From Oligoflexales bacterium (GTDB taxonomy: Bacteria; Bdellovibrionota_B; Oligoflexia; Oligoflexales; RGVZ01): 64,000 bases of DNA. Numbering within the stretch: position 1 is the stretch's first letter; the number at the start of each line of letters is the position of its first letter. The stretch spans positions 1 to 64,000 of the forward strand of contig CANFEB010000008.1 of the NCBI GenBank assembly GCA_947445775.1. The letters run 5' to 3'. This document shows, in pieces, positions 1 through 64,000 of this stretch. A model generated the notes under the pieces. That model was not told the origin of the DNA, did not search any database, and was given only the letters and a program-made list of their open reading frames with translations. A program made the translations under genes and the position numbers.

Positions 1-233
1 CATTCAGCTCCGCGGCATTGGAGAGGTGCGGGCATCGTGCGATTTTGGGATTCAACATGAGAAAAATGGTAGTTCTAGCCACTGCGATGGCGCCGGCGTG
101 ATGCGAAGCCTCAGCGGAACAGCGAGTAATCTACCGAGAAGAGGAAAGCGGATCCAGAAAATGGCGTAGGCCAATGGCGCGCTCAAGAAATCGTCTAAAT
201 TTCAGAAAAGAAGCGGCGAACGTGCCCTAACAT

Positions 234-1124
234 ATGGAAACCGCCCAAACTCAAATTGCAGGCAGCAGCTGGTCTCGTCCACTGACCAGGATTGCCAAGG
301 ACATGACCATTGACGCGGGCTTGATCTGCGCCCTGCTGGCCCTTGGACTGTTATCGGCAAAAATTGGACGCCTTCGACTAAGGCGCATCAAGTTCAATGG
401 AGGCAAAGCGGCAAAACTGGCCGGATGGCTGGGATTTGCCGGACTGATTTTCTTCGTCTCGCCATTGACCTCCAATCTGCTGCGGGCGCCTCTGCTTCGC
501 GAGGGGGCACGGCTACAAAACAACGGGGGCGGTTGTCCCGGCCATCCGGGCCCCGTGGTGGTTTTGGGTGGGGGGGCGACCCCGGACGGCCTTCCCGGCT
601 TCGAAAGCTTGGAACGCATCAACGCCGCAAGCATCTGGATATCAAAAAATCGGTCAGTCACCCCCTTGACGGTGCTTCTGACTGGCGGACCTGCAAGTGT
701 TGATCGCCCGACAAGTGTTAGCGAGGCTGACGTCATGGCCCGGTTTCTCAGAATGCTGATGGACGAAAAAAAAGGGGGGGCCCCAGGCCGGGTTTCCGGT
801 GAAGGCGGTGCAAGGCTTCAATATTTAACTGAAACCCGCAGCCTTAATACCCACGACAACGCCATCTACAGCCGGGAAATCTTGGGATTCACGCCACCCA
901 CGCGGATTGTCCTCGTAACCTCCCAGGTCCACATGGCGCGTTCGGCCATGACCTTTACCAAGGCCGGATTTGAGGTTTGCGCGGTCGTTGCTTCGGAAGA
1001 AGAACCCATTCTGGGATTTGTCACCGAGGCTGGCTGGCTGAATTTTCCAACGGCTCGCAAAACCAGCGCCACGCTGAACGAATGGTTTGGTATCCTGGGT
1101 TATTGGCTTCGTGGGTGGCTATGA
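234..1124 (+). CDS. YdcF/ElyC/SanA-like (DUF218) membrane protein
   Basis: N-terminal hydrophobic segments, then VVVLGGGA...LTGG...ETRSLNTHDNAIYS...IVLVTSQVHMARS, typical of DUF218 proteins. Confidence 0.8.
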   Translation: METAQTQIAGSSWSRPLTRIAKDMTIDAGLICALLALGLLSAKIGRLRLRRIKFNGGKAAKLAGWLGFAGLIFFVSPLTSNLLRAPLLREGARLQNNGGGCPGHPGPVVVLGGGATPDGLPGFESLERINAASIWISKNRSVTPLTVLLTGGPASVDRPTSVSEADVMARFLRMLMDEKKGGAPGRVSGEGGARLQYLTETRSLNTHDNAIYSREILGFTPPTRIVLVTSQVHMARSAMTFTKAGFEVCAVVASEEEPILGFVTEAGWLNFPTARKTSATLNEWFGILGYWLRGWL

Positions 1125-1164
1125 GAATGGCTATGAGAATGGCTTTGAGAATGGCTTTGAGAAG
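1117..1164. repeat. 12-bp tandem repeat x4 (ggctatgagaat/ggctttgagaat) spanning the stop codon of the YdcF-like gene
   Basis: Direct reading: four consecutive 12-mers; stop TGA at 1122-1124 lies in the first unit. Confidence 0.95.
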
Positions 1165-1233
1165 TTGACTGCCGGCGAATCTCTTTGTAGATATTTAGTC
1201 AAATCAGCCAGCCTAGCCGGAGCAACGTTTCCC

Positions 1234-3144
1234 ATGAAAATCCTGCAATTAACTCCTGAACAGATCCATACAATGACCCTGCGCCAAAAGGACGAATGGT
1301 GGCTGAAAAATGTCTACCAGGGCGACATGCCGCAGCTGACATTGCGATCGGCCTTGACAGGCATGATTCTTGGATCGGTCCTCAGCCTGACCAACCTTTA
1401 TGTCGGGATCAAAACCGGGTGGACCCTTGGCATCGGCATTACGTCCGTGATTCTGGCATTTACGTTTTTCAAACTCATGTCGAAATTTAAAATTGGCGGT
1501 GAACTGTCCATCCTTGAAAACAACGCCATGCAGTCCATTGCGACATCAGCCGGATACATGACCGCGCCCCTCGTTTCATCCATCAGCGCGTATATGCTGA
1601 TCACCAACAAGATGATTCCCATGTGGGATACGATGCTGTGGATCACACTGCTTGCACTCCTTGGCGTATTGTTTGCCTTCCCGCTGAAAAAGCGCTTTAT
1701 CAATGACGAGCAACTACCATTTCCCGAAGGGCGCGCAGCGGGCGTGGTTATGGCCAACCTGCACTCGGGCGACGGCAAGGACGGAATTTTCAAGGCGAAA
1801 ATCCTGGGCATCGGTGCCTTGCTTTCGGCTTCAATGGAAACGCTGCGCAACCACACCATTATGAACTGGCTCGGCGCCAAATGGCTGGCGATCCCGGAAC
1901 ACTGGGACGACTTCCTCTACTCAGCCGGCAGCAGCATCCAACTCAAAATCATGGGCACGCCCCTCAAAGACCTGACGATTCGCTGGGACACTTCAATTGT
2001 CATGCTGGCCACTGGCGGCCTCATGGGCGTCAAGACCGGCGCCTCGATGCTGATCGGTGGATTCCTCAACTACTTCATCCTGGTTCCCTACCTGCTTGAC
2101 CAGGGCATCATCATGTCGCCGAAATTCAAAGACATCACCATGTGGGCCCTGTGGCCGGGCGTGGCGATGATGACGACGTCGTCACTGTTTTCCTTTTTCT
2201 CGAAACCAAAAATGCTGCTGAGTGCTTTTTCGGGCCTGATCCCAAGAAAAGGCCGAAAGAAAAAAGACGAAGACATCTTAAGAGATATCGAACTTCCGAT
2301 GTGGGTATTTGCCGTTGGCATTCCCATCCTCGGCTCTTTGACAGTGATCGTTGGGCATAGCCTGTTCGGCATCGAATATTGGCTGGGCGCCATTGCGATC
2401 CCGATGGTTTTCATCTTCACGCTGATTGCCGTTAATTCTACTGGTTTAACCAGCATCACGCCGACCGGTGCCCTTGGCAAACTAACTCAGCTCAGCTTCA
2501 GCGTTCTGGCTCCGGGCAATATGCAAACCAACATCATGACAGCAGGCATCACCGGTGAAGTTGCCGGTAACGCCAGTAACCTGCTGATGGATATCAAGCC
2601 GGGATACATGCTCGGCGGCAAGCCGCGTCATCAGGCCATTGGCCACGTGCTCGGGATTTTTGCTGGAGCACTGGCATCGGTACCAGTTTTCTACATGATT
2701 TTGCAAAATGACCTGACGAAGATCACATCCGAAGCCATGCCGATGCCGGGCGCCCAAATCTGGAAGGCCGTTGCGGAAGTGCTGACTCAGGGTTTGTCGT
2801 CCCTTCATCCGACGGCGCAATTTGCGGCATTGGTTGGAGGCCTATTGGGGATTGCCATCGAGTTCATGAACATCAAGACAAAGGGCAAGTTCCCAATCTC
2901 GGCCATGGGCTTGGGCCTCGCCTGCGTGCTGCGTTTCAGTGACTGTTGGGCCATGGCACTAGGCGGGTTTCTCTTTTGGGGACTGCACAAGAAATTTGAA
3001 ACGGTGAAGCGCGGCGAAATTGGCCCAGTTAAAACCATGCGCAAGATTTTCGTAAACAATCAAGAAACCGTATGCGCGGGGATCATTGCCGGCGGGTCGA
3101 TCATCGGAATTATCCTGACAATTATTGAAAACGTGTTTCTCTAA
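1234..3144 (+). CDS. OPT family oligopeptide transporter-like membrane protein
   Basis: Multi-TM protein; GMILGSVLSLTNLYVGIKTGWTLGIGITSVILAF and NNAMQSIATSAGYMTAPLVS are OPT-type motifs; ATG at 1234 preferred over the ORF-track start at 1087, which reads through the repeat. Confidence 0.85.
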   Translation: MKILQLTPEQIHTMTLRQKDEWWLKNVYQGDMPQLTLRSALTGMILGSVLSLTNLYVGIKTGWTLGIGITSVILAFTFFKLMSKFKIGGELSILENNAMQSIATSAGYMTAPLVSSISAYMLITNKMIPMWDTMLWITLLALLGVLFAFPLKKRFINDEQLPFPEGRAAGVVMANLHSGDGKDGIFKAKILGIGALLSASMETLRNHTIMNWLGAKWLAIPEHWDDFLYSAGSSIQLKIMGTPLKDLTIRWDTSIVMLATGGLMGVKTGASMLIGGFLNYFILVPYLLDQGIIMSPKFKDITMWALWPGVAMMTTSSLFSFFSKPKMLLSAFSGLIPRKGRKKKDEDILRDIELPMWVFAVGIPILGSLTVIVGHSLFGIEYWLGAIAIPMVFIFTLIAVNSTGLTSITPTGALGKLTQLSFSVLAPGNMQTNIMTAGITGEVAGNASNLLMDIKPGYMLGGKPRHQAIGHVLGIFAGALASVPVFYMILQNDLTKITSEAMPMPGAQIWKAVAEVLTQGLSSLHPTAQFAALVGGLLGIAIEFMNIKTKGKFPISAMGLGLACVLRFSDCWAMALGGFLFWGLHKKFETVKRGEIGPVKTMRKIFVNNQETVCAGIIAGGSIIGIILTIIENVFL

Positions 3145-3147
3145 AAG

Positions 3148-5169
3148 ATGCGAGGCTTATTAAAATACCTCCCCATCCCTGACCATAACGCGCGGTATCT
3201 TGCCGCGTTGTTTGTGTACTGGATGGTTACGTTTTTTGCCTTTCGCCTTGCCTTCCTTCTAGTCAACTTGCCGATCTTTTCTGACGTAGGCCTGAGTCTA
3301 CGCGGGATGCTGGCCGCGCTGCCCCTCGATGCTTCGATGGCAGCCTGGCTCTGTGCATTTCCCTGGCTGGTGATCCTGATTGGCAGCTCTTTCAAAATCC
3401 GTTTGGTTCCCCTTAAAATCCGGCTGATTTCAGGGATGACGCTGATTATCACCCTGATTTACGCCCTGATCGCCACCGGTGAAGCCGCCGTCTATTCCGA
3501 ATGGAAATCAAAACTTAACTTCAAGGCCCTGTCGTTTCTTGCGCAACCATCTGAATTTCTGGCGATCGCCGACGTTTCCCAAATTCTGATGATGGCTGGG
3601 CTTTGGCTCGCAATGGCTGCGATTGCCATTGTCGCCTACCTGCGTTGGGTTCAGCCTGTTCTTCAGAAAAAAATTCCTGAGGCATCAACAAGCAAGCTGG
3701 CCTCTTTTCTGATGCTCGCAATTTACTCCTTGCCCCTCGCATTTTTCGTGCGCGGCGGCACTGGGCGCATGCCCATTAGTATGAGCAGCGTCTATTACTC
3801 GAGCAATCCTGCGTACAATGATTTGGCCGTGAATCCCGGCTGGAACATGATGTTTCAATTGCTGAATTCCTGGGCTGTTTTTGGCAAAGGCAACCCCTTT
3901 GAGTTCATGCCAATTGAAAGCGCACGGGGAATTGTCCGAGAAATGCACGCGGGTGCCCCCCAGGAAGTTGCCCTGCGATCCAGCCTCCAAACCAGCATCC
4001 TAAGCAGCAGCCGACCAAACATAGTCCTCTTGATCCTTGAGAGCTGGTCCGCCGACATGATTTCTTCCATCACCAAGGGGCCAGAGGAATTCACACCGGA
4101 ATTTCACAAGCTGGAAAAAGATGGAATCCTGTTTACCCGATTCCATGCCAACGGCAATCGCTCGCAACAGGGAATTACTTCAATTTTGATGGGGTTTCCT
4201 GCGCTGGGACTCGTTACCGCTGCGGACGATCTTGGGTTCGTGGCACGCCTTCCTGGTCTAGGGAAACACCTTGGCAAGGCTGGCTATGATTCGGCATTTA
4301 TTTATGGCGGGCGCCTCGATTTCGGCAACATCACGGGTGTGGTGATGAATGCTGGGTTTCAAAAAATCAAATCGGGCGAGGAGAATTTTCCACGGGACCT
4401 GCAGCGCGGTTCCATGGGCGTCCACGACGGTGAGATTGTCGGTGAGGTCATTTCAGAGGCTGACCAGCTTAAAGAGCCTTTTTTCCTGGCGCAATTTACA
4501 CTGAGTTCCCACGCGCCTTACGATTTTCCGCTGGCGGATCCCCAGGGCACCAGCAAAAATTTAAGCAAAAATTTAAGCGAACATTTAGGGGAAGCGCTCT
4601 ACGCCAGTTCAATCCGTTACACGGACGCAGCCCTGGGAAAGTTTTTTGCCAAAGCTAAAACTCGCCCCTGGTACAAAAACACCTTGTTTGTACTGGTGGC
4701 GGACCACAGCCACAATAGTTGGCGAGACTTGCCGAGCTGGCATCCGGAATATCGCAAGATTCCTCTATTGCTGACCGGACCGGCTATAAAAAAAGAATTT
4801 AGAGGCACTCAGAACCGCACTGTCGGTTCTCAAGTGGACATTCCCGCGACGATACTCGGGCAAGTGGGCCAAACAGAACAATCGGGAGAGCGCACAAAAA
4901 CTAGCCATGCAGCGAAAGAATTTGAATGGTCCCGGGATCTACTCGGCAACCAAAAAAACCAATTCGCCCAGTATGAATTGAATTATGGATTCGGGTTTGT
5001 GACCTCTGATGGGGCCATTGTCTACGACAAGTCATCCAACAGAACGATGCTATCAACCGTCCCCGACCATTCCTCACGCGTCGCCACGCGGATGGGAATG
5101 GCCTACACGCAATGCACCATGCAGACGTTTATCGATGGCCAATGGTGCGGCGCCAAGCCTTTGTTCTAA
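3148..5169 (+). CDS. LTA synthase-like sulfatase-family membrane phosphotransferase
   Basis: N-terminal TM segments followed by PNIVLLILESWSADM...GNRSQQGITSILMGFPALG...FVLVADHSHN, alkaline-phosphatase superfamily signature. Confidence 0.85.
   Translation: MRGLLKYLPIPDHNARYLAALFVYWMVTFFAFRLAFLLVNLPIFSDVGLSLRGMLAALPLDASMAAWLCAFPWLVILIGSSFKIRLVPLKIRLISGMTLIITLIYALIATGEAAVYSEWKSKLNFKALSFLAQPSEFLAIADVSQILMMAGLWLAMAAIAIVAYLRWVQPVLQKKIPEASTSKLASFLMLAIYSLPLAFFVRGGTGRMPISMSSVYYSSNPAYNDLAVNPGWNMMFQLLNSWAVFGKGNPFEFMPIESARGIVREMHAGAPQEVALRSSLQTSILSSSRPNIVLLILESWSADMISSITKGPEEFTPEFHKLEKDGILFTRFHANGNRSQQGITSILMGFPALGLVTAADDLGFVARLPGLGKHLGKAGYDSAFIYGGRLDFGNITGVVMNAGFQKIKSGEENFPRDLQRGSMGVHDGEIVGEVISEADQLKEPFFLAQFTLSSHAPYDFPLADPQGTSKNLSKNLSEHLGEALYASSIRYTDAALGKFFAKAKTRPWYKNTLFVLVADHSHNSWRDLPSWHPEYRKIPLLLTGPAIKKEFRGTQNRTVGSQVDIPATILGQVGQTEQSGERTKTSHAAKEFEWSRDLLGNQKNQFAQYELNYGFGFVTSDGAIVYDKSSNRTMLSTVPDHSSRVATRMGMAYTQCTMQTFIDGQWCGAKPLF
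4552..4587. repeat. 12-bp in-frame tandem repeat x3 (agcaaaaattta)
   Basis: Direct reading; encodes SKNLSKNLSEHL. Confidence 0.9.
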
Positions 5170-5181
5170 CGACAGGTTGGC

Positions 5182-7002
5182 TCAGCCTTCTTTGTTGCCA
5201 AACAAAGCACGGAACATTTTCTTAACCAAACCGACCACAGATGAACCTTGCGGAGCAACCGGGGATTTATGAGCAGGGGCTTGATTATTCTGACCACGAT
5301 CGTGACGCGGGCGGTTGCGCTCTTGTTGGCGATCTTGATGATTTTGCGAACGACCCTGACCTTGCTGGCCTCCTTGGGCCCGAGGCTGAGAATTCTGCGA
5401 AGAATTCTGTTGAGTCTGCTCATTGCGGCGCGGACCACGGTCGCCACTAGGACGCGGACCACGGTCGCCACCAGGACGCGGACCACGGTCACCACTAGGA
5501 CGCGGACCACGGTCGCCACCAGGACGCGGACCACGGTCACCACCAGGACGCGGACCACGGTCACCAGGACGAGATGGGCCGCTACCGGCGCGGCTGCCGC
5601 CTGCGAAGCGACTTGCTTTTGCGTCTTTCCATGCCTTGATGCGTTCTTCGAAGGGATTGCCTGATGAGTCAGAGATCAGATCGTAGGACGGGTCAAACCA
5701 CTTGGCCTTCACCGGGAATTGCTCGCCAAGGAGCTCCTTGATCCCGGCAAAATTTTCGCCGTAATCATCACAAACCAGAGAGAATGAACTCCCCTTTGCG
5801 CCTGCGCGGGCTGTGCGGCCGATGCGGTGGACGTAGTTGGCCGGCTCTTGCGGCAAGTCAAAGTTGTAGACATGGGTGATGCGAGAAATGTGCAATCCAC
5901 GGCTGGCGACGTCGGTGGCGATCAGCCCCTTGACCTTGCCTTCCTTGATCTTGTGGATCAACTGGATGCGTTTGCTCTGGGGCAAATCACCCGTAAGCAG
6001 ATCGACGTCAATGCCGTTGCGGGACAGCTTAAAGTGCAGCCATTCTGCCGTGAGTTTCGTGTTGGTGAAGATGAGGCAGCACTCAGGATTGTGCTCGCGT
6101 AACATCCCAAGCATGACCTTTAATTTGTTCGGAGCATCAACAATAATCGCGTGCTGCTCGATATTTTCTGGGGTCATTGTTTCAGGGTTGACCGAAATGT
6201 AGGCCGGCTTGTCGAGGTATTCGAAAGCAAGTTCCTTGACTTCGTCATTGGTCGTCGCGGAAAAAAGCAGTTTCTGGACATCTTGGGGGAGTTTGCTCAG
6301 GAAAAACTCGACGTCGTCAATGAACCCCATGTCAAACATGCGGTCGGCTTCATCGCAAACGAAAATCTTACACTGCTCCAAGCGGATCAGTTTTTTCTCG
6401 AAATAGTCCTTCAGGCGTCCCGGCGTCGCAATGATGACATCTACGCCGTCCCGGAGGGTCTTGGCTTGTTTTTCGTAATCAATCCCACCAAACACGGCGA
6501 GAGAGGTGATACCCAGTGGCCCAAAAACGGTTTGGGCATCTTGCTCAATCTGCATAGCAAGTTCACGGGTCGGCGCCAGAACCAATGCCAGTGGGTGCGC
6601 AGCACCGCTGGCGAGCTTCGAGCCATCCGGAGCAGTCTGGTTAGAGCTGGCTGCTGTTGCCCGGTGCTCCAAAATCCGCTGGCCGGCCGTGATCAAAAAG
6701 ACACCCGTCTTGCCGGTTCCAGTTTGGGCAAACCCGGCCACATCCCGTCCCGCTAGGGTCAGGGGAAGGCACATACCCTGAACTGGCGTCGGCTGGGTCC
6801 AGCCAAGATCAGCGATGGCCTTACGCAACGCGTCGGACAAAGGGGCATCGGCAAATGAGGTCAGGCTTTCGGAGGCGCCTTCATCGGCAGCCGACTTGCG
6901 GGATTCGTCCTCAAAATCGTTCTCGGGGCGGATAATCTCCGGTTTTTCTTCGGAAATTTGTTCATCAACGGGTTTCTCGTTGTCAATCAGGCTTTCGGTC
7001 AT
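5182..7002 (-). CDS. DEAD-box ATP-dependent RNA helicase with RGPRPGGD-repeat C-terminal tail
   Basis: AQTGTGKT, PTRELA, DEAD, SATT, HRIGRTARAG motifs; C-terminus contains (RGPRPGGD)n. Confidence 0.95.
   Translation of the reverse strand: MTESLIDNEKPVDEQISEEKPEIIRPENDFEDESRKSAADEGASESLTSFADAPLSDALRKAIADLGWTQPTPVQGMCLPLTLAGRDVAGFAQTGTGKTGVFLITAGQRILEHRATAASSNQTAPDGSKLASGAAHPLALVLAPTRELAMQIEQDAQTVFGPLGITSLAVFGGIDYEKQAKTLRDGVDVIIATPGRLKDYFEKKLIRLEQCKIFVCDEADRMFDMGFIDDVEFFLSKLPQDVQKLLFSATTNDEVKELAFEYLDKPAYISVNPETMTPENIEQHAIIVDAPNKLKVMLGMLREHNPECCLIFTNTKLTAEWLHFKLSRNGIDVDLLTGDLPQSKRIQLIHKIKEGKVKGLIATDVASRGLHISRITHVYNFDLPQEPANYVHRIGRTARAGAKGSSFSLVCDDYGENFAGIKELLGEQFPVKAKWFDPSYDLISDSSGNPFEERIKAWKDAKASRFAGGSRAGSGPSRPGDRGPRPGGDRGPRPGGDRGPRPSGDRGPRPGGDRGPRPSGDRGPRRNEQTQQNSSQNSQPRAQGGQQGQGRSQNHQDRQQERNRPRHDRGQNNQAPAHKSPVAPQGSSVVGLVKKMFRALFGNKEG
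5434..5573. repeat. 24-bp tandem repeat (accacggtcgccaccaggacgcgg), five full copies plus a shortened one
   Basis: Direct reading; encodes the RGPRPGGD repeats of the helicase tail. Confidence 0.95.
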
Positions 7003-7158
7003 TTTCTGTGGTTTTCTCTTTGATTACAGGTTGTTATGCAAGTTTTTATGGCGGCGATTTATAGGTCGAGGTCAACCCCAGCTTCAGCTTTTCCGGCTGC
7101 TTTCCGATTTCCTTACTGAGAAGCAGCATATTTTTGATGACAAGCCCGAGGGACCATC

Positions 7159-7476
7159 GTGATGGCCGACGAAGCAAAATCAGCGGCAGCAACTGAGCCA
7201 GACAGCCAGAATGCCCCTCACCATACAGAAGGAACCCCTGCGGCGCAAGGCACGGCGGCATTGGCGTCCATTGTAACTGCCCAAAACAAGTTTTTAGCCA
7301 TGCTTAACCTCCGAATGACCCAAGCGGAGGGGCTCGGCCTTCTGGCCCTCGATTTTCCTGAAACTAAGCAAGCCGCCGCCGAATCCTATGGAACCCTGTG
7401 GCGCAGCAACGCCCGCCGTTGCTTTTTGGTCGTCACCCGCATCAAACGACGCATGAGCTCATTGCCCACAACCTGA
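7159..7476 (+). CDS. hypothetical small protein
   Basis: ORF only; fits the gap and direction upstream of the CpoB-like gene. Confidence 0.35.
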   Translation: MMADEAKSAAATEPDSQNAPHHTEGTPAAQGTAALASIVTAQNKFLAMLNLRMTQAEGLGLLALDFPETKQAAAESYGTLWRSNARRCFLVVTRIKRRMSSLPTT

Positions 7477-7563
7477 TCCTTGTGGTTAAAATAGGTAAGC
7501 ACCGAATCCAATTGGATTTAGCCACCTGTTTTCCATGTTTTTTGTTTTCACGGGAGTTTCTCG

Positions 7564-8610
7564 ATGATGCCTGGATCAGCTGTCGCAAATTTCTGCCTTC
7601 GCCGTGCCGTGAAACGGTTTTCTAAAATCTCGCTCATCTTGCCAATCTTGATGCTTGCCGGGTGCTTCACCCCAGCCAAGGAACGGCAATTGCGTGACGA
7701 AATATTCAATCTGCAAACCCGGGTCATGCAGCTTGAAAGCGCTTTGATGGATGAAAATACACCCGCCGGAGAGGCCGCCAAAAGACGCCTTGCATCCACG
7801 GCGGCGGATATTGAAAAATTGTCTAGTGAAATGAGCCGTATCAAAGGCGAGTTGGATGCGATGAAAATCGGCGTCACCACTGGTTTCATGCCAGGCGTAG
7901 AAGGCGACCAGGCCAATACTCTAGGCGGCAGACTGCGCGCTCTAACTGAACAAATGGCAGCCCTAGAGGCCAATCAAGGCGACGTGATTTCGTCGCTTGA
8001 AAAACAGGGAGTTAGCCTTAAAGGCCCAGAGAAACCGCGCGGCTCCGTCGGCCGAACTAGTGACAAAGCTGGCGACAAGGCGAGCGACCGCCAGCAGGAA
8101 AAATCATCTGATCGGATCACGGATCACGCCGGCAATCACGCCTCTCAAGGCGAAGTCGACGCCGATAGCGGCAGCGGCGACGCAGCTTCCCGCAAAGAAG
8201 ACACTCGCAAACAAGAAAAGTCCCTAGGCACGACGAAACAATTCCGAGATGCCTACGGAAAACGCCAATTCAAACGCATCGTGGAAGACGCGCCTGCTGC
8301 GGTAAAAGCCGCCAGCAAACCGAAAGACCGCGAAGAAATTGCATTCCTTCATGCCGAGGCACTTTATAAATTGGGCCAAATGCGTGAAGCAGCCCTCCAA
8401 TTCAATGAATTTATCGACACCAAACCTGCCGTGAAATATCTACCCCAGGCCCGCCTGCGGATGGGTGATGCTTTCCGCAATTTGGGCGACCCAGGTACCG
8501 CCAAAATCTATTACCAGGAATTAATCACCAAGCACCCCAAGAGCCCCGAGGCATCCAAAGCCAAGGACCGGTTGAAAGAGCTTGGCAAATCCGCGCGGGC
8601 AGGCCATTAA
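7564..8610 (+). CDS. CpoB/YbgF-like TPR lipoprotein
   Basis: Lipobox-like MLAGC, coiled-coil region, C-terminal TPR (LKELGKS end) typical of YbgF. Confidence 0.75.
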   Translation: MMPGSAVANFCLRRAVKRFSKISLILPILMLAGCFTPAKERQLRDEIFNLQTRVMQLESALMDENTPAGEAAKRRLASTAADIEKLSSEMSRIKGELDAMKIGVTTGFMPGVEGDQANTLGGRLRALTEQMAALEANQGDVISSLEKQGVSLKGPEKPRGSVGRTSDKAGDKASDRQQEKSSDRITDHAGNHASQGEVDADSGSGDAASRKEDTRKQEKSLGTTKQFRDAYGKRQFKRIVEDAPAAVKAASKPKDREEIAFLHAEALYKLGQMREAALQFNEFIDTKPAVKYLPQARLRMGDAFRNLGDPGTAKIYYQELITKHPKSPEASKAKDRLKELGKSARAGH

Positions 8611-8618
8611 CCGTACCG

Positions 8619-9671
8619 ATGTTGATCCTCGGAATTGAATCCAGTTGCGACGAAACCGCTATCGCCCTCCTCAAGGATGGGCGCCAGGTTCTTGCATCCA
8701 AAATTTCCTCACAAATCCCACGTCACGCCCCCTTCGGCGGAGTCGTTCCGGAAATCGCTGCGCGCGAGCATCTTGAGGCCATTCACCCGCTCTTTAATGC
8801 GACCCTGGCCGAAGCCAACATCACCCTTGCCGATGTTGATGCCATTGCGGTCACCCAGGGGCCCGGCCTAGTCGGGGCGCTGCTGGTCGGTGTCTCCTTT
8901 GCCAAGGGGTTGGCCCTCGCCACCAATAAACCGCTTATTCCGGTGGACCACGTTCATGCCCATATTCACGGGGCCTTACTCGGCCTGCCCGCCGATGTCG
9001 CCGCCACTGCCTTGCCGTGCCTAGCGCTCGTGGTCTCTGGCGGGCATACAAACCTCTACCTGGTGGAGACTCCACTGGACTTCAAGCTGATCGCCCACAC
9101 TGCGGACGATGCCTGCGGCGAATGCCTAGATAAAGTCGGCAAACTTCTTGGCCTGCCTTATCCGGGCGGACCGTGGATCGAAAAAATCGCGGCGCGCGGC
9201 AATCCAGATACGGTTGCCATGCCGCGCATGGTGGAAAAAAAATCCCAGATGGAATTCAGTTACTCTGGCCTGAAAACTCACATGGCCCAATTGATTGCGC
9301 GTTTACCCCAACCTATTCCCGAAAATCAAGTCGCCGACATGTGCGCCGCGTTTCAACGCGAGGCCTTTCAACAGATTATTCGCAAGTTGGACATTGCCCG
9401 AAAAAAATTCCCCCATGTTCGCAGCATTGTCATTGCCGGTGGCGTGGCCGCTAATCAGGCTTTTCGAGGCATGGCAGAGCAGACTTTTAATATTCCATGC
9501 TACTTTCCAGACTTGGCCTATTGTTCCGATAACGCAGCCATGATCGCCGCTCTTGGCTGGCATTCGATTCGCAATCGTGGTCCACAGGAATTCATGACCA
9601 GCGACTGGGATGTCTACGCGCGTTATCCATTTGAAGACCACAAGTTCGACATTGCGGAGGCCCACGCGTGA
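8619..9671 (+). CDS. tsaD: tRNA N6-adenosine threonylcarbamoyltransferase TsaD
   Basis: MLILGIESSCDETAIALL, VVPEIAAREHL, HVHAHIHGALL, VSGGHTNLY, GGVAANQAFR. Confidence 0.97.
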   Translation: MLILGIESSCDETAIALLKDGRQVLASKISSQIPRHAPFGGVVPEIAAREHLEAIHPLFNATLAEANITLADVDAIAVTQGPGLVGALLVGVSFAKGLALATNKPLIPVDHVHAHIHGALLGLPADVAATALPCLALVVSGGHTNLYLVETPLDFKLIAHTADDACGECLDKVGKLLGLPYPGGPWIEKIAARGNPDTVAMPRMVEKKSQMEFSYSGLKTHMAQLIARLPQPIPENQVADMCAAFQREAFQQIIRKLDIARKKFPHVRSIVIAGGVAANQAFRGMAEQTFNIPCYFPDLAYCSDNAAMIAALGWHSIRNRGPQEFMTSDWDVYARYPFEDHKFDIAEAHA

Positions 9672-10513
9672 AGCACAGCCACAAAAGACGCGACCCAAAT
9701 TTGCACGAAAGAAATAGCGGACCGCTACGCCAAAAAAAATCTCTCGGTCAGGTCTTTTTACATGATGAGTGGCCGGTGCGGCGCGTCGTTGAAATTGTCC
9801 AGGAATGGAAGGCCACGGCTGTGATCGAGATCGGACCTGGGGGCGCGATTTTGACGAATGCCCTGTCCAAGGCCGGAATCGCCACAACCGCCATTGAAAA
9901 AGACGACAGGTTTGCAGAGCGACTGATCAGCGCTGCAATTCCAGGAGTCGAAATCGTCAACCAAGACGTCCTTCAATTTGATCTGGGCGCATGGATTGAC
10001 GGCGTCATTGCTGCCGGAAAACGCCCGGCCGTTGTCGGCAATATTCCCTACAACATTTCGTCGCCGATCATCCTGTGGGTTTTGCCCCACCTGCATCGCC
10101 TCGCTGGCGCAACATTTCTGGTCCAACTTGAATTTGCGGAAAGACTGGCTGCTGTGCCCCACACCAAAGACTACGGCAGCCTGTCGGTTTACACGCAACT
10201 GCGGGCCAAGGTCCGGCTGGACTGTGAAGTTGGTCGGGAATTTTTCACGCCCGTCCCGAAAGTCGACAGCGCCATCGTTGTTATGGAGCCGCCGCTAAAA
10301 TCCCTGGATCCGGAAGTTTTAAAAAAAATCGAAACAATTACCCGCACAGCCTTTCACCAAAGGCGAAAACAATTGCGCAACGCCGTCAAGCCGTTCCTTG
10401 CTGGACGGAAAGAGGCCGATTGTCCGATTGATTTAAGTCGCCGCCCCGAGATGCTCACCCTCGACGAATTTGCCGCGCTGGCTAAATTCCTGACCGAACC
10501 CACGTCAACCTGA
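9668..10513 (+). CDS. rsmA: 16S rRNA dimethyladenosine transferase RsmA/KsgA
   Basis: KKSLGQVFLHD, EIGPGGAILT, GNIPYNISSPI; GTG start overlaps the tsaD stop. Confidence 0.95.
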   Translation: MKHSHKRRDPNLHERNSGPLRQKKSLGQVFLHDEWPVRRVVEIVQEWKATAVIEIGPGGAILTNALSKAGIATTAIEKDDRFAERLISAAIPGVEIVNQDVLQFDLGAWIDGVIAAGKRPAVVGNIPYNISSPIILWVLPHLHRLAGATFLVQLEFAERLAAVPHTKDYGSLSVYTQLRAKVRLDCEVGREFFTPVPKVDSAIVVMEPPLKSLDPEVLKKIETITRTAFHQRRKQLRNAVKPFLAGRKEADCPIDLSRRPEMLTLDEFAALAKFLTEPTST

Positions 10514-10549
10514 TGCAGTTCAGCCCTTAATCTAGAAAGAAGAAACAAT

Positions 10550-10583
10550 ATTGACAATAATTTTATATTATGTCAATTTTGAC
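10550..10583. promoter_or_regulatory. Inverted repeat ATTGACA-N14-TGTCAAT plus GTCAA-TT-TTGAC upstream of abiEi-like gene (candidate operator)
   Basis: Direct reading of 10550-10556, 10571-10577 and 10572-10583. Confidence 0.5.
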
Positions 10584-10607
10584 TCATTATTTAATGAGGA
10601 AGTCTCC

Positions 10608-11207
10608 ATGACAGGGAAAGACTCGGCCCAAAGAGGAAAATCCCTTAAACGACTAACAGCCATGGGCATTTTCCAAGTAAAAGACGCCGAGCACGCTGGC
10701 CTGTCACGCGCCACCCTTTCTCGTATGGTAGCCGCCGGCGTTATGCAATCTGTGGCTTTGGGTGTCTACAAGATGTCCGCAGTTGACATTGCCCACGAAG
10801 AGCTGGACTTCATCGTAGCCTGCATGAGATGCGGTCCCGATGCTGCCATTGGCGGCCTCACCGCTCTCTATCACTATGGGTTTATCGAGGAAGTTCCCGA
10901 TCGTATTTGGTTGGTCGTGCCTCATGAGGTTAGGTCGGCCAATAAGAATTACCGCCTGCTACGGACCAAGCATCCACCAAAAGCCGGAATCATCCGCCAC
11001 GGTCGCTACCGCATCATCTCTCCAGAAAGGGCGGTGCTGGAGGCCCTCCGCTTTTCCAGCAAGATAGGTGAAGGCATGGCCATCGCAGCAGCGCGGAAGG
11101 CCCTGAAGGGCAAAGATGTCACTCGCAAGAAACTTTACGAACTGGCAAAGAAGTTTGGACTGATAAAAGTCTTGGAAAATTATTGGGAGGCCATTGCAAG
11201 CCCATGA
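10608..11207 (+). CDS. AbiEi-type antitoxin-like transcriptional regulator
   Basis: N-terminal wHTH-like segment (DAEHAGLSRATLSRMVAAGVM), ALGVYKM, ISPERAVLEAL; overlaps by 4 bp a downstream AbiEii-like gene. Confidence 0.8.
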   Translation: MTGKDSAQRGKSLKRLTAMGIFQVKDAEHAGLSRATLSRMVAAGVMQSVALGVYKMSAVDIAHEELDFIVACMRCGPDAAIGGLTALYHYGFIEEVPDRIWLVVPHEVRSANKNYRLLRTKHPPKAGIIRHGRYRIISPERAVLEALRFSSKIGEGMAIAAARKALKGKDVTRKKLYELAKKFGLIKVLENYWEAIASP

Positions 11208-12034
11208 CGCTACCCGCAGATAAAATCAAGCAACGGTTCACGGACTTAGCAAAAAGTACCGGAGAGCCGTATGATCGTCTGCAGACCTTGTTCTTCTTAG
11301 AACGTGCTGCTTTGCGACTTACTGCCGATTCCAGCTTGGCCAAACATCTCATCTTCAAGGGAGGTTTTGTAAGCGTCAGGATCTATCACTCACCGCGCTT
11401 TACCAAGGATCTGGATGCTACGCTGATAGGCCTTTCTGTCGAAGTTGCAAAGAGAAAAATCGTTGAAGCCATGCAGGTTAACGTCAACGATACCGTTTGG
11501 TTTGAATTTGAGGGAATTGAGGATACGGCGCACCAAAGCGAGTATGGCGGGACCCGCTTTGTTTTCCGCGCTGGTTTTGGGTTGCCGCCGACAGGTAAAG
11601 TCAAAGCACAAATTGTGCATATCGATATCGGAACCGGGGATCCAGTCACACCCCGAGCTCGATTGGTTAACACTTTGTCGCAAATTGACGATCAGACTTT
11701 AAGCTGGCAAGTTTATCCCCCAGAAAGCATCATGGCTGAAAAGCTGCACACGTTGGCCACCCTTGGCTCATTAAATTCACGCTCCAAGGATATTTATGAC
11801 ATTCGTTTGCTTTGCGATAAGGTCGCGCCAGAGATCCTAAAGCAAGCCTTAAAAGCCACCTTTGCCTACAGAAAAGATGAACTGCCGCATTCATTTGCCG
11901 AAGAGTTTGCTGACATCGATCGTTTCATACTTCGTCGTGGCTGGAAAACCGCGGTGGGCTACCTAAAGAGCAGCCCTGATTTTGATGAAACGTTAGATGC
12001 CGTTGCTCAATGGCTTAAAAAGCATGAACTATGA
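11204..12034 (+). CDS. AbiEii-like nucleotidyltransferase toxin
   Basis: LIFKGGFVSVRIYHSPRFTKDLDAT motif of AbiEii/DUF1814 family; ATG overlaps the upstream stop (ATGA). Confidence 0.85.
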   Translation: MTLPADKIKQRFTDLAKSTGEPYDRLQTLFFLERAALRLTADSSLAKHLIFKGGFVSVRIYHSPRFTKDLDATLIGLSVEVAKRKIVEAMQVNVNDTVWFEFEGIEDTAHQSEYGGTRFVFRAGFGLPPTGKVKAQIVHIDIGTGDPVTPRARLVNTLSQIDDQTLSWQVYPPESIMAEKLHTLATLGSLNSRSKDIYDIRLLCDKVAPEILKQALKATFAYRKDELPHSFAEEFADIDRFILRRGWKTAVGYLKSSPDFDETLDAVAQWLKKHEL

Positions 12035-12060
12035 GAGCCACAGCGAATTGAAGTAAGCGA

Positions 12061-13809
12061 CTAATCCGTTCCAGGAAGCCAAACGCTTCCTGAACCGGGC
12101 GACGTCACTTGGCTGGATTTTTTAGCAGTCGCAAATAAATCCTGAATCAAACGGGCGTCTGATTCCTCGCCCAACGATTTCAAGATCAGTCGACTTTTTA
12201 ATGGCGCCTTCAAATCCAAAAACGGATCGTTCTGGATCAAATCCGGACCCCAATAAATTCGCGACGGATCAACAAAACAAATTTGTGGTTGGTCCTCTGG
12301 CAGGCACGGCAGCAGCGCCAAACGGTCGGCAACAAATTCTGAAATCTCACTGATGCGCAACGGCAACAAGATCGCCACAGTGAGCCCCGCCGACACCATC
12401 AACCAAGTTACGGCACGCGACGACGAGCCAGCGCCAACCAATCCCGAAAGCCCCAAAAGCACCGCAAAACCAAGGGCAGGCTGCATGTAGCGGTACCCCC
12501 AGCCGTGGCCCTGATTCAGTGGAAACATAAAATAAAATCCGGCCGCGCCTGCCAGGGCTAGGGCGCAAACTTGCAACGCCTCATCAGTTTTCGAACGTCC
12601 CCGCAAAATATTTTTGCGAGTCATGCGAGTCATGCGAGTCATGCGAATCATGCGAATCCAAGCTAATCCAGCCAGGCCGACTAGGCCAACCAAGCCAGGC
12701 AGAGCCCACAGCGAAAACCGGAGCAGGCTCATAATATCTTGAAGGAACTGCCGGAAGGTTGGCCACCTCAAATGCTGACCAAGCCACGACAACTCAGTTG
12801 CAGCCGCACTAAGTCCACGCAAAGATTCTTGACGATGAGCCTGGGACAAGCCCTGAACCATACCGGTCCAACCAAACGAAAAAACACCGATAAAGGGAAC
12901 GTAAGCACACATCAAACACAAGATGTCACGAAACCTTTTGCCCCGCGCAAGAATCACAACCGCCGGCACTGCCACGAGCAAATGCGGCATCTGATTCCCT
13001 GTATGCAAGGCGATGCCCCCCGTGATTCCGGCTGCCACCATGGCCATCAGAGTCCCGCGCATAAAAAAGTATATAAAGCCAAGATGCAGCAGCAATAAAA
13101 AATTGGTGGCAAAAGAAGCCATTCCAAATCCGACGACCGAAGCGCTGCCAACCATAAGCAGCATCGCTAAACCCGCAATCCAAGCCTGCTGCCAGAGCTG
13201 CCAAGCACAAAGGCCGGCAAGAACGACAATGGCGCCAGCGATCAAAGGATTGACTAAAAAACGAAGCCCGACCTTTTCAAAGGGGGCCGCTAAAATCGCG
13301 AATGCCGGTTGATAGCTGGTGCCAACCCGGCCGCTGCCGTCACTGGACAGCAAAATTCGATTGCCAAGTTCCGCCGGTGCCATTCGCTCTGCAATAGCCT
13401 CCGGCCAATGACCGTAAAACGTCCCTTGGGCAAAAATCTTCGTTTGCAGGACATTCGTGTATTCATCTCCTGAGATTGCGGCCTGCCGGTAAACATTGAG
13501 GCTGCCAATCACGCAAAAAACAAAAACTAGCCCGCCCACAATCCAGCGTTTCGCCCACAACGACTCCAAAGCGGCTTGTTGTTGATCGACCGCAACAAGC
13601 CTGGCCAAACCAAGGCTCAGCACAGCAATGACTGCGGCGATGAAGGCTGCCAGGGGCTCTTGGGTGACAAACTGCAAGTCAAACACATCGAGCAGCAGCA
13701 GTGAGGGCACTTGGGATTCGCGCCACAGCGCAATCACAATGGCGGCACCCGCAATGGCAAGCACAGACCCCGTCAGCCACCAAAGGGATTTTTCAGTTGA
13801 TTCAGACAT
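12061..13809 (-). CDS. polytopic membrane protein, glycosyltransferase-like (uncharacterised)
   Basis: Long ORF with multiple hydrophobic segments; no definite family signature recognised. Confidence 0.7.
   Translation of the reverse strand: MSESTEKSLWWLTGSVLAIAGAAIVIALWRESQVPSLLLLDVFDLQFVTQEPLAAFIAAVIAVLSLGLARLVAVDQQQAALESLWAKRWIVGGLVFVFCVIGSLNVYRQAAISGDEYTNVLQTKIFAQGTFYGHWPEAIAERMAPAELGNRILLSSDGSGRVGTSYQPAFAILAAPFEKVGLRFLVNPLIAGAIVVLAGLCAWQLWQQAWIAGLAMLLMVGSASVVGFGMASFATNFLLLLHLGFIYFFMRGTLMAMVAAGITGGIALHTGNQMPHLLVAVPAVVILARGKRFRDILCLMCAYVPFIGVFSFGWTGMVQGLSQAHRQESLRGLSAAATELSWLGQHLRWPTFRQFLQDIMSLLRFSLWALPGLVGLVGLAGLAWIRMIRMTRMTRMTRKNILRGRSKTDEALQVCALALAGAAGFYFMFPLNQGHGWGYRYMQPALGFAVLLGLSGLVGAGSSSRAVTWLMVSAGLTVAILLPLRISEISEFVADRLALLPCLPEDQPQICFVDPSRIYWGPDLIQNDPFLDLKAPLKSRLILKSLGEESDARLIQDLFATAKKSSQVTSPGSGSVWLPGTD
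12616..12659. repeat. 9-bp in-frame tandem repeat (gcgagtcat/gcgaatcat), about 4.9 copies
   Basis: Direct reading; encodes IRMIRMTRMTRMTRMTR. Confidence 0.95.
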
Positions 13810-14155
13810 CTTCAAAATCCGAGTTGTCGCCCGGATCGTAGGAATCTTGGAAATTCAAATCCACGGCAACCTCGCCGTCTTGAATCCGAGCCCGGCAAGC
13901 CATGCGCACCGTTCCATCAAGCGGAAGTTTTAGCCGGCGCAGCATAGCCAATTCGTCTTCGGCCGCAGCAGTGAGCGTGCCATTTGAACACTCAACCTGG
14001 ACGCCGCAAGTGCCACAGCGCAGGGATGCGCACATAAAGCGAATTGGAATGCTGGCCTGGCGTGCAGCGACCAGTATTTTAGTCCCAGAATCGACTTCAA
14101 CCCGCGCCGCCGCAGGCATGAATATCACCACAGGATTTTTTTGTGCCGTGGTCAT
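13802..14155 (-). CDS. 2Fe-2S ferredoxin
   Basis: MCASLRCGTCGVQVEC cluster motif with a downstream CRARI. Confidence 0.85.
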   Translation of the reverse strand: MTTAQKNPVVIFMPAAARVEVDSGTKILVAARQASIPIRFMCASLRCGTCGVQVECSNGTLTAAAEDELAMLRRLKLPLDGTVRMACRARIQDGEVAVDLNFQDSYDPGDNSDFEDV

Positions 14156-15102
14156 ACCGAAAGAGCGAACTCACGAAGGGTTTCGTTCAGTGAAGTCTTG
14201 AGGTCGGTCGAAGGCTTGCGCTCGCCAATGATGTAGGCGCAAGAGGTAAATATTTTGCCGCCCGGCATTTCTTTTTCCTTGGTTCCGGGAACAACAACAC
14301 AACGCGGCGGAATATAACCTTTGATTTCGGGCATACCCGATTTTCGCGTGTCGATGATTGGAGTCGATGCCGTCAAGGTGGTGTTGGCAGCGAGCACGGC
14401 CTCACGACCGATGCGAACCCCTTCAACAACAATGCAGCGCGAGCCTAAGAACGCTCCATCTTCAACAATGACTGGCGTGGCCGATGGCGGCTCCAGAACA
14501 CCGCCAATTCCTACTCCGCCCGACAAATGGACATTGGCACCGATTTGCGCACAGGAACCCACCGTCGCCCACGTGTCCACCATCGTGCCCGCGCCAATCC
14601 ATGCGCCGATATTGACGTAAGACGGCATCAAGATAACACCTGGCTCCATAAATGAACCGTAGCGGGCCACAGCAGGGGGAACCACGCGGACCTTGAGGTC
14701 GCGGTAGTTGGTCTTGAGGGGAATTTTATCGTGGTAAACAAATGGCCCAACTTCGATGTGGGCCATCGGAGAAAATTTAAAATAAAGCAAGATAGCCTGC
14801 TTGATCCATGCATGGGTCGTCCAGCGTTCGCTTTCGCTTTCGCTTTCGCTTTCGCTTTCGCCAGCAGCATTAGCATCATTAGCATCATTAGCATCATTGG
14901 CAAGCGGCGTCGCAACCCGGATTTCACCACGGTCGAGTAGCCCAATCACAGACTCCACCGCAGCTCGCAACCGGATATCGGCATCAGACGCCGGCACAGG
15001 CACGTTCTTGCAACCCTCCTCAATGGCAAGTTGCAATTTATGGTGCAATTCATCGTGCAATTCATGCTGCATTTTATATTTGCCTTCGTTCTCAGAATTC
15101 AT
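14152..15102 (-). CDS. dapD: 2,3,4,5-tetrahydropyridine-2,6-dicarboxylate N-succinyltransferase DapD
   Basis: Left-handed beta-helix hexapeptides; RVVPPAVARYGSFMEPGVILMPSYVNIGAWIGAGTMVDTWATVGSCAQIG. Confidence 0.95.
   Translation of the reverse strand: MNSENEGKYKMQHELHDELHHKLQLAIEEGCKNVPVPASDADIRLRAAVESVIGLLDRGEIRVATPLANDANDANDANAAGESESESESESERWTTHAWIKQAILLYFKFSPMAHIEVGPFVYHDKIPLKTNYRDLKVRVVPPAVARYGSFMEPGVILMPSYVNIGAWIGAGTMVDTWATVGSCAQIGANVHLSGGVGIGGVLEPPSATPVIVEDGAFLGSRCIVVEGVRIGREAVLAANTTLTASTPIIDTRKSGMPEIKGYIPPRCVVVPGTKEKEMPGGKIFTSCAYIIGERKPSTDLKTSLNETLREFALSV
14827..14898. repeat. Composite array: 6-bp repeat x6 (ttcgct) directly abutting 9-bp repeat x4 (agcatcatt)
   Basis: Direct reading; encodes NDANDANDANAAGESESESESESE in DapD. 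Confidence 0.97.
15033..15080. repeat. 12-bp imperfect tandem repeat x4 (gcaattcatcgt-like)
   Basis: Direct reading; encodes the DapD N-terminus KMQHELHDELHHKLQ. Confidence 0.9.
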
Positions 15103-16394
15103 TTCAAATACTCACGCAAAATTCCCATCGCCTGCTGCATATGCGCATCTTCGGGAACTAGGGCAAAACGGACATACCCCCGAATACCTTCACTGAGCCA
15201 CTGCGATGGAGATGTGATGATGCCGAGGCGCGCAAGGCTCATGGCAAAGGCAATGTCATCATCACCAAATTTATCTGGAATTTTTGCCCACAAATAAAAA
15301 GTCGTCGAAGGAATTTTTTCGATCATGCCGAATTCTTGCAAAAGCGGGCCGAATGTCGCCAGACGCTTGGTAAAAATCTTGCGACGATCAACTACATGCC
15401 GGTCATCAGCCCAAGCAACGGCGGCCGCATGCTGGATGAAATCCGGCGAACCCACGCCAAAATTCGCGCGGGCATTCAAGTATGGGGCAATGATGCGCGG
15501 ATCTCCGGCGATAAGTCCGGCGCGAAATCCAGTCAAACCAGAGCGTTTCGATAAGCTCATGAACGAGAGGACGCGGTCCGTAGAAAGTTGCAGTGGATTA
15601 ATCGGACGTGGGTCTTGGTCAACCGGTGGCTGCACACCGACTGGAAACTGCGTATCAATCGCGTCATCAATCGCGTCATCAATCGCCGCATCAAAAATAT
15701 CGACGTAGCAATCGTCAGACAGTAAAATTGTATCGGTTTTGTGCGCCCATTCAATGACGCGACGCCAGTATTCCAGCGGAGCCGTGGCACCCGTCGGATT
15801 ATGCGGGTGATTGATCCAGATGGCCGCAGCGTTTTTTTGCACATCAAGAGGCAGCTCCCACGGCTCCAACAAGTAACCATTGTCGGCCCTGACGCGGACT
15901 GGATATGGGATGCCACCGGCGTAGAGGGTTGAGCTGCGATAAACAGGATAGCCAGGATCAGGATAGATGATGTGTTTTTTGCCACCTGCGCGGCCGACCA
16001 GACACAGGGCGATGTTGAAGATCGCTTCTTTGCTGCCTTGGCTTGGAATGACGGCCAGATCACTGCCGGTTTGCAGACCAAAACGACGCTTAAGGTAACC
16101 TTCCTGCGCCACGGCAAGCTTTTCAATCCCCTTGACGCTCGGATACTGGCTGATTTCGGGAAGTGCATTCAATAAAGCCTGACGCACGGGCGACCAGGTT
16201 GGAATGCGTGGATCGCCAGTTCCAAAATCAAAAACTGGTTTGCCCTCTTTGACCAAGCCAGACTTGATTCGGCTTAATTCTTCCATGGGATAGGGCTTCA
16301 GGCCGGCGGTGACGTCGTTGACAAACGATGCCGACGATTTACGCGAAACGGGGGAAATGGGGGAAATGGGGGAAATAGGGGAATTGGGCGACAT
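15099..16394 (-). CDS. class I/II PLP-dependent aminotransferase (DapC-like)
   Basis: YPDPGYPVYRSS, NHPHNPTGA, LSDDCYVDIF, SLSKRSGLTGFRAG; adjacent to dapD. Confidence 0.85.
   Translation of the reverse strand: MSPNSPISPISPISPVSRKSSASFVNDVTAGLKPYPMEELSRIKSGLVKEGKPVFDFGTGDPRIPTWSPVRQALLNALPEISQYPSVKGIEKLAVAQEGYLKRRFGLQTGSDLAVIPSQGSKEAIFNIALCLVGRAGGKKHIIYPDPGYPVYRSSTLYAGGIPYPVRVRADNGYLLEPWELPLDVQKNAAAIWINHPHNPTGATAPLEYWRRVIEWAHKTDTILLSDDCYVDIFDAAIDDAIDDAIDTQFPVGVQPPVDQDPRPINPLQLSTDRVLSFMSLSKRSGLTGFRAGLIAGDPRIIAPYLNARANFGVGSPDFIQHAAAVAWADDRHVVDRRKIFTKRLATFGPLLQEFGMIEKIPSTTFYLWAKIPDKFGDDDIAFAMSLARLGIITSPSQWLSEGIRGYVRFALVPEDAHMQQAMGILREYLK
15649..15696. repeat. 12-bp in-frame tandem repeat, about 4 copies (gcgtcatcaatc)
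   Basis: Direct reading; encodes FDAAIDDAIDDAIDTQ. Confidence 0.95.
16345..16389. repeat. 9-bp tandem repeat x5 (gaaatgggg) immediately following the aminotransferase start codon
   Basis: Direct reading; encodes MSPNSPISPISPISPVS, start codon at 16392-16394. Confidence 0.95.
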
Positions 16395-16397
16395 GAT

Positions 16398-17261
16398 TCA
16401 ACCCCAACTGGAGGAGCCTAGGTCGCTCCGTAAGTGCCATAATTCCGGAAAAAACCGCTTGGATAATGTCTTGGTCAGATATTCAACACCACTCGATCCG
16501 CCAGTGCCGCGCTTGAATCCAATCATGCGCTCAACCATGACCACATGACGGTACCGCCAAAGCATAAAGGATTCGTCCAGGTCCATGAGGGATTCCAACG
16601 CATGGTAAAGGTCGATGTGCTTGTTTGGATCGCGATAAACCGCAAGGAAGACCTCTTTGACCCCATCGTTGGGTTCCCAGGCCGCAGCAGGATCACGCGC
16701 CAAAACATCTTTTGGCACCGGATGACCCTTGCGCGCCAAAAACTGTAACAACAGGTCATAGAGTGAAGGACGTTGCATCGCCTCTGTCAACTGCTGCAGA
16801 TGGGCCGGAGTAGAACGAAAAAATTTCAAATAACCTGGATCTTTTAAACCGATCCGAAATTCCAAGACGCGAAACTGGTGGGACTGGAATCCACTGGCCG
16901 GATTCAAGCGATCGCGGAAACGATTGAATTCGGTCGGCGTCATCGTTTCCAAAACCCCAACCTGATCCAAAAGAATTTTCTGAATGACATGAATGCGCTT
17001 CAGAGTCCGCAAAAACTCGGTGAGTGAATCGGACTTCAGGGCGCGCTCGGCCTTGTCCAACTCGTGCAAAACTTGCTTGAACCAAAGTTCGTAAACTTGA
17101 TGAATGATGATGAACAGGGTTTCGTCGTGTTCAGGGGGATCTGACTGGACAACTTGCAGGGCGAGCAAATTATCGATCTGCAGATAGCGATCATAGGTCA
17201 GGGTTGTCGCCGTTGGGACAATTAATGAGCCAGAATTGGATTTATTACGATCGTCTTGCAC
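16398..17261 (-). CDS. kynA: tryptophan 2,3-dioxygenase
   Basis: LTYDRYLQIDNLLALQ, HDETLFIIIHQVYELWFKQVLHEL, FRDRLNPASGFQSHQFR, HVVMVERMIGFKRGTGGSSGVEYL. Confidence 0.95.
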   Translation of the reverse strand: MQDDRNKSNSGSLIVPTATTLTYDRYLQIDNLLALQVVQSDPPEHDETLFIIIHQVYELWFKQVLHELDKAERALKSDSLTEFLRTLKRIHVIQKILLDQVGVLETMTPTEFNRFRDRLNPASGFQSHQFRVLEFRIGLKDPGYLKFFRSTPAHLQQLTEAMQRPSLYDLLLQFLARKGHPVPKDVLARDPAAAWEPNDGVKEVFLAVYRDPNKHIDLYHALESLMDLDESFMLWRYRHVVMVERMIGFKRGTGGSSGVEYLTKTLSKRFFPELWHLRSDLGSSSWG

Positions 17262-17273
17262 ACGCAGCCTCCG

Positions 17274-18647
17274 TTACGAGGTCATTACCGCCAACCACTC
17301 GAGATTGTCAGTATGCGCGAACATGTCAAAGGCTTCAACTTGTCTCAGGCGAAACCCGGCAGTTTTTAAGACCGCGAGGTCACGCGCCATGGTCTCAACT
17401 TCGCATGAAACGTAGATAAATCGGGTATCAGGATTTTGCTTCAAAACATGGGCCAGATGGCTGCGGGCTGCCTCGTGAAGGCCCCGGCGAGACGGATTGA
17501 CCACAATCACCTCGGGCTTATGGGCCCACGCCGGTAGCGCCGTTTCAGATTCCTCGACCTTGGCGGCCAGAAACTCTGCCCGTGCCTCCAAAAAGTTGCG
17601 TTTGGCGTTCAGCGAGGCATCTGCGACTGCCGCCGGATTTTCTTCCACCCCGAACACGCGGAATCCCTGGCGCGCCAAGATGAGCGACATCTGGCCAATT
17701 CCACAATATAAGTCCCAGGCAACCCCACCCTTGGAGGCCACTCCCGCCAACTGCTCTACCCGACGGTACATCAGGCTTGCTTGCCAGGGGTTGATCTGAA
17801 AAAAGGCCGTGGGCCCCACCTCAAAATTTAGCTCGCAAATACGCTCGCGCAGACGGTCGTTACCCGAGAGGCGAATGGTTTCGCCCCCGAAAATCGCGTT
17901 GCCAGCTTCGGAATTGATGTTCATGTGGGCCGAGGCCAGTTTATGACCCTCGCGCTTCATACGGGTAACTAAACGCTGCAGGAAAAGCTTCCCAGAGGCA
18001 TCGCGCACCACAAATGTCACCATGATCTCGTTGGTCATGTGGGAAGACCGCGCCACCAGATAACGAAGATCGCCCGCGCCGGTCGTCTCATCCCATGGTT
18101 GCAGAGGAGATTCATTGAGGGCGCGGCGCATATCTCGCAAAAGCCAGCGCAGGGCGTCGGCATGGATCGGGCAATGATCCACTTTATCCATGACAGAATG
18201 TGTGCCCGGCTCGAAAAGGCCAATGGCAAACCGATCGGACCCGGCGTCACCACTGGGAACTCCGCCGGGACCAGCCTTGGGACGCACCGCAAGCTTGACC
18301 AGCGTTCTGTAGCCAAGGCGTCGCGGGGACTCGTTCACGCCCAAAACCTGGGCAGGGCCCAAAAGATCTGCGCCCTCAAGGAACTTCACGCCCTTTTGGA
18401 ACTTGGACTGCAAAGCTGGTTCGTAGGAGGAATTGACGAGGACGCAGGAACCGCACCCGCCGCCTTCGACCCGGCATGCGCGCTCCCCCTGAATCACGGC
18501 AATGGTCGCATCAAAACGCGTCGGCCGCGGTTCTGGGGGCAAATCCATATCGCTGTCCTGATCTCTGCTAGGCCGTTTGCCGTCAGAGTGCTTGGCAGGC
18601 CGGACGCCTTTGGGATTTTGTTTGTTGAATGGGGGCATAAAGATCAA
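17274..18647 (-). CDS. RlmD/TrmA-family 23S rRNA (uracil-C5)-methyltransferase-like
   Basis: CGSC cluster-like motif, FFQINPWQA, WDLYCGIGQMSLILA, NPSRRGL, YVSCEVETMARDL. Confidence 0.9.
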   Translation of the reverse strand: MIFMPPFNKQNPKGVRPAKHSDGKRPSRDQDSDMDLPPEPRPTRFDATIAVIQGERACRVEGGGCGSCVLVNSSYEPALQSKFQKGVKFLEGADLLGPAQVLGVNESPRRLGYRTLVKLAVRPKAGPGGVPSGDAGSDRFAIGLFEPGTHSVMDKVDHCPIHADALRWLLRDMRRALNESPLQPWDETTGAGDLRYLVARSSHMTNEIMVTFVVRDASGKLFLQRLVTRMKREGHKLASAHMNINSEAGNAIFGGETIRLSGNDRLRERICELNFEVGPTAFFQINPWQASLMYRRVEQLAGVASKGGVAWDLYCGIGQMSLILARQGFRVFGVEENPAAVADASLNAKRNFLEARAEFLAAKVEESETALPAWAHKPEVIVVNPSRRGLHEAARSHLAHVLKQNPDTRFIYVSCEVETMARDLAVLKTAGFRLRQVEAFDMFAHTDNLEWLAVMTS

Positions 18648-19864
18648 TACATCCAGTCGTCTAAAGACTTCGGAGGTCGGCTTGTAGCACTCTTGAGTGG
18701 TTTACGAAAGACCTTTACCCCCATTGATCCGCCCCCCGCCGAAACATGCTTATCCCATGCCCGCCATTCTGACCGCAATGTGCCGATAAGATACGGAGAA
18801 TTTGGACTCTTCGAACCCTTGGAATAGACGAGATCGTTAAACAGAAATGTCGTCGCGTGCTTGATCCAGCGATAAGAGATATCGGAGTCAGCCACGTCCT
18901 TCACAGCCTTGTCCGAGGCGGGCAATTGAAAAAACACGATCATGTCACCGAATTTGAGGGGTGATTTGGCGGGATCAACTTCATAAAACGAACTCTGCAA
19001 GACCCGCCACAATTCATCATTATTGATCATGACGCCGTGATGATCCACTTCGGATTTAACGTTGACCAGATGGCTGCGGACCATCTTCGGATACTGAAAG
19101 GCAAGGGCCGCCATGAAACAATTCGGGCCACGAAAGATTTCAAAGGTTTTGACGGCGCGTTGGGCCACCACCGGCAGGACATCGCGGTCAACATCGAGAG
19201 GCAGCGCCAGGCGCAACTTTTCCCCCACCTTGCGCAATTCAGGAGCGCCAGTAAATGACGCCATCTGCACCAGCAATTCACTTCTCAAATCACTGCGTTC
19301 CAAGAGGGTCGCTGAATCGATGGTGGCGTGGATGTGAGTCCGCTTCATTTTTGCCGTCACCGCTGCCGAAGACATAAGGCGCAATAAATCGGGGCGAACA
19401 CGAATCTTGACCGTCAGACCCCGATCCTCAACAGCCGTTGGATTCACTTGATTGTTCTGGTTGCCGGGCCCGCTACTCTGCTGGGCTCCTAGGGTTCCAT
19501 TCAGCTGCTTCTTTGAATCGATGCTGCTGTCTGCCTTGGCAATCTCCTCATCCAATTTTGCCATCAAGGTCCGGTATTTTTTTTGACGGGCCAATTTCAG
19601 AGAAAATCCGGCACGATCATCGTCATCCCTTGGAACAGACAGGTAAAGGGGCTCTACCCGTGAATCGCTTTCAGCCAAGGCGACTCTTTTCTCGATCAAA
19701 GCAAATTGCGGGAAGATGTCTTCCTCCACCAATTTTAGCGGAAGTGTCAGAGACGGCTGCAGCGATTCCACGCGAGCAGTAAACGGTCGCGCCATGGCAA
19801 AGGCAGGATCCAGAAGCAGGGCTAGAGCCAGAGCCAGAGCAGGGCGCAAATTTATTGCAATCAT
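18644..19864 (-). CDS. secreted protein of unknown function with possible NlpC/P60-like (cysteine peptidase fold) C-terminus
   Basis: Signal peptide MIAINLRPALALALALLLDPAFAMA (ORF extends to 19942); GPNCFMAALAF and IKHATTFLFNDLVYSKG. Confidence 0.55.
   Translation of the reverse strand: MIAINLRPALALALALLLDPAFAMARPFTARVESLQPSLTLPLKLVEEDIFPQFALIEKRVALAESDSRVEPLYLSVPRDDDDRAGFSLKLARQKKYRTLMAKLDEEIAKADSSIDSKKQLNGTLGAQQSSGPGNQNNQVNPTAVEDRGLTVKIRVRPDLLRLMSSAAVTAKMKRTHIHATIDSATLLERSDLRSELLVQMASFTGAPELRKVGEKLRLALPLDVDRDVLPVVAQRAVKTFEIFRGPNCFMAALAFQYPKMVRSHLVNVKSEVDHHGVMINNDELWRVLQSSFYEVDPAKSPLKFGDMIVFFQLPASDKAVKDVADSDISYRWIKHATTFLFNDLVYSKGSKSPNSPYLIGTLRSEWRAWDKHVSAGGGSMGVKVFRKPLKSATSRPPKSLDDWMY
19821..19844. 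repeat. 6-bp tandem repeat x4 (gccaga-like) in signal-peptide core
   Basis: Direct reading; encodes ALALALALL. Confidence 0.85.
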
Positions 19865-20127
19865 GTATTTTGCACAAATTTGTCTCATTGTCCGGAATAC
19901 CAAAGGGTTAAAACCCAAGTTCCTTCTCGCGGAAGAACCCACACATTGTGGATCGGCATCCGGAGGATTCTCTTGAAGGGCGAAAGCTGGGATAATAAAA
20001 AATGACGGGGATATTTACGGAAAAATCCTCTGAAAAACTGGATTTCTTGACCAGCTAATGGACAGAAATCAAAAAGAATCGGACCTTGATTTGCTAGGAT
20101 GACCAAACTGTTTTGGAGGCCACCCAC

Positions 20128-20895
20128 ATGACGACAGTGTTGATTGTTGACTCAAGCAAACCAAGCCTGGTGATGAGTTCTGAAGTATTCAAGGATAAGA
20201 TTCCCGGGATCATCGTCCTTGTTGCCAGCAGCGGGCAACAGGCCTTGGACATCCTCGACAAATCCAACGTGCAGCCTAATGAAAATTTAACGGTCACTGC
20301 TACCCCAGATCTTTGCGTCGTTGATTTCGACCTGCCCGACACGGATGGCATCACACTGATCCACACCATACGCAAATTTTACCGTGGACCGATATTTTTG
20401 ACGGCGTACCCGGATGCCGTCGTGAAGAATGCCATCGAAGCAGAGTTGTTTGCCTATGATGATGCCGGCATGTGGGTGTGCAAGCCAGTTCGCGCGGAAG
20501 CTCTCAATGAACGGATCGAACGTTTTCTAATCGGGAAATTTCGGGTTCAGCGGCGCTTTGATTTCACCCAAAAGACAAGACTGTTGGGAAAAAGTGAAGG
20601 ACGCGGCAAGAGAACTCCAAAGTTTCCGGGGCAGGTGATCAACATCAGCATTGGAGGCGCGTGCATCCAATTGGCGAGTGCCGCAAAGCTAAAAATTGGT
20701 GAAGAAGTTTCGATTGAACTGCCCATTCCGAAACCTGAAAAAGCAGGTGCAGCAACCACACAGCTTAAAAGTCAGGTGGTCTGGCGCACCCACGATGGCA
20801 AGCGCATTGGCGTTGCCTTTGATAAATTGAGCGACCAGGGCCACCGCGGACTGGAACGACTTTTAAGGCAACTCAATTCCAGTGCCGATGCGTGA
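20128..20895 (+). CDS. response regulator receiver domain fused to PilZ domain
   Basis: REC: TVLIVDSSK, CVVDFDLPDTDGI, KP; PilZ-like: INISIGGACIQ...GIAVAFDKLS-type ending; RBS ttggagg. Confidence 0.8.
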   Translation: MTTVLIVDSSKPSLVMSSEVFKDKIPGIIVLVASSGQQALDILDKSNVQPNENLTVTATPDLCVVDFDLPDTDGITLIHTIRKFYRGPIFLTAYPDAVVKNAIEAELFAYDDAGMWVCKPVRAEALNERIERFLIGKFRVQRRFDFTQKTRLLGKSEGRGKRTPKFPGQVINISIGGACIQLASAAKLKIGEEVSIELPIPKPEKAGAATTQLKSQVVWRTHDGKRIGVAFDKLSDQGHRGLERLLRQLNSSADA

Positions 20896-21595
20896 AGACT
20901 GGCTGAAGTATCTGGCGGCCGTTGCGAAAGTGGTCGCAGCGGCCGTTTTGCTTGGCGAAGCCTTTAGCGGTGTGGATGCACTTTTGGGCTGGGCGGGAAT
21001 TCCAGCGACGGGCTTATGGCTGATCGCTGCGCCCGCCATCGTTCACGTCACCATTATTGCTACCTTCTATAGAGCTGGCACGATTGCGGGACGCCAACAG
21101 ATTTTGTGGCTGGTCGCCTCCGGGCCTGGTTGGCTACTGTTGGCTGCCGTCGGATGCCTGCTGACTGCAATCTTGGTCCCTGTGGCAAATCTGGACCCGA
21201 CAATCTCGTTAATCCCGTCTCATTCAAATCGACCAGACTTGTCCTGGTGGCTTGCCACGGTGTTTTTAGCGCCTGTTCTGGAGGAATTTGTCTACCGGGG
21301 GATATTCTCCGCATCCTTCAGGCGGCAATACGGAAATATCGTCGGAAGTTATTTCGCGGCGGTCCTTTTCGCATGGGTGCATGCCCGCCCCACGGTCGCT
21401 GCACTGTTTGCCGGAAATGCCGGCCATATTCCCCCGGGCCCCTTGCTCTTGGCCTTGGTTGCCGACTGGCTTTACGTTAAAAGCGGCAGCATTTGGGTTG
21501 CCGTAGCCTTCCATGCTGCTTGCAATGCCACACCGGCGGTGTTCGCTGCCATTGATCCACGCTGGCTGAATTGGCTTGGAATGTTATACCAATGA
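20888..21595 (+). CDS. CPBP-family intramembrane glutamic protease
   Basis: EEFVYRGIFSASFRR, FAWVHARP, WVAVAFHAACNA. Confidence 0.9.
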   Translation: MREDWLKYLAAVAKVVAAAVLLGEAFSGVDALLGWAGIPATGLWLIAAPAIVHVTIIATFYRAGTIAGRQQILWLVASGPGWLLLAAVGCLLTAILVPVANLDPTISLIPSHSNRPDLSWWLATVFLAPVLEEFVYRGIFSASFRRQYGNIVGSYFAAVLFAWVHARPTVAALFAGNAGHIPPGPLLLALVADWLYVKSGSIWVAVAFHAACNATPAVFAAIDPRWLNWLGMLYQ

Positions 21596-21619
21596 GATGG
21601 ACTAAATAACGGCGGGACT

Positions 21620-21904
21620 TTGAGCAACGATCCAACAAATCCTGATTTTGATGAAAAAATCGAGCGCATCAAGCGGCTCGCCATGGTGGTCTGCATCTGT
21701 AAGGGCATTCCCCTTGGAAAGGTCCTGCCTGCCATCAAGGCATGCGACAATATCGCCGACGTCAATCGAATGGCAGCAACGGGCAACGGTGGATGCAAGG
21801 GCCAACGCTGCGGCCCACGGATCAAAATGTTACTGCGCAAAAAGCATGAACTTCAGGGAGATAATTCCAAGATCCTCGAGACCACAGATGACAGCGAGGA
21901 ATAA
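21620..21904 (+). CDS. BFD-like [2Fe-2S]-binding domain protein
   Basis: CICKGIPLGKVLPAIKACDNIADVNRMAATGNGGCKGQRCGP; TTG start. Confidence 0.7.
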   Translation: MSNDPTNPDFDEKIERIKRLAMVVCICKGIPLGKVLPAIKACDNIADVNRMAATGNGGCKGQRCGPRIKMLLRKKHELQGDNSKILETTDDSEE

Positions 21905-22503
21905 ACCTCCACAGCCCCCGTACCGGTTGACGATGCCACCGTGATTTTCCGCCCCGAAGAATCCACCACCGTCTCAAAGCGAGCATCATCAGGAAGTTCA
22001 TAACGAAGTCCCCGCGAAGATTTATGGCTGGGGCCTTGGGGTTCCAGCACGAGGATCGGCGTTGTCCCCGCCCTCACACCGCATAAAACATCACTCCACT
22101 TGTCACCCACCATAAAGCTGATACCCGGGTCGATCGCCAAAGCCGAGCAGGCTTCCTCGATGAGCTGCGGGCCAGGCTTGCGACATTGGCAGGCCACATT
22201 AAACGGAATAACTTGGCCATCAGGATGGTGCGGGCAGATTTTGATCAGATCGAAGACGGGACCGCCACGTCTGACGATTTCAGCTTGAAGCGCATCGTGA
22301 AAATCCGATACGTCCGCCATGGAAAACTTTCCACGTGCGACGCCACTCTGATTGGTGATGACGACGAGTTTAAAACCGTTTGATTTGAGGCGAGCCAGAG
22401 ACTCAGGAACCCCGTCGGGTACGAGCAGATCGGAAATGCGGAAGGTATATCCACGATCAACATTGAGGATACCGTCACGATCCAAAAAAACCGCGCGATT
22501 CAT
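21853..22503 (-). CDS. gmhB: HAD-IIIA phosphatase, GmhB-like
   Basis: AVFLDRDGILNVDRGY, VVITNQSGVARG, CPHHPDG, CRKPGPQLIEEA, MVGDKWSDV. Confidence 0.88.
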   Translation of the reverse strand: MNRAVFLDRDGILNVDRGYTFRISDLLVPDGVPESLARLKSNGFKLVVITNQSGVARGKFSMADVSDFHDALQAEIVRRGGPVFDLIKICPHHPDGQVIPFNVACQCRKPGPQLIEEACSALAIDPGISFMVGDKWSDVLCGVRAGTTPILVLEPQGPSHKSSRGLRYELPDDARFETVVDSSGRKITVASSTGTGAVEVYSSLSSVVSRILELSP

Positions 22504-22781
22504 TCCTCAGATTCCGCATTTTCGCGCAGCCAAAGCCGCTCTTTTTCATGCACGACGTAGGCGGTCAACTTCAGCAGAATCTTCTTGTTCAGCTCCGCCA
22601 GGACCATGCCGTCATCGCCAGAGGATGCTTTGGCGTCATAATGTTTGAGCTCTTCCTCGATCTGCCAATAGACATCCACCGGCATGAGTAGCTCAATCAT
22701 CGGCCCGGTGCTCTTGACCGAATCCCGGCGCGTTGCAGCCAGGGAGATTCGGTTGGCAATGACAAGGAATTTACGGATCAT
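22500..22781 (-). CDS. hypothetical protein
   Basis: ORF overlapping the gmhB-like start by 4 bp; same strand. Confidence 0.6.
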   Translation of the reverse strand: MIRKFLVIANRISLAATRRDSVKSTGPMIELLMPVDVYWQIEEELKHYDAKASSGDDGMVLAELNKKILLKLTAYVVHEKERLWLRENAESEE

Positions 22782-22791
22782 CAGTTTTTCT

Positions 22792-23439
22792 TTAACGTTT
22801 TTTGGCGGCTGGTTTCGCTTTGGCTGCCGGCTTCACAGCCTTTTTGGCTACCGGCTTCACAGCCTTTTTGGCCACCGGCTTGGCGGCAGCCTTAGAAGCC
22901 GTTTTAGCAGCAGCAGGTTTTGCAGCAGGTTTTGCGGCTGGCTTGGCCGCTGGTTTTGCCGGTGCGGCCTTTACCGGCTTTGCCGCTGCTGCCACTGGTT
23001 TTGTAGCCTTGGCAGGTGCCGCAGGCTTATCTGCTTTTTTGGGAGCCGCTTTTACAGGATCTTTAGCAGCGGCTTTCACACCACTTTGGGACGCGACCGG
23101 CGTTTTCGCGGCAGCCGGCTCGATCACATTGCCCTTGGCTTTCAGGGCAACTTGCTTGGCTTTGACTTCAGGCTTGGTTTTGCCTGCGTCCTCGTCCTCG
23201 CCACTGCCGTCGAACGCCAATTCGTGAATGCTCTTGAAAAGGCGCTGCCACAGCGTTCCGTCTTTGCGGAGCCATGACTCAAAAAGCTTGCGGGCCGGGC
23301 GATTCACCAAGGCTTCCGCCGTGAAGTACATCGAAAAATCTCGCGGCGACTTGCGCTGCTTTAGTTCTGTGATGTGCTGGGAAAGGATTAGAAGCTCAGA
23401 ACCACGAGCACGCAGGACCAACGAATCTTGAATCGGCAT
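22792..23439 (-). CDS. protein with Ala/Lys/Pro-rich (histone H1-like) C-terminal tail
   Basis: Globular-looking N-terminus, then (AAKPA)n and AKKAVKPV repeats; ATG at 23439. Confidence 0.75.
   Translation of the reverse strand: MPIQDSLVLRARGSELLILSQHITELKQRKSPRDFSMYFTAEALVNRPARKLFESWLRKDGTLWQRLFKSIHELAFDGSGEDEDAGKTKPEVKAKQVALKAKGNVIEPAAAKTPVASQSGVKAAAKDPVKAAPKKADKPAAPAKATKPVAAAAKPVKAAPAKPAAKPAAKPAAKPAAAKTASKAAAKPVAKKAVKPVAKKAVKPAAKAKPAAKKR
22827..22874. repeat. 24-bp tandem repeat x2 (ccggcttcacagcctttttggcta)
   Basis: Direct reading; encodes VAKKAVKPVAKKAVKP. Confidence 0.9.
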
Positions 23440-23476
23440 GATTTCAACTGGATGCACGGTGGACTCCCAAGGAAAA

Positions 23477-24451
23477 TTAAAACAGCGGACTGTCCATGCT
23501 AACTGGTTTCGACGCTTTCTTTCTAGCTGAAACACTGATGACAGGCAAGGCAACCCCGCAAATGAGCACCATACAGGCGCCAGCCAAGGCAGTTCCGTCA
23601 GGATGACGGCCGAAAAACCAAACCGACCACCCCAAATTGAGCACCGGCGTTACATAACTAACCGCAGCGTTCAGGGCGGCGGGCGCCTGTTGGTAGGCTG
23701 CCGTCAGAAAATACTGGGCCACACTCGCCATGATGCCAGCCCCAACCAGCAAAACATAGGTCGTCGAATGAACCGGCCACAGGATGTCAAACCCCGGGCC
23801 GGAAAGGCCCAAAAAAGCGCCCACAAAAATCAGGATGTGCATCGCAATACCGACAGCACAAAGGTAGAAAATCACGGTGTTTGATGAATTGCTGCGCCCA
23901 GCCCGGGCGATCATTAAATACGCAATGGCGGCCCAAACTCCGGACAGCAAGGCGGCAGCGCGCCCAATGGGATTGTGGTCGTCGAACCTCGGCTGGGACA
24001 AGAAATAAAGGCCGATGGTGGCCCCGGCGATGGCCAGCCACGCGATCCCAGAGTTTCGCTGGCGGAGGAGCAAGGGCCCCAACGCCGCGATCACAATGCT
24101 GTTACTGGCATGCAGAAATGACGTTTCGCCCACGCCAATAGCATGGATTCCGTACATGACAAAAATCAGGGACAATGCCCCGAAAAATCCCCGCAACCAC
24201 AAAGACGGCCTGCGATCGCCCGGCAATCCGGTCAAGTTGCCGGCATACGCCGCCACGCTGGCCACCACGATGATATTCACCAGGAGGCGAACAAAACTCG
24301 CCACCAGCGGAGATCCCTGGGGTTCCAGGATCTGGGCTTGATTGACCATGGCCCCCATGAACGAAAAGAACACAGAGGCCAAGACCATGCAGACGATGCC
24401 CTTGGAACTATCCTGATCAATAAGCGGCTTTTTATCAGGCTTTCGGCGCAA
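23477..24451 (-). CDS. EamA/DMT-family transporter
   Basis: About ten hydrophobic helices in two EamA-like halves. Confidence 0.85.
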   Translation of the reverse strand: MRRKPDKKPLIDQDSSKGIVCMVLASVFFSFMGAMVNQAQILEPQGSPLVASFVRLLVNIIVVASVAAYAGNLTGLPGDRRPSLWLRGFFGALSLIFVMYGIHAIGVGETSFLHASNSIVIAALGPLLLRQRNSGIAWLAIAGATIGLYFLSQPRFDDHNPIGRAAALLSGVWAAIAYLMIARAGRSNSSNTVIFYLCAVGIAMHILIFVGAFLGLSGPGFDILWPVHSTTYVLLVGAGIMASVAQYFLTAAYQQAPAALNAAVSYVTPVLNLGWSVWFFGRHPDGTALAGACMVLICGVALPVISVSARKKASKPVSMDSPLF

Positions 24452-24977
24452 CCGTCACAGTCGCTTTCTTAATTGTGACGTCTTCCACGGGACGGTCCCG
24501 CTCATCGGTATCAACTGCGCCAATGGCCTTGACCACGGCGAGGCTGGCATCATCGGCCGTCATGCCGAAGGCCGTGTACTGCCGATCGAGAAATGCGGCT
24601 TTACCCAGGCACAGAAAAAATTGCGACCCGGCAGAATCCGGATCTTGGGCACGCGCCATCGACAAAACGCCAGCCACATGGAGCGTCTCGTTGAACTCCG
24701 CCTTCACGCGAAAGCCGGGCCCCCCGGTGCCGACGCCTTTTGGGCAACCGGCCTGAATCACAAATCCGGGGACAATTCTGTGAAAGATGATGCCATCATA
24801 AAAACCGCTGCGGGCCAGGCCGATGATGTTTTTGCAATGGTTCGGAGCCACTTCGGGCAAAAGGTTAAGGCTGATGTTGCCAGCCGTGGTTTCGAAGTCC
24901 ACCTGATAGCGATTGGCCGCAAAATCGATGTCTTTCTGGGCTGCCTCTACGTCGGATTGGTAATTTTTCTCAAACAT
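24435..24977 (-). CDS. cyclophilin-type peptidyl-prolyl isomerase
   Basis: GIIFHRIVPGFVIQAGCPKGVGTGGPG, MARAQDPDSAGSQFFLCLG. Confidence 0.95.
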   Translation of the reverse strand: MFEKNYQSDVEAAQKDIDFAANRYQVDFETTAGNISLNLLPEVAPNHCKNIIGLARSGFYDGIIFHRIVPGFVIQAGCPKGVGTGGPGFRVKAEFNETLHVAGVLSMARAQDPDSAGSQFFLCLGKAAFLDRQYTAFGMTADDASLAVVKAIGAVDTDERDRPVEDVTIKKATVTVAPKA

Positions 24978-25156
24978 CCTAGTTCCCTTTAACGTGGATC
25001 TATCGTGAATCTATATTGGCTGGCCCAAGGCCTCCAAAAACTGGCCAAACTGCCGCCGAGATCATATACTGATGATTATTGCTCCGCGATGATTATTGCT
25101 GCACTAGTACCACCGACACTCAAGGGCGAAAACTCCGCCTGGACAGGATCTCGATT

Positions 25157-26545
25157 TTGGACCGCAACTTGACCCTTGCTGGCATTTACCTGGGCGCCGC
25201 CGCCTTCATAGGCTCCGTCACCTGGTTTCTCCCTAGAGCCTCTGCCAACATAATTGGCAACGACACCCAAAACTTCAATCCAACGACCAATGGCCTTGAC
25301 TTCGTCACCGTCCAGTCATCGGAAACCTTGGACCCGGGAATTATCAATTTCGGGCTGTTCTTGAACCACGCCCGCAACACCTTGCCGCGCCTAAGGGACC
25401 GGGATACCAACCAATTCCCAAGCCAAAGCAGCGATCAACTCTTAGGGATGGACCTCAACATCGGGGTCGGCGTTTTGACCAATCTAGACCTTGGCCTTTC
25501 CCTGCCCCAGATTCTGGACCAAAAAGTGGACGACTCGGACTCGCCACGCGGGCAATTTTCCGACCGCGGCAATACGGAAGTGCGGGTCAACGCCAAGTAC
25601 CGCCTTTTGGGAACCGACACCGGGGGACTGGCCATGGCTGGGTCCCTCAATTTTAATCGCCTGAAAAACAACCCCTACGCCGGCAGAGGTGGACGCCCGA
25701 CTTTCAATATCGAGGCCCTCGCCGATACGACCTGGCGGGATTTCGCGTTGGCCTTTAACTTTGGCTACCGCTGGCGCGAAAAGGGCGATGAAATTTTCAC
25801 CGGCAGTCCGATCGATCCATTGGGCAATCAGTGGATCGCGTCGACGGCTGCCAGCTACCGATTTGATCAATACGACACCAAGGCCATTGCCGAAATCTAC
25901 ACCAGCTGGCCGGTGATCAGGGCCAGCGATAATACCAACCGGGCCAGCACCGCTGCAGAGATCCTGCTAGGCGCAAAACATGACCTCAGCCACAACATGG
26001 CGGTCCACGCCGGCCTTGGGCGCGAATTATCCCAAGGCATCAGCTCCCCTGACCTCAGGATCTACGCCGGCCTAAATTGGACCATGGGCCCGGAATTCAG
26101 CCGTCACAACGCGCCAACGACCCCCGAGGAAGTCCAGCCGAAGAAAACCCCGAAGCCCGCCACCGACCCGTTTGCGCTGGCGCCCAAGGCGGAAGAAAAG
26201 ATCATCGTCAACGACTTGCTGTTTGCCTTCGACAGCGACAAGGAAATCGTCAATGACCCGCACTCGATTTTGGCCAGGCTCGTGGTCCACTTGAAAAAGG
26301 GGCCGGGATGGAAAAAGCTGATCATCGACGGCTACACCGACAACCTCGGCAACGATCAATACAATTTGACCCTCAGTTATCGCCGCGCCAGCAACATCCG
26401 CAAGCTTCTAATCGAAGAATTCAAACTCGAACCGAATAAAATCATGGCGGTTGGCCATGGCGAGGAAAGTCCCATTTCCAAAAACAATAACTACCAAGGG
26501 CGCCGTTTGAACCGCCGGGTAGAGTTCCGCATCTTCCGCAAATAA
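25157..26545 (+). CDS. OmpA-family outer membrane protein
   Basis: C-terminal OmpA domain LIIDGYTDNLGNDQYNLTLSYRRASNIRKLL...GRRLNRRVEFRI; TTG start at 25157 inferred (ORF from 25079). Confidence 0.85.
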   Translation: MDRNLTLAGIYLGAAAFIGSVTWFLPRASANIIGNDTQNFNPTTNGLDFVTVQSSETLDPGIINFGLFLNHARNTLPRLRDRDTNQFPSQSSDQLLGMDLNIGVGVLTNLDLGLSLPQILDQKVDDSDSPRGQFSDRGNTEVRVNAKYRLLGTDTGGLAMAGSLNFNRLKNNPYAGRGGRPTFNIEALADTTWRDFALAFNFGYRWREKGDEIFTGSPIDPLGNQWIASTAASYRFDQYDTKAIAEIYTSWPVIRASDNTNRASTAAEILLGAKHDLSHNMAVHAGLGRELSQGISSPDLRIYAGLNWTMGPEFSRHNAPTTPEEVQPKKTPKPATDPFALAPKAEEKIIVNDLLFAFDSDKEIVNDPHSILARLVVHLKKGPGWKKLIIDGYTDNLGNDQYNLTLSYRRASNIRKLLIEEFKLEPNKIMAVGHGEESPISKNNNYQGRRLNRRVEFRIFRK

Positions 26546-26558
26546 GCGTTGTAAGCTA

Positions 26559-26594
26559 GTCAAGTCTGGTCAAGTCCGGTCAAGTCCGGTCAAG
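26559..26594. repeat. 10-bp tandem repeat, about 3.6 copies (gtcaagtccg), intergenic
   Basis: Direct reading; followed immediately by RBS-like taagggagg. Confidence 0.95.
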
Positions 26595-26613
26595 TAAGGG
26601 AGGCATCGCTGCC

Positions 26614-27510
26614 ATGAATCAAAAGACCATCTGCAAGGCTGCGCCGAGCAAGAATTTCCACGTCGTTTTCCTGACGGCGACTATTAGCATCATTAGCATC
26701 CTTAACATCCACGCTTGCCGCGCGGCGGGCTACGAAATCATTGATCCAGTGAAAGCCCAAGAGAGGCCGGCCGGCCCCACCGACGCCACCGCCAGCCTGC
26801 TGCCCTCGGCCCGCCTTGAAGTTGTCCAGGCCGGCAAAATGATTGGCGTGGTGAAAACCAATCAGGGCGTGGTTTTCCGGCCTTCCGCAGATACGGTTGA
26901 TCCAGATTATGTCGGCAAAAGCCCCTGTGCCAATCCCGGAATAAACTCGGCCGAATACCAGATCAGCATCGACGGCCAACGGGTTGCCAGCACCAGGCAA
27001 CGTGGCTGCGAACCCCTCGAAGTGCCCTATGCCTTTGCCAAGATTGGTGCGCAGAAGGTCACCCTCAAGGTGGTCAGCGCGGACGGTGAAACGGCAACGG
27101 CCTCCCAAACCCTGCGGGTCACGGACGACGACCCGTGCTGCTCCGTTCCGGCTCCAGCGGTTCTAGTAACGGCGGCGCCGATGGTTGCCTATCCGGGCGA
27201 ACCGATCAAGGCACAGGCCAAGTGCTTGGCTGCGGAGGCTGGGACGATAAGCTGGAACTTTGGCGACGGGCCTGCCGCCCCTGTGGGTGGGATTGCGTCC
27301 CACGCCTTTGAAAAGCTTGGACAGCATGTGATTACAGCGACTTGCACCCTTGGAAACAAGCAGAAAGCCGAGGCCTCGGTCACGGTTTCGGTGATACCCG
27401 CCAGCCGCTCGCGTCCTGCTGGTGGCACACCCACCTTGCCAAGTGTGATTGAGCTAGGTATGCCACCCTCCCAGGTGCCTCCGAATCAGTCGGATCCAAG
27501 CCAAAATTAA
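26614..27510 (+). CDS. secreted PKD-domain-containing protein
   Basis: Signal peptide; PKD-like ISWNFGDGPAAPVGGIASHAFEKLGQHVITATCT. Confidence 0.75.
   Translation: MNQKTICKAAPSKNFHVVFLTATISIISILNIHACRAAGYEIIDPVKAQERPAGPTDATASLLPSARLEVVQAGKMIGVVKTNQGVVFRPSADTVDPDYVGKSPCANPGINSAEYQISIDGQRVASTRQRGCEPLEVPYAFAKIGAQKVTLKVVSADGETATASQTLRVTDDDPCCSVPAPAVLVTAAPMVAYPGEPIKAQAKCLAAEAGTISWNFGDGPAAPVGGIASHAFEKLGQHVITATCTLGNKQKAEASVTVSVIPASRSRPAGGTPTLPSVIELGMPPSQVPPNQSDPSQN
26683..26709. repeat. 9-bp tandem repeat x3 (attagcatc) in signal-peptide core
   Basis: Direct reading; encodes ISIISILNI. Confidence 0.9.
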
Positions 27511-27543
27511 AAATCCCGTGCGCGAAAGCATTGTGAACATCAC

Positions 27544-28794
27544 ATGATCAAAAATTCAGAATCAAACCCGGATGCCATCCACGCCATCGTCACGTGCCCA
27601 GACGAAACCAAAGAAGTCCTTGCTGCCGAATTGCGGGCACTTGGCGCGAATGACGTCGAGCTTCGCTACCGCGCCGTGGCGTGCAGCGTTCCCGACATCG
27701 AGACCTTTTATGAACTGCACCTGAAACTGCGGACAGCAAGTCGGATCTTTCGGATCGTCAAGGAATTTGCCGCCCATACGGAACAAATGCTTGCCGACCA
27801 GGCAAAGCGCATCCGTTGGGCAGATTGGTTTTCTCCAGAGCGGACGTTTCTTGTTGAGGGCGTTCCTGCCGACCGCGGCCCCGGCGTCATGGGATCCAAT
27901 GCAATCAGCAAGACGATTCGCGAAAGCCTTCAGGCCGCCTTTGCCCAGCACACGGGCAAAATTCCCAAAGTTGATTTGAAAGACCCAAAGGTGATTGTCG
28001 TGGCCTTTATTCAAAAGGGGCGCTGCACGCTCAGCTTGGATACCACAGGAAAAACGCTGCACAAACGCGGCTACCGCACCGAGGGCCACCCGGCACCGAT
28101 CAAGGAGACTCTAGCCTGCGCCATTTTGGATCTCGCGGGTTACGACGGAACGCAGCCGCTCTTGGATCCGATGTGCGGCAGCGGCACCATTGCCATTGAG
28201 GCAGCCTACAAAGCCTTGCACAAGGCGGCCCACATTCACCGCAAAAAGGGCGAGTTTGGATTTGAATGGTTGCGGGATTTTGACAACGACATCTGGCGCA
28301 AGGTTTCCGACCGTGTCCGGGGCGAAAGACTCGAGTCGCTGCCGGCCCCCATTGTTGCCTCGGATATCAGTGAAAAATATGTCGAGATGGCCAGGGAAAA
28401 CGCCCTGCGCGCCCGGGTCGAACGCGACATTGAATTTAAGGCCGAAAGGATCCAGGATGCGCGTCCCCATGCCGAGACGGGCCTCCTGATCGCCAACCTG
28501 CCCTATGGGGCGCGGCTTTCCAAGGGCGACGACGAAGCCCTTGAGACTCTCTATGAAGAAATTGGCAACAACCTGAAAAAGAACTTCAAGGGTTGGCGCG
28601 CGGCTTTGCTGGTCGCTGAAGATTCGCCCTGGAAATTTATTGGACTCAAGTCGACCAGGCGCATTCCCATCATGAACGGCAGCATCCCTGCCAAACTCCT
28701 GATTTACGACATGTATGCTGGTACCAAAAGAAAACCCAGGGCGGACGAAGAAACCCAAGAAACCCAAGAAATCCAGGAAACAGGTGACGTTTAG
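27544..28794 (+). CDS. THUMP-domain RNA methyltransferase, RlmL-like
   Basis: LHKRGYRTEGHPAPIKETLACAIL, PLLDPMCGSGTIAIEAA, IANLPYGARL. Confidence 0.92.
   Translation: MIKNSESNPDAIHAIVTCPDETKEVLAAELRALGANDVELRYRAVACSVPDIETFYELHLKLRTASRIFRIVKEFAAHTEQMLADQAKRIRWADWFSPERTFLVEGVPADRGPGVMGSNAISKTIRESLQAAFAQHTGKIPKVDLKDPKVIVVAFIQKGRCTLSLDTTGKTLHKRGYRTEGHPAPIKETLACAILDLAGYDGTQPLLDPMCGSGTIAIEAAYKALHKAAHIHRKKGEFGFEWLRDFDNDIWRKVSDRVRGERLESLPAPIVASDISEKYVEMARENALRARVERDIEFKAERIQDARPHAETGLLIANLPYGARLSKGDDEALETLYEEIGNNLKKNFKGWRAALLVAEDSPWKFIGLKSTRRIPIMNGSIPAKLLIYDMYAGTKRKPRADEETQETQEIQETGDV
28750..28785. repeat. 9-bp tandem repeat x4 (gaaacccaa) just before stop codon
   Basis: Direct reading; encodes C-terminal ETQETQEIQETGDV. 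Confidence 0.95.
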
Positions 28795-28796
28795 TT

Positions 28797-29087
28797 ATGC
28801 GGCTGAATCGCGGTGAAATAGATTCCATCAAGTCTGCCATTTATCAAATTGATTCTGGGGCGCGCATTTTTCTTTTTGGATCCCGCGTTCGCGACAACGC
28901 TGCTGGCGGCGATATCGATTTACTTGTGGAATCACAAATAATTCAGTTCGATGATAGAATATCGATATTGGCAGCCATCAAAAAAAATCTTGGCGAACAA
29001 AAAATTGATCTGATTGTGACGAAGGATCTGGCGAACGACTCAGACCCATTCATTCAGTCGATCAAAGATGAAATGAAAAAAATTTGA
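28797..29087 (+). CDS. MNT-type nucleotidyltransferase (antitoxin-like)
   Basis: IFLFGSRVRDNAAGGDIDLLVES. Confidence 0.88.
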   Translation: MRLNRGEIDSIKSAIYQIDSGARIFLFGSRVRDNAAGGDIDLLVESQIIQFDDRISILAAIKKNLGEQKIDLIVTKDLANDSDPFIQSIKDEMKKI

Positions 29088-29533
29088 CCAAAACATCATC
29101 TCAACCACTCTTGGAAAAATACTCGCAGCAGGCCGAAAAAGCTGCGCTCTGGCTGCAGCGTTCCTTACAGAAAACCATTTCATTCCAAATCACGGAAAAC
29201 ATCTCCGAATCGGAATTTGATGTGTTGGAAAACTTAACTTCTCGCTTTGCGAGACTGAGTGACATTTTGTTTCAAAAAGTATTTCGTGCTATCGATACCG
29301 CGGAATTGGAAACACCAGGTTCTATCATCGACGTTCTCAACCGCGCAGCAAAGCGCGGCATTGTTGCCAACGACAAAACGGCCCGCGAGTTGCGGGAATT
29401 ACGCAACACCATCGCCCACGAATACACCGAAGAGCAGTTAATTGAATTGTTCAAGAAAATTCGCAAGGTCAGCCCTGAACTATTGGTGATCCACGAAAAC
29501 GCCAAGAAATATATTGCCGGCCGTTTTCCATAA
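29084..29533 (+). CDS. HEPN-domain toxin-like protein
   Basis: RELRNTIAHEY (R-x4-H); TTG start overlaps the MNT stop by 4 bp. Confidence 0.8.
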   Translation: MTKTSSQPLLEKYSQQAEKAALWLQRSLQKTISFQITENISESEFDVLENLTSRFARLSDILFQKVFRAIDTAELETPGSIIDVLNRAAKRGIVANDKTARELRELRNTIAHEYTEEQLIELFKKIRKVSPELLVIHENAKKYIAGRFP

Positions 29534-29537
29534 GTGC

Positions 29538-30713
29538 CTATTCCCTGTTTTTACGTGAATATGCCCCATCCCAAAGCCGATCCAGAAACAATCGCCACGG
29601 CAAGATGTCTATTCCGTTTTCATGACGGGGGCGTTCCTCATTACAGACCAGGATGTACTGGCCGCAAATATTTTCTTCCATAAGGGCCTTTAATCCCTTT
29701 TGGTGTTGGGTCGTCACGCGATTCGTTGATTTGACTTCAATCGCAATATGACCGTCCAAGATGAAGTCCACTTCGAACTTCGAAGTAGACCTCCAATACT
29801 GCAAGGTTGCCAGTGGCTCGAAGTAGTCAATCCAGGCTTTAAGTTCCATCATGATAAATTGTTCAAAAAACTCACCCCACTCCGTTTGTTCGGGGACAAT
29901 CCACGGCAAGCGCCGAAGTGCCCGCACGATCCCGGTATCGAAAAAGTAGAACTTCGCGGTGTCAATGGACTTGCGTTTTACCGTTTTTGTGAAGGGCGGA
30001 ATTTCCCACGCGAGAAGCGTGTCGTATAGTACTTGAAACCAGTTTTGCACTGTGGCGCGTGAAATCTTGGAATCGTTTGCGATCGACGTATAGTTAATAA
30101 GTTGTCCGTTGGCTAATGACGCAACTTGAAGGAATCGACTAAATGCCGGAAGATTTCTCGCCACACCCTCACCGGCAATTTCCTCGGTAAGATAGCGGCC
30201 AACATAAGAGGCAAGGTCTTCATCCGGGGCTTCCGCTAAATAATGTGACGGAATCAATCCGTGATTCAAAGCACGGGCAAGGTCAAACCCATTGTTTTTC
30301 AGCTCTTGATAAACAAACGGATGAAAATTTCTGTCCCGCCCCCGACCACCCAGGAGGTTGGCGCCTGATTTTTTTAGTTTTCTGGCACTTGAACCGGTCA
30401 GCAAGAATCGGATGCCACGCTCCTCAATCATAAGATGAATTTCATCCATCAAAGCAGGGCATTTCTGGATTTCGTCGATGAAAACGATTGAATCGCGCAG
30501 ATTATCAAATTCAATTTCTTTGCGAATTAATGTCGGATCGGCCAAGAGTCGCAGCAGAAGGCCCTGGTCTAGCAAGTTGTATGTTTTTGCTATCGACGAA
30601 GAGAGTTGTTCCCGAACATAACTTGACTTCCCAGTTTGGCGCGGCCCAAAGAGCAACACGGTTTTTGATTTAAGAAGGGATGAAAGAGGTATAACCCTCT
30701 GAATGTACGTCAT
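29538..30713 (-). CDS. AAA ATPase, DUF4143-type
   Basis: TVLLFGPRQTGKSSYVREQL, IVFIDEIQKCPALMDEIHLMIE, FLLTGSSARKLKKSGANLLGGR, C-terminal VDFILDGHIAIEVKST. Confidence 0.92.
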   Translation of the reverse strand: MTYIQRVIPLSSLLKSKTVLLFGPRQTGKSSYVREQLSSSIAKTYNLLDQGLLLRLLADPTLIRKEIEFDNLRDSIVFIDEIQKCPALMDEIHLMIEERGIRFLLTGSSARKLKKSGANLLGGRGRDRNFHPFVYQELKNNGFDLARALNHGLIPSHYLAEAPDEDLASYVGRYLTEEIAGEGVARNLPAFSRFLQVASLANGQLINYTSIANDSKISRATVQNWFQVLYDTLLAWEIPPFTKTVKRKSIDTAKFYFFDTGIVRALRRLPWIVPEQTEWGEFFEQFIMMELKAWIDYFEPLATLQYWRSTSKFEVDFILDGHIAIEVKSTNRVTTQHQKGLKALMEENICGQYILVCNEERPRHENGIDILPWRLFLDRLWDGAYSRKNRE

Positions 30714-30862
30714 ATTTTAATACCGCCAAGATAGTTGGCGGTTATCATTATAATTGCCAACTGATCTATCGTATATGATCAAAGTTGAATATTCAAGAAG
30801 TCGGCCGATACATTCGCGGGCTTTAGTCCCCTCGGCAAACTATTTTTTCAAGGAATTTCCTC

Positions 30863-31690
30863 ATGAACCAGTTGTTTAAAAATCGCAGACTCTTATTGAT
30901 CAGCATGTTTTCTGGATTGGCCGTGCTCCTGCCTTCCCTTTCAACTTCGGGTGCCATTGCAGCACCGGTTCAGCCTGCAAGAAATCCGTCGGCTGCTACC
31001 CTGGTGGATTCCCAACCTCAGGGCATAAAGAAACAAAAAAAGAAAAAAATCAGGAAAGTCGTTGAGGAAGATGAATCTGTAGATGACCGAGCCGATAATC
31101 GCTCCCGAAATCATTTTAAAAATGGCTACGGAGGGATGTTCGGAATGCTTCAGATGGGAAATGGAGGCGGCCTCGAATTTTCCATGCCGACGGGTCCTAA
31201 GTTTCGTCTGATGCTGCAACTGTCCATGGCATCCGATAACTTAGTTGCTAAGGGGGGAGAGGCTAAAGATCTTCATTTAACGACAAAGTTTTCTCAGACT
31301 CAAATTGCTCTGAAGGGAAAATATTTTTTCTCAGAAACATTTTTTGGAACCGCCGGATTTGGTTATAGCATCTTGGACGGTAAATATGGTGTGACGCAAT
31401 ATGATAAAGAAATCTTGTGGGACGGGTCGGGCAGCCGCACTGACCTGACGGTGGGTATTGGCAATGAATGGGTTTGGCCATCGGGCGTGTTTATTGCAGC
31501 TGAATGGATTGGATACAGCCATGTTCTCTCTGCACAACTCACGCGTTCCAGCAGTGGGACCGATTCTCAAATCGCTGTAGACCAAACGATTGCATCAAAC
31601 AATTTGCCGTCTGTCATCGATACGGCCTTGGGGGCCGTTGTAGAAAGTAACATCTACGCGCTGCTCATCAGTTGCGGAAAACGCATTTGA
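30863..31690 (+). CDS. putative outer-membrane beta-barrel protein
   Basis: Signal peptide; amphipathic strand pattern; no family recognised. Confidence 0.55.
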   Translation: MNQLFKNRRLLLISMFSGLAVLLPSLSTSGAIAAPVQPARNPSAATLVDSQPQGIKKQKKKKIRKVVEEDESVDDRADNRSRNHFKNGYGGMFGMLQMGNGGGLEFSMPTGPKFRLMLQLSMASDNLVAKGGEAKDLHLTTKFSQTQIALKGKYFFSETFFGTAGFGYSILDGKYGVTQYDKEILWDGSGSRTDLTVGIGNEWVWPSGVFIAAEWIGYSHVLSAQLTRSSSGTDSQIAVDQTIASNNLPSVIDTALGAVVESNIYALLISCGKRI

Positions 31691-31692
31691 TT

Positions 31693-33003
31693 TCATGAGG
31701 CGATGTCTCTCGTGCAATGCAGGACCGCATATAGAGGATAGTTTTCGTATTCGCCGGCCTGTTGAAAATTAAGCAGATTGACGCGACAGGCGCGGGTTAA
31801 TTCGGGATATCGATCTCGAAAGGAACGCAGGGATTTTGATTTGACGTTGATTCCTGCTTTAGCTTCAAGTGGAAGAATGGTTCCTGCGGACTGAATCACA
31901 AAATCGATCTCGGCATTCCCCGAACTTTCCCAATAGTGAAGTGCCTTGCCCTTGAAGACCAATTGCTGTGCGACGTAGTTTTCGATGAAAGCGCCATGAA
32001 ACTCATGGAAAACTCGTGACCCACGGTACAGCACATCAAAAGGAAGGTCGGCCAACGCCCCCAGCAATCCAATATCGAGAACGTACACCTTAAAAATATG
32101 AGGATCTTCATAGGATCGCAAAGGCATCGCGGCCTTGGCAATGCGGTGGCAGTAATGAATCAACCCGGCGTCCTTCAACCACGCGAGAGTCGATTCATAG
32201 TCACGACCGCGCGCTCCACGACGAACTGCCGAAAAAATAAAACGTTTGTTTTCGCGAGACAGGTGAGAAGGTATCGAACCCCATACACGGGACAACTTGG
32301 GAATGTCGGACGCCGGGGCATGTTTGGCGAAGTCGTTCTGATAGCCCCGCAAGATAGTTTCCTAGATATGACGTGCCTTGGCAAGGCTACCGGCACCCGC
32401 AAATCCCGCAACCACTTCCGGCATCCCGCCGACGATGAAATAGTTTGTCAGATGCGTCAGAAACTTTTGGTGAAAGGCATCGGCCAACGGCACTAGGTCG
32501 CGTTTTCCTTCGAGCAACGCGCGCAATGCAGCGCCGTTGTTTGCGTCAAGAAACTCTTCAAACGTCATAGGGAACAAATCAAGGAAATCAACCTTTCCAA
32601 CGGGAAATGATCGTCCCTGCGACATCTTGACGCCAAGCAATGATCCGGCCGCAACCACATGATACTCAGGGGCTTCCTCGCAAAAATATTTGAGCGCATT
32701 GAGCGCCGCATTGCATTCTTGAATCTCGTCAAAAATAAGGAGCGTTCGTCCGGCCTCGATTTCCTTTCCCGTGTAAGCCGAAATCTTTGTGACAAGAATT
32801 TTGGGATCAAGCGTTTCTTGAAAGAGTGTCGCCAATAGCGGGTCTTTTTCAAAATTCAGAAGCACAAAGCTCTCGTAACAAGTTTCACCAAGCCACTGAA
32901 GTGCATAGGATTTTCCAGTTTGCCGAGCCCCCCGCAAGATTAGAGGTTTGCGCTCTGGAGAGCGGGACCAAGCACGGAGGTATTCAAAGATATCCCGTTT
33001 CAC
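31693..33003 (-). pseudogene. AAA ATPase, DUF4143-type, interrupted by one in-frame TAG at 32362-32364
   Basis: ORFs 32362-33102 and 31693-32352 are in the same frame; junction reads ...GSLAKARHI-TAG-ETILRGYQNDFAKH...; GTG start at 33003 inferred. Confidence 0.9.
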
Positions 33004-33217
33004 CGTTAAACCACCGTATTTATTGGGTTTGTATAATATATACGCTACAATAACGTGGGCTATTTGCCAATTATTCCATCGAATAACGTGTAAAGATCCC
33101 ACTCTTTATGATCATAAATAGTGTGTCTGTCCCGTCCCAGGAAGAATATCCCACGACAGCTCGACCTGCCTCAGCTCAAATTTTCCTCGCTATGTTTGCC
33201 GCCGCGCCAAGACAGCA

Positions 33218-33679
33218 CTACGGATAAATTTTGAACAACCGCGCCGCGAAGTAGGCCGGTCCAACTAGAGCATGCAAAATGTTGGTGAAAAAAGACGGCT
33301 GACTTTTTTCCCAAACGTAATGCCCGCTGAACTGGATAATCCAGCCGACAATCGCCAAGGCAATGACCACTCCCACCGGCGTATGCCAACCGACAACAAG
33401 ACAGGCGAACATAAAGGCCGTCAAAATGCCGCCCAGGCGCAGGTCGTTACGGAAGTACCATGCCCCCGCAATCACAATGCCCAGCGTGCCACCGGAAAGG
33501 CGCAGCCCGCCGCCGTTTGCCGTCGCCATAGCAACAACAGGCCCCAGCTGGATCCAGTCCAGCATGGCAATAATATGGAAAACGATCAGCGGAATGGCGA
33601 CCTTGTGCGTCAGTTGATTGGTCGGATGGCGGTGGCCACTTTCGTATTCCCTGAAAAGCTTGATTAACTTGGGTGTCAT
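33218..33679 (-). CDS. Mpo1/DUF962-like membrane protein
   Basis: FREYESGHRHPTNQLTHKVAIPLIVFHIIAML...WIIQFSGHYVWEKSQPSFF. Confidence 0.88.
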   Translation of the reverse strand: MTPKLIKLFREYESGHRHPTNQLTHKVAIPLIVFHIIAMLDWIQLGPVVAMATANGGGLRLSGGTLGIVIAGAWYFRNDLRLGGILTAFMFACLVVGWHTPVGVVIALAIVGWIIQFSGHYVWEKSQPSFFTNILHALVGPAYFAARLFKIYP

Positions 33680-33697
33680 GACTGTCTCCCCGTGATA

Positions 33698-33716
33698 TTT
33701 CGATCATATATCGAAA
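33698..33716. promoter_or_regulatory. Perfect inverted repeat TTTCGAT-catat-ATCGAAA in the divergent intergenic gap
   Basis: Direct reading; between start 33679(-) and inferred start 33728(+). Confidence 0.6.
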
Positions 33717-33727
33717 CAGGTGGTTTT

Positions 33728-35884
33728 GTGGAAATCAGGGCATTCGCCGAACAAGTTTTGTCGGGAACGACCATAGAAGATAAGATTTCAGCACCTGACG
33801 CTGCTGGCGTTTGGCCTTTTGCCGATGACGCGCCCGGCCCCGCCTTGGACGCGCCGCCCGATCTGCCGGGCCGCCCCCCCGAACTCGCCTTTGACCGCCG
33901 CCCTCCACACTCCGATCAATTTCCGGGCGGCGGACGCCTTTCCAGCAAACTGACCGATCCCCGTGGGCGCGGCATCGTCCTGCACTACTTCGCCAACCAC
34001 GAACTCTTGGCCCTTGAAGTCATGGCCCTGGCCCTGCTGCGCTTTCCTGATGCACCAAAGGCTTTTCGTGCCGGCATTGTGCGCACGATGCTCGAAGAGC
34101 AAGGCCACTTGAAGATGTACATCACGCGCATGGCCGAACTCGGGGTCACATTTGGCACCCTGCCGGTCAACAGTTTCTTCTGGCGCACGCTCAAAAATAT
34201 CGCGTCACCGGCTGAATACGCTGCGGCGATGTCCCTTACATTTGAACAAGCAAATCTTGATTTTGCCCTGCACTACGAAAAATCATTTCGTGATCTGGGA
34301 GATGACATAACCGCCGACATCATGCTCCAAATCCACGACGACGAGGTCCGCCACGTCGAGCACGGCGTTGTCTGGCTGCGGCGCTTTGAGGCGGAAAAAA
34401 CCCTTTGGGAAAGCTACCGCAAGCACCTGCCCTTTCCCCTGACCCCCAGCCGGGCCAAGGGCCCCGTCTTTGACGAATTGGGTCGCGCCCGCGCCGGGAT
34501 CGATCCGGTATTCATCTCAGAATTAAAAATCTTTAGTTCTTCAAAGGGACGCCCGGCCGATTTCTGGTTCTTTAATCCGGGCTGCGAACGCGAACTTGCC
34601 TGCCACGGCAAATTGCCTTTCATGCCGGCCAAGGCTGCCTTCATTGAACACGATCTGTCGCCGCTGCTGATGTTTCTTGCAGCGGCGGATGATCTGGTTA
34701 TGGTTAGCCGAAAACCGTCGCTCCCGTTTCTTTCAAGCCTGAAGCTTGCCGGTTTTTCCGTCCCAGAATTTATTGAAGCCGGCGAAACACCCAACACCGC
34801 CGCACTGGAAAAAATTCTCGGCAGCCGCAAACTAGGTTCACTGCGTCCATGGGGGCAAACTCCGGCGGCCATGGCTTGGTTCGCCCCACTCGCCAATCGC
34901 TTCACCAGAATGCCAGGGACTTGGCCACGGGGTTTTGACGTTTTTTTTGGCAAGGATTTCGCAGCGCGCGTAGCTCCGGACGATTATTCGGGCCAATTAT
35001 GCCGCCAGATTTCTGAAGTCTCCGCCGTGGCGCTTCAGATAAAGTCCCGAGGGTTTTCTCACCTCGCCATCAAACCAGTCTTGGGTGCATCGGGGCTTGG
35101 CCTGCGCCGCATTGCTGTGGAAGCCCTGATAGCATTGGAGGCCGACGCATCTGAAATTTCAGAAAACGTAAAAATCGACCTGCCCTGCATCGCAGAACCG
35201 TGGCTCGATAAAGTCTGCGACTTGAGTGTTCTCTTTGATGTCGAAAAAAATACGGGCAACGTCCGCATCATCGACATCACGCGCCCGCTTATTGACCGCA
35301 GCGGAAAATATTCTGGGCATGCGTTAGGCAGGCCGTTTACTTTTCCTGATGCGAACGCCAAGCCGCTGACCCAAGATTTTTTCAGCCAGTTTTATTCTGT
35401 GTGGATGGACCAGTTGCGCGAGAGCGCTCTCGATTGCGGGCGAAAAATGGCTGCCGAAGGCTTCTCCGGCCCCGCTGGAATCGATGCCCTCGTGTTTCGT
35501 GATCCACGGAATGCCAGTCTTTGCCTGCGCCCCGTCGTCGAAATTAATCCACGGCTCTCCATGGGACGCATCGCCATCAACTTGGAGCGCCGCCTGGCGC
35601 GGGGCCAACCAGCCGTATGGCTGCACATCCACAAAAATGTGCTCCACCGCACGCGCCATCACGCACCAGGCAAGTCCTTTGCCGATTTTTCTATGGAAAT
35701 GACGCGCCGCTTTCCGTTGGTCACCACCAGCAAATCTGAATCAGCCCAGGCAGACACCCTCGTTAAATCTGGATTTCTTCCCACCAATGATCCGGAAATG
35801 GCAAACGGCATCTTGACAGCGTTGTTTGCTGGCCAAGATGCCGCACAATATGCTTGGAACCTTCTCTATCAAAAGCCTGACTAG
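33728..35884 (+). CDS. ferritin-like (DUF455-type) domain fused to ATP-grasp-like domain
   Basis: N-terminus: NHELLALEVMALALL, LEEQGHLKMY, HDDEVRHVEHG; C-terminus: KPVLGASGLGLRR, ..VEINPRLSMGRIAINLE; GTG start inferred. Confidence 0.8.
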   Translation: MEIRAFAEQVLSGTTIEDKISAPDAAGVWPFADDAPGPALDAPPDLPGRPPELAFDRRPPHSDQFPGGGRLSSKLTDPRGRGIVLHYFANHELLALEVMALALLRFPDAPKAFRAGIVRTMLEEQGHLKMYITRMAELGVTFGTLPVNSFFWRTLKNIASPAEYAAAMSLTFEQANLDFALHYEKSFRDLGDDITADIMLQIHDDEVRHVEHGVVWLRRFEAEKTLWESYRKHLPFPLTPSRAKGPVFDELGRARAGIDPVFISELKIFSSSKGRPADFWFFNPGCERELACHGKLPFMPAKAAFIEHDLSPLLMFLAAADDLVMVSRKPSLPFLSSLKLAGFSVPEFIEAGETPNTAALEKILGSRKLGSLRPWGQTPAAMAWFAPLANRFTRMPGTWPRGFDVFFGKDFAARVAPDDYSGQLCRQISEVSAVALQIKSRGFSHLAIKPVLGASGLGLRRIAVEALIALEADASEISENVKIDLPCIAEPWLDKVCDLSVLFDVEKNTGNVRIIDITRPLIDRSGKYSGHALGRPFTFPDANAKPLTQDFFSQFYSVWMDQLRESALDCGRKMAAEGFSGPAGIDALVFRDPRNASLCLRPVVEINPRLSMGRIAINLERRLARGQPAVWLHIHKNVLHRTRHHAPGKSFADFSMEMTRRFPLVTTSKSESAQADTLVKSGFLPTNDPEMANGILTALFAGQDAAQYAWNLLYQKPD

Positions 35885-36198
35885 GCCGAGTGACGAACGC
35901 CGCGAAGTGCTGGTTTTTTGCCATTTACGCCATGCCCTAGGCATTGCGCGACAAGACCTTTTGAATGGGCAGCCTTGTAACTGCTCGGTGCCCCGTGCAT
36001 CCAAGCATCTTCAGAATCGAAACGGCGAGCAACCTTTGCCAGGCGTGCCATCGTCCATTCTTTGCTCTTGGCCTTTGCTTCATCCAAGCTGTGATCTACC
36101 TTGACTGCCTTCTTTTTTGCCTTTGGCGCGCTCTCTGCCGCCTCAGCCGGTTTTGCCGTTTTAGCGCCCTCTGGTGTTGCCGCAGTATCCTTGACCAT
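35881..36198 (-). CDS. hypothetical Lys/Ala-rich small protein
   Basis: ORF; shares the CTAG stop palindrome with the convergent gene. Confidence 0.55.
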   Translation of the reverse strand: MVKDTAATPEGAKTAKPAEAAESAPKAKKKAVKVDHSLDEAKAKSKEWTMARLAKVARRFDSEDAWMHGAPSSYKAAHSKGLVAQCLGHGVNGKKPALRGVRHSA

Positions 36199-36381
36199 GA
36201 AACCTCCGGTGAATGGCGAGCCCCTTGCGGGGTAGGCCTTGGTTCAGCAAGCAATCATTGCTGGCTCTCCCTTCAGGATTCGGCAAAACCATGACAGCCC
36301 TTAACGGGACCACGGATATCGCAGCGAATTTCTGGGCTACCGGTCCGCCGGTAAACAACTCTAAAAAATGAGCAATTTTAA

Positions 36382-37476
36382 TTAATTTTGCTTTTTCGAA
36401 AATCGCCGGATTTCGTCCGAAGTCACCCTGATATCCGCACCTTTTTTTTGTGCAGCACCAGATACCTCGACCAATTCACCCCGCAAAAATTCCGGTGGCT
36501 CACCATGGCGGTGCTGCCAAGAAAGAAACTCGCGCTCACTACTCCGGCAGACCATTTGGCGGGTCTGCCCCTTGAGTCGCTGCTGATCCCCCGTCAAACG
36601 CGCAGCCCCGACCAAGTCCGCTGGCGGGGCAAGGGTTTTGCGGGCAAGTAGATAGGAAAACACCAGAGTCCGGTGTTTCATGGGCAGATGCTTTTCAATG
36701 TCCTGATAAAATTCAGGTTGCTGCCACATGACGCGGTCATGGCACCAATCGGTTTTGCTTTGGGTCAAAAGCGGGCACGGGCCCTGATGGGTGCACGGAG
36801 CCCAAACCTGGTAACCCTTTTGGATAAGGCTGTCGCGCACGCCCAGCAACCTGCGCCCATCTTGATTGGTCCCGGGTTCTATAATGGCCAATGCCTCACA
36901 GCGGTGGACCCAATCTGGCAGGGTCTCGATTTCGGTTAGCGAATATGAAAACACGGCCAATGTTTTGGATGACTCAGCCTTGGCCGATCCCAAAAAATCG
37001 TGAATTTTGCGGTCGTCCGTGGCCATGGCGTGGCATCCGGCATCGTCGCCGGGAACAAAGGCGCGCCGCAGCGCCATTTGAATTTCCAAAGCCCTGGGTG
37101 AACGATCAATGGCCAGACTTCTGCAAAGGCTACCTGGGGCCACGTCCCGCAAGGCCAGCCAGGCGGCCCCCATTCCACTACCCCAGTCAATCACGCGGTC
37201 TAGGTTGGCAAAAAAACCTAGATTCTGTGCCTCGCGAAACACCCCGAGGCAGCGCACGTGATTCAGTAAGGTATAGTAAAGCAGGTAGGCTGCCGGCGCC
37301 CCAGGCAACTCGTAGGGGGTTTTTCCGGATGGCCGGGAAATATAGAAATCAGAGATCTTCTGAACTGCGGCAGAGATTTTTGCAGCGTCAAAACTAGATT
37401 GGTATCCAAGGGCCGTTCGTGCCACATCAGGAAACGCCCGAAGAAGGTCTGGATTGATGGCGAATTCACGGCCCAA
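36382..37476 (-). CDS. Rsm22-like methyltransferase
   Basis: VIDWGSGMGAAWLALRD, CTHQGPCPLLTQSKTDWCHDR. Confidence 0.75.
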   Translation of the reverse strand: MGREFAINPDLLRAFPDVARTALGYQSSFDAAKISAAVQKISDFYISRPSGKTPYELPGAPAAYLLYYTLLNHVRCLGVFREAQNLGFFANLDRVIDWGSGMGAAWLALRDVAPGSLCRSLAIDRSPRALEIQMALRRAFVPGDDAGCHAMATDDRKIHDFLGSAKAESSKTLAVFSYSLTEIETLPDWVHRCEALAIIEPGTNQDGRRLLGVRDSLIQKGYQVWAPCTHQGPCPLLTQSKTDWCHDRVMWQQPEFYQDIEKHLPMKHRTLVFSYLLARKTLAPPADLVGAARLTGDQQRLKGQTRQMVCRSSEREFLSWQHRHGEPPEFLRGELVEVSGAAQKKGADIRVTSDEIRRFSKKQN

Positions 37477-37512
37477 AAAAAAGACCTCATTAATAAGTGT
37501 TCGTTAGCCCAA

Positions 37513-37539
37513 ATGCCCACATGCCCACATGCCCACATG
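37513..37539. repeat. 8-bp tandem repeat x3 (atgcccac) in divergent intergenic region
   Basis: Direct reading. Confidence 0.95.
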
Positions 37540-37558
37540 ATTACTGGAACAACATAAA

Positions 37559-38518
37559 ATGACTTCTGCAGAATATCATTGGACCGCGGAGAGAGTCGCC
37601 AAAATCACGTCGGGCCGCAAATACGAAATCGCCCCCCCGGAGGACGCCCCTTTTTTGCGGGCCATTGGCCTTCTCAGCAGCAATTCAGCGATGCCGGCCG
37701 ATGCCGTACGCAAGTACGTCCAAATCAATCACATGTTGGAACTCCTGAAACCACCCTTACTTGATTTGCGCGGGCGGCACAAAAATCTCGCAATTCTAGA
37801 CGCCGGCTGCGGCAGTTCTTACCTTACTTTCTTGCTGGCCTGGTACCTGAAACACAAATTACCGGAAACCCCTGGGCAAAACTTCATACTGGTAGGAATC
37901 GACACCAACCAACGCCTGATTGAAAAATCACGCTCCCTTGCCGCCAAGCTGGACCTCGAAAAACACATGCACTTTGAGGTTGCCTCGACCGCTGACTTCA
38001 AGTGGGATGCCATGCTGCAACGCCGCCCGACGATTGCCGAATTTAAGCGACCACAAATGGTGGTGGGCCTTCACGCTTGCGACACGGCCACGGACGAAGC
38101 CTTGGGGCTGGGCCTCGCCAATGGCGCCGATATTTTGGCGGCATCACCGTGCTGCCAGGCTGAATTGGCCGGCAAATGGCGCGACCTTGCGCAATCTGAA
38201 GCAGGCCGCAACCACGCGCTGGCACCAGCATTTCAGGCGCCGGAACTGCGCCGGACGATCGCCGCTGAAATGACCGACATGATGCGCGTTTTACTTTTGC
38301 GCGCCAGTGGCTATGAGACCACAGCAACTGAATTTGTTGAATCGCGCCACTCGCCAAAAAACCGGCTGATTTTGGCCGTAAAACGCGGACGTTATTCCCA
38401 AGAGGCGGTGGAGAGCTACTTAAAACTAAAGGCGCATCTTGGTGGATGCGCCATTCGCTTGGAGGCGTTGCTTGGGGATGATGCGCGACAGCGACTATTT
38501 ACAGAAGGCAGCCGTTAG
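37559..38518 (+). CDS. class I SAM-dependent methyltransferase (Methyltransf_32-like)
   Basis: LAILDAGCGSSYLTFLLA, GLHACDTATDEALGLGL, ASPCCQAEL. Confidence 0.82.
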   Translation: MTSAEYHWTAERVAKITSGRKYEIAPPEDAPFLRAIGLLSSNSAMPADAVRKYVQINHMLELLKPPLLDLRGRHKNLAILDAGCGSSYLTFLLAWYLKHKLPETPGQNFILVGIDTNQRLIEKSRSLAAKLDLEKHMHFEVASTADFKWDAMLQRRPTIAEFKRPQMVVGLHACDTATDEALGLGLANGADILAASPCCQAELAGKWRDLAQSEAGRNHALAPAFQAPELRRTIAAEMTDMMRVLLLRASGYETTATEFVESRHSPKNRLILAVKRGRYSQEAVESYLKLKAHLGGCAIRLEALLGDDARQRLFTEGSR

Positions 38519-38864
38519 CCGCAAAAATGGATTCTAAATTGTCAGTTCGATCGACGAGTTCCAGGCCGCAAATAAAATGACCGACCCGCGTGAGGTGCGG
38601 ATAGGTGTGGATGACTTTAAGGGTTACGTTTTTTCCAGACATCACCATCGTCAAGACTTGGCCTGGTTGCAAAATTTTATCGACCATGATGCCAATGCCG
38701 TCCCGACTGACATCTGTGGCTACAGCGCGGATTGGTTCATGGCGGTCAAAGTCGATGAGTTTTCCGGGGAGCATGCCACTGACCCGCAAATTACGGGCGT
38801 ATGACCTTTTCTCCAGGGCCACCGGGGGCGCATCGACTAGCAACTTTCTGGCGGGTAGCCGCAT
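38499..38864 (-). CDS. PilZ-domain protein
   Basis: KRSYARNLRVSG...ATDVSRDGIGIMVD...HFICGLELVD; ATG at 38864. Confidence 0.75.
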   Translation of the reverse strand: MRLPARKLLVDAPPVALEKRSYARNLRVSGMLPGKLIDFDRHEPIRAVATDVSRDGIGIMVDKILQPGQVLTMVMSGKNVTLKVIHTYPHLTRVGHFICGLELVDRTDNLESIFAANGCLL

Positions 38865-39172
38865 GAAAAATCTCCTGCGAATTTGCTGATATAATAGATG
38901 GCGGGATATCCGCAAAAAACTTAACGGCAATCTACAAATTATTTAAAAAAATCAATATAAATCAATAATTTTATGGACTTAGACGATTGAATAAATCATC
39001 AGAAACCGTCCTGATCGTTGATGGCTTTGAGTGGCAGGTGCCCGAAAGTGACCTCAAACGGCTGTTTGAGCAGTATTGAAGTACGACGGAACGCACTACC
39101 GCCGTACTGTGTTGCGGGTTAAACCCGCGTAGAATAGAGGTCTTATATACACCCTGAAATATTGGACACGCC

Positions 39173-39613
39173 GTGACGTCACCAGATATCCGCTGGAAAC
39201 AAAGATTCGACAATTACATCCGGGCCCTTGCCGCGCTAGAAAGCGCGGTCTCCCTGACAAAATTACGTCCGCTCTCAGACCTCGAAAAACAGGGACTCAT
39301 CCAGTCCTTTGAATTCTGCCACGAGCTCGCCTGGAACTTGGTAAAGGACTATCTGGAGCATCAAGATTTCAGCTCGCCGTTCGGTGGTGAAAATTTTGGT
39401 TATAACATGACAGGGTCGCGGGACGCGATGCGCGAGGCCTACAAGCGCGGATTGATCACACATGGCGACGACTGGGCGGACATGATCGGCAGCAGACACC
39501 TCTCGACGCATACCTACAACAAGAAAATTGCCGATGACATCGGCACCAAGATCACCAGCAGTTATTTCGATCGTTTTGTTGAACTGCGAACCAAATTTTT
39601 GTCATTCGGCTGA
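39173..39613 (+). CDS. HI0074-like nucleotidyltransferase substrate-binding / HEPN-family protein
   Basis: FEFCHELAWNLVKDYLEHQ, GLITHGDDWADMIGSRHLSTHTYNKKIAD (R-x4-H); GTG start. Confidence 0.9.
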   Translation: MTSPDIRWKQRFDNYIRALAALESAVSLTKLRPLSDLEKQGLIQSFEFCHELAWNLVKDYLEHQDFSSPFGGENFGYNMTGSRDAMREAYKRGLITHGDDWADMIGSRHLSTHTYNKKIADDIGTKITSSYFDRFVELRTKFLSFG

Positions 39614-39616
39614 CTA

Positions 39617-39928
39617 ATGATCGACAGCAAAACATGCGGACTCTCTTCGCGCACTCAATCCGGCCTGATGGAAGCCTTCAGGGCATTTCCCTCTGTGATT
39701 CAAGTCAAATTGTTCGGGTCACGAGCCATGGGCTGCTACCGAGAAGGATCGGACATCGATCTGGCCCCGGTCACCAATCAATTCAGCCATTCCGACCTTC
39801 TGCGCCTGAGTCAGAAAATCGATGACCTCTTGCTCCCTTACAAAGTGGACCTAGTGGTCATGCACGAGATTGAGAACCCCGCCCTGGTCGATCACATCAA
39901 CCGGGTTGGCCTAGATTTTCTCAGTTGA
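39617..39928 (+). CDS. MNT-type nucleotidyltransferase (HI0073-like)
   Basis: VKLFGSRAMGCYREGSDIDLAPV. Confidence 0.9.
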   Translation: MIDSKTCGLSSRTQSGLMEAFRAFPSVIQVKLFGSRAMGCYREGSDIDLAPVTNQFSHSDLLRLSQKIDDLLLPYKVDLVVMHEIENPALVDHINRVGLDFLS

Positions 39929-39938
39929 GCGGGGCTAG

Positions 39939-40361
39939 TCAATCAACAGGAATAACATCGAGGATCTGGTCTTCGCCAAATTCGTCTTGAAGTTGGGTCC
40001 GAACCCCGTTCAATAGTGTGATCAGCGAACTGGGGCACCCCTCACAACCGCCCCCTAAGCGAATATGCGCCACACCGGCTTCAAAGGCTTCAAGGCGGGC
40101 AAAACCCGAATGCATTTGTAGCATGTTTGACACGGGGCCTTCGAGAAACAACGCAACGTCACGCCCAAGACCGCCAAAACGCCCACTGGTAAGCGGCTCG
40201 GTGAAAGCACCGTGCTCGTCCATACCCAGAAGTTCGCGCATCGCATCGCGTGCGGCGTCCATCGTCGGACCTGCGGTTTTTTTACCTGACGGTGTATGCA
40301 CAGCCACAAAGGAACCATCTGGCTCTTTGATAATGATCACAGAATCAAGTTCGCTAGACAT
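39939..40361 (-). CDS. NifU C-terminal (Nfu)-like Fe-S scaffold protein
   Basis: HIRLGGGCEGCPSSLITLLNGVRTQLQDEFGE (CxxC). Confidence 0.85.
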   Translation of the reverse strand: MSSELDSVIIIKEPDGSFVAVHTPSGKKTAGPTMDAARDAMRELLGMDEHGAFTEPLTSGRFGGLGRDVALFLEGPVSNMLQMHSGFARLEAFEAGVAHIRLGGGCEGCPSSLITLLNGVRTQLQDEFGEDQILDVIPVD

Positions 40362-41176
40362 TATTTTGACTCATCGTTGAATTGTTTATCCAGGGCGTCA
40401 GGTGCGCTTGATGCCCCCCCCACAAAAGACACGGCATCCTGCAAGCCATGGCGGATGCGCCGCGCCTGAACGATGAATACCACTGTCTCCGCAATGTGAC
40501 AGGCGATATCGGCAATGCTTTCAAACTTGTTGGCGCACGCAACAAACATCAGTCCGGATTCAGGATCCATTGCGGCAGCACCGGCCTCGGCAGGACCAGG
40601 ATTTCGCAGCGCTTTGAGCACCAAGTCGTGGGCCTTATCTTGGAGGGCATCCACCACGTTATCCAACGGTGGAATCACCTCGGCTGCCATTGCGTCTCCC
40701 GACAGCAGGGCGGCAACCGACATCTCCAAAATCATATAAGATTTATCGGAAAGTTCTCTCAGAACTAACCAGATTTCTGACGATGAGTCGGAGGCATCAC
40801 CAATATCAGCAACATCGCCAAGATCCATGACTTTTCGGGCGATATACTCCACGCAATCGCCAATCCTTTCAAGACCGGCGGCGACGTCAATGGCCCCAAT
40901 GGCATAGCGCAGGTCCCGTCCTAAAGGGGCGCGGAAATTCATGAAGGCCATCGTTAAATCATCAAGGCTCAATTCTAGGGAATCGACCTCAGCATCATTG
41001 GCAATGATCTGCCCCAGAGTGTCCTTGCGCTTGGCACCCGTCAGGCTGAATGTCGTACGCAAAGCTCGCGACTGATCCAGAACTGCTAAAGCCAACTCCT
41101 CAAGACGCCTGCGCATTGCTGCAAATTCCTGACTGCTGGTTGCCCCAGATCCCATGGCAAACTCCCCGTACGGCAA
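40361..41176 (-). CDS. PhoU-domain protein
   Basis: DVAAGLERIGDCVEYIARKVMDL and ACANKFESIADIACHIAETVVFI repeats typical of PhoU. Confidence 0.85.
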   Translation of the reverse strand: MPYGEFAMGSGATSSQEFAAMRRRLEELALAVLDQSRALRTTFSLTGAKRKDTLGQIIANDAEVDSLELSLDDLTMAFMNFRAPLGRDLRYAIGAIDVAAGLERIGDCVEYIARKVMDLGDVADIGDASDSSSEIWLVLRELSDKSYMILEMSVAALLSGDAMAAEVIPPLDNVVDALQDKAHDLVLKALRNPGPAEAGAAAMDPESGLMFVACANKFESIADIACHIAETVVFIVQARRIRHGLQDAVSFVGGASSAPDALDKQFNDESK

Positions 41177-41182
41177 AAAAAG

Positions 41183-44100
41183 TTAGGACTTCACTGCAAA
41201 ACGGGCCCTCATCCGAGCGGCGCTCCACACGCGAAACTGGTCGATGAACCCGTAGGCAGCCGGCACCACCACCAAAGACAAAACGGTAGAACTGATCAGG
41301 CCGCCAATGATGGCAACCCCCATGCTGGTTCTTTGACGCGACGCCTCATTCAAGCCTATGGCAATTGGCAGCATGCCGGCAATAAGAGCCATGGTGGTCA
41401 TCAAAATTGGCCTCAGGCGTGCCCGCCCCGCCTCCAGAATGGCTTGGCCCCGCTCGACCCCTTCTTGAACGCGCTGATTGGCGTAATCCACCAATAGAAT
41501 TGAATTTTTTGAGGCAATGCCCATCAGCAATATGCACCCGATCATGGAATTCAGGTCAAGAGCCTTACCCGATATGAACAAGGCCAGAAACGCCCCGGCC
41601 ACGGCTAGGGGCAACACCAACATGATCGCAAACGGCGTGACAAAGGACTCATAAAGGCTGGCCAGAACGAAATAAATGAACAGAACGCCCAGGGTTAGCG
41701 CCAAGACCATATTTTCAATCAACTCTTTAAAACTCTCCGCCTGACCAACAAAGGTGTAGCGCATTCCTTCCGGAAGTTTCATCTCTCCCGTAAGCAAACG
41801 GTTGATGTCGGACATTACAGCATTCATGCCGGGTCCATCCGCGGCAATGTCGGCGCCGATGTTGATGTAACGCCCTCGGTCTTGGCGGCTGATGGTGGCA
41901 GGTCCATCTGTCCGGACCATTTGGGCGACGTCAGAAAGCCGCAGCAATGACATGTTGATATTAGGCACGTAAGTCTTTTCGAAAACTTCGGGAAGGTTGC
42001 GCTCGCTTTCAGCCAGGCGAACGCGAATGTCATATTCCTGAGTGTTTTCCCGGAAGACGGCGGGCGTAGCGCCCTCTACGAGGGTACGCAATTCATAGCC
42101 AACTAGATTAGTCGAAACCCCGAGGCGCTCTGCCTTCTGGCGATCCAATATAAACTGGACCTCAGGCTTGCCGGGGCGATACCCAATATCAACATCTTTC
42201 AATGCCGGATGAGTCTTTAGTTTGGTGAAAAGCTGCTGGGACACTTGTGCGAGCTGCTTTAAGTCTGGGCCAATGATCGACACATTGAATGGGCGCTGGC
42301 CACCGGCAACGATATCCAGATCCTTGACCAGCGGATTGGCAAAGGCGAAGGGCTTGAGTTCACTGCGCATTAAATCTTTAAACTGCGTGGTGTTTACTTT
42401 GCGTTTTCGAGATGGGACGAGATTGACAAAAATTTCTGCCACGTTGGCCTGCCCGTCGCGCCCCCCGATGCTCATGGAAGTCAGGCCAACCTCTGGCTTG
42501 CTGCGAACTAATTTTTCAACATCGCCGGCCACCCTAGACATTTCATCGAGGGAGGTTCCGGGCGGTAAATCAAGCCCGACGACAAATTCGCCAAAATCCT
42601 GGGGCGATAGAAATGTCTTCGGAACGTACTTGCCAAGAATAACAAGACTCGCGAAAAAAATTCCAAAAGCAATCGCCAACGATAAAACCGAATTGCGCCG
42701 ATTTCGCAGAATGACGTGCAGCAGCGCCTCGTAAAAATGATCGAGTTTGTCCTGGGCCCGAGCAAACCCGCGCACCAAAGGACCAAACGTGCAGCGAAAC
42801 AACAACGACTCTTTAGCGGCGACGCCACCAACAACGTGGACTTTACCGGCGAAATAAGCCGACAGCATCGGAGCCATGGTCAAAGCATCAAAAAGCGAAA
42901 TCGCCATGGCAAAACAGATGGTGATTCCAAACTCGCGAAAAAACTGTCCGACAACTCCCTTCAAAAATCCAACTGGACCAAAAACGGCAATCACGACCAG
43001 CGTCGTCGCCACAACCGCCATGGTCACTTCCTTGGTGCCGTTAAGTGCCGCGTCTTTAGGATTTTCACCCATCTCAATGTGGCGGAAGATGTTTTCCCTT
43101 ACGACAATCGCATCATCTACCAAAAGCCCCACCGCCAAAGACAGCGCCAGTAGCGTCATGACGTTGATGGTGAATCCTGCCAGTGCCATCAAAACAAATG
43201 CACCCAATAAAGAGTTGGGCAAGGCCAGACCTGTGATCACCGTCGAACGGAAATTTCCCAAGAATAAATAAACAACAAATATCGTCAGGACGATCCCTAG
43301 GAAGATCGACTCCTTGACGTCTTCCAGATTCGCGCGAATCGGCTTGGCGCCGTCGCGAACCATCGTCAACTTGGCTTTATCTCCTGAGGCCACCATCTCG
43401 GCATTGATCACCTCAATGGCCTTCTTGACGGCATCGGCGACCTTTACAGTGTTCGCCCCAGATTGTTTAAAAACATAAATCGAAATGCCCTGTTTTCCGT
43501 CCAGAAAATAGCGGGTCTTTTCATCCTGGAGGCCATCGTAGACGCGACCAACCTCGGCCACGGTCACCGGAACATCATTGCCCATAAAATTGACAATTGT
43601 TTGCTCGATATCCTGCAACGACTTGAATTCGCCAATCGTCCGAAAAACGTTTTCCTTCGTTCCCGCGCTGAATTTACCGATCGGAACATTCTGACCAGAT
43701 GCCCCGAGGCGATTGGAAACCATCGATGCCGACAGCTCGTAGCTCTTCAGTTTCTTCTGATCTAGGTCGATCCGGACTTCGCGCTTGCGCCCCCCGACAA
43801 TATCTACGAGCCCGACTTGGCTAACCTGTTCAAACTTCGGTTTGATGCGCGTATCCGCAAGTCCGTAAACTTGATCAGGACGCAAACCAGGCGCCTCAAG
43901 GGCCACGATCAAAACAGGTTGATCCGCTGGATCAATCCTGCGGATCACAGGTTCTTTGACATCGACAGGCAACTTTCGTTTGGCCGCAATGACGCGGTCT
44001 TTGACCTGCTGCTCGGCATATTTGATGTCGGTTTCAAGGACGAATTCAGCGACAACAATACTGACGCCTTCTTTACTGTCAGAGCGCAGGCGTTTGATGC

Positions 44101-44326
44101 CTGGCACCGTGCTGACTTCTTCTTCCAAGACTTTTGAAACCAGCGTTTCTATCTCGGCTGGCCCCGCCCCGGGATATGGGGTCGTTACGGTGACGACGGG
44201 GAACGTGATGTTTGGAAACAGGTCAACCCCAAGCCCGCGCATCGATAAATATCCGACGGCCAGCATGAGCATGACAATGCACGATAGAAATACCGGACGC
44301 TTGATGGAAATTTCGGCCAGACTCAT
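41183..44326 (-). CDS. RND-family efflux permease (AcrB/MdtB-like)
   Basis: 1047 aa; ISIKRPVFLSCIVMLM, LFPNITFPVVTV, duplicated 12-TM architecture, MGIASKNSILLVDYANQ. Confidence 0.95.
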   Translation of the reverse strand: MSLAEISIKRPVFLSCIVMLMLAVGYLSMRGLGVDLFPNITFPVVTVTTPYPGAGPAEIETLVSKVLEEEVSTVPGIKRLRSDSKEGVSIVVAEFVLETDIKYAEQQVKDRVIAAKRKLPVDVKEPVIRRIDPADQPVLIVALEAPGLRPDQVYGLADTRIKPKFEQVSQVGLVDIVGGRKREVRIDLDQKKLKSYELSASMVSNRLGASGQNVPIGKFSAGTKENVFRTIGEFKSLQDIEQTIVNFMGNDVPVTVAEVGRVYDGLQDEKTRYFLDGKQGISIYVFKQSGANTVKVADAVKKAIEVINAEMVASGDKAKLTMVRDGAKPIRANLEDVKESIFLGIVLTIFVVYLFLGNFRSTVITGLALPNSLLGAFVLMALAGFTINVMTLLALSLAVGLLVDDAIVVRENIFRHIEMGENPKDAALNGTKEVTMAVVATTLVVIAVFGPVGFLKGVVGQFFREFGITICFAMAISLFDALTMAPMLSAYFAGKVHVVGGVAAKESLLFRCTFGPLVRGFARAQDKLDHFYEALLHVILRNRRNSVLSLAIAFGIFFASLVILGKYVPKTFLSPQDFGEFVVGLDLPPGTSLDEMSRVAGDVEKLVRSKPEVGLTSMSIGGRDGQANVAEIFVNLVPSRKRKVNTTQFKDLMRSELKPFAFANPLVKDLDIVAGGQRPFNVSIIGPDLKQLAQVSQQLFTKLKTHPALKDVDIGYRPGKPEVQFILDRQKAERLGVSTNLVGYELRTLVEGATPAVFRENTQEYDIRVRLAESERNLPEVFEKTYVPNINMSLLRLSDVAQMVRTDGPATISRQDRGRYINIGADIAADGPGMNAVMSDINRLLTGEMKLPEGMRYTFVGQAESFKELIENMVLALTLGVLFIYFVLASLYESFVTPFAIMLVLPLAVAGAFLALFISGKALDLNSMIGCILLMGIASKNSILLVDYANQRVQEGVERGQAILEAGRARLRPILMTTMALIAGMLPIAIGLNEASRQRTSMGVAIIGGLISSTVLSLVVVPAAYGFIDQFRVWSAARMRARFAVKS

Positions 44327-44329
44327 CGT

Positions 44330-45763
44330 TCAATTACCTCCGAAGGTTTTCATTTGGGCGATAATGCGCATGTAATCCGCCTTCATGCGGATCCTGCTCA
44401 ATTGAGCGCCAGCATAATCCTGTTCAAACATCAGCACCTGAAACAGGGTCGAACGGCCTTTTGATTGCCGGCCCTTTTCGTGGTCGTACTTTTCTTTTTG
44501 GATTGCTTCCATATTGGTGCCCAAATCCAAGCGTTTACGGGCGTCGCCCAGTGCATCGACGAGGCCATCCCATTCCCGCAGTTCATCAAATTCCTTGCGT
44601 TCTCTAACCAGCTCGCTCGCGCGCGCTTCCATAGCGGCTCCGCGCCGGTGATCCAGCACTGCGGGGACGCCGAGAGGCACGTTGAATTTCACTCCGTACT
44701 GCCTCGTTGGATGCTTGAAACTCAGGCCATCTTCCCCCGAGTTGCCGGCCCCGGCATCCCGACCGTTGCCTGCATAGGTCGCAAATAAATCGATTTGAGG
44801 AGCGTATTTTTCCTGCGCCAACGTCGCCGCAGCCTTTGCAATAGTCTCTGCCTGGCGAGCCACGCGAACGTCCTCACGGGGCTCCGTGCGAACGGGATCA
44901 GCCATTTTTTCGATGGCATCTGCCGTCAATCGCGCCAGATTTTCCGAAACATTGTCGCTGATATTACCTCGCATTGAATTGAATTGGCGCGACGCTGCCC
45001 CTTCTTCATCCGTGGCAACCTGCATCTCAAGTTCACGCCCCTTCACGGCCGCATCTGACTGCAACAAGTCCGCCTTGTCAGCCAGGGACAACTTCACGCG
45101 CCCGGCGCTCCAATCTCGCATTTTTACTGCGCGTTGATACGACTCGCGTTGCGCGGCCAAGGCCTCCCGCGCCAGAGCCAGGCGCCAGTAGGCAACCTCG
45201 GCTTCAGCCATCAAAAACTTGCCCTTCAGGTTTTCAGTGTGTTTGCCCATCAAAGCTTGGCCCTCGACCACGTCCAACTGGGCCCGTGTCTCGCGCCCAA
45301 ACCCGTTTTTCCAAAGGGACTGGGTGACCTCCAATTGAGGCCGAGTTTCATAATAGTCACTGAGGGGCAGAAACTGCGGACTGGCTCCCTCAATAACAAC
45401 GTGGTTGGTCGTTAAACTCAGTTTTGCGGCCATGCCAAAGGGCGTCAGCTGTGAAACTCCATAGGACATGCTGTCCACGTCCGTCGCAGAACCCATCATA
45501 GTCGGATTGCTGGTGGGTTTCAGGTCGCGCGACTGAAGCCACGTGCCAAATAGTGTCGGCGACAAGATGGCACTGCGTTCGGCGGCCTTCAGGTCCCCCG
45601 CTTGGGACATGCTGGCGGCGGCCTGGGCGGATTTATTGCCAGACTTGACTTGCTCCAGGTAAGCTTCCAGGCTCAAATTTGTGGCTACCAATGCAGTTGA
45701 TGACCCCGAAAATATTGCTAATGCTGAAAATATCGCTAACGTGGATTTACAAAAATGCGTCAT
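44330..45763 (-). CDS. TolC-family outer membrane efflux protein
   Basis: Signal peptide and TolC-like coiled-coil repeats; next to the RND permease. Confidence 0.85.
   Translation of the reverse strand: MTHFCKSTLAIFSALAIFSGSSTALVATNLSLEAYLEQVKSGNKSAQAAASMSQAGDLKAAERSAILSPTLFGTWLQSRDLKPTSNPTMMGSATDVDSMSYGVSQLTPFGMAAKLSLTTNHVVIEGASPQFLPLSDYYETRPQLEVTQSLWKNGFGRETRAQLDVVEGQALMGKHTENLKGKFLMAEAEVAYWRLALAREALAAQRESYQRAVKMRDWSAGRVKLSLADKADLLQSDAAVKGRELEMQVATDEEGAASRQFNSMRGNISDNVSENLARLTADAIEKMADPVRTEPREDVRVARQAETIAKAAATLAQEKYAPQIDLFATYAGNGRDAGAGNSGEDGLSFKHPTRQYGVKFNVPLGVPAVLDHRRGAAMEARASELVRERKEFDELREWDGLVDALGDARKRLDLGTNMEAIQKEKYDHEKGRQSKGRSTLFQVLMFEQDYAGAQLSRIRMKADYMRIIAQMKTFGGN
45708..45743. repeat. 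18-bp imperfect tandem repeat x2 in signal peptide
   Basis: gaaaatattgctaatgct/gaaaatatcgctaacgtg; encodes LAIFSALAIFSG. Confidence 0.85.
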
Positions 45764-45920
45764 TCAACACCTTCCTCTGGAACTCTCAAATGCAACCCTA
45801 AATTGTATCCGTGGGTCATGAGCTCGGGCTTATTAAACTTCTCGGAAATTGTGGACTTATTTCAGCAGAATAGCCAAGATTATGTTTGCAAGTCCGGGGG
45901 GTTTCCTGTTTAACCGGGGC

Positions 45921-47540
45921 ATGTCAGCTACAGCCACCGGCGTCCTAAATAAAGAAATCCAGAAGCGCCGCACCTTTGCGATCATTTCGCATCCTGATGC
46001 CGGCAAAACGACGATCACTGAAAAGTTGCTTCTTTACGGTGGGGCCATCCAGATGGCCGGAACCGTGAAGGCAAAACGCGGCAAAAAATTCGCCACGTCC
46101 GACTGGATGGAGCTGGAAAAACAGCGAGGGATTTCCGTGACGTCGTCGGTCATGAATTTTCCCTACGATGGCCACGAAATCAATTTGATCGACACCCCTG
46201 GTCACCAAGATTTTTCCGAGGACACCTACCGGACGCTGACCGCCGTTGACAGTGCCCTGATGCTGATTGACGGCGCTAACGGGGTCGAGACCCAAACCAA
46301 AAAATTGTTTGAAGTTTGCAGCATGCGCAAAACGCCCGTGATGGCGTTCATCAACAAAATGGACCGCGAATCCCGCGATCCATTCGATTTGATCGATGAA
46401 ATTGAGAAGGTTTTGGGAATTGCCTGCTATCCCGTGACCTGGCCCATTGGCATGGGGCAGCGTTTTCGCGGAGTCTATGACCGGCAACGCGAACAGCTCA
46501 TGATTTTTGAAAAAGACGCCGAACGGTCCCGTCCGGTTGCCCTGACGGAACTTGGCCTGAATTCTCCTGAGGTCGACGCCGAATTGGGCGCAGAAGTCGC
46601 CGCAGAATTGCGCGATCAGATCGATATCCTTAGGGCCGGCGAGACTTTTGACAAGGATCGTTATCTGCGCGGGGAGCTAGCCCCGGTTTTCTTTGGCAGT
46701 GCCCTCAATAATTTTGGCGTCCAAACACTCCTTGATGCCTTGGTCGAAATTTCGCCGTCTCCCGTCGGGAGGTCGGCAACCCTGCGCAAGGTGGAACCAA
46801 CCGAGCCAAAATTTTCGGCTTTTATCTTTAAAATTCAGGCCAACATGGATCCCTCTCACCGGGACCGTGTGGCCTTTATGCGCATTGTTTCGGGGAAGTT
46901 TGAGCGGGGCATGAAGGCCTTCCACGTCCGTTTAAAGCGCGAGGCCCGCCTTGGCCGGCCGACCCAATTCATGGCGCAGGACAGGAGTCTCGTCGATGAG
47001 GCCTATGCCGGCGACATTGTCGGTATCCATGATCCGGGAATTTTCAAAATTGGCGACACTCTAAGTGAAGGCGAGGAACTGATTTACTCTGGGATTCCCG
47101 TGTTTTCTCCGGAACATTTTGTGCGGGTGCAGCTCAAAGACCCACTTAAATCAAAGCAATTAAATAAGGCCCTCGACCAACTATCCGAAGAAGGCGCCGT
47201 CCAGGTTCTCCGTCCGATCACTTCGAACGATCAGCTTCTGGGAGTCGTCGGTGCCCTGCAGTTTGATGTGGTGAAATACCGGATCGAATTTGAGTATGGC
47301 GTGAAGGTCCAGCTTTACCCGATGCCCTACACCGCGGCACGCTGGATCCGGAGCAGCGATCCCGTGGCGATTGAGGCGATCCTCAAGGATCAGGCCCATA
47401 TCATTTCACGGGATCAGCACGATAATCCGGTCATCTTGCTTGATCAGATTTGGCGCTTGAAACTGCTGAACGAACGCCATCCAAAAATCACCTTCGCGAC
47501 CACGTCCGAAAATCTGCAGGACCGCATCGCGTCGGAATGA
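45921..47540 (+). CDS. prfC: peptide chain release factor 3
   Basis: RRTFAIISHPDAGKTTITEKLLLYGGAIQMAGTVKAKRG, DTPGHQDFSEDTYRTL, NKMDRE. Confidence 0.97.
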   Translation: MSATATGVLNKEIQKRRTFAIISHPDAGKTTITEKLLLYGGAIQMAGTVKAKRGKKFATSDWMELEKQRGISVTSSVMNFPYDGHEINLIDTPGHQDFSEDTYRTLTAVDSALMLIDGANGVETQTKKLFEVCSMRKTPVMAFINKMDRESRDPFDLIDEIEKVLGIACYPVTWPIGMGQRFRGVYDRQREQLMIFEKDAERSRPVALTELGLNSPEVDAELGAEVAAELRDQIDILRAGETFDKDRYLRGELAPVFFGSALNNFGVQTLLDALVEISPSPVGRSATLRKVEPTEPKFSAFIFKIQANMDPSHRDRVAFMRIVSGKFERGMKAFHVRLKREARLGRPTQFMAQDRSLVDEAYAGDIVGIHDPGIFKIGDTLSEGEELIYSGIPVFSPEHFVRVQLKDPLKSKQLNKALDQLSEEGAVQVLRPITSNDQLLGVVGALQFDVVKYRIEFEYGVKVQLYPMPYTAARWIRSSDPVAIEAILKDQAHIISRDQHDNPVILLDQIWRLKLLNERHPKITFATTSENLQDRIASE

Positions 47541-47546
47541 CAATGA

Positions 47547-48023
47547 CTAGTGGTGATGGCCGCCTGCACCATGGGCGTGGCCATGAGCAAGTTCGTCCTT
47601 GGTGGCAGTGCGGATCTCCGTGATCTCAACCTTGAAAACAAGATCTTTGCCAGCCAGTGGATGGTTGGCATCGAGCGTTACATGGTCGCCCTGAACCGCA
47701 GTCACAACCATAACTGGATCTTCTTCTTCGGGACCGCCACGGAACATGTCCCCAACTTTGACCTGATCCGTCGGCAATTCGGCCAACGGTACATTTGCCA
47801 CGAGGGTTTCATCACGGTCGCCGTAAGCGTCTTCGGCCTTGACGTGAACTTCACGCTTGTCGCCCTTCGCCATGGTCAGAAGGACACTCTCAAGGCCTGG
47901 GATGATCTGACCGGAACCTTCCAGAAACGCAAGGGGCGCGCCGGCTTCCGACTGGTCGATCATTTCGCCAAGTGTGTCGTGAAGGATGTAATTGAATTCA
48001 ATAACGCGTGTGTTGGTGGTCAT
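47547..48023 (-). CDS. slyD: SlyD-like FKBP-type peptidyl-prolyl isomerase
   Basis: YILHDTLGEMIDQSEAGAPLAFLEGSGQIIPGLE, DANHPLAGKDLVFKVEI, His-rich tail HAHGAGGHHH. Confidence 0.9.
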   Translation of the reverse strand: MTTNTRVIEFNYILHDTLGEMIDQSEAGAPLAFLEGSGQIIPGLESVLLTMAKGDKREVHVKAEDAYGDRDETLVANVPLAELPTDQVKVGDMFRGGPEEEDPVMVVTAVQGDHVTLDANHPLAGKDLVFKVEITEIRTATKDELAHGHAHGAGGHHH

Positions 48024-48098
48024 AGCAGTCTCCTTGCCGCCTAGTGGTTGCCAATTAAGAATTTGGTCCATACCATCCGAAAAAGCGAAATAACAACA

Positions 48099-49130
48099 CT
48101 AAAGCAGCGAAGAAATCAGTCCGGACGCGTCCAGGGACTGCTGCTGCCACCGCATTAAGCGCCCCAGGGCCACGTCGTCATTGTCAGGACGAACAACACC
48201 GGTTGCCCGGGCGAGGCACAGGTAAAGAAGAAGACCCTTTAAATGTTGAGGGGTTAAGATGTATTCGATCAGCCGCCAATAGCGCCCCAAATCGACTGCT
48301 TCGGCACCGGATCCAAGGGGTGAATCCAGCAGGGCTGCCCGGTAATCCGCCGCCGCGACACGCATTTTGGCTTGGGCCAGATCCGCGCTTTCCTTGATTG
48401 CAGTCAACAGCGGGCGCAAGGCTGCAGCTTCCACGGCATCCGTATTGCCGCCAAATTGCCACACAGCAAAGACGAAAGGCAGGCCGGTGATCCGGTTCCA
48501 AACTTCTCCCAGATCCAAAATTTGAGGAAATTCCCCGCGACGCTTCAGCGCCTCATCGCCAATCAAAAGCTCGATCATCTCCCCATCGTCTTGGTGGTTG
48601 GATGCCTCGCTATTGCGCATTTCAAATCCACGAGCCTCGGGACCGAACAGCAAACGATGCAGTGTTTTTGTCATGGCGGAACTCGCCGCAGAAACTGGCG
48701 TAAGCCTGATGCGACCCGACGCGTTCGCCAGATGGGGACTCGCCTTTTCGGCAAAGGTCCCAACCAGATCACGGGAAATCTGGCGGGGATCAAATGACCG
48801 CAGAGACGTCATGGTTGTGTACGTATCCTTGAGCGCTGCAATGCGCTCTTGCCAAACTTCAAAGGCTTGATTTTGTGACGACGGAAAGCCCAAGTAGACG
48901 CTCATGACCGGACCAGTCGAGGCAACGCCGATCGGCAAAGCTAAGTTAAGTTGATTGTGTTTCAAAAGGCAGATGCTCGATGCAGGCGCCAACTTGATGC
49001 TGCCCTCAAGTAACCACTTGTTGACTTGCGAGGGGTGCCCATCACGAAATTCCACGCGCCCTGCCAAAGCCTTGCGCAATTCCAAACGAAGGGGCCAAAG
49101 GTTCCAATAATTGATCCAACCGAGGCTCAC
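48099..49130 (-). CDS. MqnA/MqnD-like menaquinone (futalosine pathway) enzyme
   Basis: [56 protein letters not shown] start overlaps the hemL stop. Confidence 0.8.
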
Positions 49131-50506
49131 TCTGCTGATTCCTTGAATTGCGGTGATTCCTTGAATTGCGGTGATTGCTGAATTTGCTTGAAGGCATTGC
49201 GTGCCACCGCAACCGTGGCGTCAATGTCTGCTTGGGAATGCGCAAGTGATAAAAACCCGGCCTCGAACGCTGACGGGGCAAAGTAAATGCCGTCATTCAA
49301 CATCAACTGGAAAAACTTTTTGAAAGAAATCATATCTGCGCGCTTGGCGTCCTCATAATTGCGAACGGGATCCTGCGAAAAAAAGAATCCAAACATTCCG
49401 CCCTCAAAATCAACGCTAAGGGGAACTCCGCATTCTTCTGCGGCAGACTTAAGCCCCAGGACGAGATTTTTGCTGCGCGCGGCGAGAGTTTCGTAGGCAT
49501 CAGGGCACCCAAGGATCTCCAGGGTCTTGATGCCGCAGGCAACCGCCAAGGGATTGCCCGAAAGAGTTCCTGCCTGATAAACCGGCCCGGCCGGAGCCAC
49601 CAGGGACATGATATCGCGACGGCCACCGTAGGCACCGACGGGCATGCCGCCGCCAATAACTTTGCCAAGGACGGTCATGTCCGGCTTGATGCCGCACAAG
49701 CTTTGATAACCGCCCCGCGCAACGCGAAACCCGGTCATCACTTCATCAAAAATTAAAACCGTGCCGTGGGCGTCACACAATTTTTTCAATGCTTCCAAAA
49801 ATCCAGGCTGGGGCCGAATGAATCCTGCGTTGCCAATGATCGGCTCGACGATGACCGCGGCTATTGTCTTGATGTTCGCCGCAAAAATTTCTTGTAATTG
49901 TTCGACATCATTAAAGTGAGCCGTCAACGTATGTTGGGCTGTCGATTCGGGCACACCGGGGCTTCCAGAAAGGCCCAGGGTCGCAGCCCCTGAACCGGCC
50001 TTCACGAGCAGCATGTCCGCATGGCCGTGGTAGCAACCTTCAAACTTTAAAATTTTATTTCGGCCGGTAAAAGCGCGGGCAACTCGCAATGCCGACATGC
50101 AGGCTTCGGTGCCGCTCGATACCAGGCGCAGCATCTCGATGGCTGGCATGGCTTCAATGATCATGTGGGCAAGAATATTTTCACGGACAGTCGGTGTCCC
50201 AAACGACAGGCCATCCGCCGCAGCAGATTGAATCGCCGCCAAAACTTCCGGATGGGCGTGGCCAACAATCGCCGGCCCCCAACTGGTGATGTAGTCGATG
50301 TAACGGTTGCCGTCTTCGTCCCACAGATAGGCACCATTGCCGCGTTTCATAAACACCGGCGTTCCACCAACAGCAGCAAATGCGCGAACAGGCGAGTTCA
50401 CACCGCCGGGCATCAATCCGACCGCCTCGGCGAAAAGAGCCTTGGAACGTGGGCGCAACTCTTGTTGCGAAGGGGATTTTTGAGAGCCTTGAAAATCTTG
50501 GGACAT
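49127..50506 (-). CDS. hemL: glutamate-1-semialdehyde 2,1-aminomutase
   Basis: [66 protein letters not shown]. Confidence 0.97.
49137..49172. repeat. 18-bp tandem repeat x2 plus partial third copy, just before hemL stop
   Basis: gattccttgaattgcggt twice, perfect; encodes [15 protein letters not shown]. Confidence 0.97.
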
Positions 50507-50681
50507 GCCGGGTTCAGCACCAACATTTTAGGGGGCCCGAAATAGGGCCAGAACCCCGTTTCATAGCAGAAATTACGCTTCTCCCCACAACTATTTCGCA
50601 GGAGAACTCGCGGCACAGAAAGGGCTCGGCAGCATTATCCGCAAACCACCGTAATTACCGTGTTTTTAAGTGCCGCTATCC

Positions 50682-51623
50682 CTACTTTGGACCAATGCCC
50701 TCGTAGTCAGCAATCGCCTGAAGATCGTTGGTCCAGTCTTCATCGACGGCAACGTGCAATTCCAAGAATACTTTTTGCCCGGTTTGGCGCTCCAATTCCA
50801 AGCGCGCAGCCGTTCCAATCGACTTCAAGGCTGACCCCCCCTGCCCAATAACCATGCCCTTGTGGCTCGCCTTGGAGACCACAATGGTGGCTTGAATGTG
50901 CAGGCGTTTTGGCGACTCATCGACGCCCTCGATCTTAACGCCGCAGCTATAAGGCAACTCCTGATTCAACTGACGGAATAGTTGCTCGCGGATGAGTTCC
51001 GCAAATAAAGCCCGCTGAGGCAAATCACTGAGATCATCGGCCGGATATAGCCAAGGGCCAGGGGGCATCATCCCAAGAAGGCGGGAGCGCAGAGCCGCAA
51101 CACTCTCTGGGCGTTTGGCCGAAATTTCCTCCGGAAGAGGCTGCAAAAATCTTACCTCAGACCCCGGAATTTCCCGAACCAAGCCCGCGCACTCCTGTTG
51201 AATCGTGGCAACGTTACGGGCAATGACGTCTTGCTTCTGGGCATCGATTTTAGTGGCCAATAACAGCACGGGCTTCTCAGTTCGCCCCAAAATGCCCGAC
51301 AGGTATTTGGCGTCGTCATTATGCCAGCCAGCTGCGGCGTCGATCAAATAACAGACAACATCGGCATCATTGACCGCATTCCAAGCCACCGAGTTCATCG
51401 ATGAATTTAGTTTCGGTTTGCCCGAGGCATTATGCAGGCCGGGGGTGTCGAGGATGAGCATCTGAACATCGTCAACGGTGTAATTGCCGAGCAGCCGGTT
51501 GCGCGTCGTCTGGGGCTTATTGCTGACGCTGGCCAGTTTGGAGCCGACCAGGGCGTTAAAAAGCGTGCTCTTACCGGCATTGGGTCGGCCATGAAATGCT
51601 ACGTAACCACATTTTTGGGACAT
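50682..51623 (-). CDS. era: GTPase Era
   Basis: GRPNAGKSTLFNALVG, LDTPGLH, C-terminal KH domain GQGGSALKSIGTAARLELE. Confidence 0.96.
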   Translation of the reverse strand: MSQKCGYVAFHGRPNAGKSTLFNALVGSKLASVSNKPQTTRNRLLGNYTVDDVQMLILDTPGLHNASGKPKLNSSMNSVAWNAVNDADVVCYLIDAAAGWHNDDAKYLSGILGRTEKPVLLLATKIDAQKQDVIARNVATIQQECAGLVREIPGSEVRFLQPLPEEISAKRPESVAALRSRLLGMMPPGPWLYPADDLSDLPQRALFAELIREQLFRQLNQELPYSCGVKIEGVDESPKRLHIQATIVVSKASHKGMVIGQGGSALKSIGTAARLELERQTGQKVFLELHVAVDEDWTNDLQAIADYEGIGPK

Positions 51624-51677
51624 AAATGCTGATTCCTTTAAATCACGAAAATTTCAGGACTAAAATTCGAGGCACCG

Positions 51678-53600
51678 TCACGGCGTGTACCAACCCTTGA
51701 GTACCTGAGCCGGGTTTGTCAACGGGGCAACCGCGGGCAAAGTGGGTGGCGTATATTTGAAGTTTGATTGGCCCATATTGGCAAGAACTTCCCACCCCGC
51801 ACCCAGACTAACGAATGGAACATAATCAATCGCCGTCTGGTCGACTTTTGTCAACAGGATCCCAGCGGTGGCTTTCCCCGAATTAAATGCGGCGCCAAAG
51901 AAAGATGTCCCGATCTGAGGGGACTGAATCCACTCGTTATTGCGTCCCAAATAAAGGCGTTTATTATCGAAATCAGCAAGCACCTGGATCACATCTCCCG
52001 CCTTGATTTTTGGCCATGGCAATCGGGGTGACACGCCATGGACAAAAGTTCCCATGACCGGAGACGACACTCCCTGACCCACAATTTTTCCAGAACTTTC
52101 GATACTCATGCTTAAATATTCGGCGACGCCCGAATCTAGTTGCGGGGATAATCCCATGCGTGCCGGCTGGTTTGGACAAGAACGGAGCACATAGATTTCA
52201 TAATAGGCAGCACCTGTACTCTTCGAAGGTAGGCCGTATTCAGGCTTAATGGCCTCCTTGGAATTGGCAAGCCCCGCCGAATCGATCGTCTTGAATTGGC
52301 GGCAGGTTGCAGCAGAGCCGCTCGGCGTGCACCTTGAGGACAGCGAATTCGATAAATTAAAATATCCGGCCGATTTTCCTGCTGGAATCGTCCCGGCGCC
52401 GCTAGGGAAAGTCGACGCGGCGACCGAAACGCAATTATCTTGTACTGGCGGGCGTGGAGGCGGCGTCGGGGTCGGAAGTGGGCCGCTGGCGGATCCAATA
52501 AAGCCCGAGACCGTCTCTGCGGGAGCATCCATCCGCGTGAACGTGTATGCCGGCATCCGGCGGGCGTTTAATTGGCCAAAATCCACCGAGCCCTCCCAGT
52601 TGTTGATTCGCACAGGCATCTTGCCTTTCGTGTATTCCCCCGGAACCCCATTGTCATCTGATGATAGAGGGGCTTCCCTGGTGACATTAGACTGATCAAC
52701 TCGAACCAAAATGGATTGGCCTTTCTCCGGCGGATTAACGTTTGCAGCACCCAAAGCCAGACTATGATGAACAGGCGGCATTCCTGTTAATCCTAGATTG
52801 CCTCCCTTCCGGCCCATGGTGATTGCACCCCCGCCACCTCCTAACGTTGGAGTGACCTCATCGATAAAATTCAAACAGGATCCCTCAACACTCGCGAGTC
52901 TATCCTTTCCCTCGCCGACAAATTTGAACCTGCATAAATCGCCATCGGCGGATCCCGTATACTTGCGCAACAAATATGATGATTCATTCATCCCAAGCGC
53001 GGGCGGCGCCTTTATGTTCATCTTAATCACTTGGCGCTCGCCCATCCCATACTGTTTAGTCCGCTGCAGACATTCATCGCGGATCAGTATTGCTTTATAC
53101 ATTACTGATCCTCCCACGCCTTTAATGCCGGAAAAGTTTGCTCCCTGACACGCCATAGAAATTTTTCCATCAGCTCTCACATCCAGCTGGATGCCTAGAG
53201 CGGACATAGGTCCTAATTGAGATTGTGGGAGGTCATTTTCATCCATGGAGAAGAAAAGGTGCGCCTCTTCATTATTACCCTCGACTCGCGCCTTCTCTAG
53301 TGAAAAATCAGAATCGCTCTGGCTGTAGGATTTGCCTTTGTTTCCTTCTTCAGAAGACACGGTCTCGATATCAATGATGTCGTCGGCCTTATCTTTAAGA
53401 ACTTTCAATAATTCTTCTCGCGTCAATGGGGTCCGCTCGTCAAAACTAAACGACGATTCTCCATCCAGACCCGATGCGTCGCGTTCGACTGCCCCCAGAT
53501 CGCGGGTCACTTTATGTTTTTGGTCTTCGGCCCTGCACTGAATCAACATCGACGTGGTAAAAATCAACGACAGCAATCTGAATTGCGCCATGTTTCCCAT
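51678..53600 (-). CDS. secreted lipoprotein of unknown function with SPRY-like C-terminal domain
   Basis: Lipobox-like SMLIQC; C-terminus GDVIQVLADFDNKRLYLGRNNEW...AAFNSG...YVPFVSLGAGWEVLANMGQSNFKYTPP. Confidence 0.65.
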   Translation of the reverse strand: MGNMAQFRLLSLIFTTSMLIQCRAEDQKHKVTRDLGAVERDASGLDGESSFSFDERTPLTREELLKVLKDKADDIIDIETVSSEEGNKGKSYSQSDSDFSLEKARVEGNNEEAHLFFSMDENDLPQSQLGPMSALGIQLDVRADGKISMACQGANFSGIKGVGGSVMYKAILIRDECLQRTKQYGMGERQVIKMNIKAPPALGMNESSYLLRKYTGSADGDLCRFKFVGEGKDRLASVEGSCLNFIDEVTPTLGGGGGAITMGRKGGNLGLTGMPPVHHSLALGAANVNPPEKGQSILVRVDQSNVTREAPLSSDDNGVPGEYTKGKMPVRINNWEGSVDFGQLNARRMPAYTFTRMDAPAETVSGFIGSASGPLPTPTPPPRPPVQDNCVSVAASTFPSGAGTIPAGKSAGYFNLSNSLSSRCTPSGSAATCRQFKTIDSAGLANSKEAIKPEYGLPSKSTGAAYYEIYVLRSCPNQPARMGLSPQLDSGVAEYLSMSIESSGKIVGQGVSSPVMGTFVHGVSPRLPWPKIKAGDVIQVLADFDNKRLYLGRNNEWIQSPQIGTSFFGAAFNSGKATAGILLTKVDQTAIDYVPFVSLGAGWEVLANMGQSNFKYTPPTLPAVAPLTNPAQVLKGWYTP

Positions 53601-53858
53601 GAATAATCCCCCGGTCATAAAGATCTGGATAGCTGTTCGGGTCGTCGCTTCATTAAATGAAGGAAAAAAACGGGGGAACCGCAAACTCCTTAGAAAATGA
53701 GAGATTATTGCGATTAGATCAGTAAGTTACAGACAGCGGGTCCGCGGCAATTAACCACAGGAATTATCAGAGGCCGGCGGCCGCATGCCGTCGCTGCCCG
53801 AGATTCTGGTTAAAGCCCTCGCTTCCCCGGGGAATGGCGATCAACGTCCAACAAAAAG

Positions 53859-54503
53859 TCAGCTGAATTTTCCGAATTTCTGCAAACCGTTTTCCGTCAA
53901 GACCGCATGAACCGGCACATCAAATGTTTCGGCTGGAATGCGTTCTGCGACAAAAAAACGATCGCAACAAACTGCGACAAGGGTGACGCGGGAAAGGTCG
54001 GGCAAGGACCGTAGAAACCGGTCGTAGTATCCGGCCCCCGATCCAAGGCGATTGCCTTCGCGGTCCACCGCAACACTCGGCAACAGGACCAACACATCGC
54101 GCGCGTTGAATTCCAGGCGCTGGCCGTCCAAAGGTTCCTTGATGCCAAATTTTCCCTTGCGCAGGGGCTCGTATGACCGCCATGCCACAAAGTCCATCTG
54201 TTCGCCCGGCAAAACCCGGGGAAAGTACCAACGGCCCTCATGGGCAGGGTCGTGCGCCATGGCAGGATGAATGACCGGCTCGTTGCGAATTCCAAGGTAG
54301 GCCGCGACCGCTCCATAGTTCTTGCCAGCCAACCATTGAATCAGATGGGTTTGAATTTTCCGCGACGCCTCCTCGACCTCATGGGATGCCATGGCGGTAC
54401 GCTGAGCGCGCAGCGCATCGCGCAGTATTGACTTGGCATCTTTTGGCGGCGTGTTATTCACGGAAATCTTGGAAATCATGGAATTCCTGGAATTCATAGG
54501 CAA
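53859..54503 (-). CDS. 5-formyltetrahydrofolate cyclo-ligase
   Basis: LRAQRTAM, YLGIRNEPVI, VLLPSVAVDREGNRLGSGAGYYDRFL. Confidence 0.93.
   Translation of the reverse strand: MPMNSRNSMISKISVNNTPPKDAKSILRDALRAQRTAMASHEVEEASRKIQTHLIQWLAGKNYGAVAAYLGIRNEPVIHPAMAHDPAHEGRWYFPRVLPGEQMDFVAWRSYEPLRKGKFGIKEPLDGQRLEFNARDVLVLLPSVAVDREGNRLGSGAGYYDRFLRSLPDLSRVTLVAVCCDRFFVAERIPAETFDVPVHAVLTENGLQKFGKFS
54463..54498. repeat. 9-bp imperfect tandem repeat x4 (gaaatcatg/gaattcctg) at the N-terminus of the MTHFS gene
   Basis: Direct reading; encodes MNSRNSMISKIS. Confidence 0.9.
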
Positions 54504-54551
54504 CGGACTCCCAACAAAGCATCACGATAAATATTCTCACACCAACAGCCT

Positions 54552-54587
54552 AAAACAAATCCGCCCGGCGGGGCTACGCCAGGCGGA
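54552..54587 (-). terminator. Rho-independent terminator of the downstream-oriented 54611-55588 gene
   Basis: Minus strand: TCCGCCTGGCG-loop-CGCCGGGCGGA followed by TTTGTTTT. Confidence 0.85.
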
Positions 54588-54610
54588 CCATGAACCTTGG
54601 GTTTCACGAA

Positions 54611-55588
54611 TTATTGGATCGTGACATCCACGGGAGTCGTATACTCCCAGCGACCAGAAATTTCTGAGAAAGCACCCAAGCGCATCTTATATGCACCCGC
54701 AGTTACCCCCTGAAGGGTTGCCGTCGAACCAGCTGTTGCAAACTTGAAGGCCGGGTTAGCCCAGTCCGGGGCATTGCTCAGCTCGACCCGGTAATAGGTA
54801 ACCTTGGAATCACCCTGCCAGCTGACCTGACCACCGCTGCCAGCCAAGGCTGCTCCAGCAACAGGTGCTGTGACAGCCAGCTTGCGGCGTGTTGGGGCTT
54901 CCACAGTGAACGAACGAATCTCTGAAGATCCGCCCGCCGTCTTGATGCGCCAATACCATTTGCCCGGTGAAGGCTGGTGCAGGGAATAGGCACCTTTCTT
55001 CACAGGAATTTTCATCTCGATCGGCGACATGGAAGAGTTGCGAGAAAGCTCAAGCTTTCCAGCGCCACCCGTCCATGAGAAGCGGGCTGGGCCCACCGTC
55101 TCGTCGTACGCGACCGAGGCTTCATTTTCAGGAAAGTTAATCGAAACCGTACCGCCGGAACCTTCAGCCGACGCATCTGCTGCAGCAGCCGATTGCGCTG
55201 CCGCAGATGCAACCGGCTGGGTTGCTACGGCAGGAGCCACTGGTGCCACGGCGGCCTCAGGTGCCACGGGAGTCGCCGCCTGCGGAACCGTTTCAGTCAC
55301 GGCCGGTGGTGGAAACTCATTAGACTCCGCGCTTTCCGTCTCGATGTACAAGTAGCCGACTGCGGCCACCGCCACCAAAAGGATCGCCAGAAGGATGTAT
55401 CGCGAACGATTACTGTTCGCATACTGCCCTTCCTTGAAGATTTGGGACATCGCATTGGTGTTCGTCCCAAAGTTACTTGCAAACTCGCCTTTCAAATCCG
55501 CTGTGAACGGATTTGTCTGCGAGCCAGGTTGCGACGGAAAGCCCCCGCCGCCTCCTTGCCCTGTAGGGTTATTCGTTGACTGGTTCAT
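54611..55588 (-). CDS. single-TM protein with Ig/FN3-like repeats
   Basis: TM ILLAILLVAVAAVGYLYI; Ala/Pro/Val linker; repeated FSWTGGAGKLELS / VSWQGDSKVTYYRVELS. Confidence 0.65.
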   Translation of the reverse strand: MNQSTNNPTGQGGGGGFPSQPGSQTNPFTADLKGEFASNFGTNTNAMSQIFKEGQYANSNRSRYILLAILLVAVAAVGYLYIETESAESNEFPPPAVTETVPQAATPVAPEAAVAPVAPAVATQPVASAAAQSAAAADASAEGSGGTVSINFPENEASVAYDETVGPARFSWTGGAGKLELSRNSSMSPIEMKIPVKKGAYSLHQPSPGKWYWRIKTAGGSSEIRSFTVEAPTRRKLAVTAPVAGAALAGSGGQVSWQGDSKVTYYRVELSNAPDWANPAFKFATAGSTATLQGVTAGAYKMRLGAFSEISGRWEYTTPVDVTIQ

Positions 55589-55793
55589 AACTATCGATTC
55601 TCCCAAGGTTGAGTGACACGGTAAACCCGCTATGGTCATTCACTGGAGTAGATCGGTGATCGCCGAAATGACTTTAGGAAGTGTCGGTCCAGACACGCAC
55701 GAAAAGCCTGCGGGCTGGCACCGTTGGGGCTTAAACGCCCCAAGAAATCATTAAGATTTTTGATTGATTTTTCAAAAATCACAAAACGACAAT

Positions 55794-56882
55794 TTAAAAA
55801 ATAATTTGATAAGGAAATGAAATTTTCATGGGCAAAATCCACACGGGAAGCCCACTTGCCGCCATGATTTCAGGGTCGCGCCAATAGTCTTTTGAGGTCG
55901 TCACAATCCCGTCAGCGCCCCAAATGGCCCCTGGGCTGAAATGCTGGGCATCAAAGCGCCCATGATCGCGGACCGTCACAGTCCGGATAGGAGAAACACC
56001 GGCTCCAGCCAAGGCCCGAAGAAAATATTCTGGGTGCGCGATCCCACATGCTGCTATGGGGCGCAATGGTAGCCTCGTGGCTCCAAGCAAAGAACCTCCT
56101 GCGGGCTCAAGGGCACCATAAATGATATGGGCATGCTCCTGCGCAATTCCGACAGGCAAACTCTTAACCACTAAAGCCTTGGGAGGCGCCTCGCCTACTA
56201 ATGCCCCGCCCCGCCCCGTGACTCGGACGACTTTACCGGCACGGAGCAATGCAGCCACTGGCTCACGTAAATTTCCCGCCGGCAGTAAAAAACGGCTATT
56301 AAAATCACCGGAAAAATCTTCAGATATTAAAACAACGTCAACGTCGCGTTGGATCCGCCAATGTTGAAATCCGTCGTCCAAAATAACGTGGGTAGGAGAG
56401 TAAGTTGCAACGAAATCCGAAAACTCACGATAGGCAGCCACACGATTTCGCCCAATGATCACAGGCATTGTGGGATTTTCAGCTGAAATCATCCGAGCCT
56501 CGTCAGCCGTTGGATCGACGCCAACTTGATGCACGCGCCTGGGCCCACTCCCACTCCCAAATTCACGGACCTCAAGCAAGCGAGAGCCCAGAAATAATGC
56601 CGTGCAATCTCTTGACAGCCCAGAGCCATAACCCCGTGCGAGGACAATCGGACGATGCCCGTCCGCAATAAGAGCGGACGCCAATCCAGACGCAAATGGG
56701 GATTTGCCCGTGCCGCCGACTTCAATATTGCCGATGGAAATCGTTCGTGGCCCCAGGCGAACAGATTTCACCCACCCCAAACGGTACACGCACCAGCGAC
56801 CAAAAATCAGCAACCTAAAAATAAAGGACAGCGGCAATAGCAGACGGCGCAAACATACAAGATTATTTAGAATTGTGTTCAC
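55794..56882 (-). CDS. lpxK: tetraacyldisaccharide 4'-kinase
   Basis: ISIGNIEVGGTGKSPFA, VILDDGFQHWRIQRDVDVVL, TTSKDYWR; GTG start at 56882 overlaps the upstream stop. Confidence 0.95.
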   Translation of the reverse strand: MNTILNNLVCLRRLLLPLSFIFRLLIFGRWCVYRLGWVKSVRLGPRTISIGNIEVGGTGKSPFASGLASALIADGHRPIVLARGYGSGLSRDCTALFLGSRLLEVREFGSGSGPRRVHQVGVDPTADEARMISAENPTMPVIIGRNRVAAYREFSDFVATYSPTHVILDDGFQHWRIQRDVDVVLISEDFSGDFNSRFLLPAGNLREPVAALLRAGKVVRVTGRGGALVGEAPPKALVVKSLPVGIAQEHAHIIYGALEPAGGSLLGATRLPLRPIAACGIAHPEYFLRALAGAGVSPIRTVTVRDHGRFDAQHFSPGAIWGADGIVTTSKDYWRDPEIMAASGLPVWILPMKISFPYQIIF

Positions 56883-58708
56883 GCCAGCCCCGATTCTGGT
56901 GACTGACAAAAATCAACAAATCTAGGCTCGGCGAGTAATTCCTGCTGCGTCCCGCGCAGGGCGATGCGTCCATCTTCAATAAACCAGATTTCATCAAATA
57001 ATTGCAACCATTGGAGCCTGTGGGTCACGGCCACAACGGACCCGCGGTTGCGCTTTGCCAAGTCGGTCAGGCGGCGCAAAATGGCGCCCTCAGTCACAAC
57101 ATCCAAGGCCGACGTGGCCTCATCGAGCAGCAATACGGGCTTTGCACGGAGCAATGCCCGGGCAATCACCAGGCGTTGTATTTGACCGCCAGAAAGATTT
57201 GCGACCAGCGAAGATACCGGCGTGTCCAATCCAGATGGGAGTGCCTCAACAAATCGGCGGGCATCGATGGCATCGAGGGTCGACCAGATATTTTCATCAG
57301 AAATTGCTGAAACACCATAGGCGATATTTTCGCGGACACTAGCCGCGAACAGAAATGGCTGCTGAGGAACAAGAGATGTTTTTAAAATGGTATCCTGCCA
57401 GCGTTCGGCTGAAATCCAGCGGTCTGGGGGCAGCAACCCTGACACGATTTTTAAAAATGTACTTTTTCCAGCGCCGCTGGGCCCAACAATGGCGATATTT
57501 TTGCCGGGTTCAATATTTATGGACTCGGCAGTAAATTTATTGCCCGAGCCAACCCAGGTAAAAGCGATCTCCTGGATTACCAGGCCCTTTTCGGCATTCA
57601 CAGAATCAGGAAATGAAAGCGACTGCGACTGCAACTGGGGAGATGACGCAGAACTAGATTTCAACAAATCAAAGCACTTGCCTACAGCCCCATGCGTTTC
57701 GTGGTAGCGAGCCAACTGCTCACCAATGTCTCGCAACGGCTTTACCATAAAACCAAGGGCAACAATGAACTGCAGGAGGACTTCACTTCCACCAGAGGCA
57801 TCGGCAGCAAATGCGACCCACCCACGATTGATGGCCAAAATAAATCCCGCAAAAACAGCAAAACCAGCAAACTCCAAAACCGGAGCAAACGCCGACCGAA
57901 CAAGCAAACTCCGAACGATCACCTTGAAGTAAGAATCGTTGGCGGCATCAAAGCGTGCCAGGTCAAAGTTTTCTCCATGTTGCGCACGCATAAAATCAAA
58001 TCGTCCGCGGACCTCCAAGACTAGATTGGCCATCCTACGCAAAGATTCCTGGACAACACTTGAGAAACCCGCAATCCGCTTGCCCGTCGCCCCAGTAGAT
58101 CGCGCAGTCACGGGGATCAACACCATCATCACCAATGCGGATGGCCAGTGCAAAAAAAACATCGTCAAGAGGCTGGCAGAAATCGAGATCCCGCCCCTGA
58201 GAAAACTTGTCATAACATCAGACAAGCGCGACTGCACAAAGGCCACGTCATTCACCAGAACGGACATCCACGTTCCGGGAGACACTCCAGCAAGCTCCTG
58301 ATAGGACTTGCCAAGAATTGCCGGGAACAGCTGATCCCGCAATGAAGCGCCGGCGAACATGCTAAATTCCTGCTGCGCCCGCATATAAACATACGTGCTC
58401 CAAGACTTGGCCATTCCCGCCAACAGAACAATCAACGGCAAGGCTATAGCAAGGCGGGCCGAATCAATGCGAATCGGGCCGTACTCCGGCCAGCGCCGCA
58501 GTAAAAATTCCGGAACTAGATCAACAACAGCGACAGATACAGCCCCACCAGAACTTGCAGACCCGCCAAAAAAAGCCGCAATAAACCCCTTCACAAGAAG
58601 GATGACCAGACCCTGGGCCAGACCCAAGGTCAGCAATGCTGCACCCATCACCATCATCAGACGAACGTGGCTTTTTGCGGTAGAAAGGGCCAGTCTAGGC
58701 AAACTCAC
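56879..58708 (-). CDS. msbA: MsbA-like ABC exporter
   Basis: TM domain plus GPSGAGKSTFLKIVSG, LSGGQIQRLVIARALLRAKPVLLLDEATSALD; lies between lpxB and lpxK. Confidence 0.88.
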   Translation of the reverse strand: MSLPRLALSTAKSHVRLMMVMGAALLTLGLAQGLVILLVKGFIAAFFGGSASSGGAVSVAVVDLVPEFLLRRWPEYGPIRIDSARLAIALPLIVLLAGMAKSWSTYVYMRAQQEFSMFAGASLRDQLFPAILGKSYQELAGVSPGTWMSVLVNDVAFVQSRLSDVMTSFLRGGISISASLLTMFFLHWPSALVMMVLIPVTARSTGATGKRIAGFSSVVQESLRRMANLVLEVRGRFDFMRAQHGENFDLARFDAANDSYFKVIVRSLLVRSAFAPVLEFAGFAVFAGFILAINRGWVAFAADASGGSEVLLQFIVALGFMVKPLRDIGEQLARYHETHGAVGKCFDLLKSSSASSPQLQSQSLSFPDSVNAEKGLVIQEIAFTWVGSGNKFTAESINIEPGKNIAIVGPSGAGKSTFLKIVSGLLPPDRWISAERWQDTILKTSLVPQQPFLFAASVRENIAYGVSAISDENIWSTLDAIDARRFVEALPSGLDTPVSSLVANLSGGQIQRLVIARALLRAKPVLLLDEATSALDVVTEGAILRRLTDLAKRNRGSVVAVTHRLQWLQLFDEIWFIEDGRIALRGTQQELLAEPRFVDFCQSPESGLA

Positions 58709-59847
58709 TGTACGCCCTCCTGCCAGCGTCGGATGGTTGCCGCGGCTTTTAGGGCAGCGCCGCCTTCAAGAACGCCGTTCACCATCCGCAGCCCCTCGAT
58801 TTGCTGCGAGCGCCAAGTCGGTTCACACAGCAATCGTTCAACCTCACGCGCAACAGCGCTGGCATCGACATTTTGGATAAATTCCGGGACGACAGCAGCA
58901 TCAGCGATCAGATTAACCAGACTGACATGCTTGATGGTGACTCGATTTCGCATCAATGCGTATGTGAGCGGGCTCATCTCATAAACAACAGCCATCGGCA
59001 ATTCGAACAAACCGCATTCGAGCGTGGCCGTTCCAGAAGCAACCACCGCCGCATCCGCAATCGCCATCAATTCAAGGCTGGAGCCATGAAAAACACGCAG
59101 GTTACGCAAGCCACTGAAGCGCGAGTGGACAAATTCTAAATCAAGATTGGACGCAACTGGCAAGGCAAACGCCACACCGGGAACGGAAATCTCAAGCTGG
59201 CGTGCAATCCGGACCAGCAAAGGTGCCATGGCCTCAATTTCTGTTTTACGGCTTCCCGGCAGCAACAACACAATCGGTTGAAGCGCTGCATCCCGGTCAA
59301 ATCCAAACACCGAACGATCGGTTCGCACGCGACGAATGCGGTCCACAAGGGGACAGCCGACGTATTCATAGTTGATGTCACGGCTGCGAAAAAATTCTCC
59401 CTCAAAAGGCAAAATGCCCAGAACACCGGCAAAATCCCGTTGCAGCCTGAAAGCCCTTCCGGCGCCCCACGCCCACAGTTTAGGCGCAACATATTGATAA
59501 ACTGAAACACCGGCTAATTTTAGGTGCTCGGCCATCCTGAAATGAAATCCCGGGAAATCCACAGCCACAACAAAGGCTGGCTTGAGGCGTTCAATTGCTG
59601 CGAAAATCTTTTTTTCAAGCAACGCCAATTGACCAATCTTTGTCAGCACCTCCGAAACGCCCATCACGCTCAATTCGTCGATGCCAGCAACACGATGGAC
59701 GCCAGCAGCCTCCATCGCTGGGCCCGTGATTCCATGAAAGGTTGAGCCCGGAAAAATCACGCTAAGGCCAGACACAAGGTCAGCCCCCAACAGGTCGCCG
59801 GAGTATTCGCCGGCAGAAATAAAAATGGATGTCGTTGACGAGGCCAA
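58705..59847 (-). CDS. lpxB: lipid-A-disaccharide synthase
   Basis: ISAGEYSGDLLGADLV, YQYVAPKLWAWGAGRA, LLPGSRKTEIE; TTG start at 59847 inferred (ORF to 59925). Confidence 0.93.
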   Translation of the reverse strand: MASSTTSIFISAGEYSGDLLGADLVSGLSVIFPGSTFHGITGPAMEAAGVHRVAGIDELSVMGVSEVLTKIGQLALLEKKIFAAIERLKPAFVVAVDFPGFHFRMAEHLKLAGVSVYQYVAPKLWAWGAGRAFRLQRDFAGVLGILPFEGEFFRSRDINYEYVGCPLVDRIRRVRTDRSVFGFDRDAALQPIVLLLPGSRKTEIEAMAPLLVRIARQLEISVPGVAFALPVASNLDLEFVHSRFSGLRNLRVFHGSSLELMAIADAAVVASGTATLECGLFELPMAVVYEMSPLTYALMRNRVTIKHVSLVNLIADAAVVPEFIQNVDASAVAREVERLLCEPTWRSQQIEGLRMVNGVLEGGAALKAAATIRRWQEGVQ

Positions 59848-59860
59848 GATGGAACCGGCC

Positions 59861-60649
59861 TTAGCGGCAAACACCGCGTTTACTGGCCGCAAGGAAGTCG
59901 AGGAATTTAGCCATGATGCCAGCATCCTCCGTTTCAGCGGCGATCCGCGCGCGCGCTTCTTCTATGGGCAGATTGTCATTATAAATCAGACGGTAAGCCG
60001 CCTTCACTTCAGAAATTTGCGCGTGGGACAGACCGGACCTGCGTAGCCCGACAACGTTGAGCCCACTCGGCTGCGCCCGGTTGCCATGAACCATAACAAA
60101 AGGCGGGACATCTTGCGTCACAATGGCGCCCGCTGCCACCATCACCATATCACCAACCAGACAAAACTGGTGCAGTGCCGACAAGCCACCGAATACAGCC
60201 TTATCGCCAATGACTGCGTGGCCAGCGATTGCGGCTCCGTTGGCAAAAATGCACTCGTTGCCGACGACACAATCATGGGCAATATGGGTATAGACCATGA
60301 ACAGATTGCCATCGCCGATGACCGTCTTGCCACCACCGCCAACCGTTCCAAGGGAAATGTTAGCGTACTCCCGGATCATGTTACGGGAACCTATCAGTAG
60401 TTCCGTATCTTCACCGGCAAATTTCAGATCTTGCGGCCTCGAACCGATGCTGGCGAAAGAATGAATGCGGGTCTCTGGGCCAATCGTCGTCCGGCCATCC
60501 ACCACAGCATGGGCATCGACGACAACGCGGTCGCCCAATTTTACATTTGCGCCGATGATAGCGTAAGGACCGACTTGGACGCCTTGACCTAATTCAGCAC
60601 GATCATGAACGATCGCTGTCTGGTGAATTTGAACCTGCTGATTTGCCAT
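59861..60649 (-). CDS. lpxA: UDP-N-acetylglucosamine acyltransferase
   Basis: IHQTAIVHDRAELGQGVQVGPYAIIG hexapeptides, AHDCVVGNECIFANGAAIAGHAVIGDKAVFGGLSALHQF. Confidence 0.96.
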   Translation of the reverse strand: MANQQVQIHQTAIVHDRAELGQGVQVGPYAIIGANVKLGDRVVVDAHAVVDGRTTIGPETRIHSFASIGSRPQDLKFAGEDTELLIGSRNMIREYANISLGTVGGGGKTVIGDGNLFMVYTHIAHDCVVGNECIFANGAAIAGHAVIGDKAVFGGLSALHQFCLVGDMVMVAAGAIVTQDVPPFVMVHGNRAQPSGLNVVGLRRSGLSHAQISEVKAAYRLIYNDNLPIEEARARIAAETEDAGIMAKFLDFLAASKRGVCR

Positions 60650-60657
60650 CTTCCTCA

Positions 60658-60715
60658 CACCGCTTTCCCGCACAACTTTCGCGCACCACTTTCCCACACC
60701 AATCTTCGGCACAAC
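60658..60715. repeat. 13-bp imperfect tandem repeat x4 plus 6 nt, filling most of the fabZ-lpxA gap
   Basis: caccgctttcccg/cacaactttcgcg/caccactttccca/caccaatcttcgg/cacaac. Confidence 0.9.
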
Positions 60716-61177
60716 CTAGCGCATCAATGCTGAAAATTTAGCGGTTGCCACGATCTCACCATCGACCAAAGCCGTCCCATCGAACCAAATAAAGTGCGCA
60801 CGCTGGCGTTGGATTTTCACTTCGTAGATCAGTCTATCACCCGGCCGAACCGGTTGGCGAAATCGCGCTTCGCTGACATCCGTTAAAAGGCATCCCTTGG
60901 ACAGGCCGCCTTGGGCAATTTGCCCGAAAATGGCTGCTGTCTGGGCTAGGCCTTCGATGATGAAAACACCCGGCAAAACCGGATCCCCAGGAAAATGGCC
61001 TTGGAGGGCCGATTCAGAAATCGAAATGTTCCGATAGGCCACGATCTTGTCACCAAGAACAATGCTGGTCACCCGATCCACAAGTAAGAACGGATAACGA
61101 TGCGGGATGTATTTTTGAATCGCCACCGTATCCAATGGCATGGCCGGAATATTTATTTCACCAGGAATGTTCGTCAT
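60716..61177 (-). CDS. fabZ: 3-hydroxyacyl-[ACP] dehydratase FabZ
   Basis: IPHRYPFLLVDRV, GHFPGDPVLPGVFIIEGLAQ. Confidence 0.96.
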   Translation of the reverse strand: MTNIPGEINIPAMPLDTVAIQKYIPHRYPFLLVDRVTSIVLGDKIVAYRNISISESALQGHFPGDPVLPGVFIIEGLAQTAAIFGQIAQGGLSKGCLLTDVSEARFRQPVRPGDRLIYEVKIQRQRAHFIWFDGTALVDGEIVATAKFSALMR

Positions 61178-61200
61178 GATTTTCTTCTCATGGATAAAAA

Positions 61201-61764
61201 TTACTTCTTTGTTTTTGATGACCCAGATGCCTTCTTCGCCTCTTTGGCATAGCGATCAACGACTTCCTTGGTCAGATCCACAGGCTCTTGTAAATAAAGC
61301 AATCCGGCCGAATTTGATTCAAACACAGCCTCGATGCTGCGTTCTTTCGCGATTTTTTCCACCAACCCGGCCACCTTCACCGCGATGGTCTGGGTTGCTT
61401 TTTGTTCCTTGCGCTTGATGTTGGCCTGGAATTCCATCTCGGCGTTGCGCAGGGCCAAAAACTTCTCTTGGAAATCCTTTTGCTTGTTCATGCGTGCTTC
61501 CTCAGAAAGAAGGCTCGCCTTGGTTTTCCACTCGTCATTCATCTTGTCGAGCTCGCCCTTCTGTTTCAGAAGTTCCTTTTCCTTTTCCTTGATCTCCTTT
61601 TCCAGATCAGAACGGGCCGTCTTGCCTTCCTCGACATTCAAGATTACCGCCTGCATGTCAACCACTGCGTACTTGCGTCCTTCGCCAAACGCAGCGCCAG
61701 CAGGAATGAGAGCACTCGCAAGCAACACACTGACCAGACCACTTGTGGAAATTTTACCATTCAT
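61201..61764 (-). CDS. OmpH/Skp-family periplasmic chaperone
   Basis: Signal peptide; YAVVDMQAVILNVEEGKTARSDLEKEIKEKEKELLKQK coiled coil; adjacent to bamA. Confidence 0.88.
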   Translation of the reverse strand: MNGKISTSGLVSVLLASALIPAGAAFGEGRKYAVVDMQAVILNVEEGKTARSDLEKEIKEKEKELLKQKGELDKMNDEWKTKASLLSEEARMNKQKDFQEKFLALRNAEMEFQANIKRKEQKATQTIAVKVAGLVEKIAKERSIEAVFESNSAGLLYLQEPVDLTKEVVDRYAKEAKKASGSSKTKK

Positions 61765-61820
61765 CATGTCTCTGCTCCTTTTTAGCCCAAAACCGGGACC
61801 AAAACCGTTCAAGTTATCAA

Positions 61821-64000
61821 TCAATAGCCAATATAGAAAATAATCTTCGTATCACCGAGTTTCCCGTTTTCGTAGGGATATGCCCACTCAAACCGGAAGG
61901 GCGCAATCGGCGTAATCCAACGGATACCAAAGCCGACATCCTGATGGAAGCCGTCGACACCCATGGCGTCGCCATCGTCAAAAACCCGTCCCATATCAGC
62001 GAACAAGAGTGCCTTGATTCCTGCCTCTGGGATCAACGGCACGAAGTACTCAATCTGCCCGATGACTTTTTTGTCGCCACCCTTGATCAATTTAGTGACG
62101 GGATCTCCCGGCGACTTCATGACGCTGAACTTTGGCCCAAGCGACCAAAGATCGAAGCCGCGCATATCCGTCGGTCCTCCCAGGCGATAGCGTTCAAGAA
62201 ACGGAACCTCCTTGTCACCAAAGGGATAGATGTATGAGACCGAAGCATGAAGTTTAAAGTAGGTGCGATAGGTGTCTGAGAAGTCGATGGGCTGATATTT
62301 CGACGCGTCGAAAACCGATTCCATGAATTGCTGATTGCCCCCAAGAAGGCGGCCACCGGTAAACTGCTGGCGCAACTCGATCTCGGAACCCTCGTTGGGA
62401 TCGATATAATTATTGGTATCAACGCGGCTCACGCTGAAGATTGCGCTTGAAGTCATGCCAGAGTCACGAAACTTGTCGACGAGATAAACATCACTTTGTT
62501 GTTTGATGTGCTCCGCCCGGTACGTCAGTCGTCCGCGTACTTCCTCAAACAGTTTGTGCCCAACGAACACCGATCCACCGGTACGATCTTCGAGGATTTC
62601 AACATCATCGAGGGGTTTGCGGACCTCGTGCTTCACCGACGCGGAGGCGCCCGCCAGCCAATCCGTATCGTTCACCCGCGGGTCCGTGAAGCCAGCCTCA
62701 AACGAATAATTGCTGCCCCCGTTCCAGCGGGCCGTCAAATTGGTTTTCCAAGCGTAACCCGATTGATTCTGCTCGTCGTAGCGGCCCTGCCCGAAGAAAG
62801 ACCCTTCACTCGTATTTTGCCCCGGACTAAATCCTAACGCTGCCTGCAACTGCCCCGTCGGCTTTTCCTTGACGCGGAGCTTCAGGTTCAAAAGATTTTC
62901 CTGATCAGGATCGCGTTCTTTTATGATCTGAACATCCTCGAAAAATCCGAGGCGATTGATGTTTTTCTTGGACTCCGCCAACCTCGTTCCGCTGTACAAC
63001 TCAGCATCATGAACGGCCAGCTCGCGACGAATCACGTTGTCGCGAGTCTTGGTATTCCCCAGAATTTCCATCTCGCCGAAGTAGACCTTCTCGCCCTTGC
63101 TTATTTCATAATTGATATCGACAGTTTTATTGTCGCGATTGAAATTTGTTTTTGGATTCACATAGGCGTACGCGTAGCCAAGGTCTCCGTACTTGTCGCC
63201 CAGAACCTCGATGTCCTTGACGAATTGCGAGTAACGAAACAACGCATCTGGCTTAAGGGCCATGGCCCCTGCCAGTTCACCCGCGTCCAACAACATGTCA
63301 CCAGAAAATTCGATCTTGCCGACCTTGTATTGAATTCCTTCTTCAACTTGAAACGTCACCCGGACAAATTGGCGGTCACCATCCATCACGGTCAACGGCT
63401 TGGCGACCTTCACTTCAGCAAAGCCCGCGTCCCGATACCAATAGGACAGGAATTCAAGATCCCGCTTTAAAAAATCATCCTGATAAATTCCTGCCGACGA
63501 CATTGCGCTGGAACGGCTCACCGGGCGCAGCGCCAGTTTTTCAATCAAGTCGCCATCAGGGAAGTATTCATTGCCGATGATGGCCACATCGCCAACTCGG
63601 AGCTTACCGCCTTCTTCCACGACGAAACTCAGCACCGCCTCATTGGCCGCTCGCATTTCCACAGTGTGGGTGATGCGCGCCAAATAAAAACCTTTTTCCG
63701 TGTATTGGCGCTCAATCATCCGGACATCGCTGGAGATGGCGGCGTCGCTCAAAATTGTGAATAGTTTGGTCTGCAACTTTTCCTTGAGGTCCTCTGATTT
63801 GACCTCTTTCATTCCATCAAATTTAATTTCAACAACTGCGGGCTTTTCAGCCACCTGGATGGTGACTTTGACGCCGCCTGGGGCTTCATCCTGAAAAACC
63901 CGAACATCGGAAAAATATCCAAGGGCAAAAAGTGATTTGATGTCGGCCTTGACGGTGGCCGCGTCCAAGGCAGCGCCCTTGCGAGTCTTCAGGATCGTGA
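61821..64000 (-). CDS. bamA: BamA/Omp85 outer membrane assembly factor (5' end beyond window)
   Basis: Repeated POTRA domains and C-terminal barrel (RLGGPTDMRGFDLWSLGP); frame open to 64000. Confidence 0.95.
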   Translation of the reverse strand, partial: TILKTRKGAALDAATVKADIKSLFALGYFSDVRVFQDEAPGGVKVTIQVAEKPAVVEIKFDGMKEVKSEDLKEKLQTKLFTILSDAAISSDVRMIERQYTEKGFYLARITHTVEMRAANEAVLSFVVEEGGKLRVGDVAIIGNEYFPDGDLIEKLALRPVSRSSAMSSAGIYQDDFLKRDLEFLSYWYRDAGFAEVKVAKPLTVMDGDRQFVRVTFQVEEGIQYKVGKIEFSGDMLLDAGELAGAMALKPDALFRYSQFVKDIEVLGDKYGDLGYAYAYVNPKTNFNRDNKTVDINYEISKGEKVYFGEMEILGNTKTRDNVIRRELAVHDAELYSGTRLAESKKNINRLGFFEDVQIIKERDPDQENLLNLKLRVKEKPTGQLQAALGFSPGQNTSEGSFFGQGRYDEQNQSGYAWKTNLTARWNGGSNYSFEAGFTDPRVNDTDWLAGASASVKHEVRKPLDDVEILEDRTGGSVFVGHKLFEEVRGRLTYRAEHIKQQSDVYLVDKFRDSGMTSSAIFSVSRVDTNNYIDPNEGSEIELRQQFTGGRLLGGNQQFMESVFDASKYQPIDFSDTYRTYFKLHASVSYIYPFGDKEVPFLERYRLGGPTDMRGFDLWSLGPKFSVMKSPGDPVTKLIKGGDKKVIGQIEYFVPLIPEAGIKALLFADMGRVFDDGDAMGVDGFHQDVGFGIRWITPIAPFRFEWAYPYENGKLGDTKIIFYIGY

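Follow-up and report, generated by a model that had tools for sequence, protein, structure and literature searches.

A ferritin-like DUF455 domain fused to an ATP-grasp domain: a candidate bifunctional enzyme of Bdellovibrionota

DUF455 is a protein domain family to which no function has been assigned. In the window analysed here (a 64,000-nucleotide stretch of contig CANFEB010000008.1, from an Oligoflexales bacterium whose assembly amounts to ~2.5 Mb), one gene joins such a domain to a second, ligase-like half, and the question it raises is whether the two halves act together and, if so, in what chemistry. The first-pass annotation of this DNA had read the gene as a ferritin-like (DUF455-type) domain fused to an ATP-grasp-like domain, suggestive of a two-step modification pathway and a leading candidate for an undescribed enzyme. 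The motifs on which that reading was based (HELLALE, EEQGH, DDEVRHVEH, KPVLGASGLG and VEINPRLSMGR) are all present in the translation, and the gene lies where it had been placed (Table 1). An alternative in-frame GTG at 33692 would give a protein of 730 aa; homologues begin at the 33728 position. Against its closest relative (protein identity ~71%, 698 codons compared) the gene has 153, 101 and 365 changes at codon positions 1, 2 and 3, and this pattern, together with an architecture that recurs in tens of genomes, indicates that the open frame is coding and did not arise by chance; as read from the sequences, the changes are those of ordinary coding constraint. A Pfam search of the whole protein returned DUF455 as its sole match, with no known ATP-grasp family up to E = 1, and a PDB sequence search with the single protein found nothing.

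Table 1. Position and conservation of the features of the fused gene (relatives: 55 fused and 16 split sequences)
Feature	Position	Strand	Basis
Whole gene	33728..35884	+	718 aa, GTG start, stop codon included
N-terminal ferritin-like domain, residues 1-257	33728..34498	+	DUF455 match in Pfam; four-helix bundle by AlphaFold; bacterioferritins nearest in Foldseek
E92, predicted metal ligand, helix 1	34001..34003	+	invariant, 71 sequences
E124-x-x-H127, predicted metal ligands, helix 2 (EEQGH)	34097..34108	+	both invariant, 71 sequences
E173, predicted metal ligand, helix 3 (FEQAN)	34244..34246	+	invariant, 71 sequences
E206-x-x-H209, predicted metal ligands, helix 4 (DDEVRH)	34343..34354	+	E206 71/71, H209 70/71
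C-terminal pre-ATP-grasp plus ATP-grasp domain, residues 258-718	34499..35881	+	Foldseek and family profile
K409, predicted first ATP-binding lysine	34952..34954	+	K 54/55 fused; split (n=16): R 9, K 5
K449 and glycine-rich loop KPVLGASGLG	35072..35101	+	K449 invariant wherever covered
E490, predicted ATP-site hinge residue (EPWLDK)	35195..35197	+	54/55 fused, 15/15 split
D586 (GIDA), predicted Mg-ATP site	35483..35485	+	invariant wherever covered
E605-x-N607-x-R609 (EINPR), predicted Mg-ATP and catalytic motif	35540..35554	+	N607, R609 invariant; E605 = D once

The N-terminal half matches DUF455 (PF04305) at 4.3e-44 and 151.4 bits, against a curated cut-off of 34.3, and so belongs to the family. 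Modelled alone with AlphaFold it forms a four-helix bundle, to which bacterioferritins are nearest in Foldseek (target TM ~0.75 and probability 1.00, with an E-value of only ~0.008). Model, Foldseek and conservation together give the bundle with E, ExxH, E and ExxH ligands that defines the ferritin-like di-metal superfamily, as had been claimed from the motifs; these covered helices 1, 2 and 4, and the third-helix ligand, E173, had been overlooked. The predicted ligands are spaced by 32, 3, 46, 33 and 3 residues, resembling the ligands of Escherichia coli bacterioferritin (E18, E51, H54, E94, E127 and H130; spacing 33, 3, 40, 33, 3). Residues beyond the metal ligands are also invariant, among them H91, E97, Y131, N176, W152 and W216, and in the three stand-alone alphaproteobacterial DUF455 proteins compared the first four of these are instead I, D, V/L and G. 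Two stand-alone genes, L099 (Sinorhizobium meliloti pSymB) and L100 (Sphingomonas), lie immediately 3' of a peroxiredoxin gene.

The C-terminal half was assigned by structure prediction and profile comparison. AlphaFold2, run on 11 window or fetched sequences, models the whole window protein with a pLDDT of 80.3 and a pTM of 0.78, residues 453-458 in the glycine-rich loop falling below 50. Peptide ligases lead the Foldseek matches of this half in the PDB, namely 8ynd (2.1e-9), PGM1 (3wvq/3wvr), 7r8q (LdmS) and BesA (8yi6), all with E-values from 2e-9 to 3e-8. The protein of 7r8p/7r8q, SAOUHSC_02373, is given as an L-aspartate-L-methionine ligase (PMC12235713). A family profile that includes split relatives matched BesA and LdmS (7r8p) in the PDB at 4e-7, and the weak NCBIfam matches of C-terminal halves were again to LdmS and BesA. 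Membership of these equivalog families can be set aside: the window protein matches neither NCBIfam model up to E = 1, and the best C-terminal half in the family reaches 26 bits against the BesA model, whose cut-off is 750. The known Pfam ATP-grasp families likewise stay below their cut-offs (a split relative matches ATP-grasp_3 at 0.019). Membership of the superfamily is nonetheless clear from the predicted fold, the lysine pair, the glycine-rich loop and the D and E-x-N ligands, the first lysine being arginine in part of the split clade, so that the ATP-grasp assignment now extends well past the two motifs first quoted for it. Conservation across the fused and split sequences suggests that the predicted di-metal and ATP-grasp sites are both intact and under selection.

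How consistently the two halves travel together was surveyed across phyla. Within Bdellovibrionota, the phylum of the window, 40 of 58 genomes carry DUF455, almost always as part of an open frame of 600-850 codons (the fusion), and every match to the C-terminal half sits inside a fused gene; the resulting association (38/38 genomes with DUF455 against 0/16 without, p 5e-14) is expected of a fusion and is not independent evidence. Strong matches occur in 22 of 388 sampled genomes of Verrucomicrobiota, and strong DUF455 matches in 25 of 193 of Myxococcota; some members of both phyla have the fusion, and separate, abutting genes for the two halves are the usual state in Myxococcota. Of 21 unfused cases, 20 come from the Myxococcota survey and one belongs to the class of the window. 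In 16 of the 21 an ATP-grasp gene sits next to the DUF455 gene on its strand, usually with an overlap of 4 or 14 bases. Four of the other five are from Myxococcota, and all four genomes encode a strong ATP-grasp match elsewhere: in three of them both genes are kept on different contigs (L145, L149 and L150, with partners L177, L178 and L176), while the separation of L152 from L180 is probably only a contig end. The fifth, L151, has the residues of the stand-alone type, and its genome also has a fused copy. Among 20 genomes that lack DUF455 the ATP-grasp match is moderate in one (1e-17), marginal in one (1e-4) and strong in none; counted with split and fused controls, the partner is present in 12/12 genomes with DUF455 and in 0-1/20 of those without (p 4e-9 to 6e-8 by Fisher's test, uncorrected for shared ancestry). 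A fused protein (L154) is nested in the split clade, implying that fusion arose twice or that a split reverted. The distances of the two halves correlate at 0.91 for split genes, a value that joint inheritance of adjacent genes would also give; over all sequences the correlation is 0.86, which is trivial for fused genes, and we place weight only on the split-gene value. L152, L156 and L157 carry additional sequence at the N terminus, which may be spurious (high-G+C open frames or contig ends). A search of phages found no relatives, and plasmids gave only partial, DUF455-type matches. About 0.6 kb after one full-length gene (L011) lies a fragment matching residues 674-715 (G040:C5:90403-90537), perhaps the remnant of a duplication.

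Judged from sequence comparison, the two halves almost certainly work together in one pathway as a functional unit, because they are fused, occupy overlapping genes where split, co-occur in genomes where apart, and reappear as a second fusion within the split clade. The coupling proposed in the first-pass annotation is thereby strongly supported.

The gene neighbourhood gives no comparable guide to what that pathway makes. The neighbours of about 40 fused loci are housekeeping genes that change between lineages (assigned by eye; among them TrpS, a purine nucleoside phosphorylase, MoxR/VWA and a flagellar-type gene), with no conserved operon among these loci; the neighbours of split pairs are equally unconserved, and no substrate, redox-partner or pathway gene was found conserved near fused or split loci. 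Since the fused gene is usually solitary, context yields no substrate clue, and the lack of a surrounding gene cluster argues for a small, self-contained pathway. The divergent Mpo1-like gene next to the fused gene in the window was dropped as a clue, since it turned up at only one other locus. The window also holds an AAA_14/DUF4143 ATPase gene (31693-33102, minus strand) that an in-frame stop at 32362-32364 divides into two pieces, each still with strong Pfam matches, and an intact relative of it at 29538-30713 (minus strand). Two nucleotidyltransferase/HEPN-type pairs at 28797-29533 and 39173-39928 (plus strand), in opposite gene order, resemble MNT-HEPN toxin-antitoxin modules.

Computation supports the two folds, the completeness of each predicted site and the functional coupling of the halves, whereas the iron, the O2, the amino acid substrate, the order of the steps and the passage of substrate between the halves are inferred. 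We hypothesize, with chances that we regard as evenly balanced, that the protein is a bifunctional biosynthetic enzyme whose N-terminal half oxidises an amino-acid-type compound and whose ATP-grasp half performs a ligation in the same pathway. The N-terminal half would hold a pair of metal ions (probably iron) in its E/ExxH/E/ExxH site of bacterioferritin type, activate O2, and hydroxylate, desaturate or cleave an amino acid or a small compound derived from one; the C-terminal half would use ATP to convert a carboxylate to an acyl phosphate, whose coupling to an amine would yield a dipeptide-like compound or an amide. Both reactions would belong to one pathway in every arrangement of the halves: fused, as overlapping genes or, in a few lineages, at separate loci. 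The predicted fold and ligand set point to an O2-activating diiron oxidase, membership of the ATP-grasp superfamily to the joining of a carboxylate to an amine, and the nearest relatives of the C-terminal half to an amino acid as its substrate.

Several observations count against this biosynthetic reading: bacterioferritin-like ligands also fit a ferroxidase or peroxidase, the surroundings of the gene hold no conserved substrate, redox-partner or pathway gene, part of the glycine-rich loop is modelled with low confidence, and stand-alone DUF455 proteins occur without an ATP-grasp neighbour. The N-terminal half might instead be a ferroxidase or a rubrerythrin-like domain detoxifying peroxide, with the ATP-grasp half making or attaching a small peptide for iron or redox homeostasis and no oxidative tailoring taking place. 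Bacterioferritins are indeed the closest folds, two of the three alphaproteobacterial stand-alone genes examined directly follow a peroxiredoxin gene, and the solitary, housekeeping-like character of the gene would suit such a role. We nevertheless think this unlikely, as the invariant residues listed above exceed the needs of storage, four of them set the paired clade apart from the stand-alone one, and no conserved peroxiredoxin or iron-uptake gene lies beside fused or split genes.

The same solitary genes and broad, housekeeping-like distribution would also fit a pair that acts on a macromolecule such as a protein, a ribosomal factor or tRNA, with the diiron half as the hydroxylase (compare MiaE, which hydroxylates tRNA) and the ATP-grasp half adding amino acids (as does RimK); macromolecule-modifying members exist in both folds. 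This appears to be the least probable of the readings, given that fold and sequence comparisons alike place the ATP-grasp half nearest to ligases of free amino acids or peptides and that no conserved candidate target gene lies nearby. Neither metal identity nor step order is fixed by sequence, and both predicted sites are complete, so the di-metal site could perform non-redox chemistry (as a hydrolase or isomerase), or ligation could come first and the dipeptide be the oxidase substrate. We consider these variants distinctly improbable: full E/ExxH/E/ExxH ferritin-type sets are overwhelmingly linked to O2 or peroxide, and ligation first departs from the preferred reading in order alone.

For the biosynthetic reading that we prefer, a more specific form can be put forward only tentatively: that the protein is the founding member of an uncharacterised pathway in which a ferritin-type diiron oxygenase, joined in one chain to a dipeptide-type ATP-grasp ligase, serves to make an oxidised amino-acid conjugate as part of general metabolism, outside any secondary-metabolite cluster, and that this pathway is widespread among Bdellovibrionota and the predatory bacteria related to them. 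If the chemistry is as we propose, a new metabolite would exist in Bdellovibrionota, Myxococcota and Verrucomicrobiota. One clade of DUF455 is in any case now tied, by fusion, overlapping genes and co-occurrence, to an amino-acid-ligase-like partner, which gives a domain of unknown function a two-enzyme hypothesis open to testing and, in this self-contained single gene, a target for expression. The description of the enzyme as new agrees with the literature searched, which includes few subscription journals: no description of a fused or paired DUF455 and ATP-grasp enzyme was found there, and no function for DUF455 emerged from the papers that mention it. The fusion may be catalogued without having been characterised.

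Several known systems resemble parts of this arrangement. Stand-alone DUF455 proteins have the same predicted metal ligands, but in Alphaproteobacteria they differ from the paired clade in having no ATP-grasp partner alongside. Verrucomicrobial proteins of ~450 aa (L092-L096), considered as relatives, have weak DUF455 scores and apparently two ferritin-like ligand sets, and were set aside as a separate tandem family. Bacterioferritin and aldehyde deformylating oxygenase have the four-helix fold and ligand pattern in common with the N-terminal half, at 14-19% identity and with weak E-values, and lack its additional invariant residues and its fusion to a ligase. PGM1, 8ynd (a Streptomyces peptide ligase), LdmS and BesA share the fold and Mg-ATP motifs of the C-terminal half at 12-16% identity, far under curated cut-offs, and none of them is reported to be fused to a diiron domain. 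A diiron oxidase and an ATP-grasp amino-acid ligase also share a pathway in BesC/BesA. They do so again in the mangotoxin system (MboA/MboC/MboD), and HDO diiron oxidases are frequently encoded close to ATP-grasp ligases of amino acids, a pattern documented with 1447 HDO sequences and at least 25 types of gene cluster (PMC13185094) that favours the reading preferred here. Those HDO systems have a haem-oxygenase fold and reside in multi-gene clusters, whereas the N-terminal half described here is a DUF455 domain of ferritin fold, carried on one polypeptide or a gene pair with no cluster; if our reading is true, the pairing of diiron oxidase with ATP-grasp ligase would extend from haem-oxygenase-fold clusters to ferritin-fold enzymes.
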